In this document: positions 1-64,000 of the stretch, one piece after another
How positions within the stretch are numbered: the first letter of the stretch is position 1
Layout: each line of letters begins with the position of its first letter
Assembly (NCBI RefSeq): GCF_021049265.1
Contig: NZ_CP088018.1
Span: 1,612,001 to 1,676,000, forward strand
DNA: 64,000 nucleotides
Direction of reading: 5' to 3'
From: Ruania suaedae
GTDB lineage: Bacteria; Actinomycetota; Actinomycetes; Actinomycetales; Beutenbergiaceae
Notes under the pieces: model-generated
What the model saw: only the letters and a program-made list of their open reading frames with translations
Database searches by the model: none
Told to the model about the DNA's origin: nothing
Program-made: the position numbers and the translations under genes

Positions 1-563
1 GCGGCTTCGACGACTCATCCACCCCGACCTCCGGGCAGGAGCCCTACGGGCACCAGCAGCCCGGGTCGAGTCCCTGGAGTGCGCCCTACGGCGAGCCCGC
101 CCCCTACGGCGGGACGCCCTCCTACGGCGGACCGCCGTCCTACGGTGGCACGCCCGGCGTGCCGGGCCCGCCCGCGGCACCCGCGGGCCCCTACGACCAG
201 CCGCCGAGCGGCTACGGCCCGCCTGGGGGCTACGGCGCTCCGGGCGACCATCGCGCCCAGGTCGGTGGGTACGGGGCCTACCCGGCACTCACCGGTCCCG
301 ACAACACTCTCGGTGGCTGGTCGCTGGGACTGGGGATCGGCGCGATCGTGCTGAGCTGCGTCTGGATCGGCTGGCTGGTCGGCATCGGCGCGGTGGTCAC
401 CGGGTTCATGGCACGCAAGGCGGTCGCCCAGGGCCGTGCCACCAACGGGGGCATGGCGCTCGCCGGCCTCATCCTGGGCTTCGCCTCGATCGCGATCGCC
501 ATCGGGCTGCTGGCGCTCCTGATCGGCGGCGCCTTCTTCTCGGAGTCGATGTACGCCTTCTGA
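1..563 (+). CDS. DUF4190-type membrane protein, 5' end outside window
   Basis: The reading frame is open from base 3, so only the last 186 residues are visible and the start lies upstream. The visible N-terminal half is a low-complexity Pro/Gly/Tyr/Ser region with repeated PSYGG-like units. Two hydrophobic segments follow, beginning near GLGIGAIVLSCVWIGW and LAGLILGFASIAIAIG, joined by a short loop with a conserved-looking FMARKAVAQG stretch. That Pro-rich tail plus two-helix layout is typical of DUF4190 proteins of actinobacteria, whose role is unknown. It ends 69 bases before trpC, which has its own promoter-like box, so it is probably not part of the trp operon. The family call is by pattern recognition. 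Confidence 0.75.
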   Translation, partial: GFDDSSTPTSGQEPYGHQQPGSSPWSAPYGEPAPYGGTPSYGGPPSYGGTPGVPGPPAAPAGPYDQPPSGYGPPGGYGAPGDHRAQVGGYGAYPALTGPDNTLGGWSLGLGIGAIVLSCVWIGWLVGIGAVVTGFMARKAVAQGRATNGGMALAGLILGFASIAIAIGLLALLIGGAFFSESMYAF

Positions 564-599
564 CGTGTCCGCCGTGACCGGGCACCGCCGCGCAGGTCC

Positions 600-605
600 T
601 ACGAT
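600..605 (+). promoter_or_regulatory. Probable -10 box for trpCBA-lgt
   Basis: TACGAT fits the actinobacterial TAnnnT -10 pattern and would place a transcription start near 612, leaving a leader of about 20 bases. That leader contains the GAGGAGAGG ribosome binding site before the GTG of trpC. A weak TGACCG lies about 18 bases upstream as a possible -35. The leader is too short for a trp attenuator and holds no Trp-codon leader peptide. Confidence 0.45.
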
Positions 606-632
606 GGTGCTCGAACCGAGGAGAGGCGGATC

Positions 633-1444
633 GTGACCGTTCTGGAAGACATCGTCGCCGGTGTCCGCGAGGACCTGGCCGCCCGGGAGGCCGCCATCCC
701 GCTGGACGACCTCAGACGCCAGGCCGAGGCGCGTACCGGTGCCCTCAACGCCGTCGACGCGCTGCGGCGCGAGGACGCGGTGACCGTCATCGGCGAGGTG
801 AAGCGCTCGAGCCCGTCCAAGGGCGCGCTCGCCGAGATCGCCGATCCCGCCGGGCTCGCCGCCGACTACGAGGCCGGCGGTGCCAGCGTCATCAGCGTGC
901 TGACCGAGCGGCGCCGTTTCGGCGGCTCGCTCGAGGACCTCGCCGACGTCCGGGCCCGCGTCGACATCCCGGTACTGCGCAAGGACTTCGTCGTCACGCC
1001 GTACCAGGTCTGGGAGGCTCGCGCCCACGGCGCCGACCTCGTGCTGCTCATCGTGGCGGCGCTGGAGCAGACGGTGCTCACCTCGCTGGTCGAACGCATC
1101 CACTCCCTGGGGATGACGGCCCTGGTGGAGGCCCACACCGCCGAGGAGGTGGCGCGGGCTGCCGACGCCGGTGCGCGCGTGATCGGCGTGAACGCCCGGG
1201 ACCTGCACACCCTGGAGGTGCATCGAGGGGTCTTCGCCGAGCTGGCGCCGCGCGTGCCTGCCGGTGTGGTGACCGTGGCCGAATCGGGGGTGCGCGGTCC
1301 GCACGACGTGCTCGAGTACGCCCGCGCGGGCGCCGACGCCGTGCTGGTCGGCGAGGCACTGGTCACCCAGCGTGACCCCCGCGTCGCGGTGGCGGACATG
1401 GTCGCGGCCGGGGCCCACCCGGCGCTGCGGGCGGTGCGTTCGCG

Positions 1445-1448
<4 letters not shown>
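633..1448 (+). CDS. trpC: Indole-3-glycerol phosphate synthase
   Basis: TrpC closes CdRP to indole-3-glycerol phosphate, the fourth step of tryptophan synthesis, in the cytoplasm. The 271-residue product has the single-domain TIM-barrel length of this family. The signature [13 protein letters not shown] near residues 51-63 carries the catalytic lysine; [20 protein letters not shown] and AESGV are the later phosphate-binding and active-site segments. The GTG start is set by GAGGAGAGG about 7 bases upstream. The stop overlaps the trpB start by four bases (ATGA), indicating translational coupling. It is not fused to trpF, as usual in actinobacteria. Confidence 0.97.
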
Positions 1449-2703
<1,255 letters not shown>

Positions 2704-2707
<4 letters not shown>

Positions 2708-3543
2708 CCGAGGCGATCGCCTCACGGACCGCCCAGGTCATCGATGCGGCGCGGGCCGAGGGGCGCGCCGTGCTGGTGGCCTACCTCCCGGTGGGCTATC
2801 CCGACGTCGACTCCTCGATCGCCGCGGCCCAGGCCGCGGTCGAGGCGGGCGCGGACATCATCGAGCTGGGTCTGCCCTACTCCGATCCCGGCATGGACGG
2901 GCCGGTCATCCAGGACGCCGTCCAGGCGGCCCTGGATCAGGGCACGCGCACCGCCGACGTGCTGCGCGCGGTGGGCGAGGTCGCCGCGACCGGTGCGCCG
3001 ACGCTCGTGATGACCTACATCAACCCCGTGCTGCGCTACGGGGTCGAACGGTTCGCCGCCGCGCTCGCCCACGCGGGCGGCGCCGGCCTGATCACGCCGG
3101 ACCTCATCCCCGACGAGGCGGGGGAGTGGATCGCCGCGGCCGACCGGCACGGCCTCGACAAGGTCTTCCTGGTCGCACCCAGCTCGACCACCGAGCGGCT
3201 CCACCTCACGGCCTCGGCAGCGCGCGGTTTCGTCTATGCGGCCTCCACGATGGGCGTCACCGGAGCGCGCGCGAGCGTCGGCGAGAAGGCCCGCGATCTC
3301 GTGGCGGCCACCCGGACCGCCGGAGCCGAGCGGGTCTGCGTCGGCCTCGGCGTCTCGACCGCCGAGCAGGCGCGGGAGGTGGCCGGCTATGCCGACGGCG
3401 TCATCGTCGGCTCGGCGCTGGTGCGGACCCTGCAGCGCCCGGACGGGGACCGCGAGGCGGCGCTGGCGTCCCTGCGCGGCCTGACGCGTGAGCTCGCGGC
3501 GGGCGTCCGCGGCGCCCGCGACGTCGAGAGCGGCACCGCGTGA
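2704..3543 (+). CDS. trpA: Tryptophan synthase alpha subunit
   Basis: TrpA cleaves indole-3-glycerol phosphate to indole and glyceraldehyde 3-phosphate and passes indole to TrpB. The product is a 279-residue TIM barrel. The catalytic acids appear as Glu54 in [11 protein letters not shown] and Asp65 in GMDGPVIQ. The later VGLGVST and GVIVGSALV segments bind phosphate. The start is the ATG overlapping the trpB stop (ATGA); a longer in-frame extension to 2407 would lie entirely within trpB and is discarded. The stop overlaps the lgt GTG. Confidence 0.97.
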
Positions 3544-4559
3544 GCGCCTGGGCGGTGGCGGCCGACCCGTCGGCGTGGGGTACGGTGGCCGCCGGGATCC
3601 CGAGCCCCTCGCAGGGGACCTGGGAGCTGGGGCCGATCCCGGTCCGGGCCTATGCCCTCGCCATCCTGTCCGGGATCGCGATCGCGACCTGGATCTCGGT
3701 CCGGCGCTACCGCGACCGAGGTGGTCCGACCGGCGTCCTGATGGACGCGGTCTTCCTCGCGGTGCCACTGGGCATCATCGGGGCGCGCATCTACCACGTC
3801 TTCTCGTCCCCGGATGCCTACTTCGGCCCCGAGGGTAATCCGTGGAACGCCTTCGCGATCTGGAACGGGGGCCTGGGCATCTGGGGGGCGATCCCGGCCG
3901 GGGCGCTCGGGGCGTGGATCGTGCTGCGTCGTGCAGGCCTGCGGCTGTCGACGGTGGCCGACGCGATGGCGCCGGCCATCCTGGTCGCCCAGGCCGTGGG
4001 CCGGCTCGGCAACTACTTCAACCAGGAGCTCTTCGGCGCGCCGACGGATCTGCCCTGGGGTCTGCAGATTGATCCGGCGGTGGTCGCCGCCCAGGGCCTG
4101 GATTACCCCGACGGCACGCTGTTCCACCCGACGTTCCTGTACGAACTGGTCTGGAACCTCGCCCTCGCCGGGCTCCTGGTCTGGCTCGACCGGCGCTACC
4201 GCCTCGGTCACGGGCGCGTCTTCTGGCTGTACGTGCTGGGATACACCCTCGGCCGGGTGTGGATCGAGATGCTGCGCATCGACGAGGCCGAGACGGTCCT
4301 GGGTCTGCGCCTCAACGTGTGGACCTCCATCCTCGTCGGGGTCGCCGCACTGGTGATCTTCCTCGTGCTCTCGCGGCGCCATCCGCAGCGGGAGGACTCG
4401 CCGTGGCTGCCGGGCCGCGAACCGTCCGAGGCCGCGGGACAGGAAGCCCCGGGGCCGGCTGAGCCGGAGACCACGGCGGCCCCCGCGGCGGCGGAGGAGG
4501 ACGACCCCGGGGACGGCGCGGCGCAGGAGCGGGAGCCCGGCTCCACGTTCGACAGGTGA
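3540..4559 (+). CDS. lgt: Prolipoprotein diacylglyceryl transferase
   Basis: Lgt transfers diacylglycerol from phosphatidylglycerol to the lipobox cysteine of prelipoproteins at the membrane, the first step in making lipoproteins such as those at 12551, 13285 and 31345. The 339-residue protein has about seven membrane segments and the signature GRLGNYFNQELFG near residues 154-166, followed by HPTFLYE. An acidic Pro/Ala/Glu-rich cytoplasmic tail of roughly 50 residues follows the last helix, a common actinobacterial extension. The GTG start overlaps the trpA stop by four bases; this trpA-lgt linkage is conserved in actinobacteria. Confidence 0.96.
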   Translation: MSAWAVAADPSAWGTVAAGIPSPSQGTWELGPIPVRAYALAILSGIAIATWISVRRYRDRGGPTGVLMDAVFLAVPLGIIGARIYHVFSSPDAYFGPEGNPWNAFAIWNGGLGIWGAIPAGALGAWIVLRRAGLRLSTVADAMAPAILVAQAVGRLGNYFNQELFGAPTDLPWGLQIDPAVVAAQGLDYPDGTLFHPTFLYELVWNLALAGLLVWLDRRYRLGHGRVFWLYVLGYTLGRVWIEMLRIDEAETVLGLRLNVWTSILVGVAALVIFLVLSRRHPQREDSPWLPGREPSEAAGQEAPGPAEPETTAAPAAAEEDDPGDGAAQEREPGSTFDR

Positions 4560-4564
4560 GATCG

Positions 4565-4583
4565 CCGGGCCCGAGCGGCCCGG
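4565..4583 (+). terminator. Short GC hairpin after lgt
   Basis: CCGGGCC (4565-4571) pairs with GGCCCGG (4577-4583) over a five-base loop just after the lgt stop. There is no T-run, so termination is only plausible. The gap to gltB (4560-4791) is otherwise featureless except for a weak promoter-like box. Confidence 0.4.
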
Positions 4584-4693
4584 TTCGCCGCTCCCGCGGC
4601 GACAGTACGCTATCGTCCCCGATGCACCGGCGCCGCGCACCTGCCGTCACCCTCATGGCCCCGGCCGCTTTTCGTGCCTGGGTCGCGACACGG

Positions 4694-4699
4694 TAAACT
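4694..4699 (+). promoter_or_regulatory. Possible -10 box for gltBD
   Basis: TAAACT fits TAnnnT and is one of few AT-rich hexamers in the lgt-gltB gap. It lies about 93 bases before the gltB start. A TTTTCG about 19 bases upstream is a poor -35. This is a suggestion only. Confidence 0.3.
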
Positions 4700-4791
4700 G
4701 AAGGTAGTACGTGGGTCGACGGCGTCCCAGCAGAACGCAATCGATGCCGCAGGATCTCCCCCGAAGTCCTTGCGGTGGTGAGGATGGTCGG

Positions 4792-7700
4792 ATGAACGGC
4801 ACCCCCCAGGGCGGGAGCCCCTACCAGCGCTTCAGCGCAGCCCCTGCCAAGCACGGGCTGTACGACCCGGCGCAGGACAAGGATGCCTGCGGTGTCGCCT
4901 TCGTCGCCACGATGCGCGGGACCCCCGGGCGCGACATCGTCGACGCCGCGCTGACGGCACTGGCGAACCTCGACCACCGTGGCGCGGTCGGGGCCGAGGA
5001 GAACTCCGGGGACGGTGCGGGGATCCTGACGCAGATCCCGGACGCCTTCCTGCGCGACGTGGTCGATGCCGAGTTGCCCGCCCCCGGCCACTACGCCATC
5101 GGGCTGACGTTTCTGCCGGCCGATGAGCAGGAGGCAGCACAGGCGGCTCGCCTGATCGGCGAGATCGCGGCCGAGGAGCAGCTCGAGGTGCTCGCCTGGC
5201 GGGACGTGCCGGTCACCACCGAGCTCGTGGGCCAGATGGCACGTGACTGCATGCCCATCTTCCGCCAGCTGGTCGTGGCGGCACCCGGACGCGACGTCGC
5301 GGACGTGGAGCTGGACCGCCGCGCCTACCGGCTGCGCAAGCGCGCCGAGCACACCGCAGGCGTGTACTTCGCCTCGTTGTCGAGCCGGACCCTCGTCTAC
5401 AAGGGCATGCTCACCACCGGCCAGCTCGAGCCGTTCTTCCCCGACCTGTCCGACCCGCGCTTCGCGAGCGAGCTGGCGCTGGTGCACTCACGCTTCTCGA
5501 CGAACACCTTCCCGTCGTGGCCGCTGGCCCATCCGTTCCGGATGGTGGCCCACAACGGTGAGATCAACACCGTGCGCGGCAACCGGAACTGGATGGCCGC
5601 CCGCCAGGGAACGATCTCCTCGGACGTGCTCGGTGAGTTGGCGCCGCTCCTGCCCATCTGTGATGAGGAGCAGAGCGACTCGGCGAGCTTCGACGAGGTC
5701 CTCGAGCTGCTGCACCTGGGTGGTCGTTCGCTGCCGCACGCCGTGCTGATGATGATCCCGGAGGCCTGGGAGAACCACGGCTCGATGGACGCCAAGCGCA
5801 GGGCGTTCTACGAGTACAACTCGACCATCATGGAGCCGTGGGACGGCCCGGCCGCGATGTGCTTCACCGACGGCCGCTACATCGGCGCCGTGCTCGACCG
5901 CAACGGCCTGCGCCCGGGGCGCTACTGGATCACCGACGACGGCCTGGTGGTGCTCGCCAGCGAGGCGGGCGTGCTGGACCTGGAGCCGGCCCGTATCGCC
6001 CGCAAGGGCAGGCTCGCACCGGGCAAGATGTTCCTCGTCGACACCGGTTCGGGCCGAGTGGTCGAGGACGCCCAGATCAAGAGCCAGCTCTCCGACGCCT
6101 ACCCGTACAGCCAATGGCTCGAGGACAACCTCGTGCGCCTCGAGGACCTGCCCGCGCGCGAGCACGTGGACCACTCCCGCAACTCGGTCGCCCGGCGTCA
6201 GCAGACGTTCGGCTACACCGAGGAGGAGCTGCGGATCCTGCTGCGCCCGATGGCCGCCACCGGCGCCGAGGCGCTGGGCTCGATGGGGACCGACACCCCG
6301 ATCGCGGTCCTCTCCTCGCGTCCGCGCATGCTCTTCGACTACTTCATCCAGATGTTCGCCCAGGTGACCAACCCCCCGCTGGACGCCATCCGCGAAGAGC
6401 TCGTCACCTCCCTCGGTGGGGCCATCGGCCCCGAGCCGAACCTGCTCTCGGACATCCCCGACCACGCGCGCAAGCTCATCGTGCCCTTCCCCACGATCGA
6501 CAACGACGATCTGGCGAAGATCAAGCACATCCACCGCACCCGCGGGCCGGGCAAGGAGTTCAAGTCCGTCACCATCCGCGGTCTGTACCGCGTGGCCGGC
6601 GGGGCCCAGGCGCTGGAGGAGCGGCTGGAGGAGATCTTCGCCGAGGTGGACGCCGCGATCGCCGACGGCGCGAGCTTCATCGTGCTCTCCGATCGTGAGT
6701 CCGACTCCGAGCTCGCCCCGATCCCGTCGCTGCTGCTCACCGGTGCGGTGCACCACCACACCATCCGCCGGCAGACCAGGACGCGGATCTCGCTGCTGGT
6801 CGAGGCCGGGGACGTACGCGAGGTGCACCATGTCGCACTGCTCATCGGCTACGGGGCGGCCGCCGTCAACCCGTACCTGGCGATGGAGAGCGTCGAGGAG
6901 CTGGTGCGCTCCGGCGTCGTGGAGGGCGTCACGCCCGAGCAGGCCGTGAAGAACCTCATCAAGGGCCTGGGCAAGGGGGTGCTCAAGGTGATGAGCAAGA
7001 TGGGCATCTCCACGGTGCACTCCTACCGGGGTGCCCAGGTGTTCCAGGCGATCGGCCTCTCGCAGCGCCTCGTCGACAGGTACTTCACCGCCACGGCCAG
7101 CCCGCTCGGGGGCGTCGACCTCGACGTCATCGCGGCGGAGGCGGCCGCGCGGCACGCCACCGCGTACCCGCCGAGCGGGATCGCCCCGGCACACCGCCGG
7201 CTGGAGGTGGGCGGCGAGTACCAGTGGCGCCGTGAGGGTGACCCGCACCTGTTCGACCCGGAGACGGTCTTCCGACTCCAGCACTCCACCCGCAACCGCC
7301 GCTTCGATGTCTTCCGCGACTACACCTCCCGCGTGGACGAGCAGGCACGGCGGCTGATGACGTTGCGTGGGCTGTTCGAGTTCAAGCAGGGCGCGCGTGC
7401 GCCGATCCCCATCGAGGAGGTGGAGCCGGCTAGCGAGATCGTCAAGCGGTTCTCCACCGGTGCGATGAGCTACGGCTCGATCTCCGTGGAGGCCCACGAG
7501 ACGCTCGCCATCGCGATGAACCAGCTCGGCGCCAAGTCGAACACGGGTGAGGGCGGCGAGGACGAGGACCGGCTGTACGACCCGCGGCGCCGCAGTGCCA
7601 TCAAGCAGGTCGCCTCCGGCCGGTTCGGTGTGACCTCGGACTACCTGGTCAACGCCGACGACATCCAGATCAAGATGGCCCAGGGCGCCAAGCCCGGTGA

Positions 7701-9375
7701 GGGCGGGCAGCTGCCCGGCGCGAAGGTCTACCCGTGGGTGGCCAAGACCCGGCACGCCACCCCGGGCGTCGGGCTCATCTCCCCACCGCCGCACCACGAC
7801 ATCTACTCGATTGAGGACATCGCTCAGCTCATCCACGACCTGAAGAACGCCAACCCGCAGGCGCGGGTGCACGTGAAGCTGGTCTCCGAGGTCGGGGTCG
7901 GCACCGTGGCCACCGGTGTGTCCAAGGCGCACGCGGATGTCGTGCTGATCTCGGGCCACGACGGCGGAACGGGCGCCAGCCCGCTCACCTCGCTCAAGCA
8001 CGCGGGCGGGCCCTGGGAGATCGGCCTCGCCGAGACCCAGCAGACGCTGGTGGCCAACAACCTGCGCGACCGGATCGTGGTCCAGACCGACGGCCAGCTG
8101 AAGACGGGGCGCGACGTCATCATCGCCGCCCTGCTGGGCGCGGAGGAGTACGGCTTCGCGACCGCCCCGCTGGTGGTCTCCGGCTGCGTGATGATGCGGG
8201 TGTGCCACATGGACACCTGTCCGGTGGGTGTGGCCACCCAGAACCCCGAGCTCCGGTCCCGTTTCTCGGGTAAGGCCGAGTACGTGGTGACCTTCTTCGA
8301 GTACATCGCCGAGGAGGTGCGCGAGTACCTTGCGCAGCTCGGGTTCCGGTCCCTGGACGAGGCGATCGGCGCCGTCGACGCGCTCGACACCCGCGCGGCC
8401 GTCGAGCACTGGAAGGCCTCGGGCCTGGACCTGTCCCCGATCCTGGTCAAGCCGACCTTGCCGGCGGGATCGGCGCCGCGCCAGGTCAAGGCCCAGGACC
8501 ACGCCCTGGACCGGGCGCTGGACAACGTGCTCATCGCCCAGGCGCAGGGCGCCATCGACAGTGGCGAACCCGTCACGATCGAGGAGAACGTGCGCAACGT
8601 CAACCGCACGGTCGGGACGATGCTCGGCAACGCCGTCACCCGCTCCCGGGGTGCCGCCGGACTGCCCGACGGCACCATCGACGTCACGCTGCACGGATCA
8701 GCCGGTCAGTCCTTCGCCGCGTTCGTCCCTCGCGGGGTGACGCTGCGGCTGCTGGGTGACGCCAACGACTACGTCGGCAAGGGACTCTCCGGCGGCCGCG
8801 TGATCGTGCGGCCGGACGCGGCAGCCACGTTCGAGGCGGGCGAGAACGTCATCGCCGGCAACGTCATCGGCTACGGCGCCACCGCGGGCGAGATCTACCT
8901 GCGTGGCATCGTCGGCGAGCGCTTCTGCGTGCGCAACTCCGGTGCGACCGCCGTCGTGGAAGGCGTCGGGGACCACGGGTGTGAGTACATGACCGGCGGA
9001 ACCGTGCTGGTGCTCGGACCGACCGGGCGCAACTTCGGCGCGGGGATGTCCGGCGGGACCGCCTACGTGCTCGACCTGGACCCGGATCTGGTCAACGCCG
9101 CCGCCCTGGCGACCGGTGATCTCTCCCTCGACCGGATGGACGAGGAGGACCTGAACATCGTCATGGACCTGCTGGCCCGCCACCACGAGCACACCGGCTC
9201 ACGTGTGGCCGAGGCGCTGCTGGCCGACCGCGAGCAGGTGCGGCGCCGGATGACCCGCGTGCTGCCGCCGGCCTACGCCCGCGTCAACGCCGTGCTCTCC
9301 CAGGCACGAGCCGACGGCGTGGACGTGGCCGAACCCGATGTGTGGAACCGAGTGATGGAGGCGACCCGTGGCTGA
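4792..9375 (+). CDS. gltB: Glutamate synthase (NADPH) large subunit
   Basis: GltB uses ammonia from glutamine to aminate 2-oxoglutarate, giving two glutamates; electrons come from GltD. The 1527-residue protein begins with an N-terminal nucleophile amidotransferase domain: a 32-residue propeptide precedes Cys33 in DACGVAF. FMN-binding synthase and GXGXG domains follow. The 3Fe-4S cysteines are visible in [15 protein letters not shown], and the C-terminal beta-helix has repeated glycine-rich turns. The ATG at 4792 follows GGTGAGG at good spacing; upstream in-frame starts (4711, 4744) lack one. The 3' end overlaps gltD by eight bases. Confidence 0.97.
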
Positions 9376-10837
9376 TCCCAAGGGATTCCTGAAGGTCCGG
9401 GAACGCGAGCTGCCCACCAGGCGGCCCGTCCCGGTGCGGATCATGGACTGGAGCGAGGTCTACGAGAAGCGCGAGGAGGACGCAGCGGCGCTGGAGCGCC
9501 AGGCGGGACGCTGCATGGACTGCGGCATCCCGTTCTGCCACAACGGCTGCCCGCTGGGCAACCTGATCCCCGAGTGGAACGACCTCACCCGGACCGGTCG
9601 GTGGGACGAGGCGATCGAGCGCCTCCACGCGACGAACAACTTCCCGGACTTCACCGGCCGGCTCTGCCCGGCTCCGTGCGAGACCTCCTGCGTGCTCGGT
9701 ATCAACCAGCCCCCGGTCACCATCAAGAACATCGAGCTGTCGATCATCGACGAGGCCTTCGAACGTGGCCTCGTCACCCCGCTGGTCCCGGAGCGACTGA
9801 CCGGTCAGACCGTGGCCGTGATCGGATCCGGCCCGGCCGGTCTGGCGACGGCGCAGCAGCTCACCCGCGCCGGGCACACCGTCGCCGTGTTCGAGCGTGA
9901 CGACCGGATCGGCGGGCTGCTGCGCTATGGCATCCCGGAGTTCAAGATGGAGAAGCGGCACCTGGATGCCCGACTGCAGCAGATGGAGGCCGAGGGCACC
10001 CGCTTCCGCCCCGGCGTCGAGATCGGCGCCGACGGCCAGCTGACCGGTTCCGAGCTGCTGGAGCGGTACGACGCCGTCGTGCTGGCGACCGGTGCGACGA
10101 TCCGGCGTGAGCTGCCGGTGACCGGCCGGGAGCTGGTGGGGATCCACCAGGCGATGGACTACCTGCCGCAGGGCAACCGTGCGGCGCTCGGCGAGCACGT
10201 CCCCGACCAGATCACGGCGGAGGGCAAGGACGTCGTCGTCATCGGTGGCGGCGACACCGGCGCTGACTGCCTCGGCACGGCGCTGCGGCAGGGTGCGAAG
10301 AACGTGATCCAGCTCGAGATCATGCCTCGTCCCACCGAGGAGCGCCCCGCCGGCCAGCCGTGGCCGACCTACCCGATGACCTACCGGGTCTCCTCGGCGC
10401 ACGAGGAGGGCGGCGAGCGTGTCTACGCCACCTCCACGGTCGAGTTCGTCGGTGACGAGAACGGGGCCGTCAAGGAGCTCCGCGTCGTCGAGGTGGACAT
10501 GTCGGGTGGTCGCCCGGAGCCGATCGAGGGCACCGAGCGGGTCATCCCCGCTCAGCTCGTGCTCCTCGCGATGGGCTTCACCAGCGTCCAGGCGGATGGG
10601 CTGGTCGAGCAGCTGGGGCTCGAGGTCGACCAGCGTGGTCGCCTGGTGCGCAGCAGCGAGTTCCAGACCTCCAACGAGCAGGTCTTCGTGGCCGGTGACG
10701 CCGGGCGCGGTCAGTCCCTGATCGTGTGGGCGATCGCCGAGGGACGGTCCGCCGCGGCTGCGGTGGACCAGTACCTGCGGGGGGAGACGGAGCTGCCCGC
10801 CCCGATCGAGCCGACCACGGTCTCGATCACCGTCTGA
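9368..10837 (+). CDS. gltD: Glutamate synthase small subunit
   Basis: GltD oxidises NADPH and passes electrons through FAD and 4Fe-4S clusters to GltB. The 489-residue product has the N-terminal cluster motifs [17 protein letters not shown] and [13 protein letters not shown]-binding fold follows at [15 protein letters not shown], then a second dinucleotide site at [13 protein letters not shown], and the C-terminal [13 protein letters not shown]. The GTG start lies inside the gltB end, with GGAGG six bases upstream, so the subunits are translationally coupled. The following 167 bases hold no clear terminator; the pyk promoter is at 10992. Confidence 0.97.
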
Positions 10838-10991
10838 GAGCAGATGCCCGCGTTCCGGCGCGGTGCGCGAGGCTCGAGAAGCAAGCCATCCGGGCGAACG
10901 GATGGGTAATCGAGGACGAACATCCGGCGAGCGGTGGCGGGTGCGGAGTCCTCCGGTGGCCGTGATGCGCCTGCGCGACGGTCGGAAGGCA

Positions 10992-10997
10992 TAAGGT
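10992..10997 (+). promoter_or_regulatory. -10 box of leaderless pyk transcript
   Basis: TAAGGT ends seven bases before the pyk ATG and no ribosome binding site precedes the start. This spacing puts the transcription start on the ATG itself, so a leaderless mRNA is predicted. Confidence 0.55.
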
Positions 10998-11004
10998 TTG
11001 AGAC

Positions 11005-12426
11005 ATGCGTAGAGCCAAGATTGTGTGCACGTTGGGACCGGCCACGGAGTCCCCGGAGATGGTCCAGGCGTTGGTCGACGCCGGGATGGACGTAGCGCGG
11101 ATCAACCGCAGCCACGGTGACGCGGACGCGCACGCCGCGGTGATCCGCCGCGTGCGTGAGGCGGCCGAGGCCTCCGGACGCGCGGTCGCGGTGCTCGTGG
11201 ACCTGCAGGGCCCGAAGATCCGGCTGGGCCGCTTCGTCGACGGCAAGCACTACCTCGCCGAGGGGGACACCTTCACCATCACCACCGAGGACGTGGAGGG
11301 CACCAAGGAACTCGTCTCCACGACGTTCAAGGGCCTGCCGCAGGACGTCAACCCGGGCGATGCGATCCTCATCGACGACGGCCGCGTCACCGTCCGCGTG
11401 ACCGCCGTCGAGGGACCGCGGGTGGTCACCCGCGTCGAGGTCCCCGGCCCGGTCTCGAACAACAAGGGCCTGAACCTGCCCGGCGTGGCGGTGAACGTCC
11501 CGGCGCTGTCGGAGAAGGATGGCGAGGACCTGCGCTGGGCACTCGCCCAGGGTGCGGACTTCATCGCCCTGTCCTTCGTGCGTAGCGCCGAGGACTACGA
11601 GGACGTGGCGCGGATCATGGACGAGGAGGGACGGCGCGTCCCGGTCGTGGCCAAGATCGAGAAGCCCCAGGCGGTCGACAACCTGCCCGAGATCGTCGAT
11701 GCCTTCGACGGCATCATGGTCGCGCGCGGTGACCTCGGGGTGGAGCTCCCGCTGGAGGAGGTCCCGCTCGTGCAGAAGCGCGCGACCGAGCTGGCCCTGC
11801 GCAACGCCAAGCCGGTCATCGTCGCCACGCAGGTGCTGGAGTCGATGATCAGCTCACCCCGCCCGACGCGCGCCGAGGCCTCCGACTGCGCCAACGCGGT
11901 GCTCGACGGTGCCGACGCGGTGATGCTCTCCGGTGAGACCAGCGTGGGGGAGTACCCGATCGAGTGCGTGCGGACCATGGCACGGATCATCGAGAACACC
12001 GAGGAGCACGGTCTCGACCGGATCGCCAAGCTCCGTGCCACCCCGCACACGCGCGGCGGTGTGATCACCAAGGCGGCGGCACAGATCGGTGAGACGCTCG
12101 GCGTGAAGTACCTCGCCTGCTTCACCCAGTCCGGCGACTCGGCCCGGCGGATGTCCCGGCTGCGCTCGGCCATCCCGCTGCTCGCGTTCACCCCGATGCC
12201 CGAGGTGCGCAACCAGCTCGCCCTCAGCTGGGGTGTGCAGACCTACACGGTGCCGCGCGTGCACCACACCGACGACATGATCAACCAGGTCGACGTGGTC
12301 CTCAAGGGTGCCGATCAGGTCGAGGAGGGCGACAGCCTCGTCGTCGTGGCGGGCATGCCCCCGGGCGTCTCCGGCAGCACGAACTCGATCCGCGTGCACG
12401 CCGTCGGCGAGGAGCTGGGCGGCTGA
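11005..12426 (+). CDS. pyk: Pyruvate kinase
   Basis: Pyruvate kinase makes pyruvate and ATP from PEP and ADP. The 473-residue protein opens with the family N-terminus RRAKIVCTLGPAT. The active-site segment VAKIEKPQAVDNL, near residues 214-226, contains the catalytic lysine, and MVARGDLGVELP and ATQVLESMI follow. The first substrate loop reads INRSHGD, where many pyruvate kinases have NFSHG; the Arg and downstream Ser/His are retained. A strong hairpin follows the gene, so it is probably monocistronic. Confidence 0.97.
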   Translation: MRRAKIVCTLGPATESPEMVQALVDAGMDVARINRSHGDADAHAAVIRRVREAAEASGRAVAVLVDLQGPKIRLGRFVDGKHYLAEGDTFTITTEDVEGTKELVSTTFKGLPQDVNPGDAILIDDGRVTVRVTAVEGPRVVTRVEVPGPVSNNKGLNLPGVAVNVPALSEKDGEDLRWALAQGADFIALSFVRSAEDYEDVARIMDEEGRRVPVVAKIEKPQAVDNLPEIVDAFDGIMVARGDLGVELPLEEVPLVQKRATELALRNAKPVIVATQVLESMISSPRPTRAEASDCANAVLDGADAVMLSGETSVGEYPIECVRTMARIIENTEEHGLDRIAKLRATPHTRGGVITKAAAQIGETLGVKYLACFTQSGDSARRMSRLRSAIPLLAFTPMPEVRNQLALSWGVQTYTVPRVHHTDDMINQVDVVLKGADQVEEGDSLVVVAGMPPGVSGSTNSIRVHAVGEELGG

Positions 12427-12450
12427 GCCCAGCACGCCCGCTCGGTGAGG

Positions 12451-12481
12451 GCGCCCGTCCCGCCGCGTGCGGGGCGGGCGC
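12451..12481 (+). terminator. Terminator hairpin after pyk
   Basis: GCGCCCGTCCCGC (12451-12463) pairs with GCGGGGCGGGCGC (12469-12481) in a 13-bp stem with one G-T pair and a five-base loop, 24 bases after the pyk stop. There is no T-run, as is usual for actinobacterial terminators. Confidence 0.75.
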
Positions 12482-12508
12482 CTCGTCGTCCGCCCGGCCC
12501 AGGCGCGG

Positions 12509-12514
12509 TAGCGT
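12509..12514 (+). promoter_or_regulatory. Possible -10 box for lipoprotein pair
   Basis: TAGCGT lies between the pyk terminator and the first lipoprotein gene. It would start transcription near 12521, leaving a 30-base leader that contains AGGAG. No -35 is evident. Confidence 0.35.
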
Positions 12515-12550
12515 TCGCCCAGGACGAGTCCGCAGACAGGAGTGATGGCG

Positions 12551-13288
12551 GTGCGCATGGGGATCACGCGAGCAGTACCGGTGCTCGCTCTCGCTCTGGT
12601 CGCGGCGACGGGGTGCCAGCCCGATGGCGGCGGTGACGGCGCGGGTGGCAGCGACGGATCTGGTTCACCGGGCTCGTCGGGTTCGTCCTCGGACGGCTCC
12701 GGACCCGGTGGGCCGGCGACCATTCCGCCACAGCTGCTGGAGTGCGGTGACCCGTCGGCCGACAGCAAGGACGACGGCGGCAAGGACGGTACGGACGCGC
12801 AGAACCTGTTGCTCACCGACACGGACCTGACGCAGGCGACCTGGACCATGCCGGAGGGCTTCGAGGAGGCGTTCGGTTACGTGGAGGACAACCCGGTCGA
12901 GACCCTCGAGCAGATCTGGGTGGCTGAGCCGGCCGGCGACGCGGCCCCCTCCCTGAACGTGATCAACGTGGTCGTCTACAGCGGTCTCGACTGGGGAGCG
13001 CTCTCGCAGGAGTGCGCGCAGGTGCCGCTGTCGGCTGTCGAGGAACGCCTCGCGGGCTATCGTGAGCAGATCGACGCCGAACCGCTGACCGACGCCGAGA
13101 TGACCGAGGTGGCGGGTCTGCCCGCGATCACCCAACAGGTGGGCCTGTCCGACTACGACTACCTCGGGTACTGGCTCTTCTCACGATCGGATCTGGTGCA
13201 TGTGTACTGCCAGTGGACGGCGCCGGAGCACCGGTCCGTGATCGAGGACGGCTGCGCCGACCTCGTCGCCAGCGTGAGGCTCGGATGA
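12551..13288 (+). CDS. Predicted lipoprotein, first of a tandem paralogous pair
   Basis: No known function is recognised. The 245-residue product has a lipoprotein signal ending in VAATGC, a Gly/Ser linker of about 40 residues, and a compact extracytoplasmic domain. It shares with the next gene the blocks [31 protein letters not shown] and CQWT, and four cysteines beyond the lipid-anchored one (in LLECGD, QEC, CQW and GCADL). Four conserved cysteines outside the membrane suggest two disulfides. GTG at 12551 is eight bases from AGGAG; ATG at 12545 or 12557 are alternatives. Lgt, encoded at 3540, would lipidate it. Confidence 0.8.
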   Translation: MRMGITRAVPVLALALVAATGCQPDGGGDGAGGSDGSGSPGSSGSSSDGSGPGGPATIPPQLLECGDPSADSKDDGGKDGTDAQNLLLTDTDLTQATWTMPEGFEEAFGYVEDNPVETLEQIWVAEPAGDAAPSLNVINVVVYSGLDWGALSQECAQVPLSAVEERLAGYREQIDAEPLTDAEMTEVAGLPAITQQVGLSDYDYLGYWLFSRSDLVHVYCQWTAPEHRSVIEDGCADLVASVRLG

Positions 13289-14007
13289 GCGGCGGACGTG
13301 GCCGGCGCCTCGGGACGGCGCTCGTACTCGCCACGGTGCTGAGCGGATGCCAGGTGCTCGGCGGGGGCCCCGACGGGCCCGGACTGCCGACCGGGCCGGG
13401 TGGTACCGACAGCCCGACCGGCACCGACGGTACCGGCCAGGAGCCGCCGCGCACCATCCCGCCACAGTTGCTGGAGTGCGGCGATCCGCAGGCCCGTGAG
13501 AAGGGCGGCGACGGCGAACAGGTCGATCTCACCGAGATCGCGGTCGCGTCCGAGGCGACGTGGACGGTGCCGGCCGGCTACATGGACGCCGATGGCTACT
13601 ACGACGATCTGGCCTACGAGACGCAGACCTTCATGGTCACGCTCGTGCCGCAGGACCCCTCCTACGACACCCTCGACCTGCTCGGTGTTCTCGGCTACGA
13701 GGGCCTGGACTGGGGTGAGCTCGCGCGCGAGTGCGGCGAGGTGCCGGTGGAGGCGATGCTCGAGCGGGTGCAGCAGTACCAGGAGGCGCTCGGTTCACAG
13801 GCACTGGGTGAGGCCGAGCTCACCGAGGTCGCCGGGCTGCCTGCGGTCACGCAGGAGATGCGGATACCGCGCTACGACTTCCGTGGGTACTGGTTGTTCT
13901 CGCAGACCGAGCTGTTGTTCATCGGTTGCCAGTGGACCTCACCAGGGGCCCGGACGGAGATCATCCGGGCGTGCGAGGAGCTGGTCGCGGGCGTGCAGGT
14001 GGACTGA
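13285..14007 (+). CDS. Predicted lipoprotein, second of a tandem paralogous pair
   Basis: This 240-residue lipoprotein (lipobox VLSGC) is a paralogue of the preceding gene. After a Gly/Pro/Thr linker it repeats [44 protein letters not shown] and CQWT, with the same four cysteine positions. Its ATG overlaps the stop of the first gene by four bases (ATGA), so both are made from one message and may act together. The linker and the region around residues 70-110 have diverged most. Function is unknown; an envelope-anchored binding or structural role is the most that can be inferred. Confidence 0.82.
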
Positions 14008-14063
14008 GCCCGCAACCGCACGTGGCACAGTGGAGCGAGGTGCCGAGCGACGAAGGAGACGGT

Positions 14064-14633
14064 GTGGACGGATCGCAGCTCGTGGTCGGGGTGGACATCG
14101 ACGACGTCCTCTACGACTGGTCGGGACAGGCCCATCAGCTCACCGTGCAGGCAGGACTGGCGGGGAGCGTGCAGGCGGTCACCTCCTGGGCGCCGCACCA
14201 GGAGTACGGATGCACCGCGGAGCAGTGGTGGAGCGTGATCGAGGGCTGTATCCACGACGGCCGGCTGTTCGGGGCACCGCCCATCGACGGAGCGCTCGAG
14301 GCCCTGGATCGCCTGCGCAGTGCCGGCCACCACATCCATCTCGTCACGGCCCGCGGCAGCGGCGGCTTCAGCCCCTACGAGGCGGCGGTCCAGGAGCAGA
14401 CCCACGCGTGGGTGAGCCGACACGGCGTGCCGCACGACGAGTTGACCTTCACCGCCGACAAGGCGCTCGTCCGCACGGACTACTTCGTCGACGACAGCGC
14501 CGAGAACGTGGTGGCCATCCGCCGCACGGGATCACGCGTGTACCTGATGGACCGGCCCTGGAACGCCCACCTGGACCACCCGGACCGCGTGCAGCACGTG
14601 CGGGAGTTCGCTGCGGCCGTCCTCGCGGGATGA
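14064..14633 (+). CDS. 5' nucleotidase, NT5C-type HAD family
   Basis: The 189-residue protein opens with [13 protein letters not shown], the DxDxV/T nucleophile motif of HAD phosphatases in the form seen in the small NT5C (deoxy)ribonucleotidase family. HLVTARG in the middle is motif II-like, and [11 protein letters not shown] near residue 140 is the acidic metal-binding motif. It probably dephosphorylates a nucleotide or related phosphate. The GTG at 14064 follows AAGGAG by five bases; the frame is open further upstream but enters the lipoprotein gene. The stop overlaps the arginine deiminase start by four bases, linking the two genes. Confidence 0.75.
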
Positions 14634-15874
14634 GCATCGCCCACGGGGTGCACTCCGAGGTCGGCAGGCTGCGCAAGGTCCTCGTCTGCGCACCGGGGCG
14701 TGCGCACGAACGACTGACGCCCTCGACGGCCGATGACCTGCTCTTCGACGATGTGATGTGGGTGCAGGCGGCCCAGCGCGATCACGCCGACTTCGTCGAG
14801 CAGCTGAGCGACCGGGGTGTGGAGGTGGTCGAGCTGCGCCGCCTGCTGGGCGAGACGTTGCAGATCCCCTCGGCCCGGGAGTGGCTGCTCGAGCGCACGA
14901 TCGTCCCCAATCGCGTGGGTCTGGGCCTGGTCGCCGACACCCGCGCGTATCTGGCCACCGTCCCCGCCGGTGTGCTCGCCGACCATGTCATCGGCGGCCT
15001 GGCCACAGCGGATCTGCCGGCCGAGTTCCGCCCTCACTATGTCGCGCTGGCCGAGGTGAACGGCTCACCGCGCTCGGAGTACCTGCTGCCGCCACTGCCG
15101 AACATGCTCTACACGCGCGACACCACCAGCTGGCTGTACGGAGGCCTCACGCTGAACCCGCTGTCCTGGGGTGCCCGGCGCGAGGAGACGCTGCTGATGA
15201 AGGCGATCTACACCTTCCATCCGGACTATCGCGGGAGCCGGCGGTGGTGGGGCGACCCGGAACTGGACTGGGGGCAGGCCACGCTCGAGGGTGGGGACGT
15301 GATGCCGGTCGGTGACGGTGTCGTGCTGCTCGGGATGGGCGAGCGCACGTCCCGGCAGGCGATCACCCAGCTCGCCGCCGTGCTGTTCGAGGCCGGGGCG
15401 GCGCGCCAGGTCGTCGTGGCCGGGATGCCGAAGCTGCGGTCGGCGATGCATCTGGACACCGTCTTCACCTTCGCCGACCGCGACGTCGTGACGGTCTACC
15501 CGGCCATCGTCGACGGTATCCGGACGTTCACCCTGCATCCCAGCGACCGTCCGCCCGGCCTCGAGGTGGTGGACGAGGGGATCGGGACGTTCACCGAGGT
15601 CGTGGCGCGGGCGATGGGCCTGCCGCGGCTGCGCACCATCGAGACCGGCGGCGACTCCTACGCGTCCGAGCGTCAGCAGTGGGACAGCGCCAACAATGCG
15701 GTGGCCGTGGAGCCGGGTGTGGTCTTCACCTACGACCGCAACACGGTGACGAACTCGCTCCTGCGCGAGGCGGGGATCGAGGTGCTGGAGATCCGTGGCG
15801 GCGAGCTGGGGCGCGGCCGTGGGGGAGGTCACTGCATGACCTGCCCGCTCATCCGTGACCCGGTCCGGGACTGA
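14630..15874 (+). CDS. arcA: Arginine deiminase
   Basis: The enzyme hydrolyses arginine to citrulline and ammonia. The 414-residue length fits. Family motifs appear in order: [20 protein letters not shown] with catalytic acid region, MHLDTVFTF with the active-site His/Asp, and C-terminal [10 protein letters not shown] carrying the nucleophile Cys402. No ornithine carbamoyltransferase, carbamate kinase or antiporter gene is adjacent, so ammonia release or acid tolerance rather than a local ADI operon is suggested. The ATG overlaps the nucleotidase stop (ATGA). Confidence 0.95.
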
Positions 15875-15943
15875 GGTGGCGGTGCACGGGCGTGCCCGTG
15901 GATCGCGCTACCATGGCTGGTCGCGGCCCGGGCACGGGCCGGC

Positions 15944-16027
15944 GCCCCGTTGGCGGAATAGGCAGACGCGGTCGGCTCAAACCCGGCTGCCCTCACGGGC
16001 GTCCCGGTTCGAGTCCGGGACGGGGCA
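15944..16027 (+). tRNA. tRNA-Leu (anticodon CAA)
   Basis: An 84-base class II tRNA folds cleanly. The acceptor stem is GCCCCGT/ACGGGGC with discriminator A. The anticodon stem GTCGG/CCGGC encloses CTCAAAC with CAA at 15978-15980. A long variable arm has a GCCC/GGGC stem, and the T arm is CCCGG-TTCGAGT-CCGGG. CCA is not encoded. It reads UUG, a rare leucine codon in such a GC-rich genome. A TACCAT box at 15909-15914 could be its -10. Confidence 0.95.
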
Positions 16028-16066
16028 CGAGGAATGCAGGTGCATCGGCGTCCTGTCCACGCGCGT

Positions 16067-16072
16067 TAGGAT
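16067..16072 (+). promoter_or_regulatory. -10 box of leaderless pdtaR transcript
   Basis: TAGGAT ends six bases before the GTG of the ANTAR regulator and no ribosome binding site precedes it, predicting a leaderless mRNA. No clear -35 was found. Confidence 0.55.
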
Positions 16073-16078
16073 CGCCTC

Positions 16079-16756
16079 GTGAGCACGGACGAGACCACCG
16101 GCGGGACGCCGGAGACGCCTGACAGCCTGCTGGACCTCGATATGCCCGAGGCCGCACCCGAGGAGAAGCCCGAGCACGGCCGGGCCCGCCGGGCCGTGGT
16201 GGCCGAGGACGAGGCGCTCATCCGCCTCGACGTCGTCGAGACCCTGGCCGAGGCCGGGTATGACGTCGTGGGGGAGGCCGGGGACGGCGAGACCGCGATC
16301 CGGCTCGCCACCGAGCTCAAGCCCGACGTGGTCGTCATGGACGTGAAGATGCCCGTGCTCGACGGCATCTCGGCGGCCGAGAAGATCACGAAGGAGCGAA
16401 TCGCCCCGGTCGTGCTCCTCACCGCCTTCTCCCAGACCGAGCTCGTCGAGCGTGCCAGGGACGCCGGTGCGATGGCCTACGTCGTCAAGCCCTTCACCCC
16501 GGGCGACCTGCTCCCGGCCCTGGAGATCGCGATCTCGCGGCACCAGGAGATCTCCGCGCTGGAGTCGGAGGTGGCCGACCTGACCGACCGGTTCGAGACC
16601 CGCAAGCGGGTGGATCGGGCCAAGGGACTGCTGATGACGAAGATGGGTCTGTCCGAGCCGGAGGCGTTCCGATGGATCCAGAAGACCTCGATGGACCGGC
16701 GCCTGACGATGCGCGAGGTCGCCGACGCCGTGATCGATCAGGTCGGCGCCAAGTAA
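16079..16756 (+). CDS. pdtaR: ANTAR-domain response regulator
   Basis: The 225-residue protein has an N-terminal receiver domain: acidic pocket VAEDEALIRLD, phospho-acceptor Asp in DVVVMDVKMPVLDG, Thr in LLTAFS and Lys in VVKPF. A short coiled linker leads to a C-terminal ANTAR domain (RVDRAKGLLMTKMGLSEPEA, then WIQKTSMDRRLTMREVADAVI). ANTAR domains bind paired RNA hairpins and antiterminate transcription. The position between pyk and polA matches M. tuberculosis PdtaR (Rv1626). Its sensor kinase, normally PdtaS, is not in this window. About 35 charged residues precede the receiver domain. Confidence 0.93.
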   Translation: MSTDETTGGTPETPDSLLDLDMPEAAPEEKPEHGRARRAVVAEDEALIRLDVVETLAEAGYDVVGEAGDGETAIRLATELKPDVVVMDVKMPVLDGISAAEKITKERIAPVVLLTAFSQTELVERARDAGAMAYVVKPFTPGDLLPALEIAISRHQEISALESEVADLTDRFETRKRVDRAKGLLMTKMGLSEPEAFRWIQKTSMDRRLTMREVADAVIDQVGAK

Positions 16757-16760
16757 GGTC

Positions 16761-16766
16761 TACGCT
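16761..16766 (+). promoter_or_regulatory. Possible -10 box for acetyltransferase gene
   Basis: TACGCT lies just after the pdtaR stop and would start transcription near 16773, in a small hairpin (CCACGTC 16771-16777 with GACGTGG 16781-16787). No -35 is visible. Confidence 0.3.
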
Positions 16767-16846
16767 GGGCCCACGTCGGTGACGTGGCAGTCACGGCTCA
16801 TGCGGATGTGAGCGAGACCTCAGACCGTGGGAGGAGGGTGATGACG

Positions 16847-17551
16847 GTGAGTTTCGCGACCGTGCGTGCCCGCCTCGCGGCGGTCGAGGACCTGCCGTCG
16901 GTCCTGCCCGTGCTGCGGTCGGCCCGGGAGGACTCCCCGCTCGGCCCGCAGTTCGTCGCGCCCGAGGTGGCCGGCCTCGACAGCCACCTCGCGGCCTGGT
17001 TCGAGATGCCGGAGAGCCGGCTGGTGCTCGCCGAGTCCGACGGCGTCACGGTCGGGGTGGCGCTCATGCAGTGCCTGCCGCCGGGACTGCTGTGTGACGT
17101 CGCCTACGCGCGCATCGAGGCCGTCTACGTCGATGCCGCGCACCGGCGTCGCGGGGTCGGGCGGGCGCTCCTGCACCAGGGGGCGATCGAGGCGGCCCGG
17201 TGCGGGGCGGAGCGGATCGTCACCTCACCGCTGACCGGTGCGCGCAGTGAGCAGCGATTCCTGGCCGGACTGGGTTTCCTGCCCGCGGGAGCGCGGCGCG
17301 TGGCCGAGACCGCCTCGCTGCTGCGGCGGATCGATCCGGCGGCCACACCTGTGCGCGCCCGGCGCCCGCGTGGCCTGGAGGAACTGATCGCGCGCCGTCG
17401 GCGTAGCCGGGGGCTCCCCGAGACACCGGCCCGCGGGGTGGACCTGGGCGCCCTGGTCGAGCGGTCTCAGGCCGAGTCCAGGAGCAGGCAGGTCAGCCGC
17501 GCGGTGCAGACCCGCCGGCCGGACTCCTCCTCGAGCACCGCGATCTCGTAG
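16847..17551 (+). CDS. GNAT family N-acetyltransferase
   Basis: The 234-residue protein has one GNAT fold. The acetyl-CoA-binding motif A is visible as RIEAVYVDAAHRRRGVGRALL (pyrophosphate loop RRRGVG) near residues 85-105, followed by FLAGLGFLP. The substrate cannot be predicted. The C-terminal 60 residues are Arg/Ser rich and probably disordered. GAGGAGGG at 16831 is best placed for the GTG at 16847; ATG 16841 is an alternative. The 3' end runs 85 bases into the convergent thioesterase gene, an unusually long tail-to-tail overlap. Confidence 0.75.
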   Translation: MSFATVRARLAAVEDLPSVLPVLRSAREDSPLGPQFVAPEVAGLDSHLAAWFEMPESRLVLAESDGVTVGVALMQCLPPGLLCDVAYARIEAVYVDAAHRRRGVGRALLHQGAIEAARCGAERIVTSPLTGARSEQRFLAGLGFLPAGARRVAETASLLRRIDPAATPVRARRPRGLEELIARRRRSRGLPETPARGVDLGALVERSQAESRSRQVSRAVQTRRPDSSSSTAIS

Positions 17552-17898
17552 GCCGCGGTGGTCCGCCCGAGGTGGATCGCCCGTGCCTCACCGCGCACCC
17601 ATCCCTGCCGGACGCCGCGGTGATGCGTCGCGTTGAGATCGAGGCCGACGGCGGACCGGCCCGGGCCGGCATGCAGCATCGCCGCGATCGAGGCGAGCGT
17701 CTCCGCCAGGGCGGCCGAGGCTCCGCCGTGCAGCAGACCCGCCGGCTGGGTGTTGCCCTCGACCGGCATGCGGCCGGTGGTGCGTTCGGGGCCCTGGTCG
17801 AGCAGTTCGATGCCCAGGCGCTCGATCAGGGTGCCGGTCAGGGTGATCGCCGGGCCGTTCCCGCTCGATCCGGGACGGGTGCCCGCAGTGTCGGTCAT
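17467..17898 (-). CDS. PaaI family hotdog thioesterase
   Basis: The 143-residue protein is a single hotdog domain of the PaaI/YbgC-related type that hydrolyses acyl- or aryl-CoA thioesters. The signature LLHGGASAALAETLAS, with the catalytic acid in the central helix, lies near residues 54-69, and NATHHRGV is the second strand region. The ATG at 17898 is chosen because the longer frame to 17952 would overlap polA. It is convergent with the acetyltransferase gene (85-base overlap) and divergent from polA across only 19 bases. Confidence 0.85.
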   Translation of the reverse strand: MTDTAGTRPGSSGNGPAITLTGTLIERLGIELLDQGPERTTGRMPVEGNTQPAGLLHGGASAALAETLASIAAMLHAGPGRSAVGLDLNATHHRGVRQGWVRGEARAIHLGRTTAAYEIAVLEEESGRRVCTARLTCLLLDSA

Positions 17899-17904
17899 GC
17901 GTCC

Positions 17905-17910
17905 TAGGCT
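17905..17910 (+). promoter_or_regulatory. -10 box of leaderless polA transcript
   Basis: TAGGCT ends seven bases before the polA GTG at 17918, predicting a leaderless mRNA. The box lies inside the 19-base gap to the divergent thioesterase start. Confidence 0.55.
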
Positions 17911-17917
17911 GTCAGGT

Positions 17918-20599
17918 GTGAGTGACACTGCGCGACCCCGCCTCCTGCTCATCGACGGACACTCGATGGCCTACCGTGCCTTCTTCGCCCTTCCGGCGGA
18001 GAACTTCTCCACCTCCACGGGCCAGACCACGAATGCCGTGTACGGCTTCACCTCGATGCTGATCAACCTGCTGCGGGACGAAGACCCCACGCACGTGGCC
18101 GTGGCCTTCGACGTCTCCAGCCAGACGTTCCGCAAGGAGACCTACGCCGAGTACAAGGGCACGCGGGAGGAGACCCCGCAGGAGTTCCGTGGGCAGATTC
18201 CGCTCATCGAGGAGGTGCTCGCGGCGCTGGACGTGACCACGCTGGGTCGCGAGGGCTTCGAGGCGGACGACATCCTCGCCACGCTGGCGACGCAGGCCTC
18301 CGCCGCCGGCTACGAGGTGCTGATCTGTTCCGGCGACCGGGACACCTATCAGCTCGTCAACCCTGGCGTCACCGTGCTCTACCCCCGCAAGGGCGTCTCG
18401 GATCTGGTGCGCATGACGCCCACGGCCGTGGAGGAGAAGTACGGTGTCCGGCCCGACCAGTACAGCGATCTCGCGGCGCTGGTGGGGGAGAGCAGCGACA
18501 ACCTGCCCGGCGTGCCGGGCGTGGGTCCGAAGACGGCCGCGAAGTGGATCCTCGCCCACGGCGGTCTCGAGGGGATCGTCGCCCAGGCGCCGGCCCTGAC
18601 GGGCAAAGCCGGCCAGTCGCTGCGCGACCACCTCGACCAGGTGCTGCTCAACCGTCAGCTGAACGAGCTCCTGCGGGACATGGAGCTGCCGGTCGGTCCG
18701 GACGATCTCGCCCGCCGGCCGTTCGAGCGCGAGCGGGTGCACCAGGTCTTCGACGCGCTCGAGTTCCGGGTACTACGGGACCGGCTGTTCGAGATGGACC
18801 CGCAGGACACCGAGTCCGCCACCGCGGCGGCCTTCGATCTCTCGATCACGCCCCTGCAACCGGGTGCGCTCGGCGACTGGCTGGACGAGCGCCGCGGTGA
18901 TCGACTGGGCGTGGACGTACGGGGCAGCGTGAGTGAGGGCTCCGGTGACGCCTGGGGGATGGCGATCGCGGCGCCCGGCGGCGATGTGCTGACCCTGGAC
19001 CTCACCGACCTCGCGCCCCAGGACGAGGTCGCGCTGGCCTCCTGGCTCACGGACGAGGCCAGCGAGAAGGTCCTGCACGACGCCAAGACCGCCTGGCACG
19101 CGTTGGACGGACGCGGTCTCGCGCTGGCCGGCGTCACCTTCGACACGGCGACCGCCGCGTACCTGTGCCACCCCGACCAGCGCTCGTACGCCCTGTCCGA
19201 CCTCACCCTGCGCTTCCTCGGACGCGAGCTCAAGGCCGGGGACGAGGCCGAGGGGTCGGGGCAGCAGATGCTGATCCTGGACGGCCCCGACGAAGCCGAG
19301 CTCTCCGCCGTCCGGGCGGCCGCCGCGGCCGAGCTGGCGCAGGTGCTGACCGAGCAGCTCCAGGAGCGCGCGTCGGTGGCCCTCCTGAGCGATCTCGAGC
19401 TTCCCGTCGCCGGCGTCCTGGCGGGCATGGAGAAGGTGGGGATCGCCGCGGACGAGCCGTACCTGCGCGACCTCGAGCGGCAGTTCGACGAGCACGTGCG
19501 GGCAGCGGCGGCCCAGGCCTACGAGGTGATCGGGCGGGAGGTGAACCTCAGCTCGCCCAAGCAGCTGCAGGAGGTGCTCTTCACCGAGCTGGAGATGCCG
19601 AAGACCCGCAAGACGAAGACGGGCTACACCACCGACGCCGAGGCGCTCGCCGACCTCTACACCAAGACCGAGCACCCCTTCCTGGAGCATCTGCTCACCC
19701 ACCGCGACCAGATCAGGCTGCGTCAGACGGTCGAGGGCCTGCTGCGGACCGTGGCCGCGGACGGGCGGATCCACACCACGTACTCCCAGACGATCGCGGC
19801 CACGGGGCGCCTGTCCTCCTCCGACCCCAACCTGCAGAACATCCCGATCCGCACCGAGGAAGGGCACCGCATCCGGGCCGCCTTCGTGGTCGGCGGTGGG
19901 TACGAGTCGCTCCTGACGGCCGACTACTCCCAGATCGAGATGCGGATCATGGCCCACCTCTCCGAGGACGCGGGCCTGATCGAGGCATTCCGCTCGGGGG
20001 AGGACCTGCACTCCTTCGTGGGTTCGCGCGTCTTCGACGTGGAGCCGGCCCAGGTCACCGCGACCATGCGCTCGAAGATCAAGGCGATGTCCTACGGCCT
20101 GGCCTACGGGCTGAGCGCCTTCGGCCTCTCCCGGCAGCTGACGATCCCCACCGCGGAGGCCAAGGAACTGATGGAGGAGTACTTCCAGCGGTTCGGCGGC
20201 GTCCGCGACTACCTGGGCTCCGTGGTCGACCAGGCGCGGGTGCAGGGATACACCCAGACCATCCTCGGGCGCCGGCGCTACCTGCCCGACCTGACCAGTG
20301 ACAACCGTCAGCGGCGCGAGATGGCCGAGCGGATGGCGTTGAACGCTCCGATCCAGGGCAGCGCCGCCGACCTCATCAAGGTCGCCATGATCGGGGTGCA
20401 ACGCCAGTTCTCCGAGCGGCGGCTGCGATCGCGGATGCTGCTGCAGGTCCACGACGAGCTCGTCGTCGAGGTGGCCCCGGGGGAGGCGGCCGAGGCCGAG
20501 AGCATCCTGCGCGAGCAGATGGCTGCGGCCGCGGACCTGACCGTCCCCCTGGAGGTCAGCGTCGGGACCGGCGCGAACTGGCGCGACGCCGGCCACTGA
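17918..20599 (+). CDS. polA: DNA polymerase I
   Basis: The 893-residue enzyme fills gaps in excision repair and removes Okazaki primers. The N-terminal 5'-3' exonuclease domain (LLLIDGHSMAYRAF, EGFEADDILATLA, GVPGVGPKTAAKW) covers about residues 1-300. The middle domain aligns with the 3'-5' exonuclease but its first motif reads LGVDVRG, without the expected Asp-x-Glu pair, so proofreading is probably lost, as in other actinobacterial PolA. Polymerase motifs are TADYSQIEMRIMAHL (A), RSKIKAMSYGLAYGLS (B) and QVHDELVVEV (C). GTG at 17918 fits the leaderless promoter. Confidence 0.97.
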   Translation: MSDTARPRLLLIDGHSMAYRAFFALPAENFSTSTGQTTNAVYGFTSMLINLLRDEDPTHVAVAFDVSSQTFRKETYAEYKGTREETPQEFRGQIPLIEEVLAALDVTTLGREGFEADDILATLATQASAAGYEVLICSGDRDTYQLVNPGVTVLYPRKGVSDLVRMTPTAVEEKYGVRPDQYSDLAALVGESSDNLPGVPGVGPKTAAKWILAHGGLEGIVAQAPALTGKAGQSLRDHLDQVLLNRQLNELLRDMELPVGPDDLARRPFERERVHQVFDALEFRVLRDRLFEMDPQDTESATAAAFDLSITPLQPGALGDWLDERRGDRLGVDVRGSVSEGSGDAWGMAIAAPGGDVLTLDLTDLAPQDEVALASWLTDEASEKVLHDAKTAWHALDGRGLALAGVTFDTATAAYLCHPDQRSYALSDLTLRFLGRELKAGDEAEGSGQQMLILDGPDEAELSAVRAAAAAELAQVLTEQLQERASVALLSDLELPVAGVLAGMEKVGIAADEPYLRDLERQFDEHVRAAAAQAYEVIGREVNLSSPKQLQEVLFTELEMPKTRKTKTGYTTDAEALADLYTKTEHPFLEHLLTHRDQIRLRQTVEGLLRTVAADGRIHTTYSQTIAATGRLSSSDPNLQNIPIRTEEGHRIRAAFVVGGGYESLLTADYSQIEMRIMAHLSEDAGLIEAFRSGEDLHSFVGSRVFDVEPAQVTATMRSKIKAMSYGLAYGLSAFGLSRQLTIPTAEAKELMEEYFQRFGGVRDYLGSVVDQARVQGYTQTILGRRRYLPDLTSDNRQRREMAERMALNAPIQGSAADLIKVAMIGVQRQFSERRLRSRMLLQVHDELVVEVAPGEAAEAESILREQMAAAADLTVPLEVSVGTGANWRDAGH

Positions 20600-20623
20600 G
20601 CCTCACGCTGTGCCTGATCCTGG

Positions 20624-21457
20624 TCACCGCAACTCGGCCACCAGGATCATCGTGCCGGGCAGCAGGGCGCCACGTTCGGGGCCCCAGCCGCCCCACACGT
20701 GGGTGTTGCCCGGCTGCCACTCCGGCTCGACCAGGTCCACCACGGTGAATCCGGCAGCGACCAGGTCGCGGACGTGGTCGCCGACCGTCCGGTGGAACTC
20801 GGCGTACAGCGGCCGGCCGGAGGCATCGAGCTCGGCGTACGGGGTCCGGTCGAAGTACGGGCGGACCACGGTCAGTCCCGCCGAGGTGGGATCGTCCGGG
20901 AAGGCCCATCGCATCGGGTGGACCACGGCGCACACCCACCTCCCACCGGGGCGGAGCACCCGCGCCGCCTCGGCATGCACCCGATGGGCGTCGGGGACGA
21001 ACGGGATCGCGCCGAAGGCGGTGAAGACGACGTCGACGGAGCCATCGCGCAGCGGGAGAGCGCGCGCATCGGCCACCACATAGGGCACCGGAACGCCGGT
21101 ACGCCGATCGAGTTCCGCTGCCGCGCGCGCCATCCCCGGCGCCACGTCCGAGGCGGTCACCTCGACGCCGCGTGAGCGCAGCCACCGTGAACACTGCGCC
21201 GCCCCGGCGCCGATCTCGAGCACCCGGGACGCCCGGAGCGAGGCGAGATCGCCCAGTAGCGCGGCCTCGGACTCGCGCAGCCCCTCCGGGCACCACCGGA
21301 AGTCGGCATCCCCGAGGAAATCGCCGTGCTCACCCAGATAGTCCGCGGCCTCCTCGGACCACCAGCGGGCGTTCGCCCCGGCCGCGGCCGCGGGATCGAC
21401 CACCTCGTACCCGGCCCGCGTGGCGCCCTGGCGGCCCTCGCGATCGTGCTCGCTCAT
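20624..21457 (-). CDS. Class I SAM-dependent methyltransferase
   Basis: The 277-residue protein has a Rossmann-type methyltransferase core. Motif I is VLEIGAGAAQCSRWL near residue 80, TASDVAPGM follows with the ribose-binding acid, then VVADARALPLRDGSVDVVF and the post-motif ARVLRPGGRWVC. The substrate is unknown; it resembles small-molecule (UbiE-like) rather than DNA or RNA methyltransferases. It converges with polA (24 bases between stops) and diverges from rpsA, a neighbourhood seen in many actinobacteria. Confidence 0.85.
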   Translation of the reverse strand: MSEHDREGRQGATRAGYEVVDPAAAAGANARWWSEEAADYLGEHGDFLGDADFRWCPEGLRESEAALLGDLASLRASRVLEIGAGAAQCSRWLRSRGVEVTASDVAPGMARAAAELDRRTGVPVPYVVADARALPLRDGSVDVVFTAFGAIPFVPDAHRVHAEAARVLRPGGRWVCAVVHPMRWAFPDDPTSAGLTVVRPYFDRTPYAELDASGRPLYAEFHRTVGDHVRDLVAAGFTVVDLVEPEWQPGNTHVWGGWGPERGALLPGTMILVAELR

Positions 21458-21473
21458 GCGCCCATCATCGCCT

Positions 21474-21503
21474 TTGCCACCACTTCCGATGTCGGGGTAG
21501 GAT
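21474..21503 (+). promoter_or_regulatory. rpsA promoter
   Basis: TTGCCA (21474-21479) and TAGGAT (21498-21503) are separated by 18 bases, one of the best -35/-10 pairs in the window. The start near 21510 gives rpsA a leader of about 135 bases. Confidence 0.7.
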
Positions 21504-21526
21504 TGACGCGGTTATTCGTGCGTTCG

Positions 21527-21590
21527 TGCGCCCTGGGCGCATGTCGCGAGGGTAGCCACCGCGAGCGGCTTGTTCCGGACGAACCGCTCG
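21527..21590 (+). other. Structured rpsA leader (two hairpins)
   Basis: In the predicted rpsA 5' leader, TGCGCC (21527-21532) pairs with GGCGCA (21536-21541), and CGAGCGG (21562-21568) pairs with CCGCTCG (21584-21590) around a 15-base loop. Such structures could serve S1 autoregulation, which is known in other bacteria, but nothing here proves it. Confidence 0.4.
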
Positions 21591-21644
21591 TTGCTGTCCT
21601 GTGTCCGACCCACTATCCCTGTCCGCATCGGAGTCCAACACTCA

Positions 21645-23147
21645 ATGACTATCACCAGCCCGGCCTCGACGAACACACCGCAGGTCGCGATCAACGACAT
21701 CGGCTCGGAAGAGGACTTCCTCGCAGCCGTCGACGCGACCATCAAGTACTTCAATGACGGTGACATCGTCGAGGGCACGGTCGTCAAGGTCGACCGAGAC
21801 GAGGTTCTCCTCGACATCGGTTACAAGACCGAAGGCGTCATCCTCTCGCGCGAGCTCTCCATCAAGCACGACGTCGACCCCGACGAGGTCGTCGCCGTCG
21901 GGGACGCCGTCGAGGCTCTCGTCCTCCAGAAGGAGGACAAGGAGGGCCGTCTACTGCTGTCCAAGAAGCGCGCCCAGTACGAGCGCGCCTGGGGCACCAT
22001 CGAGAAGGTCAAGGAAGAGGACGGGGTCGTCACCGGCACCGTCATCGAGGTCGTCAAGGGCGGCCTGATCCTCGACATCGGCCTGCGCGGCTTCCTGCCC
22101 GCCTCCCTGGTCGAGATGCGCCGCGTGCGCGACCTGCAGCCGTACATCGGCCAGGAGATCGAGGCCAAGATCATCGAGCTCGACAAGAACCGCAACAACG
22201 TCGTGCTCTCCCGCCGCGCCTGGCTCGAGCAGACCCAGTCGGAGGTGCGCTCGACCTTCCTGCAGACGCTGCAGAAGGGCCAGGTGCGCCCCGGTGTGGT
22301 CTCCTCGATCGTCAACTTCGGTGCGTTCGTGGACCTGGGCGGCGTGGACGGCCTCGTGCACGTCTCCGAGCTGTCCTGGAAGCACATCGACCACCCGAAC
22401 GAGATCGTGGAGGTCGGCCAGGAGGTCACCGTCGAGGTGCTCGACGTGGACTTCGACCGCGAGCGTGTCTCCCTCTCGCTCAAGGCCACCCAGGAGGACC
22501 CGTGGCAGGCCTTCGCCCGCACGCACGCCATCGGGCAGGTCGTGCCGGGTAAGGTCACCAAGCTCGTTCCTTTCGGTGCGTTCGTGCGCGTCGAGGACGG
22601 TATCGAGGGTCTGGTGCACATCTCCGAGCTGGCCCAGCGCCACGTCGAGGTGCCCGAGCAGGTCGCCAAGGTCGACGACGAGGTCTTCGTCAAGGTCATC
22701 GACATCGACCTGGAGCGTCGCCGGATCTCGCTGTCGCTGAAGCAGGCGAACGAGGGCTTCGACCCGACCAGCGACGACTTCGACCCGTCGCTGTACGGGA
22801 TGGCCGCCGAGTACGACGAGCAGGGGAACTACAAGTACCCCGAGGGCTTCGACCCCGAGACCAACGAATGGCTCGAGGGCTACGAGACCCAGCGCGAGGC
22901 CTGGGAGGGCCAGTACGCGGCCGCCCACGAGCGCTGGGAGGCGCACAAGGCTCAGGTGCTGCGGGCCATCGAGGCCGACGCCGAGTCGGCGACGTCCTCG
23001 TCCTCCAGCTCGTCCTCGTCCAGCTCGAGCAGCAGTGCGGTGGAGTCCCCGGATTCCTCCTACACCTCGGCCCCGGTCGAGGCAGGCGGCACGCTGGCCT
23101 CCGACGAGGCGCTCGCCGCGCTGCGGGAGAAGCTCACCGGCAACTGA
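21645..23147 (+). CDS. rpsA: 30S ribosomal protein S1
   Basis: S1 helps mRNA bind the 30S subunit. The 500-residue protein has four S1 RNA-binding repeats, near residues 40-105, 120-190, 205-275 and 295-365, recognisable by VDRDEVLLDIGYK, GLILDIGLRGFLPASL, NFGAFVDLGGVDGLVH and PFGAFVRVEDGIEGLVH. Four repeats is the usual actinobacterial form. The C-terminal tail has a run of fourteen serines written with mixed codons (about 22996-23037). The ATG at 21645 is chosen by homology; a weak GGAG lies 11 bases upstream. It has its own promoter and terminator. Confidence 0.97.
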   Translation: MTITSPASTNTPQVAINDIGSEEDFLAAVDATIKYFNDGDIVEGTVVKVDRDEVLLDIGYKTEGVILSRELSIKHDVDPDEVVAVGDAVEALVLQKEDKEGRLLLSKKRAQYERAWGTIEKVKEEDGVVTGTVIEVVKGGLILDIGLRGFLPASLVEMRRVRDLQPYIGQEIEAKIIELDKNRNNVVLSRRAWLEQTQSEVRSTFLQTLQKGQVRPGVVSSIVNFGAFVDLGGVDGLVHVSELSWKHIDHPNEIVEVGQEVTVEVLDVDFDRERVSLSLKATQEDPWQAFARTHAIGQVVPGKVTKLVPFGAFVRVEDGIEGLVHISELAQRHVEVPEQVAKVDDEVFVKVIDIDLERRRISLSLKQANEGFDPTSDDFDPSLYGMAAEYDEQGNYKYPEGFDPETNEWLEGYETQREAWEGQYAAAHERWEAHKAQVLRAIEADAESATSSSSSSSSSSSSSSAVESPDSSYTSAPVEAGGTLASDEALAALREKLTGN

Positions 23148-23170
23148 TCGCCCCGATCGCCGGCGCATCC

Positions 23171-23200
23171 GGCCCGTCGCCTCTCCCGAGGCGGCGGGCC
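23171..23200 (+). terminator. rpsA terminator
   Basis: GGCCCGTCGCCTC (23171-23183) pairs with GAGGCGGCGGGCC (23188-23200): 13 bp with one G-T pair and a four-base loop, starting 24 bases after the rpsA stop. No T-run. Confidence 0.75.
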
Positions 23201-23244
23201 GGTCCGCGTCCGGGCCCCGAAGGGCCGGGCTACGGGCATCGAGT

Positions 23245-23250
23245 TACGCT
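23245..23250 (+). promoter_or_regulatory. -10 box of leaderless pcp-coaE transcript
   Basis: TACGCT ends six bases before the GTG of pcp, and no ribosome binding site is present. A leaderless start is predicted for the pcp-coaE operon. Confidence 0.5.
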
Positions 23251-23256
23251 GATTCG

Positions 23257-23895
23257 GTGACCGACGCCCCCGCCACGGTGCTGCTGACCGGCTTCGAACC
23301 CTTCGACGGCGCCGCCTCCAATCCGTCGATGGAGGCGGTACGGCTCGTGGCCGGCGCGTGGGAGCGGCCCGAAGCGCTCGTCGTGGCCGAGCTCCCGGTC
23401 TCCTACCGGCGCGCCGGGCAGGACCTGGACAAGCTGCTCCATGTGCACCGGCCGCAGGTCGCACTCGCCACCGGACTGGCGGCGGGCAGGAGCGAACTGA
23501 GCCTGGAACGGCTCGCCGTCAATCTCCGGGACGCGCGCATCCCCGACAACGACGGCGAGCAGCCCGTCGACACACCGGTCCAGGACGGGCCTGCCGCACG
23601 CTGGGCGACGCTGCCCCTCAAGCGCGCGCTGGCGGCGCTGACCGGCGCCGGTATCCCCGCCGCGCTGTCGATGACAGCCGGCACCTACGTGTGCAACGCC
23701 GTGGCCTACCGGCTGGCGGCGTGGGCGCAGCAGCGCCTCCCGGCGGCCGGCACCGCGCCACAGGCCGGGTTCGTGCACGTGCCCGGCGCCGACGTGCTCG
23801 CCCCCGCCACGGTGGCCGCCGGGCTCCGGATCGTGCTCGAGACCGCCCTGGCGGGCGGTCCCGACCTCGCGACGCCGGCGGGGAGCACATCGTGA
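23257..23895 (+). CDS. pcp: Pyroglutamyl-peptidase I (C15)
   Basis: This cysteine peptidase removes N-terminal pyroglutamate from peptides. The 212-residue length is right. LLTGFEPFDGAASNPS is the N-terminal signature, LERLAVNLRDARIPDN contains the catalytic Glu84, GTYVCNAVAY holds Cys146 and GFVHVPG holds His174, so the triad is complete. The frame is open far upstream but that part lies in rpsA and its terminator. The stop overlaps the coaE GTG by four bases. Confidence 0.93.
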   Translation: MTDAPATVLLTGFEPFDGAASNPSMEAVRLVAGAWERPEALVVAELPVSYRRAGQDLDKLLHVHRPQVALATGLAAGRSELSLERLAVNLRDARIPDNDGEQPVDTPVQDGPAARWATLPLKRALAALTGAGIPAALSMTAGTYVCNAVAYRLAAWAQQRLPAAGTAPQAGFVHVPGADVLAPATVAAGLRIVLETALAGGPDLATPAGSTS

Positions 23896-25112
23896 CGGCG
23901 CACGGGGTGCTGAGCGTGGGCCTGACCGGAGGAATCGGGGCAGGCAAGTCCACGGTGACGCGCATGCTCGAGGCGAGGGGCGCCGTCGTGATCGATGCCG
24001 ACCTCCTCGCCCGGGAGGTCCTGGCACCCGGTACCCCGGGACTGGACGAGGTCTTCGCGACGTTCGGGGAGGCGGTGCGGGCCGGCGACGGCAGCCTGGA
24101 CCGTGCCGCGCTCGCGCGGGTGGTCTTCGGCGACGAGGACGCGCGGCAGCGCCTGAACGCCATCGTGCACCCCCGCGTGCGCAGTGCCGCTGCCGAACGT
24201 GAGGCCACCCTGGGGCCCGGTGCGGTGGTGGTGCACGACATCCCGCTGCTGGTGGAGAACGATCTGGCTGCCGATCACCACCTCGTGATCGTCGTCGGGG
24301 CGCCGCAACGGGTACGGCTCGAGCGGCTCGGCGCGCGCGGGATGCCTGCCGAGGACGCGCGCGCTCGCATGGCCGCGCAGGCCGACGACACCGAGCGCCG
24401 GCGCGTGGCCGACGTATGGATCGACAACGGCGGTGCGCAGGATGAGACCGAGCGGCAGGTGGCCGAGCTGTGGGTGCACCGGATCGACACCTACGCCCAC
24501 AACCTCCAGATGGCTGCCCTCGCCGAGCGACCCGTCGGTGCCACGCCGGTCCCCGACCCCGGCGGGCCACGCTCGTGGGCGGCCCAGGCGGCGGTGCTCG
24601 GCGAGCGGATACGCCGGGCCGGTGGCCCGCACATCCTCACGGTGGAGCACATCGGTTCCACGGCGGTCCCGGCGCTGGAGGCCAAGGACGTCCTGGACCT
24701 GCAGGTGGGCGTCGCCGACCTCGCCACGGCCCACGCCCTCGCCGGCCGGCTCACGGACGCCGGCTTCCCACCGGTACCGGGCGAGTGGTCCGATCGGCCC
24801 GAGGCGGGGGCCGATGACGAGGCGAGCGCCTGGACGAAGCTGTTGCACGCCAACGCCGACCCCGGCCGTCACGTCAACGCGCACGTGCGCGTGGCCGACG
24901 GCCCGGGCTGGCGGTACGCGCTGCTCTTCCGGGACTGGTTGCGCGCCGTCCCGTCCGAGCGGGAGGAGTACGCGCGCCTGAAGCGCTCGCTCGCGGCCCG
25001 GACCGCCACCACCGGCGCCTACGCCGAGGCGAAGGAGCCCTGGTTCGATCGGGCGTGGCCGCGGATGCAGGCATGGGCGCAGGCGACCGGGTGGCATCCG
25101 CCGACGCGCTAG
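23892..25112 (+). CDS. coaE: Dephospho-CoA kinase fused to GrpB-family domain
   Basis: CoaE phosphorylates dephospho-CoA, the last step of CoA synthesis. Residues 1-200 are the kinase: P-loop GLTGGIGAGKST near residue 9, DADLLAREVL, and HDIPLLVE. Residues from about 205 to 406 form a GrpB/UPF0157 domain of the nucleotidyltransferase superfamily, recognisable by VEHIGSTAVPALEAKDVLDLQVGV, a pattern with the G-S and D-x-D elements. The two-domain enzyme (406 residues) matches M. tuberculosis CoaE (Rv1631). The GrpB part is thought to assist folding or regulation there. The GTG overlaps the pcp stop. Confidence 0.93.
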   Translation: MTAHGVLSVGLTGGIGAGKSTVTRMLEARGAVVIDADLLAREVLAPGTPGLDEVFATFGEAVRAGDGSLDRAALARVVFGDEDARQRLNAIVHPRVRSAAAEREATLGPGAVVVHDIPLLVENDLAADHHLVIVVGAPQRVRLERLGARGMPAEDARARMAAQADDTERRRVADVWIDNGGAQDETERQVAELWVHRIDTYAHNLQMAALAERPVGATPVPDPGGPRSWAAQAAVLGERIRRAGGPHILTVEHIGSTAVPALEAKDVLDLQVGVADLATAHALAGRLTDAGFPPVPGEWSDRPEAGADDEASAWTKLLHANADPGRHVNAHVRVADGPGWRYALLFRDWLRAVPSEREEYARLKRSLAARTATTGAYAEAKEPWFDRAWPRMQAWAQATGWHPPTR

Positions 25113-25126
25113 GTGCACCTCGCCGG

Positions 25127-25147
25127 CGTCGGTGCCGAGCACCGACG
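25127..25147. terminator. Hairpin between convergent coaE and osmC
   Basis: CGTCGGTG (25127-25134) pairs perfectly with CACCGACG (25140-25147) over a five-base loop in the 69-base gap between two converging genes. It could stop transcription from either side. No T-run on either strand. Confidence 0.5.
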
Positions 25148-25181
25148 TTGGCGGGCCGGGCCGCGTGCGAGGGTCTGCGGC

Positions 25182-25610
25182 TCAGGCGGCGAGGGTGGCG
25201 GCGAGCGTGATCGGGGTGGCCTTGAGGGCCTGGGAGACCGGGCAGCCCTCCTTCGCGGCGGCTGCGATGCGCTGGAAGTCCTCCTCCGTGATCCCCACCA
25301 CCACGGCCGAGACCGTCAGCGCGATGCCGGTGATGCCGGTTCCCGGCTCGAAGGTGACCTCGGCGGCCGTGCTGACCGACTCCGGCGGTGTGCCGTGGCC
25401 GGCGAGCTCGTGGGAGAAGGCCATCGAGAAGCAGGAGGCGTGCGCGGCGGCGATGAGCTCCTCCGGGGTGGTGGTGCCGGCGCCGGGCTCGGTCCGGGCC
25501 TTCCAGGACACGTCGAACGTGCCGAGCCCCGAGGTCTCGAAGGTGGTCCGGCCGGAGCCGTTGGCCAGGTCCCCGGTCCAGGCGGTGGTGGCGTTGCTGA
25601 CGACTGCCAT
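25182..25610 (-). CDS. OsmC family peroxiredoxin
   Basis: OsmC/Ohr proteins reduce organic hydroperoxides with two cysteines. The 142-residue protein has the first in TTPEELIAAAHASCFSMAFS near residue 60 and the second in AKEGCPVSQAL near residue 125. The N-terminal AVVSNATTAWTGDL and GSGRTTFETSGLG match the OsmC rather than the Ohr subgroup. A good AGGAGAG site precedes the ATG, so unlike the other OsmC gene (40878) it has a leader. It is followed downstream by the hairpin shared with coaE. Confidence 0.9.
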   Translation of the reverse strand: MAVVSNATTAWTGDLANGSGRTTFETSGLGTFDVSWKARTEPGAGTTTPEELIAAAHASCFSMAFSHELAGHGTPPESVSTAAEVTFEPGTGITGIALTVSAVVVGITEEDFQRIAAAAKEGCPVSQALKATPITLAATLAA

Positions 25611-25662
25611 GATCTCTCCTCAGGTGGTGCGGGTGGTCACCCCCATCCTGCCTCCTGGGTGC

Positions 25663-26361
25663 TCACCCGCGCAGGTGGCGCTCCAGGAATTCCGCGACGG
25701 CGGCCACCTCGACCGGTGAGACACCGTGTCCGAGACCGGGGTACCGGGTCACGGTCAGGTCGGTGTGGGCGGTGAGGAACGCCGTCGTGGTCTCGAACAC
25801 CTCGGGCGGCAGCAACGGGTCGGCGGAGCCGTAACCGGAGAAGACCGGAGGGCGGATCTGTGCCAGCGCCTCATCGCCTGCCACCAGGCCGGGCACGAGG
25901 AAACCCGAGAGCACCACACCGCAGGCGAACAGCTCCGGATGGTGGCGCAGCAGCTGGGTCACCATCGCCCCACCCTGGGAGAAGCCGAGGAGTCCGACCG
26001 GGCCGGGCGTGCGCGCCAGCGCCTGCACCCCCTCCAGCCACCGCATCACCCCGGCGGTGGCGGCGGCCGCGATGCCCGGGTCCGGCGACCCGGCGCGGGC
26101 GATGTCCTCGATCGGGAACCACGCGTAGCCCGGATGGGCGGGCAGCGGGGCGCGCACGCTGGCCACGACGGCGTCCGGTGCCACCTGCGGTGCCAGGCCC
26201 GCCAGGTCGTGCTCGTCCGCCCCGTATCCGTGCAGGAGCACGAGCAGCGGACGCCGGTCGATGGCCTCGGCGCGCTCCTGCGGGGAGTACGGCGCAGGCA
26301 GGTGCCAGCGGACGGCATCGTCGTCGATCGGCAGACGGGTCGGTCGCGCGGAGGAGGCCAC
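25663..26361 (-). CDS. Alpha/beta hydrolase (carboxylesterase/phospholipase type)
   Basis: The 232-residue protein is a serine hydrolase of the YpfH/acyl-protein thioesterase-like group. [15 protein letters not shown] supplies the oxyanion loop, [16 protein letters not shown] the nucleophile elbow (Ser near 148), [12 protein letters not shown] the acid, and GLGHGVSP the histidine. No signal peptide is seen, so it is cytoplasmic. The substrate is unknown. The start codon is GTG at 26361; it lies 39 bases from the divergent uvrB ATG, and osmC follows 52 bases downstream. Confidence 0.85.
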
Positions 26362-26388
26362 GGGGGCACCATGTCACACCCTGCGCGT

Positions 26389-26394
26389 ACCGTA
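26389..26394 (+). promoter_or_regulatory. -10 box of leaderless uvrB transcript
   Basis: TACCGT ends six bases before the uvrB ATG, with no ribosome binding site in between. A leaderless mRNA is predicted. No LexA-type TCGAAC-N4-GTTCGA box was found here. Confidence 0.55.
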
Positions 26395-26400
26395 GTCCCC

Positions 26401-28485
<2,085 letters not shown>

Positions 28486-28489
28486 GCGA

Positions 28490-28530
28490 GGGCCGGCTGA
28501 TCGGCCCCCGCCGCCACCGTCAGCGGCGGG
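28490..28530. terminator. Hairpins between convergent uvrB and BadF-type kinase
   Basis: Two adjacent inverted repeats fill the 34-base gap and touch the 3' end of the kinase gene: GGGCCG/CGGCCC (28490-28495 with 28502-28507) and CCCGCCGC/GCGGCGGG (28507-28514 with 28523-28530). They could form a bidirectional terminator. Confidence 0.5.
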
Positions 28531-29503
28531 CGCCCACCGTCTCGGTCAACCGGTCGAAGACGGGCTCGGTGACCGTGACCCCACCGCGGCGCAGGGCGAG
28601 ATTGGCCGCGCCGACCAGCCCGTCGGAGGTGAGGAGCGGCTCCTGCTCCGGCAGCGCCGCGCCGACGAGCGCCGCGACGGCCGGCTGCTGGACCAGCACA
28701 CTGCCACCGAAGACGACGGGGCCGGGGATGTCCTCGACCAGCATCGCCTCGAGCGCTGCACGCAGCGCCGTCCCCGCCTCCTCCACGATGGCGGCCGCCG
28801 TCGCGTCCCCCGCCGTCGCGGCCTCGAAGGCGAGCGGTGCCAGGCGTGCCAGCTCGACCGGGCGCCAGGTGTAGAGCACGTCGACCGCGTGCTGGATCGC
28901 TCCCGGGCGTCCCTCCACCTCGGCGGGGGCAGCGGGGTCGACCTCGAGGGCGTCGAAGAGGGCAGCGGTGAGGGTGGTCGGCGCGGCCCGGCCGTCCAGC
29001 GCGGCCAGGCCGGCGCGCACGACCTGGTGCCCGACCCAGAATCCCGAACCGGCATCGCCTAGGAGCCAGCCGAGACCGTCGGTGACCGACTCGAGCTCGA
29101 AGCCGCGCACCCGCACCGCGACGGCGCCGGTCCCGGCGACCACCCCGTACCCGTCCGGCTGCGGAGTGGCCGAAAGGAAGGCGGCGAGCAGGTCAGGCTC
29201 GAGCGACAGCGAGATCCCGATGCCCGCCTCGTGCAGCGGGCCATTCAGCCAGTCGACCCGCCGCGCGACGCGACCGCCGGCCATCGCTGCGATCCCGCCG
29301 GCGAGCGTCCCGGCGCCGAGCTCGGCGTCGGCCAGCGCCGCGCGGGTCGCGGCCAGCACGTTCTGGGCGGCCAGCTCGGGCCCGGCGCTGATCGGGTTGC
29401 CCGTTCCGGCGCGGCCGAGGCCGAGGCATGTCCCATCCGCGAGCACCAGTGCCGCACGTGTGGACGTACCCCCGGCATCGATGCCGAGATAACAGTTGGT
29501 CAC
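28520..29503 (-). CDS. BadF/BadG-family kinase, probable N-acetylglucosamine kinase
   Basis: The 327-residue protein is an ASKHA-fold ATPase: LGIDAGGTSTRAALV is the first phosphate loop, GYGVVAGTGAVAVRV the second, and GWLLGDAGSGFWVG the third, followed by VVFGGSVL. This is the BadF/BcrA group that includes N-acetylglucosamine kinases. The setting beside an RpiR regulator, a SIS protein and an Ngc-type importer supports phosphorylation of GlcNAc or a related amino sugar after uptake. GTG at 29503 follows GGAGG. It is transcribed divergently from the importer operon from an overlapping promoter. Confidence 0.85.
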   Translation of the reverse strand: MTNCYLGIDAGGTSTRAALVLADGTCLGLGRAGTGNPISAGPELAAQNVLAATRAALADAELGAGTLAGGIAAMAGGRVARRVDWLNGPLHEAGIGISLSLEPDLLAAFLSATPQPDGYGVVAGTGAVAVRVRGFELESVTDGLGWLLGDAGSGFWVGHQVVRAGLAALDGRAAPTTLTAALFDALEVDPAAPAEVEGRPGAIQHAVDVLYTWRPVELARLAPLAFEAATAGDATAAAIVEEAGTALRAALEAMLVEDIPGPVVFGGSVLVQQPAVAALVGAALPEQEPLLTSDGLVGAANLALRRGGVTVTEPVFDRLTETVGARR

Positions 29504-29519
29504 GATTCCTCCGAGACGC

Positions 29520-29568
29520 TTGACGAAGCTCGAACCTGAGAATACCTTTCACGTACTTCAGCGGACAA
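29520..29568. promoter_or_regulatory. Overlapping divergent promoters of the amino-sugar locus
   Basis: Plus strand: TTGACG (29520-29525), 17 bases, TACCTT (29543-29548), giving a start near 29555 for rpiR. Minus strand: TTGTCC (complement of 29563-29568), 18 bases, TATTCT (complement of 29539-29544), for the kinase. The two -10 boxes share bases 29543-29544, so RNA polymerase cannot occupy both at once and one operator could control both directions. Confidence 0.65.
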
Positions 29569-29584
29569 GCGAGAGGGATTTTCA

Positions 29585-30487
29585 GTGGCGAGCACGGTGA
29601 CCGAGGTCGACCGGAACCTCCGCGTGACCGAGCGTATCCATGCCAACCGGGCATTGATGTCGGTGGCGATGCGCAAGATCGCCGATGTCGTGCTGGCCGA
29701 CCCCACCGCACCGCTGGAGCTCTCGATCACCGAGCTGGCCGATCGCGCGGGTACCTCCCCGGCGACCGTCACCCGATTCTGCCGCCAGCTCGGGTACCCC
29801 GGCTACGTGCAGTTCCGCGTCGGCGTGGCCACCGACTCCGGTCGCGGTGAGGATCCCGACGCCGAGACCTGGCGCCTGGAGATGGGACGCACGCTCGACC
29901 CGGACGACTCTCCTGACGACGTGCTGCGCGCGCTGCTCAATGCGCACGTGCGGTCGTTGCGCGCCACGGCGGACGTGCTCGACCTCGCACGGGTCACCGA
30001 GGTCGCCCGGCGGATCACCGGCGCGGCGCACCTCGACATCTATGGCACCGGCGGGAGCTTCTCGATGGCCGACGAGATGCGCACCCGGCTCTACCGCATC
30101 GGCGTCAACGCCCACTCCTGGGGAGACGTGCACGCCGGCCTGGCGAGCGCCTCGATCCAGGGGCCGCGGACCACCGCGATCGGGATCTCGAACAGCGGCC
30201 GTACCCGCGAGACGATCGACATGCTCGCGCGCGCCCAGCGTTCGGGGGCGTTCACGGTGGCCATCACCAGTTTCCCGTCCTCGCCGCTGGCACAGCTCGC
30301 CGACGTGAGCCTGCTCGCCTCGGTCCCGGAGCAATACCTGCACCCGGCGGATCTGTCCGCCAAGCACTCCCAGCTGTTCGTCCTCGATGTGCTCTATCTC
30401 ATCGTGGCTCAGCAGGACTACAGCGGTGCGGCGGCGAAGATCGCGGCCTCGGCCGACGCCGTGGCGGCACGGCGACGCCCCGACTGA
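29585..30487 (+). CDS. RpiR/MurR family transcriptional regulator
   Basis: The 300-residue protein has an N-terminal helix-turn-helix (TELADRAGTSPATVTRFCRQLGY, near residues 50-72) and a C-terminal SIS sugar-phosphate-binding domain (YGTGGSFSMADE, IGISNSGRTRETIDML). RpiR regulators respond to phosphosugars; GlcNAc-6-P or a similar compound is the likely ligand here. GTG at 29585 follows GAGAGG. It heads the operon SIS-protein-ngcEFG and lies divergent from the kinase, so it probably controls both. SIS-domain regulators of this family may be repressors or activators; the sequence does not tell which. Confidence 0.9.
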   Translation: MASTVTEVDRNLRVTERIHANRALMSVAMRKIADVVLADPTAPLELSITELADRAGTSPATVTRFCRQLGYPGYVQFRVGVATDSGRGEDPDAETWRLEMGRTLDPDDSPDDVLRALLNAHVRSLRATADVLDLARVTEVARRITGAAHLDIYGTGGSFSMADEMRTRLYRIGVNAHSWGDVHAGLASASIQGPRTTAIGISNSGRTRETIDMLARAQRSGAFTVAITSFPSSPLAQLADVSLLASVPEQYLHPADLSAKHSQLFVLDVLYLIVAQQDYSGAAAKIAASADAVAARRRPD

Positions 30488-30531
30488 CCCAGGCCACCTG
30501 ACGACCCCCGACCACGACCGAGAGGAACCCG

Positions 30532-31287
30532 ATGATCGACACCGTGTCCGACTTCCACCGAGAGGTGACCGGCCGGCTGGACACCCTGGCCCAGCGTGCT
30601 GCCGACGGCGCATTCGACCCCGCCGTCGACCTGCTGGTCTCCTCGCTCGACGCCGGTGGTGTGATCCAGGCCTTCGGCACGGGGCACTCCGAGGCGTTCG
30701 CGATGGAGATCGCCGGCCGCGCCGGCGGCCTCATCCCGACCACCCGGATCTCGTTGCGCGATGTCGTGCTGCACGGTGACCGCCCGGTGGCCGATCTCGA
30801 GGGCGCGACCATGGAGCGCGACCCCGACGTCGTGTCCGAGCTGCTGGCGGCCTCGCCGCTGCACCCGGAGGACATCTTCGTCATCGCGTCGAACTCGGGT
30901 GTGAACGGCTCCATCGTCGGGTTGGCCCTGGCGGTCAAGGAGCGCGGGCACAAGGTCATCGCGGTCACGAGCATGGAGCACACCATGGCGGTGCCCGTGA
31001 AGCACCCGAGCGGGCAGCGCCTCGCCGACGTGGCCGACGTGGTCATCGACAACCTGGCCCCGTTCGGTGACGCGACGCTCACTCTCGGTGAGACCTACGG
31101 CGTCGGCGCGGTCTCCTCGCTGACCGCCGCGTTCATCGCCCAGGCACTCACGCTCGGCGTCACGGAGCGGATGCTGGCGGCGGGTTCGGTACCGCCGCTG
31201 TACATCTCGGCGAACTCCCCTGGAGGTGACGAGCACAACCATGCACTCGAGGAGCGATACCGCGGCCGGATCCGGCGTGCCGGCTGA
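30532..31287 (+). CDS. SIS domain protein, UPF0309 family
   Basis: The 251-residue protein is a lone SIS domain. AFGTGHSEAFAMEIAGRAGG near residue 48 and VIASNSGVNGSIVGLAL near residue 120 are the phosphosugar-binding loops. UPF0309 members are uncharacterised sugar-phosphate isomerase-like proteins; the locus suggests an amino-sugar phosphate substrate. It lies 44 bases after the regulator with GAGAGGAA before the ATG, in the same operon. It lacks the C-terminal region of MurQ etherases and the glutaminase domain of GlmS. Confidence 0.8.
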   Translation: MIDTVSDFHREVTGRLDTLAQRAADGAFDPAVDLLVSSLDAGGVIQAFGTGHSEAFAMEIAGRAGGLIPTTRISLRDVVLHGDRPVADLEGATMERDPDVVSELLAASPLHPEDIFVIASNSGVNGSIVGLALAVKERGHKVIAVTSMEHTMAVPVKHPSGQRLADVADVVIDNLAPFGDATLTLGETYGVGAVSSLTAAFIAQALTLGVTERMLAAGSVPPLYISANSPGGDEHNHALEERYRGRIRRAG

Positions 31288-31344
31288 CCAGGCCCCGACC
31301 CATGCACTTCCCCCCACCCCCACCACAGAAAGGTCGATGACGAC

Positions 31345-32778
31345 ATGAACACCAAGCTGACCACCACCACCACCACCGACCGCCGGACCGTGCTCCGCGG
31401 CGGACTCATCACGGCCGCCAGCCTCCCGCTCGGCGTCACCCTGGCCTCGTGCGCCACCGGCGGTGGCGACGAGGAGGAGACCACCGACGGCGGCGAGGAG
31501 CCGGGCGGCGAGACCTCGGCGGACAACCCGTTCGGCATGGCGGCGGACACCACCGTCGACGCCGTCATCTTCGACGGCGGCTACGGGGTCGACTACGTCG
31601 AGTTCGCGGCCGAGATCTTCGCCGAGAACCACGAGGGCTCCTCCGTGGAGGTCTCCCCGTCCACCCAGATCGCCACCGAGCTGCAGCCGCGGTTCGTCGG
31701 CGGGAACCCGCCCGACCTGGTCGACAACTCCGGGGCCGGCTCCATCGGCTTCAACGCCATCCTGGACCAGCTCGAGGACCTCAACGCGGTCATCGACGCG
31801 CCGAACCTCGAGGGCACCACGATCCGGGACACCCTCTACGATGGCGTGCTGGCCCCCAGCACCTACGGTGACAAGCTCGCCGCGATCAACTACGTGCTGA
31901 CCGTCTACGGCGTCTGGTACTCCGCCAGCCTGTTCGAGGAGAACGGCTGGACCCCGCCCACTACGTGGGACGAGGCGCTGGAGCTCGGTGCCGCGGCGCA
32001 GGAGCAGGATCTGTACCTGTTCGGCTGGGGTACCGAGGCCTCCACCTACTACCAGACGCTGGCGATCGAGTCGGCGATCAAGGAGGGTGGCGACGAGGTC
32101 CGCCTGGCGCTGGAGAACCTGGAGCCCGACTGCTGGTCGCAGGAGGCGGTCCAGGGTGTGTTCTCGGCGATGAAGGAGGCCGTGGACGCCGGGTACTTCA
32201 AGCCCGGTGGCTCGGGCACACAGTTCACCGCGGCGCAGGCGCAGTGGTCCAACACCCAAGAGTTCCTGCTCTACCCCTCCGGGTCCTGGATCGAGAACGA
32301 GATGCGCGACCAGACCACCGAAGGCTTCGAGATGATGGGCATCTCGTCGATGAGCCTCACCTCCGACCCGGCCCTGGGCCCCGACGCGCTGCACTCCACC
32401 GCGGGCGAGCCGTTCATCGTCCCCTCCGACGGCAACACCGCCGCCGGGATGGAGCTCCTGCGGACCATGCTGTCGAAGGAGTCGGCGGAGAACTTCGCCG
32501 CCACCAAGCTCGCCCCGACCATCGTGCGTGACACGGTCCCCGAGGACGGCTTCGGCTCCACCGCGCTGGTGTCCCAGACCGACCTGCTCTCGGCGGCGGG
32601 GGAGAACATCTTCACGTTCAACTTCGTCAACACCTACGGGATGAACCCCGAGCAGCTGCCGATCTGGAACTCCTTCCTCGACGGCAGCAAGTCCGTCGAG
32701 GACCTGACCAGCGAGCTCCAGGCCATCACCGACCGGATCCGGGAGGATGACACGATCGACAAGGTCGAGGTCTCATGA
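31345..32778 (+). CDS. ngcE: NgcE-type GlcNAc/chitobiose ABC transporter binding lipoprotein
   Basis: The 477-residue protein is a family 1 extracellular solute-binding protein closest in pattern to NgcE, which binds N-acetylglucosamine and chitobiose in Streptomyces. The N-terminus combines a twin-arginine motif (DRRTVLRGG, Arg13-Arg14) with a lipobox LASC (Cys36), so it may be a Tat-exported lipoprotein. An acidic Gly/Glu linker follows. Aromatic sugar-binding segments such as YGVWYSASLFEENGWTPPTTW are visible. AAAGG lies upstream of the ATG. The stop overlaps the first permease gene (ATGA). Confidence 0.85.
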   Translation: MNTKLTTTTTTDRRTVLRGGLITAASLPLGVTLASCATGGGDEEETTDGGEEPGGETSADNPFGMAADTTVDAVIFDGGYGVDYVEFAAEIFAENHEGSSVEVSPSTQIATELQPRFVGGNPPDLVDNSGAGSIGFNAILDQLEDLNAVIDAPNLEGTTIRDTLYDGVLAPSTYGDKLAAINYVLTVYGVWYSASLFEENGWTPPTTWDEALELGAAAQEQDLYLFGWGTEASTYYQTLAIESAIKEGGDEVRLALENLEPDCWSQEAVQGVFSAMKEAVDAGYFKPGGSGTQFTAAQAQWSNTQEFLLYPSGSWIENEMRDQTTEGFEMMGISSMSLTSDPALGPDALHSTAGEPFIVPSDGNTAAGMELLRTMLSKESAENFAATKLAPTIVRDTVPEDGFGSTALVSQTDLLSAAGENIFTFNFVNTYGMNPEQLPIWNSFLDGSKSVEDLTSELQAITDRIREDDTIDKVEVS

Positions 32779-33794
32779 CCCTCTCCGGCTCCGTCATCGA
32801 CGGGCAGCCGCCGAACCAGACCACTCCGACGGGGCCCGTTCCCGGGCCCCGTCGGGGGCGCAAGAAGTGGACGCTGGACCGCGTCAGCTTCTTCGTGGTC
32901 TTCCTCGGACTGCCGCTGGCGCTCTTCCTCGTCTTCGTCATCAACCCGTTCATCCAGGCGGGGTACTACTCGCTGACGAACTGGTCGGGCTTCTCACCGG
33001 AGCAGGAGTTCGTCGGGCTGCAGAACTTCATCACCCTCGCCCAGGATCCGCGGTTCACCAACGCCGTGGGCAACAGCGTGGTGCTCGGCCTGGTGGTGCC
33101 CTTCGTGACGCTCTCGATCGCGCTGATCTTCGCAATCCTCATCACCATCGGTGGTGCCGGCCGCGGCCAGATCCGGGGTGTCAAGGGCGCCGGGTTCTAC
33201 CGGGTGGTCTCGCTGTTTCCGTATGTGATCCCCGGCATCGCGATCGGCCTGATCTGGCGGTTGATCCTCGATCCCAGCAGCGGGCTGGTCAACGGCGTCC
33301 TGACAGGCCTGGGGCTGGACCAGTTCCAGTCCTTCGCCTGGCTCGGCAACATCACAACGGCGATGCCCGCCTCGATCTTCGTGATCGTGTGGGGCTTCGT
33401 GGGCTTCTACATGCTGCTGTTCATCGCCGCGATCAAGGGCATCCCGGCCGAGACCTACGAGGCGGCCCGTCTCGACGGCGCCGGCCGGGCGCGGATGAGT
33501 TGGTCGATCACGCTGCCGCTCATCCGTGACAACGTGCAGACGGCCTACATCTACATCGGCATCATGGCCCTGGACGCCTATGTGTACATGCAGGCGCTGA
33601 ACCCCCAGGGTGGGCCCGACAGCTCGACGCTGGTGATGTCCCAGCAGCTGTTCCGCACGGCCTTTGCCGAGAGCAAGTTCGGCTACGCGAGCGCGATGGG
33701 TGTGGTGATCGCACTGGTCACCCTGGTGTTCGCCGCCCTGGTGTTCACCGTGAACCGGCTCACCGGTGGTCGAGACAGGGGAGGTGCCTCATGA
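32775..33794 (+). CDS. ngcF: NgcF-type sugar ABC transporter permease
   Basis: The 339-residue inner-membrane permease has an N-terminal Pro/Arg-rich cytoplasmic stretch of about 30 residues and six predicted membrane helices. The EAA loop that contacts the ATPase reads ETYEAARLDGAGRARMSWSI. It is of the MalF/UgpA class and pairs with the next gene. Both ends overlap neighbours by four bases, showing tight coupling with the binding protein and second permease. Confidence 0.88.
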   Translation: MTLSGSVIDGQPPNQTTPTGPVPGPRRGRKKWTLDRVSFFVVFLGLPLALFLVFVINPFIQAGYYSLTNWSGFSPEQEFVGLQNFITLAQDPRFTNAVGNSVVLGLVVPFVTLSIALIFAILITIGGAGRGQIRGVKGAGFYRVVSLFPYVIPGIAIGLIWRLILDPSSGLVNGVLTGLGLDQFQSFAWLGNITTAMPASIFVIVWGFVGFYMLLFIAAIKGIPAETYEAARLDGAGRARMSWSITLPLIRDNVQTAYIYIGIMALDAYVYMQALNPQGGPDSSTLVMSQQLFRTAFAESKFGYASAMGVVIALVTLVFAALVFTVNRLTGGRDRGGAS

Positions 33795-34666
33795 GTGCGA
33801 CAACCGCGCAGCGACCGAGCCGGAAGGTGGTGCCCGCCAAGGGTGACCGCCCGGTCGCGGCAGCCTCGCACGGGGCACTGGTGCTCTGGTGCGTGCTCGT
33901 CATCGCACCGATGCTGTGGACCCTGCTCAGTTCGTTCAAGACCTCGAGCGAGATCTTCGCCTCGCCGTTCGGGCTGCCGGCGGAGTGGAGCTTCACCAAC
34001 TACGCCAACGCGTGGGTGGACTCCGGCCTCGGCGATGCGTTCATCAACACCGTCATCGTCGTCGGCACCGCCCTGGTGCTGGTGATGCTGCTGGGCTCGA
34101 TGTGCGCCTACGTGCTCGGGCGGTTCGAGTTCTTCGGGCGCCGGGCGATCTACTACCTGATGCTCGCCGGCCTCACCTTCCCGGTGTTCCTGGCGATCGT
34201 GCCGCTGTTCTTCGTGCTGCAGAACCTCGGCCTGCTGGGCACGTTGCCCGGCCTGATCGTCACCTATGTCTCCTTCGCCCTGCCGTTCACGGTCTTCTTC
34301 CTCTACTCCTTCTTCCGGGGTCTGCCGGATGAGATCAGCGAGGCGGCGGCGATCGACGGCGCGGGGGAGTGGCGCACCTTCTTCCAGGTGATGTTGCCGA
34401 TGGCACGCCCGGGCATGGCCTCGGTGGCGATCTTCAACTTCCTCGGGCTGTGGAACCAGTTCCTGCTGCCGGTGGCGCTGAACACCGACCGGGACAACTG
34501 GGTGCTCGCGCAGGTGCTGGCGAGCTTCATCTCCTCGGCAGGCTACGCCGTCGACTTCGGGGCGATGTTCGCCGCCGCCGTGGTGACGATCGTGCCGGTG
34601 CTGATCGCCTACATCGTCTTCCAGCGTCAGCTCCAGGGCTCGGTGAGCCAGGGAACGATGAAGTAG
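33791..34666 (+). CDS. ngcG: NgcG-type sugar ABC transporter permease
   Basis: The 291-residue permease is of the MalG/UgpE class with six helices. Its EAA loop is EISEAAAIDGAGEWRTFFQV. It completes the membrane part of the importer. No ATPase gene follows; in Streptomyces NgcEFG is energised by the shared ATPase MsiK encoded elsewhere, and the same is inferred here. The ATG overlaps the ngcF stop. Two hairpins follow the gene. Confidence 0.88.
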   Translation: MSATTAQRPSRKVVPAKGDRPVAAASHGALVLWCVLVIAPMLWTLLSSFKTSSEIFASPFGLPAEWSFTNYANAWVDSGLGDAFINTVIVVGTALVLVMLLGSMCAYVLGRFEFFGRRAIYYLMLAGLTFPVFLAIVPLFFVLQNLGLLGTLPGLIVTYVSFALPFTVFFLYSFFRGLPDEISEAAAIDGAGEWRTFFQVMLPMARPGMASVAIFNFLGLWNQFLLPVALNTDRDNWVLAQVLASFISSAGYAVDFGAMFAAAVVTIVPVLIAYIVFQRQLQGSVSQGTMK

Positions 34667-34680
34667 CAGCAACGAACCAG

Positions 34681-34769
34681 CACTGCACCACGCAGTGATT
34701 CTCATCTGACCCACCTGGGGCAGACCGAACCACCACCGGTGATCGGTCAGACCGTCCCAGGTGGGTCAG
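34681..34769 (+). terminator. Tandem hairpins ending the ngc operon
   Basis: A small stem CACTGC/GCAGTG (34681-34697) is followed by a perfect 14-bp inverted repeat CTGACCCACCTGGG (34706-34719) with CCCAGGTGGGTCAG (34756-34769). The 36-base loop of the second contains its own GACCGA/TCGGTC stem, so the whole could form one long rod. It ends 33 bases before the terC promoter box. Confidence 0.65.
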
Positions 34770-34801
34770 GTGCGTGTGGGGCGTGAACGAGGCGGGCCTG
34801 T

Positions 34802-34807
34802 TACGCT
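34802..34807 (+). promoter_or_regulatory. -10 box for terC leader RNA
   Basis: TACGCT would start transcription near 34814, at the first bases of the predicted riboswitch. No good -35 is visible. Confidence 0.5.
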
Positions 34808-34811
34808 CGGC

Positions 34812-34912
34812 CGTTGGAGGGGAGTACCCCTTAAGCGGTGACGTCGTCAGTACAGACGAGCCAGTTCGTCTCGGTGTCATCGGCCCACCAGTGGTGGGGG
34901 AGACCTCCGGTG
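34812..34912 (+). ncRNA. Probable yybP-ykoY manganese riboswitch
   Basis: The terC leader shows the conserved pieces of the yybP-ykoY class: GGGGAGTA (34819-34826), CGTCGTCAGTAC (34842-34853), a GACGA/TCGTC hairpin (34855-34870), a CCCACC/GGTGGG hairpin (34884-34898) and GAGACC (34900-34905). GGAGG at 34816-34820 can pair with CCTCC at 34904-34908 to close the aptamer. This class senses Mn2+ and commonly precedes TerC/Alx-type genes, as here. Its 3' strand is also the 5' arm of the terminator, giving a clear switch. Class assignment is from recalled consensus, not a covariance search. Confidence 0.85.
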
Positions 34913-34938
34913 TACACCCACACTCACCGGAGGTTTTT
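34903..34938 (+). terminator. Riboswitch expression platform: terminator hiding the terC SD
   Basis: ACCTCCGGTG (34903-34912) pairs perfectly with CACCGGAGGT (34925-34934), followed by five Ts (34934-34938), the only classic intrinsic terminator with a T-run found in the window. GGAGG (34929-34933) in the 3' arm is also the terC ribosome binding site, eight bases before the ATG, so the same hairpin can block both transcription and translation. Confidence 0.88.
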
Positions 34939-34941
34939 CGC

Positions 34942-35988
34942 ATGGACGTTCCCCTGTGGGCATGGATCGCCACGGTCGGCCTGATCGTCGTGATGCTCGC
35001 CGTCGACTTCGTCGGCCACGTGCGCAAGGCGCACGCACCGTCGCTGAAGGAGGCGGGCCTGTGGTCGGCCGGCTACGTGCTGATCGCCCTGCTCTTCGGC
35101 GTCTTCGTGCTGCTGGAGTGGGGATCGGACTACGGGCTGCAGTACTTCTCCGGCTACATCACCGAGAAGTCGCTCTCGGTGGACAACCTCTTCGTCTTCG
35201 TGCTGATCATGGCGAGCTTCCGGGTACCCCGGAAGTACCAGCAGAAGGTGCTGCTGATCGGCATCGTGATCGCGCTCGTGCTCCGCACGCTCTTCATCGT
35301 GGCCGGCGCGGCGATCGTCAACCAGTTCGCGTGGATCTTCTACATCTTCGGTGCGTTCCTCATCTACACCGCGATCACGCAGCTCAAGAAGACCGACGAC
35401 GACGAGGAGTTCAAGGAGAACGCCGTGCTCCGGCTCGTGCGTCGCATCTTCCCGACGACCGAGGGTTACGTCGAGGACAAGATGTTCACCCGCGCCGCCG
35501 GCCGGATGCACGTGACGCCGATGTTCATCGTGATCCTCGCGATCGGCAGCGCTGACATCCTCTTCGCGGTCGATTCGATCCCGGCCATCTTCGGGCTGAC
35601 CCAGGAGGTCTTCCTGATCTTCGCCGCAAACGCGTTCTCGCTGCTGGGGCTGCGCCAGCTGTACTTCCTCATCGACGGTCTGCTCGATCGTCTCGTCTAC
35701 CTCAACTACGGGCTGGCGGCGATCCTGGCGTTCATCGGGGCCAAGCTGGTCATCCACGCCCTGCACGAGAACGACGTCTGGTTCATCAACTCCGGCGAGG
35801 AATGGCACGTGATCCCCGAGGTGGGGACCTACGTCTCGCTGATCGTGATCGTGGGGATCCTCACGATCACGACGGTGACGTCCCTGCTGGCCGGGCGGCG
35901 CAGCCACCAGGTGGACCCGGCCGCCCTGCCGCCGACGCAGGAGGACGACGACGAGCGGCGCGACTCCCTCGGCGACCTGTACCGCTGA
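34942..35988 (+). CDS. TerC/Alx family membrane protein, probable manganese exporter
   Basis: The 348-residue protein has about eight membrane helices and the TerC family acidic motifs SVDNLFVFVLI near residue 76 and ILFAVDSIPAIFG near residue 209, which lie in the membrane and are thought to bind metal. Related Alx, MeeF and MeeY proteins lower or export Mn2+. The riboswitch upstream strongly supports a manganese role here over tellurite resistance. The start is the ATG at 34942 with its GGAGG in the terminator arm; an upstream in-frame start at 34774 would read through the riboswitch. The C-terminal tail is acidic. Confidence 0.9.
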   Translation: MDVPLWAWIATVGLIVVMLAVDFVGHVRKAHAPSLKEAGLWSAGYVLIALLFGVFVLLEWGSDYGLQYFSGYITEKSLSVDNLFVFVLIMASFRVPRKYQQKVLLIGIVIALVLRTLFIVAGAAIVNQFAWIFYIFGAFLIYTAITQLKKTDDDEEFKENAVLRLVRRIFPTTEGYVEDKMFTRAAGRMHVTPMFIVILAIGSADILFAVDSIPAIFGLTQEVFLIFAANAFSLLGLRQLYFLIDGLLDRLVYLNYGLAAILAFIGAKLVIHALHENDVWFINSGEEWHVIPEVGTYVSLIVIVGILTITTVTSLLAGRRSHQVDPAALPPTQEDDDERRDSLGDLYR

Positions 35989-35994
35989 GCCTGC

Positions 35995-36291
35995 TCAGGT
36001 GCGGTCGGCGAAGGCCCCGAGCACCGGGTTCCACGCCCGCACGGAACGGTGCGAGATCAGGTGGGCCCGGTGGAAGGGGTCCTCGTCGAGGATCTTCTTG
36101 ACCTCGGTGTCGTTCTCGGCGGACACGAGCAGCAGCGCCCCCGGGGCGGCGTTGTCCAGCCACGGCCCGGAGGCCAGCACGGTGCCCTGCTCCGCCAGCT
36201 CGCCCAGGAAGGCGCGATGGTCGGGCCGGAGAGCGTCGATGTCGGCGGTCCGGGAGATGTCGTAGACGTACTCGACGGCGAAGGTACTCAT
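35995..36291 (-). CDS. YciI-like protein
   Basis: The 98-residue protein is a single YciI/dimeric alpha-beta barrel domain. The conserved His-Asp pair appears as RPDHRAFLGEL, followed by GTVLASGPWLD and the DEDPFHRAHL segment. Family members include small dehydrochlorinases and proteins of unknown role; the substrate cannot be given. It converges with terC across only six bases and has its own leaderless promoter. Confidence 0.85.
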   Translation of the reverse strand: MSTFAVEYVYDISRTADIDALRPDHRAFLGELAEQGTVLASGPWLDNAAPGALLLVSAENDTEVKKILDEDPFHRAHLISHRSVRAWNPVLGAFADRT

Positions 36292-36297
36292 GAGCGC

Positions 36298-36303
36298 ACC
36301 CTA
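36298..36303 (-). promoter_or_regulatory. -10 box of leaderless yciI-like transcript
   Basis: On the minus strand TAGGGT (complement of 36298-36303) ends six bases before the ATG at 36291. No ribosome binding site lies between, so a leaderless mRNA is predicted. Confidence 0.5.
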
Positions 36304-36316
36304 CCGGGATGCCCGT

Positions 36317-37021
36317 TCACCAGCCCCGCTCCCGCCAGGCCGGCAGCTGCGGGCGCTGCGTGCCGAGGATCGTGCTGTCGCCGTGGCCCGGGTGGACGAG
36401 CGTGGAGTCCGGATGCATATCGAAGACCCGGGCGGTGACGTCCGCGAGCAGCTGCTCGAAGTCCTCCTGGGACCGGGTCTTGCCGACCCCGCCGGGGAAC
36501 AGGCTGTCACCGGTGAACAACCAGGTGACCCCCTGCGGATCCCGCCACGCCAGCGCGATCGATCCGCGGGTGTGCCCGCGCAGGGCGATCACCTCGAACC
36601 GGTGCGAGCCGAGGTCGACCACGTCCTGGTGCACCAGGCGCCGGGTGGCGCGCGTCGGCAGCTCGCCGGCGTCGGGCGCACCGGCCAGCACGTCGGCGCC
36701 GGTGGCAGCCACCACCTCGGTGAGCGCTCGGTGATGGTCCCAGTGTCGGTGCGTCGTCACCACGGCGGTGAGCCGCCCGTGTGGATGGCACGCGTGCAGG
36801 AGCTCCAGCAGCCGGGGGGCGTCGTCGGCGGCATCGATCAGCAACTGATCGCCGCTCACGGCGTCGGTGAGCAGGTAGGCGTTGTTGTCCTGCGAGGAGA
36901 CGCTCATCTTGGACAGCTGCAGGTCGCCCCGCCGCCAGTGCAGCGCTGGCCCGCCGGCCTCCACATGGGCCGGCACCACCGCGGGCTCGTCGTGGCGGCC
37001 AGGCACGGCGGGGCCGGTCAT
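36317..37021 (-). CDS. Metallo-beta-lactamase fold hydrolase (GloB-like)
   Basis: The 234-residue protein has the zinc-binding signature [11 protein letters not shown] near residue 92, ALRGHTRGS with the next His, [10 protein letters not shown] with the bridging Asp, and VHPGHG near the C-terminus. NNAYLL and the spacing resemble glyoxalase II-like hydrolases that cleave thioesters. It overlaps the upstream VOC gene by four bases, so the pair may act as a glyoxalase I/II-like couple; in this lineage mycothiol would replace glutathione. That pathway role is inference. Confidence 0.85.
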
Positions 37022-37428
37022 GGCAGCAAACTCTCACCGAGCGCCGTGGGATTGACGGCGATCTCCCACCGGAAGCCGTCGGGGTCGACGGCGTAGCCGG
37101 AGTACCCGCCCCAGGTGCGCCACGACGCCGTCCCCACCTGACCTCCGGCCGCGGCTGCGAGCTCGAGCACGGCATCGACCTGGGCCGGTTCGGTGACGTT
37201 GTGGGCGAGGGTGAGCGGGGGAGCGCCGCCCGCCGAGACGGGGCCGATCTCGGCCTCGGCGTGCTCGCGCTGCCACAGCGAGAGCAGCAACCGTTCGCCG
37301 ACGCGGATCATCAGGACCTCCCCGGGCACGTCGACCTCGGCCGTCCAGCCGAGACCGTCGATGTAGAAGGCGCGGGAGCGGTCGAGATCGGTGACGACGA
37401 GGGTGACGAGACTGAGTCGCTGATCCAT
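37018..37428 (-). CDS. VOC family protein (glyoxalase-like)
   Basis: The 136-residue protein has two beta-alpha-beta-beta-beta modules of the vicinal oxygen chelate fold. It opens with [22 protein letters not shown], and the C-terminal [19 protein letters not shown] carries the metal-ligand Glu. Function may be glyoxalase I, dioxygenase or thiol transferase. The ATG at 37428 is chosen because it begins the domain; the frame stays open across uvrA only as a shadow. CACACT six bases upstream resembles a degenerate leaderless -10. It is divergent from uvrA (90 bases). Confidence 0.82.
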
Positions 37429-37474
37429 ACCGAGAGTGTGGCATCCGCCACCGACGTGTTCGCCGTCGGCAGAG

Positions 37475-37511
37475 TCGAACGCTTGTACGAGGTCGGTGTC
37501 CGGCTTACGAT
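37475..37511 (+). promoter_or_regulatory. uvrA promoter with LexA (SOS) box
   Basis: TCGAAC-GCTT-GTACGA (37475-37490) matches the actinobacterial LexA box TCGAAC-N4-GTTCGA at 11 of 12 defined positions. It overlaps the -35 TTGTAC (37483-37488), which is 17 bases from the -10 TACGAT (37506-37511). The -10 ends seven bases before the GTG at 37519, so the mRNA is predicted to be leaderless and LexA binding would block polymerase directly. Confidence 0.75.
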
Positions 37512-37518
37512 GGCGGGC

Positions 37519-40470
37519 GTGAGTGACTCCCTCCTCGTGCGCGGTGCCCGCGAGCACAACCTCAAGAACGTCAGTATCGATCTCCCCCGTGACGGTCTCG
37601 TCGTCTTCACCGGCCTGTCCGGCTCCGGGAAATCCTCGCTGGCGTTCGACACGATCTTCGCCGAGGGCCAGCGCCGCTACGTGGAGTCGTTGTCGGCCTA
37701 CGCGCGCCAGTTCCTCGGCCAGATGGACAAGCCCGATGTCGACTTCATCGAAGGGCTCTCTCCGGCGGTCTCCATCGACCAGAAGTCGACCAACCGCAAC
37801 CCGCGATCGACGGTCGGCACGATCACCGAGGTGTACGACTACCTGCGGCTGCTGTTCGCGCGGGCCGGGATCCAGCACTGCCCGCAGTGCGGGGAGCGGA
37901 TCGTGGCCCAGACGCCGCAGCAGATCGTCGACCGGCTGCGGGCGATGCCCGAGGGCACGCGGTTCCAGGTCCTCGCTCCGGTGGTGCGCGGCCGCAAGGG
38001 GGAGTACGCCGACCTGTTCAAGGACCTGCAGTCCCGCGGGTTCGCGCGAGCCCTGGTCGACGGCGAGCTCGTGCAGCTCAGCGAGCCGCCGGTGCTGGAG
38101 AAGAAGCTCAAGCACACCATCAGCGTCGTGGTGGACCGGCTGGTGGTGCGCGAGAACATCCGCCAGCGCCTGACCGACTCCGTCGAGACGGCGCTCGGAC
38201 TGGCCGACGGCCTCGTCGTGGCCGACTTCGTCGACCTGGAGGCCGACGATCCCGAGCGCACGCGCCGGTTCTCCGAGAAACGTGCCTGCCCCAACGACCA
38301 CCCGCTCGCGCTGGAGGAGATGGAGCCACGCACCTTCTCCTTCAACGCCCCGTACGGCGCCTGCCCGGACTGCAGCGGTATCGGTACCCGGCTCGAGGTC
38401 GACCCCGAACTGGTCATCCCCGACGACGACCTCAGCCTCGTCGAGGGGGCGGTGGCTCCGTGGGCCGGAGCGAACGCCCAGTACTTCGACCGCGTGCTGG
38501 TCGCACTGGGGGAGGAGCTGGGCTTCTCGGTCGAGGTGCCCTGGCGGGCACTGCCGCAGCGCGCCAAGGAGGCCGTGCTGCACGGCAAGGACCACAAGGT
38601 GCACGTGCGGTACAAGAACCGCTGGGGGCGCGAGCGCGCCTACTCCACCGGTTTCGAGGGCGTCATCTCCTTCCTGCAGCGCCGTCACTCCGAGACTGAG
38701 TCGGAGTGGTCGCGCGAGAAGTACGAGGAGTACATGCGCCAGGTGCCGTGCCCCACCTGCCAGGGCGCACGGCTCAAGCCCGAGGTGCTGGCGGTCACGG
38801 TGGGCGGCAAGTCGATCGCGGACGTGTGCTTCCTCGCCATCGACGAGGCGAAGCGCTTCCTCGACGGTCTCGAGCTCGGTGAGCGCGAGGCCGCGATCGC
38901 CGGGCAGGTGCTCAAGGAGATCCACGCCCGGCTCGGGTTCCTGCTCGACGTCGGACTGGACTACCTCTCCCTGGCCCGCCCCGCCGGCACACTCTCCGGC
39001 GGTGAGGCACAGCGGATCCGCCTCGCCACCCAGATCGGCTCCGGCCTGGTCGGTGTGCTGTACGTGCTCGACGAGCCCAGCATCGGCCTCCACCAGCGCG
39101 ACAACCGCCGTCTGATCGAGACCCTCACCCGGCTGCGCGACCTCGGCAACACGCTCATCGTGGTCGAGCACGACGAAGACACCATCCGCTCGGCCGACTG
39201 GATCGTCGACATCGGACCCGGCGCCGGCGAGCACGGCGGTCACATCGTGCACTCCGGTGACTACGCCGGTCTGCTGGAGGCCCCGGACTCCCTCACCGGC
39301 GCCTACCTGGCCGGCCGGCGCAGCATCCCGATCCCGGCCGAGCGACGCCAGCCGGAGAAGGGGCGCTGGGTGACCGTGCACCGGGCGCGCGAGAACAACC
39401 TTCGCAGCGTCGACGTCTCGTTCCCGCTGGGGACGCTGACCGCCGTGACCGGCGTCTCCGGATCGGGGAAGTCGACGCTGGTCAACGGCATCCTCTACAA
39501 CGTGCTCGCGAACGAGCTGAACGGCGCCAAGCACGTGCCGGGCCGGCACAAGCGGGTGACGGGGCTGGAGCAGCTGGACAAGGTCGTACACGTCGACCAG
39601 AGCCCGATCGGGCGCACGCCGCGCTCCAATCCGGCCACCTACACCGGTGTGTGGGACCACATGCGCAAGCTGTTCGCCCAGACGCAGGAGGCGAAGGTGC
39701 GTGGCTACACGCCCGGGCGCTTCTCCTTCAACGTCAAGGGCGGGCGCTGCGAGGCGTGCTCGGGCGACGGCACGCTGAAGATCGAGATGAACTTCCTTCC
39801 CGACGTCTACGTCCCGTGCGAGGTCTGCCACGGCGCGCGGTACAACCGCGAGACGCTCGAGGTGCACTACAAGGGCAGGACGGTCGCCGAGGTCCTCGAC
39901 ATGCCGATCTCGGAGGCGGCCGAGTTCTTCGCAGCCGTGCCCGCGATCGCGCGCCACCTGCGGACCCTGGTCGACGTCGGCCTTGGCTACGTCCGGCTCG
40001 GGCAGCCCGCGCCCACGCTCTCCGGCGGTGAGGCACAGCGCGTCAAGCTCGCCTCCGAACTGCAGAAGCGCTCCACCGGGCGCACGGTCTACGTGCTGGA
40101 CGAACCGACCACCGGGCTGCACTTCGAGGACATCAGCCGGCTGATGATCGTGCTGCAGGGACTGGCGGAGAAGGGCAACACGGTCATCGTGATCGAGCAC
40201 AACCTCGACGTGATCAAGAACGCGGACTGGGTGATCGACATGGGTCCGGAGGGCGGGTCCGGCGGTGGCCTCGTGGTCGCCGAGGGCACCCCGGAGGAGG
40301 TGGCGCGCGTCGAGGCCTCGCACACGGGCCGCTTCCTCGCCGAGATCCTCGGGACCGACGCCGTGGCCGATCTGCGTCCGGTGACGGCGGTCGCCCCCCT
40401 GAACGCCCCGAAGGCACGATCGGCGCGCCGCTCCGCGCGGGTGGCGAAGGCCAAGAAGGAGAGTGCCTAG
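37519..40470 (+). CDS. uvrA: Excinuclease ABC subunit A
   Basis: UvrA is the dimeric ABC ATPase that finds bulky DNA lesions and loads UvrB. The 983-residue protein has two ATPase halves: Walker [10 protein letters not shown] near residue 31 with signature [12 protein letters not shown], and GVSGSGKST near residue 648 with [12 protein letters not shown]. Zinc modules are visible as CPDCSGIG and, in the second half, CEACSGDG...[13 protein letters not shown] at 37519 is favoured over ATG 37510 because it sits seven bases after the -10. The SOS box implies induction by DNA damage. Confidence 0.97.
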
Positions 40471-40500
40471 GCCTTGTCGGCGGCGGTCGGCGTCCCCGTC

Positions 40501-40881
40501 CTAGCGAGGCGAGCCGATGCGCAGCAGGTTGCCGCTGGGGTCGACGAGGGCGAACTCCCGCATGCCGTAGGCGGTGTCCTGCGGTGGCGCCAGCCTGCTG
40601 CCGGTCACGGGATCGGTCACGACCCCGACGGCCTTCCACTCCGCGAAGAGGGCGTCGGCACCGGTGACGTAGAGGTAGCACGAGGACGCCGTCCGCAACG
40701 GGTCGACGTCGGGCGAGTGATGCAGGTGCAACTCGATCCCGCCCCGCCCGATGATCGCGTAGCCGCTGTTCGGCGGCGGGTCGGCGCGCGCGGTGAAACC
40801 CAGCGGGGCGTAGAAGGCCATCAGCTCGGCGACGCTGCGTGCCGGAAGCACCGGCACGCTGCGCTCCGCGGGTGGGGTCAC
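40501..40881 (-). CDS. VOC family protein, bleomycin-resistance-like
   Basis: The 126-residue protein is a VOC-fold domain of the bleomycin resistance type. SVPVLPARSVAELMAFYAPLGF opens the fold, GGIELHLHHSPD supplies a strand, and YGMREFALVDPSGNLLRIG ends it. Such proteins bind drugs or act as small metal enzymes; nothing here shows bleomycin binding. The GTG at 40881 overlaps the stop of the upstream osmC gene by four bases. It converges with uvrA across 30 bases. Confidence 0.8.
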   Translation of the reverse strand: MTPPAERSVPVLPARSVAELMAFYAPLGFTARADPPPNSGYAIIGRGGIELHLHHSPDVDPLRTASSCYLYVTGADALFAEWKAVGVVTDPVTGSRLAPPQDTAYGMREFALVDPSGNLLRIGSPR

Positions 40882-41363
40882 GGGGCAGGTGAGGCGACCT
40901 GGGTGGTCGCCGGCACGCACCGGACCGGGAAGTTCACCGAGCGGGCGATGTAGCAGTGGTCGTGTGCCTGCTGGTGCAGGTCGGCGATCGTCTCCTGGGC
41001 GATCTCCTCGGCGACGCTCACCTTCGGATGCAGCGCGACCTCGGTGAACTGGCCGACGCCGGCCGCCTCCACCCGCATGGTGCCCGTCGCCCGGTCGGAG
41101 TATCCGGTCACGACGACCCCGGCGACCGCAGCCCGGTGCAGGAACCACAGCATGTGGCACTGCGCGAGCGCGGCCACGAACAGCTCCTCCGGGGAGTACC
41201 CGTGCTCATCACCGCGGAAGGCGGGATCGGCCGACCCGGGCAGGGCGGGTTTGCCGTCGATGACAACCACGTGATCGCGCCCATAGGAGGTGTACGACTC
41301 GGTGCCCTTCGTACCGGCTCCGGTCCAGTCGACGCTGACTTGGTACGTATGCAGGGGTCCCAT
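40878..41363 (-). CDS. OsmC family protein (second copy)
   Basis: The 161-residue protein is an OsmC-like hydroperoxide reductase. The first active cysteine is in [19 protein letters not shown] near residue 75 and the second in [16 protein letters not shown] near residue 137. It differs from the OsmC at 25182 in the N-terminal half ([14 protein letters not shown]) and belongs to the YhfA/SAV-type subgroup with the C-terminal NFPV. It has a predicted leaderless start, is translationally coupled to the VOC gene, and is divergent from uvrC with 33 bases between start codons. Confidence 0.88.
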
Positions 41364-41369
41364 GAACCC

Positions 41370-41389
41370 ACGCTAGCGCGAACTAGGCT
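41370..41389. promoter_or_regulatory. Divergent leaderless -10 boxes of osmC-type gene and uvrC
   Basis: Minus strand: TAGCGT (complement of 41370-41375) ends six bases before the ATG at 41363. Plus strand: TAGGCT (41384-41389) ends seven bases before the uvrC ATG at 41397. The whole 33-base gap is used by the two boxes; GGAGG just before the uvrC ATG is only two bases away and would lie outside the transcript. Confidence 0.6.
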
Positions 41390-41396
41390 GGAGGAC

Positions 41397-43349
41397 ATGG
41401 CCGACCCCTCCACGTATCGCCCCAAGCCGGGGGAGATCCCGACCTCGCCGGGGGTGTACCGGTTCCGGGACGCCCACCGGCGCGTGATCTACGTGGGCAA
41501 GGCGAAGAACCTGCGGGCCCGGCTGAGCAACTACTTCCAGAACGTCGCGGCCCTGCACCCGCGCACCGCGCAGATGGTGACCACCGCGGCCTCGGTGGAG
41601 TGGACGGTCGTGGCCACCGAGGTGGAGTCGCTCGCGCTGGAGTACTCCTGGATCAAGGAGTACGACCCTCGGTTCAACGTCAAGTACCGCGACGACAAGT
41701 CCTACCCCTACCTCGCCGTCACGATGTCGGAGGAGATCCCGCGGGTGCAGGTCATGCGTGGACAGAAGCGCAAGGGCAACCGCTACTTCGGGCCGTACTC
41801 CCACGCCTGGGCCATCCGGGAGACCGTGGACCTGCTGCTGCGGGTCTTCCCGATCCGCTCCTGTTCCAAGGGTGTCTACCGCCGCGCCCAGCAGACCGGC
41901 CGGCCGTGCCTGCTCGGCTACATCGACAAGTGCGCGGCCCCCTGCGTCGACCGGATCAGTGCCGAGGACCATCGCGACCTGGCCGAGGACCTGTGCGCGT
42001 TCATGGCGGGGGAGACCGGTCAGGCGGTCAAGCGCCTCGAGCGGGAGATGAAGCAGGCCTCCGCCGAGCTGGACTTCGAGCGCGCGGCCCGGCTGCGTGA
42101 CGATCTCGGCGCGCTGCGGCGGGTCGTGGAGAAGAACGCCGTCGTGCTGCCCGACGGGACGAACGCGGACGTCTTCGCCATGGCCGCGGACGAGCTCGAG
42201 GCCTCCGTGCAGGTCTTCCACGTGCGGGGTGGACGCATCCGCGGCCAGCGCGGCTGGGTCACCGAACGGGTCGAGGACGTCACCGATGCCGAGCTGGTGG
42301 AACGGCTGCTCGAGCAGGTCTACGGCGATCTGACCGAGGACGAGGATGCCGGCACCGACGCCGTGCCGAAGGAGATCGTGGTGCCGGTCCTGCCGGAGAA
42401 CCTCTCCGAGATCGAGGCGTGGCTGCGCGGGATCCGGGGGGCGGCGGTGCGCATCCACGTCGCCCAGCGGGGGGACAAGCGCGCCCTCGCCGAGACCGTG
42501 GAGCAGAACGCCAAGCAGGCGCTGGCGCTGCACAAGACGCGACGCGCCGGCGACCTCACCGCCCGCTCGGCCGCGCTCTCGGAACTGACCGAGCACCTGG
42601 GCCTGGCGGAGTCGCCGCTGCGGATCGAGTGCTACGACATCTCCCACACCTCCGGGACCGAACAGGTGGGCTCGATGGTCGTCTTCGAAGACGGGATACC
42701 GCGCAAGAGCGAGTACCGGCACTTCGTGGTGCGGGGCCCGGACGGCACCGGCGCCCGCGACGACACGGAGGCGATGAACGAGGTGCTCACGCGCCGGTTC
42801 CGGCGCTACCTGGCCGAACGGGACGGGATGAGCGCGGACGAGCTCGACGCCGTCGAGGACGGTGAGCAGGTCGGCGGGCCCGTCCCTGCCACCCGTGAGA
42901 AGCGCCGGTTCGCCTACCCGCCCCAGCTCGTGGTCGTCGACGGCGGAGCCCCCCAGGTCGCGGCGGCCCACCAGGCCCTGGCCGACCTCGGCATCACCGA
43001 TGTGGCCGTGGTCGGGCTCGCGAAGCGGCTCGAGGAGGTCTGGCTGCCGGGCGAGGACTTCCCGGCGGTGCTTCCCCGCACCAGCGACGGGCTCTTTTTG
43101 CTGCAGCGGCTGCGCGATGAGGCACACCGGTTCGCGATCACCCATCACCGCAAGCGGCGTGGCAAGGGCATGACGCGCTCCGCGCTGGACGCCGTGCCAG
43201 GCCTGGGACCCAGCCGGCAGGCCTCGCTGCTGAAGGAGTTCGGCTCCGTCCGCGCCCTGCGTGAGGCCGAGGTGGAGGAGATCGCCCGGGTGAAGGGCAT
43301 CGGGCCGGCTCTCGCGGCCTCGGTCGCCGCGCACCTGGGCGAGCGGTAG
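41397..43349 (+). CDS. uvrC: Excinuclease ABC subunit C
   Basis: UvrC makes both incisions around a lesion. The 650-residue protein has an N-terminal GIY-YIG nuclease ([24 protein letters not shown]), a cysteine-rich linker ([28 protein letters not shown]), a UVR domain ([18 protein letters not shown]), an RNase H-like nuclease with [12 protein letters not shown] and VVVDGGAPQ, and two C-terminal helix-hairpin-helix motifs ([23 protein letters not shown]). The gene heads the conserved order uvrC-rapZ-yvcK-whiA. Confidence 0.97.
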
Positions 43350-43387
43350 CACGTCCGTGCGCCGCCGCCGTCTGCCATCCTTGCACC

Positions 43388-44332
43388 ATGAGCTCGAGTG
43401 ATCCGGACCAGCCCACCACGGTGCCCTACGGCATCCCGCTGCTGGAGGAGTCCTCGCCACCGCCGGCCGACGACCGGCCCGAGATCCTGCTCATCACCGG
43501 CATGTCCGGCGCCGGGCGCAGCCGGACCGCGGCGGTGCTGGAGGACCTCGACTGGTACGTGGTCGACAACCTCCCACCCAAGATGCTGCTGGCCCTGGCG
43601 GGCATGATGACCCAGGCCGACGGCGGCGTACGCCGGCTGGCCGCCGTCGTGGACGTGCGCTCGCGCGAGTTCTTCTCCGACCTGGTGCAGGTGCTCGAAG
43701 ATCTGCGCCGGGCGCAGATCACCTATCGGATCGTCTTCCTCGATGCCTCCGACGAGGTGCTGGTGCGCCGGTTCGAGCAGGTCCGGCGGCCCCACCCGCT
43801 GCAGGGGGATGGGCGCATGCTCGACGGGATCGCGCAGGAGCGGCGGCTTCTGAGCCATCTGCGGTCGCGGGCCGACGTGACCCTGGACAGCAGCGACCTC
43901 TCGGTTCACGATCTCGCCCGTGCCGTGCGGGATGTGGTGGCCAGCGATGCGGAGACCGATCTGCGCATCACCACCGTCTCGTTCGGCTTCAAGTACGGGC
44001 TGCCGCTGGACGCCGACCACGTCGTCGACGTGCGGTTCCTGAAGAACCCCTACTGGGTCAACGAGCTGCGGCATCTCACCGGCAAGGACGCGCCGGTCAG
44101 CGAGTACGTGCTCGGCCTTCCCGGGGCGGAGGAGTTCGTCGAGCGCTGGGTCGCCGCGATCGAGCCCGTCCTGGACGGCTACCTCCAGGAGCAGAAACCG
44201 TACGTGACCATCGCCGTCGGGTGCACCGGCGGTAAGCACCGCTCGGTCGCGCTGTCGGAGGCGATCGCCACCCGGTTGCGCAGCCAGGGCCGCGTCGTGC
44301 GGACCATCCACCGGGACCTGGGCCGCGAATGA
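43388..44332 (+). CDS. rapZ: RNase adapter protein RapZ
   Basis: RapZ is a P-loop protein that in enteric bacteria guides RNase E to the sRNA GlmZ in response to glucosamine-6-P; its actinobacterial role is unclear. The 314-residue protein has Walker A GMSGAGRS near residue 42, DVRSREFF, and the C-terminal metabolite-binding domain with VSFGFKYGLPLDAD, DVRFLKNPYW and IAVGCTGGKHRSVALSE. The P-loop has Arg where many have Lys. CATCCT six bases before the ATG is a degenerate leaderless -10. The stop overlaps yvcK (ATGA). Confidence 0.94.
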   Translation: MSSSDPDQPTTVPYGIPLLEESSPPPADDRPEILLITGMSGAGRSRTAAVLEDLDWYVVDNLPPKMLLALAGMMTQADGGVRRLAAVVDVRSREFFSDLVQVLEDLRRAQITYRIVFLDASDEVLVRRFEQVRRPHPLQGDGRMLDGIAQERRLLSHLRSRADVTLDSSDLSVHDLARAVRDVVASDAETDLRITTVSFGFKYGLPLDADHVVDVRFLKNPYWVNELRHLTGKDAPVSEYVLGLPGAEEFVERWVAAIEPVLDGYLQEQKPYVTIAVGCTGGKHRSVALSEAIATRLRSQGRVVRTIHRDLGRE

Positions 44333-45351
44333 ACGCGCTGACGCCTCCCATGGGTTGGCTGCCCACCGGCGGCTACGGCGGGCGTGAGCGCCGGCCCCGG
44401 GTGGTCGCGCTCGGCGGCGGGCACGGACTGGCCGCCACGCTGGGCGCGTTGCGCCACGTCACCACGGCACTGACGGCGGTCGTGACCGTCGCCGACGACG
44501 GCGGCTCCTCGGGCCGGCTGCGCCAGGAGCTCGGGGTCCTTCCCCCGGGTGACCTGCGGATGGCCCTGTCGGCGCTGTGCGACGAGTCCGACTGGGGCCA
44601 CACCTGGCGTGACGTGCTCCAGCACCGGTTCACCTCGTCCGGATCGCTGGACGGTCACGCCGTCGGCAACCTGCTGATCGCGACCGTCTGGGAGCTGCTC
44701 GGCGACCAGGTCGCGGGCCTCGATCTCGTCGGTCAGCTGCTCGGTGCCAAGGGACGGGTGCTGCCGATGGCCGCCGTGCCGCTGGACATCGAGGCCGACG
44801 TCGCGCACGGCGACGGCGAGACCGCCCAGCGCAGCCTGGTCCGCGGGCAGAGCCGGGTGGCCGTCACCGCGGGCCGGGTCGAGCGCCTCCGGCTGCTCCC
44901 GGCTGAGCCGCCGGCCCATCCGGAGGCGATCGCGGCCGTCCGGGAGGCGGACTGGGTGATCCTCGGGCCGGGCTCCTGGTACACCTCGGTGATGCCGCAT
45001 CTGCTGGTGCCCGAGCTCGCCGAGGCCCTCCACACCACACCGGCACGCCGGGCACTCACGCTGAATCTGTCCGCCCAGCTGGGGGAGACGTCCGGATTCA
45101 GCGCCGCCGACCACCTACGGTCGCTGCACGAGCTCGCCCCCGACCTCCGCCTGGACGTGGTGATCGCCGACCCGAGCGCCGTCGAGGACATCGACGACCT
45201 CTCCAGCTGTGCGGGTACGGTCGGCGCCGACCTGGTGCTGCGCCAGGTCAGTGAGGGCGACGGGACGCCGCGCCATGACACGCTGCGCCTCGCCGGCGCC
45301 TACCGGGACGCCTTCGAGCGCTTCCTCGGCGACGTCGGGGAGAAGGCGTGA
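44329..45351 (+). CDS. yvcK: YvcK/CuvA gluconeogenesis factor
   Basis: The 340-residue protein belongs to the CofD-like YvcK family, needed in Bacillus for growth on gluconeogenic substrates and for cell-wall homeostasis; it binds UDP-GlcNAc. The N-terminal [17 protein letters not shown] is the nucleotide loop, followed by [27 protein letters not shown] and [18 protein letters not shown]. It lies within the rapZ-yvcK-whiA unit and overlaps whiA's upstream starts, indicating coupled translation. Confidence 0.94.
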
Positions 45352-45371
45352 TGGGTGGCAGGATGGCGCTC

Positions 45372-47550
<2,179 letters not shown>

Positions 47551-47567
47551 GAAACGTCTCGTGACCT

Positions 47568-47599
47568 GCGCCCGCGTGCTCGCCTGAGCACGCGGGCGC
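47568..47599 (+). terminator. Perfect 14-bp hairpin between gap and pgk
   Basis: GCGCCCGCGTGCTC (47568-47581) pairs with GAGCACGCGGGCGC (47586-47599) over the four-base loop GCCT, 18 bases after the gap stop and 37 bases before pgk. No T-run. It may partly end transcription or stabilise the gap mRNA after processing, making gap more abundant than pgk-tpiA. Confidence 0.7.
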
Positions 47600-47636
47600 G
47601 GTCGTGCCCGAAGTCCCGCCCGGCAGAGGAGTCCCC

Positions 47637-48836
47637 ATGAAGACCATCGACGACCTCGGCGAGCTGCGCGGCAAGCGCGTGCTCGTCCGATCCGACTTCA
47701 ACGTGCCGCTGGACGGCACCACGATCACCGACGACGGCCGGATCCGCGCCGCGCTGCCCACCATCCGCCGGCTCGCCGACGCCGGCGCGAAGGTCGTCGT
47801 CACCGCCCACCTCGGACGCCCCAAGGGTGAGCCCGACCCGGCGTTCTCCCTCGCCCCGGTGGCCGACCGGCTGGGCGAGCTGCTCCAGGCCGGCGTCACC
47901 CTCGCCTCCGACACCGCCGGTGAGGGCGCGCGCTCGGCCGTGGCCGCCATGCAGCCCGGCGACGTCGTGCTGCTGGAGAACATCCGCTTCGACGCCCGTG
48001 AGACCTCCAAGGACGACGCCGAGCGCGCCTCGCTGGCCGACGACCTGGCCGCCCTCGCCGACCTCTACGTCTCGGACGGGTTCGGCGTGGTGCACCGCAA
48101 GCAGGCCAGCGTCTACGACGTCGCGCTCGAGCTGCCGCACGCCGTCGGCGGACTGGTGCAGGCCGAGATCGAGGCGCTGAGCAAGGCCACCGAGAACCCC
48201 GAGCGGCCCTACGCCGTCGTGCTGGGCGGATCCAAGGTCTCCGACAAGCTCGGTGTCATCGAGAACCTGCTGACGAAGGCGGACCGCCTGCTCATCGGTG
48301 GCGGGATGGTGTTCACCTTCCTGGCCGCCCAGGGCTACTCGGTGGGCTCCTCGCTGCTGGAGTCCGACCAGATCGAGACCGTCAAGGGCTACCTGGAGGC
48401 GGCCGCTGCGCGCGGGGTCGAGATCGTGCTGCCCACCGACATCGTGGTGGCTCCCTCGTTCTCGGCCGACGCGCCCGCCACGGTGGTGGCCACGGACGCG
48501 ATCCCGTCGGACCAGATCGGTCTGGACATCGGTCCGGACTCCGCCCGCGCGTTCGCCGCCTCGATCGCCGAGGCCAGGACCGTCGTGTGGAACGGTCCGA
48601 TGGGGGTCTTCGAGTTCCCGGCTTTCGCCGAGGGCACCAAGGCCGTCGCCCAGGCGATGATCGACGCCACGGCGGCCGGCGCCTTCACCATCGTCGGCGG
48701 TGGCGACTCCGCGGCTGCGGTCCGCCGGCTCGGGTTCGACGAGGCCGGGTTCAGCCACATCTCCACCGGCGGTGGGGCCTCCCTGGAGTACCTCGAGGGC
48801 AAGACCCTGCCCGGTATCGACGTCCTGACCGACTGA
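47637..48836 (+). CDS. pgk: Phosphoglycerate kinase
   Basis: Pgk makes ATP from 1,3-bisphosphoglycerate. The 399-residue monomer has the N-terminal substrate loop [13 protein letters not shown] near residue 20, [20 protein letters not shown], and C-terminal nucleotide segments [12 protein letters not shown] and [13 protein letters not shown] followed by [15 protein letters not shown] lies about six bases before the ATG. It is followed by tpiA after only ten bases. Confidence 0.97.
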
Positions 48837-48846
48837 AAGGCACGAC

Positions 48847-49641
48847 ATGGCAGCTCGTACCCCGCTGATGGCGGGTAACTGGAAGATGAACCTCGACCAC
48901 CACGAGGCCACGCACCTCGTGCAGAAGCTCGCGTGGACGCTCAAGGACGCCAAGCACGCCTTCTCCGACGTCGAGGTGGTGGTCTGCCCGCCGTTCACCG
49001 ATCTGCGCTCGGTGCAGACCCTGGTCGACGCCGACAAGCTCGGGATCGGCTACGCCTCGCAGGACATCTCGGCACACGAGAAGGGCGCCTACACCGGTGA
49101 GGTCTCGGCGGCCATGCTCAGCAAGCTGGGCGTGAGCTACGCCGTCGTGGGCCACTCCGAGCGGCGCGAGCAGCACCACGAGGACGACGCCCTGGTGGGG
49201 GCCAAGGCGAAGGCCGCACTGGGTGCCGGCATCGTGCCGATCATCTGCGTCGGTGAGGGGCTCGAGGTGCGCCAGGCCGGACAGCAGGTCGCCCACACCC
49301 TCGCCCAGGTCGAGGGTGCACTCGAGGGGATCTCGGCCGAGGATGCCGCCACGGTGGTCATCGCCTACGAGCCCGTCTGGGCCATCGGTACCGGTGAGGT
49401 GGCGACGCCGGAGGACGCCCAGGAGGTGTGCGGTGCGATCCGCGCCCGGCTGGCCGAGCTCTACTCCACCGAGGTCTCCGAATCGGTACGCGTGCTCTAC
49501 GGCGGGTCGGTGAAGTCCGCCAACGTCGCCTCGATCATGGCCCAGCCGGACGTGGACGGCGCCCTCGTGGGCGGCGCGAGCCTGCAGGCCGAGGAGTTCG
49601 CAGCCATCGCGCGCTACCAGTCCCACTCCGTGGGTCTGTGA
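48847..49641 (+). CDS. tpiA: Triose-phosphate isomerase
   Basis: TpiA interconverts dihydroxyacetone phosphate and glyceraldehyde 3-phosphate. The 264-residue TIM barrel has AGNWKMN with Asn/Lys near residue 11-13, GHSERRE with the catalytic His near residue 100, and [10 protein letters not shown] with the catalytic Glu near residue 172; [10 protein letters not shown] binds phosphate. GAAAGG precedes the ATG. It is the last gene of the gap-pgk-tpiA unit, closed by a strong hairpin. Confidence 0.97.
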
Positions 49642-49669
49642 GCTCCGCCCGGCGAGGGCAGCACCCCTG

Positions 49670-49713
49670 ACGTGATCGGTGCGGGAGGCACCGCCCGCCC
49701 GCACCGATCACGT
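49670..49713 (+). terminator. Terminator hairpin after tpiA
   Basis: ACGTGATCGGTGCGGG (49670-49685) pairs perfectly with CCCGCACCGATCACGT (49698-49713), a 16-bp stem with a 12-base loop, 28 bases after tpiA. No T-run. Its last base is also the first of a -10-like TACACT (49713-49718) that may drive secG. Confidence 0.78.
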
Positions 49714-49718
49714 ACACT
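49713..49718 (+). promoter_or_regulatory. Possible -10 box for secG-rbpA
   Basis: TACACT fits TAnnnT, starting at the foot of the tpiA terminator, and would begin transcription near 49725, about 60 bases before secG. Its -35 would fall inside the terminator stem and is not recognisable. Confidence 0.4.
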
Positions 49719-49784
49719 CGACCGAGCCGGCCCCGGTGACGGTGGCCGCCGCACGATCCGCTGACGAGGAAAGAAAGCTCACAC

Positions 49785-50030
49785 GTGACCGTACTGACGA
49801 TCATCCTGCAGGTGCTGCTGGTCCTGACCAGCTTCATGCTGGTGCTCTCCGTCCTCATGCACAAGGGCAAGGGAGGCGGGCTCTCGGACATGTTCGGCGG
49901 CGGCATCTCCACCAGCCTGGGATCCTCGGGTGTGGCCGAGCGCAACCTCAACCGCATCACCGTCGGATCGGCGATCGTCTGGGGAGTCGTCATCGTCCTC
50001 CTCGGCCTCATCCAGCGATTCACGTTCTGA
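49785..50030 (+). CDS. secG: Preprotein translocase subunit SecG
   Basis: SecG is the small helper of the SecYEG channel. The 81-residue protein has two membrane helices (about residues 3-24 and 58-78) joined by the conserved loop HKGKGGGLSDMFGGG, then the SSGVAERNLNRIT turn. The GTG start follows AGGAAAGAAAG. Its place after tpiA and before rbpA is the usual actinobacterial order. Confidence 0.94.
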   Translation: MTVLTIILQVLLVLTSFMLVLSVLMHKGKGGGLSDMFGGGISTSLGSSGVAERNLNRITVGSAIVWGVVIVLLGLIQRFTF

Positions 50031-50048
50031 GCAAGGAGTACGTTCTCG

Positions 50049-50396
50049 ATGGCAGGCGGTAGTGCAATCCGGGGTTCGCGCGTAGGTGCCGGCCCGATGG
50101 GCGAGGCGGAGCGCGGCGAGTCCGCCCCCAGGGTGTGGATCTCCTATTGGTGCGCCACCGGCCACGAGACCCGGCCCAGTTTCGCCCAGGACCAGGGTCT
50201 GGCCGTTCCCGAGACGTGGGACTGCCCGCGCTGCGGGCTCCCGGCCGGCCAGGATCAGCAGAACCCCCCTGCTGCTCCGCGGAACGAGCCCTACAAGACC
50301 CACCTGGCGTACGTGAAGGAGCGGCGCACCGAGGCCGACGGCGCCGCCCTGCTGGACGAGGCGCTCTCCGCGCTGCGGGCCCGTCGCGGCGGCTGA
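50049..50396 (+). CDS. rbpA: RNA polymerase-binding protein RbpA
   Basis: RbpA binds group I and some group II sigma factors and helps open promoters; it is restricted to actinobacteria. The 115-residue protein has the N-terminal GGSAIRGSRVGAGPMGE tail that reaches the polymerase cleft, the core domain from YWCATGHETRPSFA to WDCPRCGLPAG with zinc-type cysteines, a basic linker, and the sigma-interacting C-terminal helix EADGAALLDEALSALRAR. It lies 18 bases after secG, which is unusually close. Confidence 0.95.
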   Translation: MAGGSAIRGSRVGAGPMGEAERGESAPRVWISYWCATGHETRPSFAQDQGLAVPETWDCPRCGLPAGQDQQNPPAAPRNEPYKTHLAYVKERRTEADGAALLDEALSALRARRGG

Positions 50397-50405
50397 GGGC
50401 AACAT

Positions 50406-50435
50406 CCGGCAGTCGCCGCCGGGACCACCTGCCGG
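50406..50435. terminator. Inverted repeat between rbpA and the minus-strand operon
   Basis: CCGGCAG (50406-50412) pairs with CTGCCGG (50429-50435) across a 16-base loop in the 45-base gap where rbpA meets the end of the pentose phosphate operon. It could end transcription from both sides, but the loop is long. Confidence 0.4.
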
Positions 50436-50441
50436 CGCCGG

Positions 50442-50885
50442 TCAGGACTCGGCGAGCGCGGCCAGCCGCCGGATCGAGGCGGCCAGGCTGAGGCTGGTGG
50501 TCGCCCGGGCGCGGGCCAGCCGCTGCGGATCGGTGAGCCGGGACCAGTCGTAGGTGTGCCGCACCCGGCATCGGCCGGGTTCCAGCGGTTCGATCTCCCA
50601 GCGCCACAGGTGGCCGGGCGGGGACAGACCCACCTCCGAGGGCAGCCAGGCGATGCGGCGCCCCTCCTCGAACTCGACCACGTGGTTCTCCCGTACCGCT
50701 CCGCCTGTCAGCGTGGTGCGGAAGACCGCGCCCGTGGCGCGTACCCGCTGCCCGCCGGCGGCCTCGGCGAGGTTGTCGTTGCCGTCCCACTCCGGCTGGC
50801 GCGCAGGATCGGCGATGAGCTCGAAGACCGCCGCCGCCGCAGCGCCGACGAGCTGGTCGGCCTGGACCACCAGCGATCCGGTCAC
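50442..50885 (-). CDS. SRPBCC family protein
   Basis: The 147-residue protein matches the START/polyketide-cyclase-like fold: AVFELIADPARQPEWDGND near residue 20 and the C-terminal helix LARARATTSLSLAASIRRLAALA. Such proteins bind hydrophobic ligands; the ligand is unknown. The GTG at 50885 overlaps the pgl stop by four bases, so it is the last gene of the tkt-tal-zwf-opcA-pgl operon. That placement is not part of the usual pentose phosphate set. Confidence 0.8.
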   Translation of the reverse strand: MTGSLVVQADQLVGAAAAAVFELIADPARQPEWDGNDNLAEAAGGQRVRATGAVFRTTLTGGAVRENHVVEFEEGRRIAWLPSEVGLSPPGHLWRWEIEPLEPGRCRVRHTYDWSRLTDPQRLARARATTSLSLAASIRRLAALAES

Positions 50886-51640
50886 CGCCCGGCCGCCTCG
50901 GCGTCCAGAAGCCAGAGCGTGAGGTCCCGGCCCTGCGCGGCCGCTGCGGGGATCTCGTCGGGGTCGGCCCCGTGCAACGCCCGGGCGACGGCGTCGGCCT
51001 TGGCGGCTCCGGCCGCGACCACCCACACCTGCCGTGCCTGGGTGAGCACCGGCAGGGTCAGCGAGATCCGCCGGGCCGGGGGCTTGGGGGAGTTGGGCAC
51101 GCCGATCACCGTGCGGTCATCGATCGTTACGGTGCCATGCCCGGGGAACAGCGAGGCGATATGGCCGTCGGGGCCCATCCCCAGCAGCACGACGTCGAAC
51201 TCCGGAGCCCGGACAGCCTCGGTGCCGGACGGGGCGAATGCCGCGAGCTCGGTGGCGTAATCGGCCGCCGCAGCGTGCGGGTCGCCGGCACCGTCGGCGC
51301 CGTCGGAGGAGGGCATGCGGTGCACGTTGGCGGCGGGGATGTCGAGACCGCCGAGCAGCGCCTCGCTCGCCTGGCCCTCGTTGCGGTCCGGATCGCCGCA
51401 CGGCACGAAGCGTTCGTCGACCCACCACACGTGCAGGCCGGTCAGATCGAGGTTCTCCAGCAGGGGAGAGGTGGCGACCTCGGCGAGCACCTGCGTGCCG
51501 ACGCTGCCTCCCGCGATCGCGAGATGGACGGGCCGCCGGAGCGCCTGCGCATCGGCCAGTGCCAGCAGCAGCCGGGCAGCGCTCGCGCGTGCCAGCGCGT
51601 CTGCGCTCGGGTGGACCAGGACGGCGCGCTGGCCGCTCAC
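50882..51640 (-). CDS. pgl: 6-phosphogluconolactonase
   Basis: Pgl (DevB type) hydrolyses the lactone made by Zwf. The 252-residue protein has the glucosamine-6-P isomerase-like fold: LAIAGGSVGTQVL, HVWWVDERFVPCGDPDRNEG near residue 76, and LLGMGPDGHIASLFPGH near residue 147 with the catalytic His. PPARRISLTLP is the conserved C-terminal stretch. The GTG start overlaps the opcA stop by four bases. Confidence 0.95.
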   Translation of the reverse strand: MSGQRAVLVHPSADALARASAARLLLALADAQALRRPVHLAIAGGSVGTQVLAEVATSPLLENLDLTGLHVWWVDERFVPCGDPDRNEGQASEALLGGLDIPAANVHRMPSSDGADGAGDPHAAAADYATELAAFAPSGTEAVRAPEFDVVLLGMGPDGHIASLFPGHGTVTIDDRTVIGVPNSPKPPARRISLTLPVLTQARQVWVVAAGAAKADAVARALHGADPDEIPAAAAQGRDLTLWLLDAEAAGR

Positions 51641-52566
51641 GAGGCGACCCTCACCCGGGGCAGGCCGTGCAGCACGGCCCGCTGATACGTGGCGTCCGGA
51701 TCCATGCGCCGCAGATCCTCCATCAGGCAGTCCTGCAGGGGCCGCTTCGGCATCGCCAGCTGGTGGTCGGGCTGTCCGGGCTGGTCGATCGTGACGACCA
51801 CCTCGCCCTCCGGCCGGCGCATCGTGATGCGGCCGTCGGCGAGCTCGATGTCCAGTCCGGTGATCGCCGAGGCCTCCGGCTCGTCCACCACGCTCACGTC
51901 CAGGTCCAGCGCGGTGGCCAGCCAGGCGGCGAACAGGTGGGTCGAGGGGCGATGCCCGGCCCCGCGCACCGTCACCGCCCGGACCGAGGAGGTCACCCCG
52001 TCCATGGCGGCGGCCGTGATGCCCCGCCAGAGCGTCGTCCGGGCCCAGGACAGGTCGGTGTCCCCCGGGGTGTACTTCTCGCCGAGCCGCGCGAGCTGGG
52101 CGATCGCGTCGGCGGACTCGCCCACGTCGCTGATCCGCCGTTGTGCCATCCGGCCGAGGGGGTCCTCGCCCGGGTGCTCCGGCGGTTGCGCCGGCCACCA
52201 CACCACGATCGGGGCGTCCGGGAGCAGCAGCGGGATGACGAGCGTGTCCAGCTCGGCGCGGGCATCACCGGTCGGGTGCAGCAGGACCACCTCGGAGGCG
52301 CCCGCGTCACCGCCGATGCGGATCTCGGCGTTCAGGCCCGCCCGGCCGTGCTCGCCGTCGCTGTCGACCACGATCACCCGGCACGGGTGCTCCTTGCTGG
52401 CCTGGTTGGCCGCGTCGATGAGCGTGTCGGTGCCCACCGGCGAACCCGAGGCCACGATGACCAGCGTGAGGACGCGGCCGAGCGCCACGGCTCCGCCCTC
52501 CTCGCGCAGGGCCACCAGGCGGGCGCCGATCTCGGCGGTGGTCGTCTCGGACATGGTGATGATCAA
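51637..52566 (-). CDS. opcA: Glucose-6-phosphate dehydrogenase assembly protein OpcA
   Basis: OpcA is needed for glucose-6-phosphate dehydrogenase assembly or activity in cyanobacteria and actinobacteria. The 309-residue protein has GGAVALGRVLTLVIVA near the N-terminus, LLPDAPIVVWWP, and RGAGHRPSTHLFAAWL. The start is taken as TTG at 52566 (overlapping the zwf stop), because GGAGG lies five bases upstream and the encoded LIITMSETTT aligns with the usual MIVDL-type start. ATG at 52554 is the alternative. Confidence 0.9.
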   Translation of the reverse strand: MIITMSETTTAEIGARLVALREEGGAVALGRVLTLVIVASGSPVGTDTLIDAANQASKEHPCRVIVVDSDGEHGRAGLNAEIRIGGDAGASEVVLLHPTGDARAELDTLVIPLLLPDAPIVVWWPAQPPEHPGEDPLGRMAQRRISDVGESADAIAQLARLGEKYTPGDTDLSWARTTLWRGITAAAMDGVTSSVRAVTVRGAGHRPSTHLFAAWLATALDLDVSVVDEPEASAITGLDIELADGRITMRRPEGEVVVTIDQPGQPDHQLAMPKRPLQDCLMEDLRRMDPDATYQRAVLHGLPRVRVAS

Positions 52567-54089
52567 GGCCGCCTCCAGGTGCGTCCATCCTGCGCGAGCA
52601 TCTCGTCCGCCGAGGCCGGGCCCCAGGTTCCGGCCCGGTACTGGTCCGGCTGCCCGAACTCCGACCATGCCTCGATGATCGGGTCGAGGATCTCCCAGGA
52701 GAGCTCGACCTCACGCTGGTGCGGGAACAGCGGCGGGTCGCCGAGGAGCACGTCCAGCAGCAGCCGCTCGTAGGCCTCCGGGGAGGACTCGGTGAAGGAG
52801 TGGCCGTACCCGAAGTCCATCGTCACATCGCGCACCTCCATCGCCGTGCCGGGAACCTTCGAGCCGAAGCGGATGGTGACGCCCTCGTCGGGCTGGACCC
52901 GGATCACCAGCGCGTTGTGCCCGAGCTCCTGGGTCTCGTTGAGATCGAACGGCAGGTGCGGAGCCCGCTTGAACACCACCGCGATCTCGGTGACCCGCCG
53001 GCCGAGGCGCTTGCCGGCCCGCAGATAGAACGGCACCCCGGCCCATCGCCGGGTGTCCAGGTCGAGCCGGATGGCCGCATAGGTCTCCGTGAGGGAGTCG
53101 GGCGGGACGCCGTCCTCCTGCAGGTAGCCGGCCACCTGCTCCCCGCCCTGCCAGCCGGCCGCGTACTGACCGCGTGCGGTGTGGCGGCTGAGGTCAGCCG
53201 GTAGGCGGACCGAGGAGAGCACCTTCTCCTTCTCGGTCCGCAGAGCGTCGGCGTCGAAGGAGACCGGCTCCTCCATCGCCGTCAGGGCCAGCAGCTGCAG
53301 CAGGTGGTTCTGGATGACGTCCCTGGCGGCGCCGATACCGTCGTAGTACCCGGCACGGGAGCCGATGCCGATGTCCTCGGCCATGGTGATCTGGACGTGA
53401 TCGACGTAGTTGGCGTTCCAGATCGGCTCGAAGAGCTGGTTGGCGAACCGCATCGCCAGCAGGTTCTGCACCGTCTCCTTGCCGAGGTAGTGGTCGATCC
53501 GGAAGACCGCGTCGGCGGGGAAGACCTGCTCGACGACGTCGTTGAGCTCGCGGGCCGATTCGAGGTCGGAGCCGAACGGCTTCTCGATCACCACTCGCCG
53601 CCATGTCCCGGGCTGTGCGGTGGACAGCCCCGAGCGCGAGAGCTGCTCGCACACCTGCGGGAACTTGTCGGGCGGGATCGAGAGGTAGAAGGCGTGGTTG
53701 CCCCCGGTGCCCCGCTCGGCGTCGAGCTCGGCGACGGTCCGGGCCAGGTTCGTGAAGCCCTCCTCGTCATCGAACGTGCCCTGCACGAAGCGGAAGCCCT
53801 TGGCCAACTGCGCCCAGACGTGCTCGTCGAAGGGGGTCCGGCAGTGCGCCTCGATCGCCTCCCGGGCCACCGACCGGAAATGGTCGTGGTCCCAGTCGCG
53901 CCGGCCGTAGCCGGTGAGGCCGAAGCCCGGGGGCAGCAGCCCCCGGTTGGCGAGGTCGTAGATGGCCGGCAGCAACTTCTTGCGGGCCAGATCGCCGGTG
54001 ACTCCGAAGAGCACCAACCCTCCGGGGCCGGCGATACGGGGCAGCCGGCGGTCGGCAGGATCGCGGAGCGGATTCTGTGTGGTCGGCAT
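52563..54089 (-). CDS. zwf: Glucose-6-phosphate 1-dehydrogenase
   Basis: Zwf commits glucose 6-phosphate to the oxidative pentose phosphate pathway and makes NADPH. The 508-residue protein has the nucleotide loop LVLFGVTGDLARKKLLPAIY near residue 26, EKPFGSDLESA, and active-site RIDHYLGKETVQN near residue 200. PGTAMEVRD and the C-terminal WEILDPII are conserved. The ATG at 54089 follows tal by ten bases and lacks a strong ribosome binding site. Confidence 0.96.
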   Translation of the reverse strand: MPTTQNPLRDPADRRLPRIAGPGGLVLFGVTGDLARKKLLPAIYDLANRGLLPPGFGLTGYGRRDWDHDHFRSVAREAIEAHCRTPFDEHVWAQLAKGFRFVQGTFDDEEGFTNLARTVAELDAERGTGGNHAFYLSIPPDKFPQVCEQLSRSGLSTAQPGTWRRVVIEKPFGSDLESARELNDVVEQVFPADAVFRIDHYLGKETVQNLLAMRFANQLFEPIWNANYVDHVQITMAEDIGIGSRAGYYDGIGAARDVIQNHLLQLLALTAMEEPVSFDADALRTEKEKVLSSVRLPADLSRHTARGQYAAGWQGGEQVAGYLQEDGVPPDSLTETYAAIRLDLDTRRWAGVPFYLRAGKRLGRRVTEIAVVFKRAPHLPFDLNETQELGHNALVIRVQPDEGVTIRFGSKVPGTAMEVRDVTMDFGYGHSFTESSPEAYERLLLDVLLGDPPLFPHQREVELSWEILDPIIEAWSEFGQPDQYRAGTWGPASADEMLAQDGRTWRRP

Positions 54090-54099
54090 CGGCGTCCGT

Positions 54100-55239
54100 T
54101 CAGTGGGCGGCGCTGAGGCCGGTGCGTACGGTCTCGAGCAGCTCGTCCCAGCTCTTCTCGAAGGAGGCGACGCCCGCCGTCTCCAGGTCGGTGAGGATCT
54201 GCTCGTAGGGCACGCCGAGTCGCACGATCGCGTCGAGCACCTCACGGGACTCGTCGTAGGTGCCGTGGACGACGTCGGCGCCCGTGGCGGGGGAGTGCTC
54301 GTGCACGGCCTCGAGCGTCTTGCGCGGCACAGTGCTGACCACATCGGCGACGACGAGTTCGTCGACGTACATGGTGTCGGGGTAGTCGGGGTCCTTCGTG
54401 CCGGTCGAGGCCCACAGCGGCCGCTGACGGTGGGCACCGTCGTCGGCGAGGGCAGCGAAGCGAGGCGTGGCGAAGACCTCCTCGAACACCTCGTAGCACA
54501 GCCGGGCCCCGGCGATCGCAGCGCGTCCTCGCAGGGCCAGCGCCTCCGGGGAGCCGATGCGCTCGAGCTCGGCGTCGACCTTGGCGTCGATCCGGGAGAG
54601 GAAGACCGAGGCCACCGAGCGGATCGCGGTGATGTCCAGGCCGGCGCGCTGTGCGCGCTCGAGCCCGTCCACGTAGGCCTGGGCGACGGCGCGGTAGCGG
54701 TCGACGCTGAAGATCAGGGTGACGTTGACACTGATCCCGGCGGCGATCGCGGCCGTGATCGCGGGCAGCCCCTCGTTGGTCGCGGGGATCTTCACGCACA
54801 GGTTGGGCCGGTCGACGGTGTTCCACAGCCGGTGGGCCGCCTCGATGGTGGCGTCGGTGTCGTGGGCCAGCCGCGGGTCGACCTCGATGGAGACCCGGCC
54901 GTCCTGGCCCGCGGTCGCGTCGTAGACGGGGCGGAAGATGTCGCAGGCGAGGCGGACGTCGTCGGTGGTGAGGGCGTGGACGGCGTCCTCGACGCCGGCG
55001 CCGGCTGCCGCCAGCTCACGGACCTGCTCGTCGTAGGCGGTACCGGCGGAGAGGGCGCCGGCGAAGATCGTCGGGTTGGTGGTCACACCGACCACGTGCC
55101 GGTCCGCGATCAGCGCGGCGAGATCGCCGGAGGCGATGCCCTCGCGCGAGAGGTCGTCGATCCAGAGAGCGACTCCTGCCTGGCTGATGGCGGACAGGGG
55201 GGACGGGGCGGCGGGGGAGGAGGGGGTGGCGTCGGTCAT
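54100..55239 (-). CDS. tal: Transaldolase
   Basis: Transaldolase moves dihydroxyacetone units between sugar phosphates. The 379-residue protein is the longer, actinobacterial type. [15 protein letters not shown] holds the N-terminal signature, [16 protein letters not shown] contains the Schiff-base lysine near residue 150, and [18 protein letters not shown] is the C-terminal marker. GGGAG precedes the ATG. A strong hairpin lies upstream, between tkt and tal. Confidence 0.95.
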
Positions 55240-55269
55240 CGTGAGCTCCCGGTGCTGGAGGTGACGGTG

Positions 55270-55302
55270 GCAGGTCGGGCGGGGTGGCTCCGCCCGACCT
55301 GC
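55270..55302 (-). terminator. Perfect 13-bp hairpin between tkt and tal
   Basis: GCAGGTCGGGCGG (55270-55282) pairs with CCGCCCGACCTGC (55290-55302) over seven bases, in the 71-base gap after tkt and 30 bases before tal. No T-run. It may lower tal-zwf-opcA-pgl expression relative to tkt or mark a processing site. Confidence 0.68.
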
Positions 55303-55310
55303 ACGGGTGG

Positions 55311-57452
55311 TCAGGAGGCGGCGGCCAGGGATTCCTTGGCGGCGGCCACGGTCGCGTCCGCGGTGATCCCGAACTCGGTGTAGAGGGTCTTGTAGTCGGC
55401 CGAGGCGCCGAAGTGCTCGAGCGAGACCGCACGACCGGCGTCACCGAGGTAGCGGTACCAGGACATCGCCACACCGGCCTCGACGCTGACCCGGGCGCGG
55501 ACCGCCGGTGGCAGCACCGACTCGCGGTAGGTGGCGTCCTGGGCGTCGAACCACTCCAGGCACGGTGCCGAGACCACCCGGGTACCGATGCCCTCGGCCT
55601 CGAGCTTCTCGCGCGCCTCGACGGCCAGCTGGACCTCGGAGCCGGTGCCGATGAGGATCACCTGCGGCACCGCGGTGGAGGACTCCAGCAGCACGTAGGC
55701 ACCGCGCGCGACGCCCTCGGTGGTGGCGAACCCCTCGGTCCCGCGCGGGAACGTCGGCACGCCCTGGCGGGTGAGCGCGAGCCCGACCGGTCCATCGCGA
55801 CGCTCGAGCACGGCCTTCCAGGCGGCAGCGGTCTCGTTCGCGTCGGCCGGGCGGACCACGGCCAGGCCCGGGATGGCGCGCAGCGCAGCAAGGTGCTCCA
55901 CCGGCTGGTGGGTGGGCCCGTCCTCGCCCAGGCCGATCGAATCGTGCGTCCACACGAAGATCGACGGCGCCTCCATGACCGCGCCGAGACGTACCGCTCC
56001 GCGCATGTAGTCGCTGAACGTCAGGAAGGTGCCGCCGTAGGGGCGGGTCAGCCCGTCCATGGCGATGCCGTTGACGATGGCACCCATCGCGTGCTCGCGG
56101 ATGCCGAAGTGCAGGGTGCGCCCGTAGGGGTTGCCCTCGAACTTGTCGGTGGAACGGTCCGCCGGGATGAAGGACGGCTCGCCCTTCATGGTGGTGTTGT
56201 TCGATCCGGCGAGGTCGGCGGATCCGCCCCACAACTCGGGCAGCACCGGCGCCAGTGCGCCGAGCACCTTGCCGGAGGCCGCGCGGGTGGCCAGCGACTC
56301 ACCGGCCTCGAAGACCGGCAGCGCCTCATCCCAGTTCTCGGGGAAGGCATGGGTGCGCATCCGCTCCAGCAAGGCGGCACGCTCGGGGTTGTCGGCCGCC
56401 CACGAGGCCACCTTCTCGTCCCACTGCGCCCGTGCCGCGGCACCGCGCTCACCCACCTTGCGGGTGTGTGCCAGCACCTCGGGGTCGACGGCGAAGTGCT
56501 GCTCGGGGTCGAAGCCGACGGCTTCCTTGAGGCCCTTGACCTCCTCCGCACCGAGCGCGGAGCCGTGCGCCTCACCGGTTCCCTGCTTGCCCGGGGTGGG
56601 CCAGGCGATGATCGTGCGCAGCGCGATGAAGGACGGGCGGTCGGTGACCTGCTTGGCCTCCTCGATGGCTGCGGCCAGCGCGTCGACGTCCTCGACGTAG
56701 CCGTCCTTGCTCGCCCAGTCCACGCGCTGGGTGTGCCAGCCGTAGGCCTCGTAGCGTGCGACGACGTCCTCGGTGAACGCGACGTTCGTATCGCCCTCGA
56801 TGGAGATGTGGTTGTCGTCCCAGAGCAGGATCAGGTTGCCCAGCTCCTGGGTGCCTGCGATGGAGGAGGCCTCGCTGCTGATGCCCTCCTGCAGGTCGCC
56901 GTCGGAGGCGATGACGTAGACATGGTGGTCGAAGGGTGAGGTCCCGGCTGCTGCGTCCGGGTCGAGCAGGCCGCGCACGCGTCGCTGGGCCATGGCCATG
57001 CCGACGGCGGTGCCCACGCCCTGGCCGAGCGGCCCGGTGGTGGTCTCGACGCCCTTGGTGTGGTGCACCTCGGGGTGGCCCGGGGTCAGGGAGTTCCAGG
57101 TACGCAGCGCGGCGAGGTCCTCGACCTCGAGGCCGTAGCCGGCGAGGAAGAGCTGGATGTACTGGGTGAGGGAGGAGTGGCCGGCGGAGAGCACGAACCG
57201 GTCCCGTCCGAGCCAGTGCGGATCGGCCGGGTCCAGGTGCATCACGTTCTGGTAGAGCAGGTAGGCCGCCGGGGCGAGGGAGATCGCCGTCCCGGGGTGG
57301 CCGCTGCCGCACTTCTCGACGGCATCCGCGGCGAGGACGCGGACGGTGTCGACCGCCTTCGCGTCCAGCTCGTTCCAACCTACGGTGCTCGCTCGGGGGG
57401 AGGGGGCGTTCAACTGGACCTCATCTCTCTTGTCCGCACGCGGTGCGGACAT
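55311..57452 (-). CDS. tkt: Transketolase
   Basis: Transketolase transfers two-carbon units with thiamine diphosphate. The 713-residue protein has [18 protein letters not shown] near residue 48, the ThDP/Mg loop [15 protein letters not shown] near residue 167, and the pyrimidine-domain [20 protein letters not shown] near residue 482. The ATG at 57452 gives about 25 extra N-terminal residues; a TTG after GAGG in the same region is a possible later start. It is first in the pentose phosphate operon and divergent from ctaB, as in mycobacteria. Confidence 0.96.
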
Positions 57453-57501
57453 GCTCGGGCGTGGTCATGCGTCGGCTCGCGCGGAACCGGCTCCATGACT
57501 G

Positions 57502-57507
57502 AGCCTA
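57502..57507 (-). promoter_or_regulatory. Possible -10 box for tkt operon
   Basis: On the minus strand TAGGCT (complement of 57502-57507) would start transcription about 45 bases before tkt. No -35 is visible. Confidence 0.4.
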
Positions 57508-57570
57508 CTCACTCCGAGCCGGTGGCGGGCGGTGGGACTCCGGCTCCGACCACAGGACGGACTGACGGCC

Positions 57571-57576
57571 TACACT
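57571..57576 (+). promoter_or_regulatory. Possible -10 box for ctaB-xerD
   Basis: TACACT would start transcription near 57583, about 65 bases before ctaB. No clear -35. Confidence 0.4.
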
Positions 57577-57648
57577 GGTGACAGGGTCATGACCTGCCCT
57601 ACCCTCCGCGCGACTCCACTTCGACCCGACCGAAAGACCAGTTGCCTC

Positions 57649-58608
57649 GTGCCCGATGCCCCGATGTCTGCCGATCTGAGCACCCCCGACGCCGCCCTCG
57701 AAGGCCGGCGCCCTCATGGCACCCGGGTGCGCGACCGCGTGCGGGCCTACCTCGCGCTCACCAAGCCGCGGGTCATCGAGCTGCTGCTCATCACCACCGT
57801 GCCTACCATGATCCTCGCGCACGGCGGATTCCCCTCGTGGTGGCTGATCATCGCGACGCTCGTCGGCGGTAGCGCCGCGGCAGGATCGGCCAACACGCTC
57901 AACATGGTCTACGACCGCGACATCGACGCCGTCATGAACCGCACCCGGAACCGGCCGCTGGTCACCGGCGAGATCACCCCGCGTGCTGGATTGCTGTTCG
58001 GTCTGACACTCGGCGCCTTCTCGGTGGCGTGGTTGTGGCTGACGGTGAACTGGGTGGCCGCCGCGCTCGCCCTCGCCGCCAACCTGATGTACACAATCGG
58101 CTACACGATGTTGCTCAAGCGGCACACCTCCCAGAACATCGTCTGGGGTGGGGCCGCCGGGTGTATGCCGGTGCTCATCGGGTGGGCCGCTGTCACGGGC
58201 AGCCTCGCCTGGGCGCCGGTGTTGCTGTTCGGGATCATCTTCTTCTGGACCCCGCCGCACTACTGGCCGCTGTCGATGAAGTTCCGCAAGGACTACGCCG
58301 ACGCGGGCGTGCCGATGCTCCCCGTGGTGGCGGCCGACGCACGGGTGGCCCGGCAGATGATCGCCTACTGCGCGGCGATGGTGCTGTGCTCGCTCGCCCT
58401 GATCCCGGTGGCGGGCATGGGCTGGTTCTACACCGCCGCCGCGGTGGCTTCGGGAGCCTGGTTCGCCGGCTCGTGCGTGGCGCTCTACCGCAGAGCGGTG
58501 ACGGGTACCACCCGCAAGCTCGGGGCGATGAAGGTCTTCCACGCCTCGATCACCTATCTGACGCTGGTGTTCGTGGCCATCTCGATCGATCCCTTCCTGC
58601 CGTTCTGA
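57649..58608 (+). CDS. ctaB: Protoheme IX farnesyltransferase
   Basis: CtaB (CyoE) converts haem B to haem O for terminal oxidases. The 319-residue membrane protein has about eight helices and the UbiA-family prenyl-binding motif [18 protein letters not shown] near residue 85, [10 protein letters not shown], and the second acidic loop [12 protein letters not shown] with [15 protein letters not shown] at 57649 or ATG at 57664 are both possible starts; the frame is open further upstream without support. It is divergent from tkt and runs into xerD after four bases. Confidence 0.94.
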
Positions 58609-58612
58609 GCCG

Positions 58613-59572
58613 ATGACCGAGCCCGAGCCGTCGGCCCCGGAGGTCTCCCCGTTCCGCGCGGAGCTGCGTGAGTACCTGGCGCACCTGGGGGTCGAGCGGG
58701 GGCTGTCCGAGCACACGCTGGCGGCGTACCGGCGGGATCTGAGCCGGTACGCACGGTTCCTGGCGGCGCGCGGGCGGGAGCAGGTCGAGGAGGTCACCGA
58801 GGCGGACGTGAGCGCCTACGTCGAGGCGCTGCGCGCAGGATCGGACGGCGGCCACCCGCTGTCCACCTCTTCCACCACCCGCGCGGTCGTCGCGGTGCGG
58901 GGATGGCACCGCTTCGTCACGCTTGAGGGTCGCAGCGAGCATGACCCGGCCGCGACGGTGCGGCCGCCCTCCGGGGTGAAACGCCTGCCGAAGGCCATCT
59001 CCGTGGCGGAGGTGGACAAGCTCCTGGCCGGTGCGTCGATGGCCGAGGGGGTGCTCGGCCTGCGCGACCGCGCCCTGGTCGAGGTGCTCTACGGCACCGG
59101 CGCGCGCATCTCGGAGGCCGTCGGGCTGCACGTGGATGACGTCGGCCTCGACCGGGGAGCGCCGTCGTTGCGGTTGTTCGGCAAGGGGCGCAAGGAGCGG
59201 GTGGTGCCCATGGGGCGCTACGCCGTCGAGGCGCTGGAGGCCTACCTGGTCAGGGCCCGGCCCGTACTCGCGCAGACGGGGCGGGGCACGTCCCTGGCGT
59301 TCCTGAATCAGCGCGGCAACCCGCTGAGCCGGCAGAGCGCCTGGGCGGTACTGCAGGCAGCGGCCGAGCGTGGAGGAGTGCAGGCCCACATCTCCCCGCA
59401 CACGCTGCGCCACTCCTATGCGACCCATCTGCTCAACGGCGGGGCGGACGTCCGGGTGGTGCAGGAACTGCTCGGGCATGCGTCCGTCACGACCACCCAG
59501 ATCTACACGCTCGTCACCCCGGACACGCTGCGCGAGGTCTACACCGCCAGCCATCCCCGCGCCCGCGGCTGA
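58613..59572 (+). CDS. xerD: Site-specific tyrosine recombinase XerD
   Basis: XerD resolves chromosome dimers at dif with XerC. The 319-residue protein has an N-terminal SAM-like domain and a C-terminal catalytic domain with all key residues visible: Arg in [10 protein letters not shown], Lys in [24 protein letters not shown], and [13 protein letters not shown] with the nucleophile Tyr. Its place before parA-scpA marks it as the housekeeping XerD rather than a phage or plasmid integrase, although two unrelated minus-strand genes lie between them here. Confidence 0.95.
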
Positions 59573-59585
59573 GCCGGGCCGCAGG

Positions 59586-61040
59586 CTACTCCGGACGCTG
59601 CTGCTGGTCCTGCGCCGTGTCCTGTTGCGTGGGCTCCGTGCCCTGAGCCGGGCCGGGCTGGGCAGCGGCAGGGCGTGCCGTGCGCTCTCCGTGCCCCTCG
59701 GCGAAGGCGCGGCCCACCGCGCGGCCCTGGATGACCTCAGTGAGGTCGATCCCGGTCGCCGCGCGGACGGAGTCGAAGACGCCCCGCATGGCCACCGAGC
59801 TCTCACCGGCGAGCATGCCGCTCGGGCCGGAGTCCGAGCCGCCACCGCTGACGAGTGTGACCTCGCCGATCGTGGCGTAGCCCTTCGCGAACTCGGCCAT
59901 CAGGTTGGGCAGGGCGTCGACGACGCGCTGCATGAGCAGGGCCTCCTGGTGGGTCGACAGCGCCTCGGCCTCGGCTCGGATCGACTGGGCACGGGCCTCG
60001 CCCTCGAGGCGCGTCGCCTCGGCGTCGGCCTCGGCGCGAACCCGCGTGGCCTCCGCCTCGCGCGCGGCGATCGCGGCCTGGGCCTCGGCCTGCTTGGTGA
60101 CCCGGTAGGCGTCGGCGTCGGCGTCCTTGGAGGCACGGTAGAGCTCGGCATCGGCCACCCGCTTGACCTCGGAGTCGAGCCGCGCCTGGGTGTTCTCGGC
60201 CTCCTGCTTGAGGACCTGCTGCTCGGCCTCGGCCTTCGCGAGTGCCTCCGCCTGGAGAGCCTGGGCATTCGCCCGGCCGACCTCGGACTTGGACGCGGCC
60301 AGGTTCTTGTCGTAGGCGGTCTGCTCGACGAGGTTGGCTTCCTCGTTGGTGATCTGCTGCTGCCGGACCGCGCGCTCGGCGTTGGTCTCGGAGATCTCCG
60401 CGGCCTGGCGCTTCGACTGGATCTCGGGCGCTCCGAGGGACTGGATGTAGCCGACGTCGTCGGTGATGCCCTTGATCTGGAAGGAGTCCAGGATGAGGCC
60501 CTGCTCATCCAGCTCCACGGAGACGTCGGTGGCGATCTGTTCGGAGAATCGCTTGCGGTCCCGCATGAGGTCGATCACAGGGAGCTTCGCGACGACGCCG
60601 CGGAGGGCACCTTCGAGCTGCTCGGTGGTGAACACCTCGATGGCCGAGTCCTGGGAGGCGAACCGCTCAGCGGCCCGCTTCACCGATCCGGGGTGCGAAC
60701 CGATCTTGACGATGGCGACGGCCTCGACGTCGAGGGTGACCCCGTCCTCGGACTGCGCCTCGGCGTTCATGGTCACCTGCCGCGAGCGCAGCGAGATGAC
60801 CTCGTGCCGCTGGGTCATCGGGTTGACGACGGCGCGGCCGTTGACGACCACCCGGACCGAGCTCTCGGGTTCGCCCTCGGCCCCGCGCTGCTTCACACCG
60901 GAGACGACCAGCGCCTCGTCGGCACGGGCCACCTTCACCCACGAGCGGAAGATGAGCAGTCCGATGATGAGCGCGACCACAGCGATCGCGGCGATCACCG
61001 CCGCGAGCGTGAGTGCCCCGATTCCTACAGCAACGTCCAT
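59586..61040 (-). CDS. Flotillin-like SPFH/band 7 protein
   Basis: The 484-residue protein has an N-terminal membrane helix (about residues 8-30), an SPFH domain to about residue 190 (KVARADEALVVSGVKQ, RHEVISLRSRQVTM), and a long Ala/Glu-rich coiled coil (about 200-380) typical of flotillins, which scaffold ordered membrane patches. The Gly-rich and Gln/Pro-rich C-terminal tail is disordered. No NfeD-type partner gene is adjacent. It converges with xerD over 13 bases. Confidence 0.9.
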   Translation of the reverse strand: MDVAVGIGALTLAAVIAAIAVVALIIGLLIFRSWVKVARADEALVVSGVKQRGAEGEPESSVRVVVNGRAVVNPMTQRHEVISLRSRQVTMNAEAQSEDGVTLDVEAVAIVKIGSHPGSVKRAAERFASQDSAIEVFTTEQLEGALRGVVAKLPVIDLMRDRKRFSEQIATDVSVELDEQGLILDSFQIKGITDDVGYIQSLGAPEIQSKRQAAEISETNAERAVRQQQITNEEANLVEQTAYDKNLAASKSEVGRANAQALQAEALAKAEAEQQVLKQEAENTQARLDSEVKRVADAELYRASKDADADAYRVTKQAEAQAAIAAREAEATRVRAEADAEATRLEGEARAQSIRAEAEALSTHQEALLMQRVVDALPNLMAEFAKGYATIGEVTLVSGGGSDSGPSGMLAGESSVAMRGVFDSVRAATGIDLTEVIQGRAVGRAFAEGHGERTARPAAAQPGPAQGTEPTQQDTAQDQQQRPE

Positions 61041-61112
61041 CGCAGATGTCCCCTTCGATCCCCTGGTGGCGAGACGGTCGTCACTGACGCTATCAGCCCG
61101 CCGGCGGGCGAC

Positions 61113-62321
61113 TCAGAAGTGGTTGCGGATCTGCACCTGGGGTCCGGTGAGGAGGCGGTCCAGCACGGCATCCGTCTGCGGCCCGCCACCGTCGAGATGG
61201 CCGAGCATGCGAAGCGTCGCGCAGTTCTGGACACCAGACCAGGCCAGCGCGAGGCCCTGCGGGGTGAAGGTACCCGCGTCCGCGGGCGTCGAGGAGGGCA
61301 CCTGCTCGCACCGGGATTCCTCCCCTTCCACCGCGAGCCGGTAGGTGCCGTCCAGCACCCCGAGCCGGTCGCCGGCCACGGCGAACGTCAGGTCGGCATA
61401 GCCGCGCAGGCGACGTGCCGCGAAGGCCCCGGGCACGTCGTCGACCCGGAGCATGTAGTCCTGCCTTCCGATGAGATCCCAGTCCGTGGTGGGCAGCAGC
61501 AGGCGTGCCGGATCGGCGCCGGAGGTCTTCAGGTGCAGGGAGGGCATGACGCTGGCATGCGAGCCGAGGCTGTGCCACAGAGTGCGGTAGGCATGCCGGT
61601 CGAGTGCGACCAGCTCGGCCACCTCCAGTGCGCCGTCCTCCTGCGGGCCCCGCCTCCACGCGGCATAGCCGAGGACGGCGCCGCTCGGGTTCTCCACGAC
61701 GCTCACCCCGGTGAACCGGTCGAGATGGTGCTGGTCGGAGCCGGTGAAGGTCGTGCCGCGGCGGCTCAGCGGACCGGACTGGGTGGCCGCCCAGGTCTCG
61801 TAGAGGCCGCGCAGGGCCGGGACGTCGTCGGGTCCGGCGCGCCGGATCCGGGTGCCCTCGCCGCTGGGAACCCGTGCTGCCACCGCGGTGGGCACCCGGA
61901 CCGTGTCGAAGCCGCCGATGAGTTCGTATCCGAACGACCGGTAGATGCCCGGAGCGCTCGGGAAGAGTGTGGAGACGACCCCGCCCCGGTCGCGGGCGTC
62001 TGCGAGCGAGGCGCGGAAGAGGTCCTCGACCAGTCCGCGGCCGCGGTATTCGGCGGCCACGGTCACGCCCGCGATACCGATGGTGGGCACGAGCGAGCCC
62101 GCCCACCAGGAGTGGAAGTCCTTGGCGATCATCTGGCCGGCGAGCACGGCACCGTCGAAGGAGCCCCAGTGATGCTCGCCCGGCAGTGGCCACTGCTCGT
62201 CCGCCGCGGGTGCCGGCCCACCGGCGGGCATCCCGAAGGCCTCCGCGCTGATCCGCCGCCCGGCGGCTCGGTCCTCGCGGGTGAAGCGGCGGACCACGGG
62301 CGGCATGTCGGGAGCAGGCAT
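61113..62321 (-). CDS. Eis-like GNAT acetyltransferase with SCP2 domain
   Basis: The 402-residue length and layout match the Eis family: an N-terminal GNAT domain (IAGVTVAAEYRGRGLVEDLFRASL with the acetyl-CoA loop RGRG near residue 92), a second GNAT-like domain, and a C-terminal sterol-carrier-like domain that ends in the catalytic C-terminal carboxylate (here Phe402). Eis in M. tuberculosis acetylates aminoglycosides and proteins; no such activity can be inferred for certain here. The ATG at 62321 has a leaderless-type promoter. Confidence 0.88.
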   Translation of the reverse strand: MPAPDMPPVVRRFTREDRAAGRRISAEAFGMPAGGPAPAADEQWPLPGEHHWGSFDGAVLAGQMIAKDFHSWWAGSLVPTIGIAGVTVAAEYRGRGLVEDLFRASLADARDRGGVVSTLFPSAPGIYRSFGYELIGGFDTVRVPTAVAARVPSGEGTRIRRAGPDDVPALRGLYETWAATQSGPLSRRGTTFTGSDQHHLDRFTGVSVVENPSGAVLGYAAWRRGPQEDGALEVAELVALDRHAYRTLWHSLGSHASVMPSLHLKTSGADPARLLLPTTDWDLIGRQDYMLRVDDVPGAFAARRLRGYADLTFAVAGDRLGVLDGTYRLAVEGEESRCEQVPSSTPADAGTFTPQGLALAWSGVQNCATLRMLGHLDGGGPQTDAVLDRLLTGPQVQIRNHF

Positions 62322-62328
62322 GCTGAAG

Positions 62329-62334
62329 AGCCTA
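62329..62334 (-). promoter_or_regulatory. -10 box of leaderless Eis-like transcript
   Basis: On the minus strand TAGGCT (complement of 62329-62334) ends seven bases before the ATG at 62321, predicting a leaderless mRNA. Confidence 0.5.
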
Positions 62335-62403
62335 GAGCCCCACGTGCGCCCCGGCCGGAGCCGGGCTGCCGGCAACTCCGAGGCGATGCCCCGGTGTGCG
62401 CGG

Positions 62404-62432
62404 TTGGTAAAGGCTCCGGAGGCCAGTAGTTT
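62404..62432 (+). promoter_or_regulatory. parA promoter (leaderless)
   Basis: TTGGTA (62404-62409), 17 bases, TAGTTT (62427-62432), then six bases to the GTG of parA. Both hexamers and the spacing are good, and no ribosome binding site precedes the start, so a leaderless mRNA is predicted. Confidence 0.68.
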
Positions 62433-62438
62433 GGCGGG

Positions 62439-63284
62439 GTGAGTACCGATGCACCTGAGCTGCGCACCAGCCGTGACTTCCCCGTGCCGGAACCGCTGAG
62501 CGGGCACGGCCCGGCACGCATCATCGCCATGTGCAACCAGAAGGGTGGGGTGGGCAAGACGACCACCACCATCAACCTCGGCGCGGCGCTGGCCGAGTAC
62601 GGCCGCAAGGTGCTCATCGTCGACTTCGACCCCCAGGGCGCGGCCTCGGCGGGGCTGGGCTTCAACGCCCACGAGCTGGACCGGACCGTCTACACCGAGA
62701 TCATGGCGGACAAGCCGGACATCACCGCGGTCATCCAGGAGACGGCAGTACCGGGCCTGGACGTCGTGCCGGCGAACATCGATCTCTCCGCGGCCGAGGT
62801 GCAGCTGGTGAACGAGGTCGCGCGCGAGCAGGCCCTCACCCGGGTGCTGCGGCCGGTGGCCGACGTCTACGACGTGATTCTCATCGACTGCCAGCCCTCG
62901 CTGGGGCTTCTCACCGTGAATGCGCTCACGGCCGCGCACGGGGTCATCATCCCGCTGGAGACGGAGTTCTTCGCGCTGCGTGGGGTGGCGCTGCTGGTGG
63001 AGACGATCGACAAGGTCCGTGACCGGCTCAACCCGCGTCTGCACACCGACGGGATCCTGGCCACCATGGTCGATGCCCGCACGCTGCACTCGCGGGAGGT
63101 GCTCGCTCGGGTGCGGGAGGCCTTCGGCGACACGGTCTTCGACACGGTCATCACCCGGACCGTGAAGTTCCCGGATGCCTCCGTGGCGACCGAGCCGATC
63201 ACCACCTACGCGCCCAACCACGCCGGTGCCTACAACTATCGCAAGCTGGCCCGTGAGCTCATCGCCCGTGGCGACGTGGCCTGA
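62439..63284 (+). CDS. ParA family ATPase linked to scpA
   Basis: The 281-residue protein is a deviant-Walker ParA/Soj ATPase: IAMCNQKGGVGKTTTTINLG near residue 30 with the signature lysine, VDFDPQGAAS, and VILIDCQPSLGLLTVNAL. It belongs to the copy found beside scpA-scpB, distinct from the parAB pair near oriC; no parB follows. Its role is probably in chromosome segregation with the Smc-ScpAB condensin. The 3' end overlaps scpA by 17 bases. Confidence 0.92.
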   Translation: MSTDAPELRTSRDFPVPEPLSGHGPARIIAMCNQKGGVGKTTTTINLGAALAEYGRKVLIVDFDPQGAASAGLGFNAHELDRTVYTEIMADKPDITAVIQETAVPGLDVVPANIDLSAAEVQLVNEVAREQALTRVLRPVADVYDVILIDCQPSLGLLTVNALTAAHGVIIPLETEFFALRGVALLVETIDKVRDRLNPRLHTDGILATMVDARTLHSREVLARVREAFGDTVFDTVITRTVKFPDASVATEPITTYAPNHAGAYNYRKLARELIARGDVA

Positions 63285-64000
63285 GGCCGCGCCGGCGGCA
63301 GAACGCGACGCCGGGGACCCCGGCGAGGCCCTCGCGCCCTCGCGCAGCATCTTCGAGGTCCGGCTGACGAACTTCACCGGACCGTTCGACCTGCTGCTGT
63401 CCCTGATCGCCAAGCACAAGATGGACGTCACGGAGGTGGCGCTGGCCGTCGTCACCGACGACTTCATCGCCTACATCCGGGCGCAGGAGGAGTGGGACCT
63501 GTCCCAGGCGAGTGAGTTCCTCGTGATCGCCTCGACGCTGCTGGATCTCAAGGCGGCGCGGTTGCTGCCGCGGGGAACGGTGGAGGACAGCGAGGACCTG
63601 GAGCTGCTGGAGGCCCGGGACCTGCTGTTCGCCCGGCTCCTGCAGTACCGGGCCTACAAGGAGGTCGCGGCCCACCTGGCCGGAGCGTGGGAGCGTGCGG
63701 GGCGGTCACACCCGCGGCAGGCGCCACTGGAGCCCCGCTTCGCAGCCTTGCTGCCCGAGCTGGTCATGCAGATCGGTCCCGAGGAGCTGGCGATGCTGGC
63801 CGCACAGGCCTTGACGCCCAGGCCGGCGCCGGCCGGGGTGGACCTGACCCACCTGCACAATCCCGCGGTCAGTGTGCGCGAGCAGGCCGCCCACATCGTC
63901 GACCGGCTGCGACGTGCGCGCAGCCTCACCTTCCGCTCGCTGACCGACGACGCCGACGGCACCGCCGTCGTGGTGGCCCGCTTCCTAGCGCTGCTCGAGC
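63268..64000 (+). CDS. scpA: Segregation and condensation protein A, 3' end outside window
   Basis: ScpA is the kleisin that bridges the Smc heads. The first 244 residues are visible. After a short acidic N-terminus the conserved kleisin start appears as FEVRLTNFTGPFDLLLSLIAKHKMDVTEVALAVVT, then SEFLVIASTLLDLKAARLLP. The GTG at 63268 lies inside the parA gene and is the only start in this frame before the domain; no strong ribosome binding site is seen. The winged-helix C-terminus lies beyond 64000. Confidence 0.92.
   Translation, partial: MATWPEAAPAAERDAGDPGEALAPSRSIFEVRLTNFTGPFDLLLSLIAKHKMDVTEVALAVVTDDFIAYIRAQEEWDLSQASEFLVIASTLLDLKAARLLPRGTVEDSEDLELLEARDLLFARLLQYRAYKEVAAHLAGAWERAGRSHPRQAPLEPRFAALLPELVMQIGPEELAMLAAQALTPRPAPAGVDLTHLHNPAVSVREQAAHIVDRLRRARSLTFRSLTDDADGTAVVVARFLALLE

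Follow-up and report, generated by a model that had tools for sequence, protein, structure and literature searches.

The leader that precedes terC in Ruania suaedae is very probably a manganese-activated (ON) riboswitch of the yybP-ykoY family, built like the P2-less leader of alx and acting on terC mainly at the level of translation. This reading is drawn from the sequence of the leader and from its comparison with related leaders. The leader lies in a window of 64,000 nt, the whole stretch of DNA analysed here (GCF_021049265.1, contig NZ_CP088018.1, positions 1,612,001-1,676,000, forward strand), and all of its features are listed in Table 1 with window positions. In the proposed mechanism, transcription would start adjoining the aptamer, and the binding of Mn2+ between L1 and L3, two loops of the aptamer, would hold helix P1.1 (34816-34820 / 34904-34908), so that the ribosome-binding site stays free and terC is made. 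When Mn2+ is lacking, the 3' strand of P1.1 would pair with the ribosome-binding site instead and hide it. Because a run of Ts follows the hairpin formed in this way, partial termination of transcription is possible in R. suaedae as well, though we regard it as the less probable case. We infer the binding of Mn2+ and the direction of control from these features, and the gene downstream is assigned to Mn2+ homeostasis by family alone (TIGR03718 R_switched_Alx, PF03741), the first of these families being named after Alx of E. coli.

Table 1. Features of the terC leader and gene (window positions)
Feature	Position	Strand	Basis or remark
Candidate -10 promoter box TACGCT; predicted RNA start ~34813	34802..34807	+	position relative to GGGGAGTA
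Putative Mn2+ aptamer, yybP-ykoY type without P2	34814..34908	+	RF00080 33.7 bits; covariation
P1.1 5' strand GGAGG	34816..34820	+	partner 34904-34908; 4/5 pairs double-changed, 64 rows
Motif GGGGAGTA	34819-34826	+	read in sequence
L1, GGAGUA	34821..34826	+	GGGGAGTA invariant in 34/34 aligned leaders (found by that motif)
P1.2 5' strand	34827..34830	+	partner 34896-34899; covariation (17- and 64-row sets)
P3.1 5' strand	34837..34843	+	partner 34875-34881; 6/7 pairs double-changed (17 leaders)
Motif CGTCGTCAGTAC	34842-34853	+	read in sequence
L3, UCGUCAGUAC	34844..34853	+	CGTCA invariant in 34 aligned leaders
P3.2 5' strand	34854..34858	+	partner 34867-34871; 5/5 pairs double-changed (17 leaders)
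P4 region, short and weak in R. suaedae	34884..34895	+	covariation; 1/3 modelled pairs non-standard here
GAGACC: L1 3' side and start of P1.1 3' strand	34900..34905	+	AGACCT invariant in 34 leaders
Switch strand CCTCC, shared by P1.1 (as its 3' strand) and the hairpin (as its 5' arm); overlaps GAGACC	34904..34908	+	
10-bp hairpin with a 12-nt loop that sequesters the ribosome-binding site; possible terminator	34903..34934	+	-19.0 kcal/mol with one extra G-U pair
terC Shine-Dalgarno GGAGG	34929..34933	+	8 nt upstream of ATG 34942
Run of five Ts	34934..34938	+	not conserved among relatives
terC / alx-type TerC gene, 348 aa	34942..35988	+	PF03741 172.7 bits; TIGR03718 R_switched_Alx 376.3 bits, cut-off 246.4

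No Rfam family attains its gathering score anywhere in the 64-kb window in an Rfam scan. With permissive settings on a 301-base stretch, RF00080 matches 34807-34961 with an E value of 8.3e-8 (gathering score 45), and in a search of the whole genome the terC leader (E 2.3e-7) is the sole match at E <=0.001. The original prediction had named the Rfam covariance search as a test and the lack of a hit above threshold as its refutation. The leader does fall below the gathering score, yet this does not refute the prediction, and the cut-off was dropped as a test because the Mn2+-responsive mntP and alx leaders of E. coli (L201 1462-1558 and L200 1375-1522, respectively) fail it too. The mntP leader scores 41.6 bits, so a cut-off of 45 does not decide membership, and the alx leader goes unreported by RF00080 (Rfam 15) at E up to 1. 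The low score in R. suaedae thus stems at least partly from the model itself. Another covariance model, named R1, was built from the window leader and 16 other actinobacterial leaders, which were aligned and given an aptamer structure defined by hand; RNAalifold on a first MAFFT alignment had been defeated by the variable lengths of P3 and P4 and gave no usable aptamer, and the hand-defined structure on 17 leaders replaced it. R1 contains actinobacterial leaders only and alx of E. coli was outside its training set, yet it detects that leader with a score of 42.3 bits (E 5.6e-9). Expression of a lacZ reporter fused to the alx leader reportedly increases 3-fold at 1 mM Mn2+ and 6.5-fold at 2 mM, and alkaline pH elicits a response as well (PMC9603457).

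Underneath these scores, the parts of the aptamer can be recognized one by one. The landmarks on which the original prediction was based are all present in the sequence. The L1 motif GGGGAGUA and the CGUCA core of L3 occur in the R. suaedae leader and are invariant in 34/34 aligned leaders, which were themselves chosen by these motifs, and the switch helix P1.1 is present together with P3.1 and P3.2. Among the 17 leaders, 97.0% of the aptamer cells are paired and 14 of the 24 pairs change on both sides; the covariation score is 0.513 against a shuffled mean of 0.194, a value that none of 500 shuffles attained, and only 41-58% of cells pair when the partners are slid by 1-3 columns. P1.1 is nearly invariant in this set. 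When 64 distinct rows are fitted to R1, 23 of the 24 pairs are double-changed, including four of the five in P1.1, in an alignment that is biased towards R1 and was made from every match with E <=0.1 (66 matches, of which three are weak). Chance resemblance or a decayed aptamer, for which the sub-threshold Rfam score might speak, is highly improbable given this strong covariation, the retention of positions invariant in 34 leaders, and R1 matches in 23 of the 24 genomes of the family. Together with the RF00080 match, the same evidence supports the identity of the terC leader as a manganese (yybP-ykoY) aptamer, as originally proposed.

The aptamer differs from the solved ones by the absence of P2. 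The gap between P1.2 and P3.1 is 5-6 nt in all 17 aligned leaders, the Rfam alignment of the R. suaedae leader reduces P2 to three bases against three with an empty loop, and a potential 4-bp hairpin in this stretch is found in 10 of 146 leaders (a larger set of 148, defined below, minus two without a recognized L3 motif). Solved yybP-ykoY aptamers form a four-way junction (PMC6754395), and the P2-less form would make a three-way junction. The alx leader aligned to R1 is likewise without P2, and the mntP leader aligned to RF00080 has it; P2 was treated as non-defining because the alx leader responds to Mn2+ without it. In L. lactis and X. oryzae an adenosine of L3 contacts the Mn2+ ion (PMC6754395), and by analogy A34849 is expected to be the contacting adenosine in R. 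suaedae.

The prediction had also placed the start of the RNA right at the aptamer, behind a TACGCT promoter element, and here it gains support from two sides. A TANNNT element ends 8-15 nt upstream of GGGGAGTA in 30 of 54 leaders (57 minus L001, L002 and L005, which are extra copies of the loci of the window and of L006), whereas nine alternative offset ranges each gave 0-2 of 54, and the element is found at the same position in 96 of the 148 leaders of the larger set. In addition, the terC RNA of C. glutamicum has a mapped start that lies 6 nt within the Rfam match (PMC3890552). These data support the candidate -10 box (34802-34807), and the start site itself is predicted from it. Further upstream, at 34703-34772, a 70-nt inverted repeat (-50.3 kcal/mol) without a T-run separates the terC leader from an ABC-permease gene and probably marks where the transport operon upstream ends.

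How could such an aptamer govern terC? The strand CCTCC at 34904-34908 has two possible partners, GGAGG at 34816-34820, with which it closes P1.1, and the terC ribosome-binding site at 34929-34933, as the prediction had it: one strand is common to P1.1 and the downstream hairpin, and the 3' arm of this hairpin holds the ribosome-binding site. The site thus sits in a hairpin that excludes the closing helix of the aptamer, which is the arrangement of a translational riboswitch. Both pairings were followed in 148 distinct leaders, from which identical ones had been removed and which were limited to those with at least 4 of the 5 P1.1 pairs. The two strands of P1.1 change together, as GGAGG/CCTCC in 78 leaders, GAAGG/CCTTC in 30, CAAGG/CCTTG in 5 and lesser forms in others. 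Without the pairing requirement, 120 of 137 leaders have five pairs, 14 have four and 3 have three, a count in which two of the five pairs fall in motifs used for finding the leaders. In leaders whose shared strand is CCTTC, the arm with the ribosome-binding site is GGAGG in most cases (14/18), which gives a G-U pair; certain genera of the family have GAAAGG or GAAGGG in this arm.

A hairpin of at least 7 pairs overlaps the ribosome-binding site in 103 of the 148 leaders; among the other 45, 14 overlap the site with a shorter stem and 31 have no overlap. Shuffling the downstream 90 nt leaves a mean of 3.6 leaders with the hairpin (range 1-9, 30 rounds). Swapping the 5' arm (first 11 nt) among leaders leaves 79 (73-86), fewer than 103 in all 30 rounds, and this count is high because most 5' arms are alike. 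In the hairpin alignment 92.3% of cells are paired, compared with 35-49% for slid versions, and 4 of the 10 pairs are double-changed. The double-change cells (12 vs 4.1 shuffled) and the covariation score (0.221 vs 0.121) exceed all 500 shuffles; at least as many double-change pairs (4), however, turned up in 141 of the shuffles, and at least as many pair types in 314. The covariation of the hairpin is weaker than that of the aptamer. Micromonospora leaders (L032, L035-L037, L039, L043) keep the CCTCC/GGAGG pairing with ~75 nt between the arms, and some leaders of Microbacterium, Pseudarthrobacter and a Propionibacteriales MAG (L040, L049, L050, L056) have a CAAGG/CCTTG P1.1 and seemingly a different platform.

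Energy calculations by themselves speak against the proposed switch and bear on when the choice between the two folds would be made. Folds starting at 34814 reach -60.6 kcal/mol with the hairpin, -43.5 with P1.1 enforced and -41.3 with the whole aptamer enforced, so that energy alone puts the fold that hides the ribosome-binding site ahead by 17-19 kcal/mol, Mn2+ and tertiary contacts being outside the calculation. For an RNA ending at 34908, the best fold is at -39.1 and the aptamer at -34.3 kcal/mol, and P1.1 is complete 26 nt ahead of the end of the 3' arm of the hairpin. Since the energies favour the hairpin, the fold would have to be chosen during RNA synthesis, with Mn2+ and tertiary contacts paying for the aptamer.

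The hairpin was originally described as a terminator, and of this description one part stands and another is weakened. It is a perfect 10-bp inverted repeat (34903-34912 / 34925-34934, loop 12 nt) followed by five Ts, a G+C-rich stable hairpin with a T-run as in intrinsic terminators. The first T (34934), however, pairs with A34903 and closes the stem, leaving four Ts free before CGC. A rough terminator score of the d'Aubenton Carafa type is borderline: +2.8 when the first T is assigned to the tail and -5.7 when it is assigned to the stem. Taking the better of the two counts for each, this hairpin is the only one of 103 with a positive score. That it is the only hairpin of the window with a T-run is confirmed for stems of at least 7 pairs, loops of 3-15 and at least four Ts behind, on either strand; 40 shuffled windows gave 9 such hairpins altogether, one of them with a stem of at least 9. 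The further suggestion of the prediction, that the T-run points to a need for quick and reversible action, gains no support from these results. A stock promoter and terminator scan of 30000-40000, which allows loops of 3-8 nt only, returned no promoter, did not list the leader hairpin and gave three weak unrelated hairpins.

Among relatives, a T-run of at least four lies behind the stem in only 6 of the 103 hairpin-bearing leaders and is thus not conserved. As the hairpin is kept in 103 of 148 leaders and the T-run in 6 of these, the conserved action is on translation. Within the genus, the spacer after GGAGG reads TTTTT in R. suaedae and otherwise TTTT, TTTA, TATTTT, GTTTTT, TTTC, TAAC, TAAT, TCAG or TCTC. 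T-runs of at least four occur in 4 of 11 genus leaders (8 genomes) and in none of 171 other sampled spacers between GGAGG and a start codon (Fisher p 7e-6, although the relatives are not independent). The spacers come from 464 kb of the genome and from frames of at least 100 codons, some of which are perhaps not genes, and the sample excludes the 6-T spacer of the infC leader, which precedes a frame of 5 codons. The T-run is therefore unusual for a spacer and peculiar to this lineage, and it is conserved less than the ribosome-binding site.

This infC leader is a further hairpin of the kind in the same genome (L182 7735-7785; G000:C1 ~1447735-1447785). It reads ACCTCCG...CGGAGGT, then TTTTTTC, then the ATG of the 5-codon open frame, and close copies with GGAGGCTTTTTCATG exist in two sister genomes (L202, L203). 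We take the genes behind it, from their sequences, to be infC-rpmI-rplT-like. The leader looks like an attenuator of the initiation-factor-3 operon.

What, then, is the T-run for? We lean towards the reading that it is an unstructured spacer between the ribosome-binding site and the start codon and that control is purely translational. The pattern of conservation, in which hairpin and ribosome-binding site are kept and the T-run is not, fits this reading. Actinobacterial T-boxes, together with the THI, RFN and B12 elements mentioned in a background passage, are said to hide the Shine-Dalgarno box (PMC1262725), and E. coli mntP is described as controlled at translation (PMC11647493). The rarity of such runs weighs on the other side, since T-runs of at least four occur in 1 of 172 genome spacers and that one is terC. 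It is possible, as the original prediction had it, and we put it forward tentatively, that the same hairpin is both sequestor and true intrinsic terminator, low Mn2+ then stopping transcription and blocking translation at once. The five Ts directly 3' of the ribosome-binding site, in the sole T-run hairpin of the window, would be accounted for, as would the excess of T-runs in the genus over other spacers and the best terminator score among the leaders; furthermore, GGAGGTTTTT shortly upstream of a start codon occurs twice genome-wide and the reversed pattern never. The scarcity of the run among the leaders, the TTTA, TTTC, TAAC and TCTC spacers within the genus, and the negative score once the first T is drawn into the stem, with only four Ts free before CGC, speak against a terminator. 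A role for Rho, by which mRNA left untranslated at low Mn2+ would be terminated, is rather unlikely and would be compatible with either a spacer or a dual platform; E. coli mntP has been reported to behave so (PMC11647493). As for history, we consider it doubtful, though worth stating, that a translational manganese switch in this genus gained a T-run and with it a second, transcriptional output of the same hairpin. If this were true, the natural series of TTTA, TTTT, GTTTTT and TTTTT behind a near-identical stem would let the change from translational to dual control be traced between close species.

Leaders of this form are widespread in the surrounding lineage. Besides the family, R1 matches in 121 of 198 sampled genomes of the order, 116 of 197 of the class and 32 of 149 of the phylum. 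RF00080 matches in 3 of 24 genomes of the family and 4 of 197 of the class, none above its cut-off; the class-level searches with both models used stricter filters, under which even the R. suaedae leader's own RF00080 match is lost. Three of the four class-level RF00080 matches (G352, G443, G458) lie at places absent from the R1 list, so R1 does not cover every form of manganese switch. When 69 TerC relatives were fetched by protein, 56 of their loci had an R1 match at E <=4e-8 (13 of the 56 in the training set), and the 13 loci without one include 6 Clavibacter. The second TerC gene of the R. suaedae genome (L003, G000:C1:3472808-3473389, minus strand) has no R1 leader on either strand around it. 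Some genomes of the genus (L008, L009, L105, L108, L110) carry two leaders in tandem, each before what appears from its first codons to be a terC of its own. We regard a second, weak R1 match before terC in L006/L005 (17.2 bits), and another weak one in L020 (15.5 bits), as due to chance, and inspection of the genes at two matches away from terC (L071 2960-3041; L072 1054-1188, minus strand) gave no result.

Comparison with known systems shows which traits the leader shares. Like the yybP-ykoY switches of L. lactis and E. coli mntP (RF00080), it has L1 GGGGAGUA, an L3 CGUCA with the adenosine that contacts Mn2+ in those aptamers, and a P1.1 3' strand common to the downstream hairpin (PMC6754395, PMC11087558), and the same ON logic is expected; unlike the solved members it is without P2, and the L. 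lactis switch is described as acting on transcription. The alx leader of E. coli resembles it in preceding a gene annotated as the Mn2+ exporter Alx, in its Mn2+ response and in an R1 alignment without P2; it differs in being gammaproteobacterial and in responding also to alkaline pH. The cg2157 (terC) leader of C. glutamicum belongs to the same phylum and gene, its RNA start has been mapped at the start of the aptamer, and an older Rfam model annotated it at 49.13 bits (PMC3890552). The dual expression platforms of Barrick and Breaker (2007), in which a terminator hairpin near the gene carries the ribosome-binding site on its 3' side, come closest to the possible second output; they belong to other riboswitch classes, and the text consulted of PMC2258182 has 0 occurrences of 'yybp'.

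Much of this is already known in principle: Mn2+ riboswitches before terC/alx, including the one annotated in C. glutamicum (PMC3890552), actinobacterial RNA switches that act on the Shine-Dalgarno box (PMC1262725), and a terminator hairpin holding the ribosome-binding site, described as a dual platform in 2007 (PMC2258182). A literature search over titles and the openings of abstracts showed no paper that treats this leader or the P2-less manganese switches of Actinobacteria. The R. suaedae leader itself is ordinary and adds one probable member to the family, together with a lineage in which dual control may be emerging. The P2-less form is common in this actinobacterial class and hardly visible to Rfam 15, and from the class-level counts of R1 and RF00080 it follows that manganese switches of the terC/alx type are probably under-annotated. 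In addition, close relatives within the genus differ in whether a T-run follows the near-identical hairpin, which would open the passage from translational to dual control to a test.
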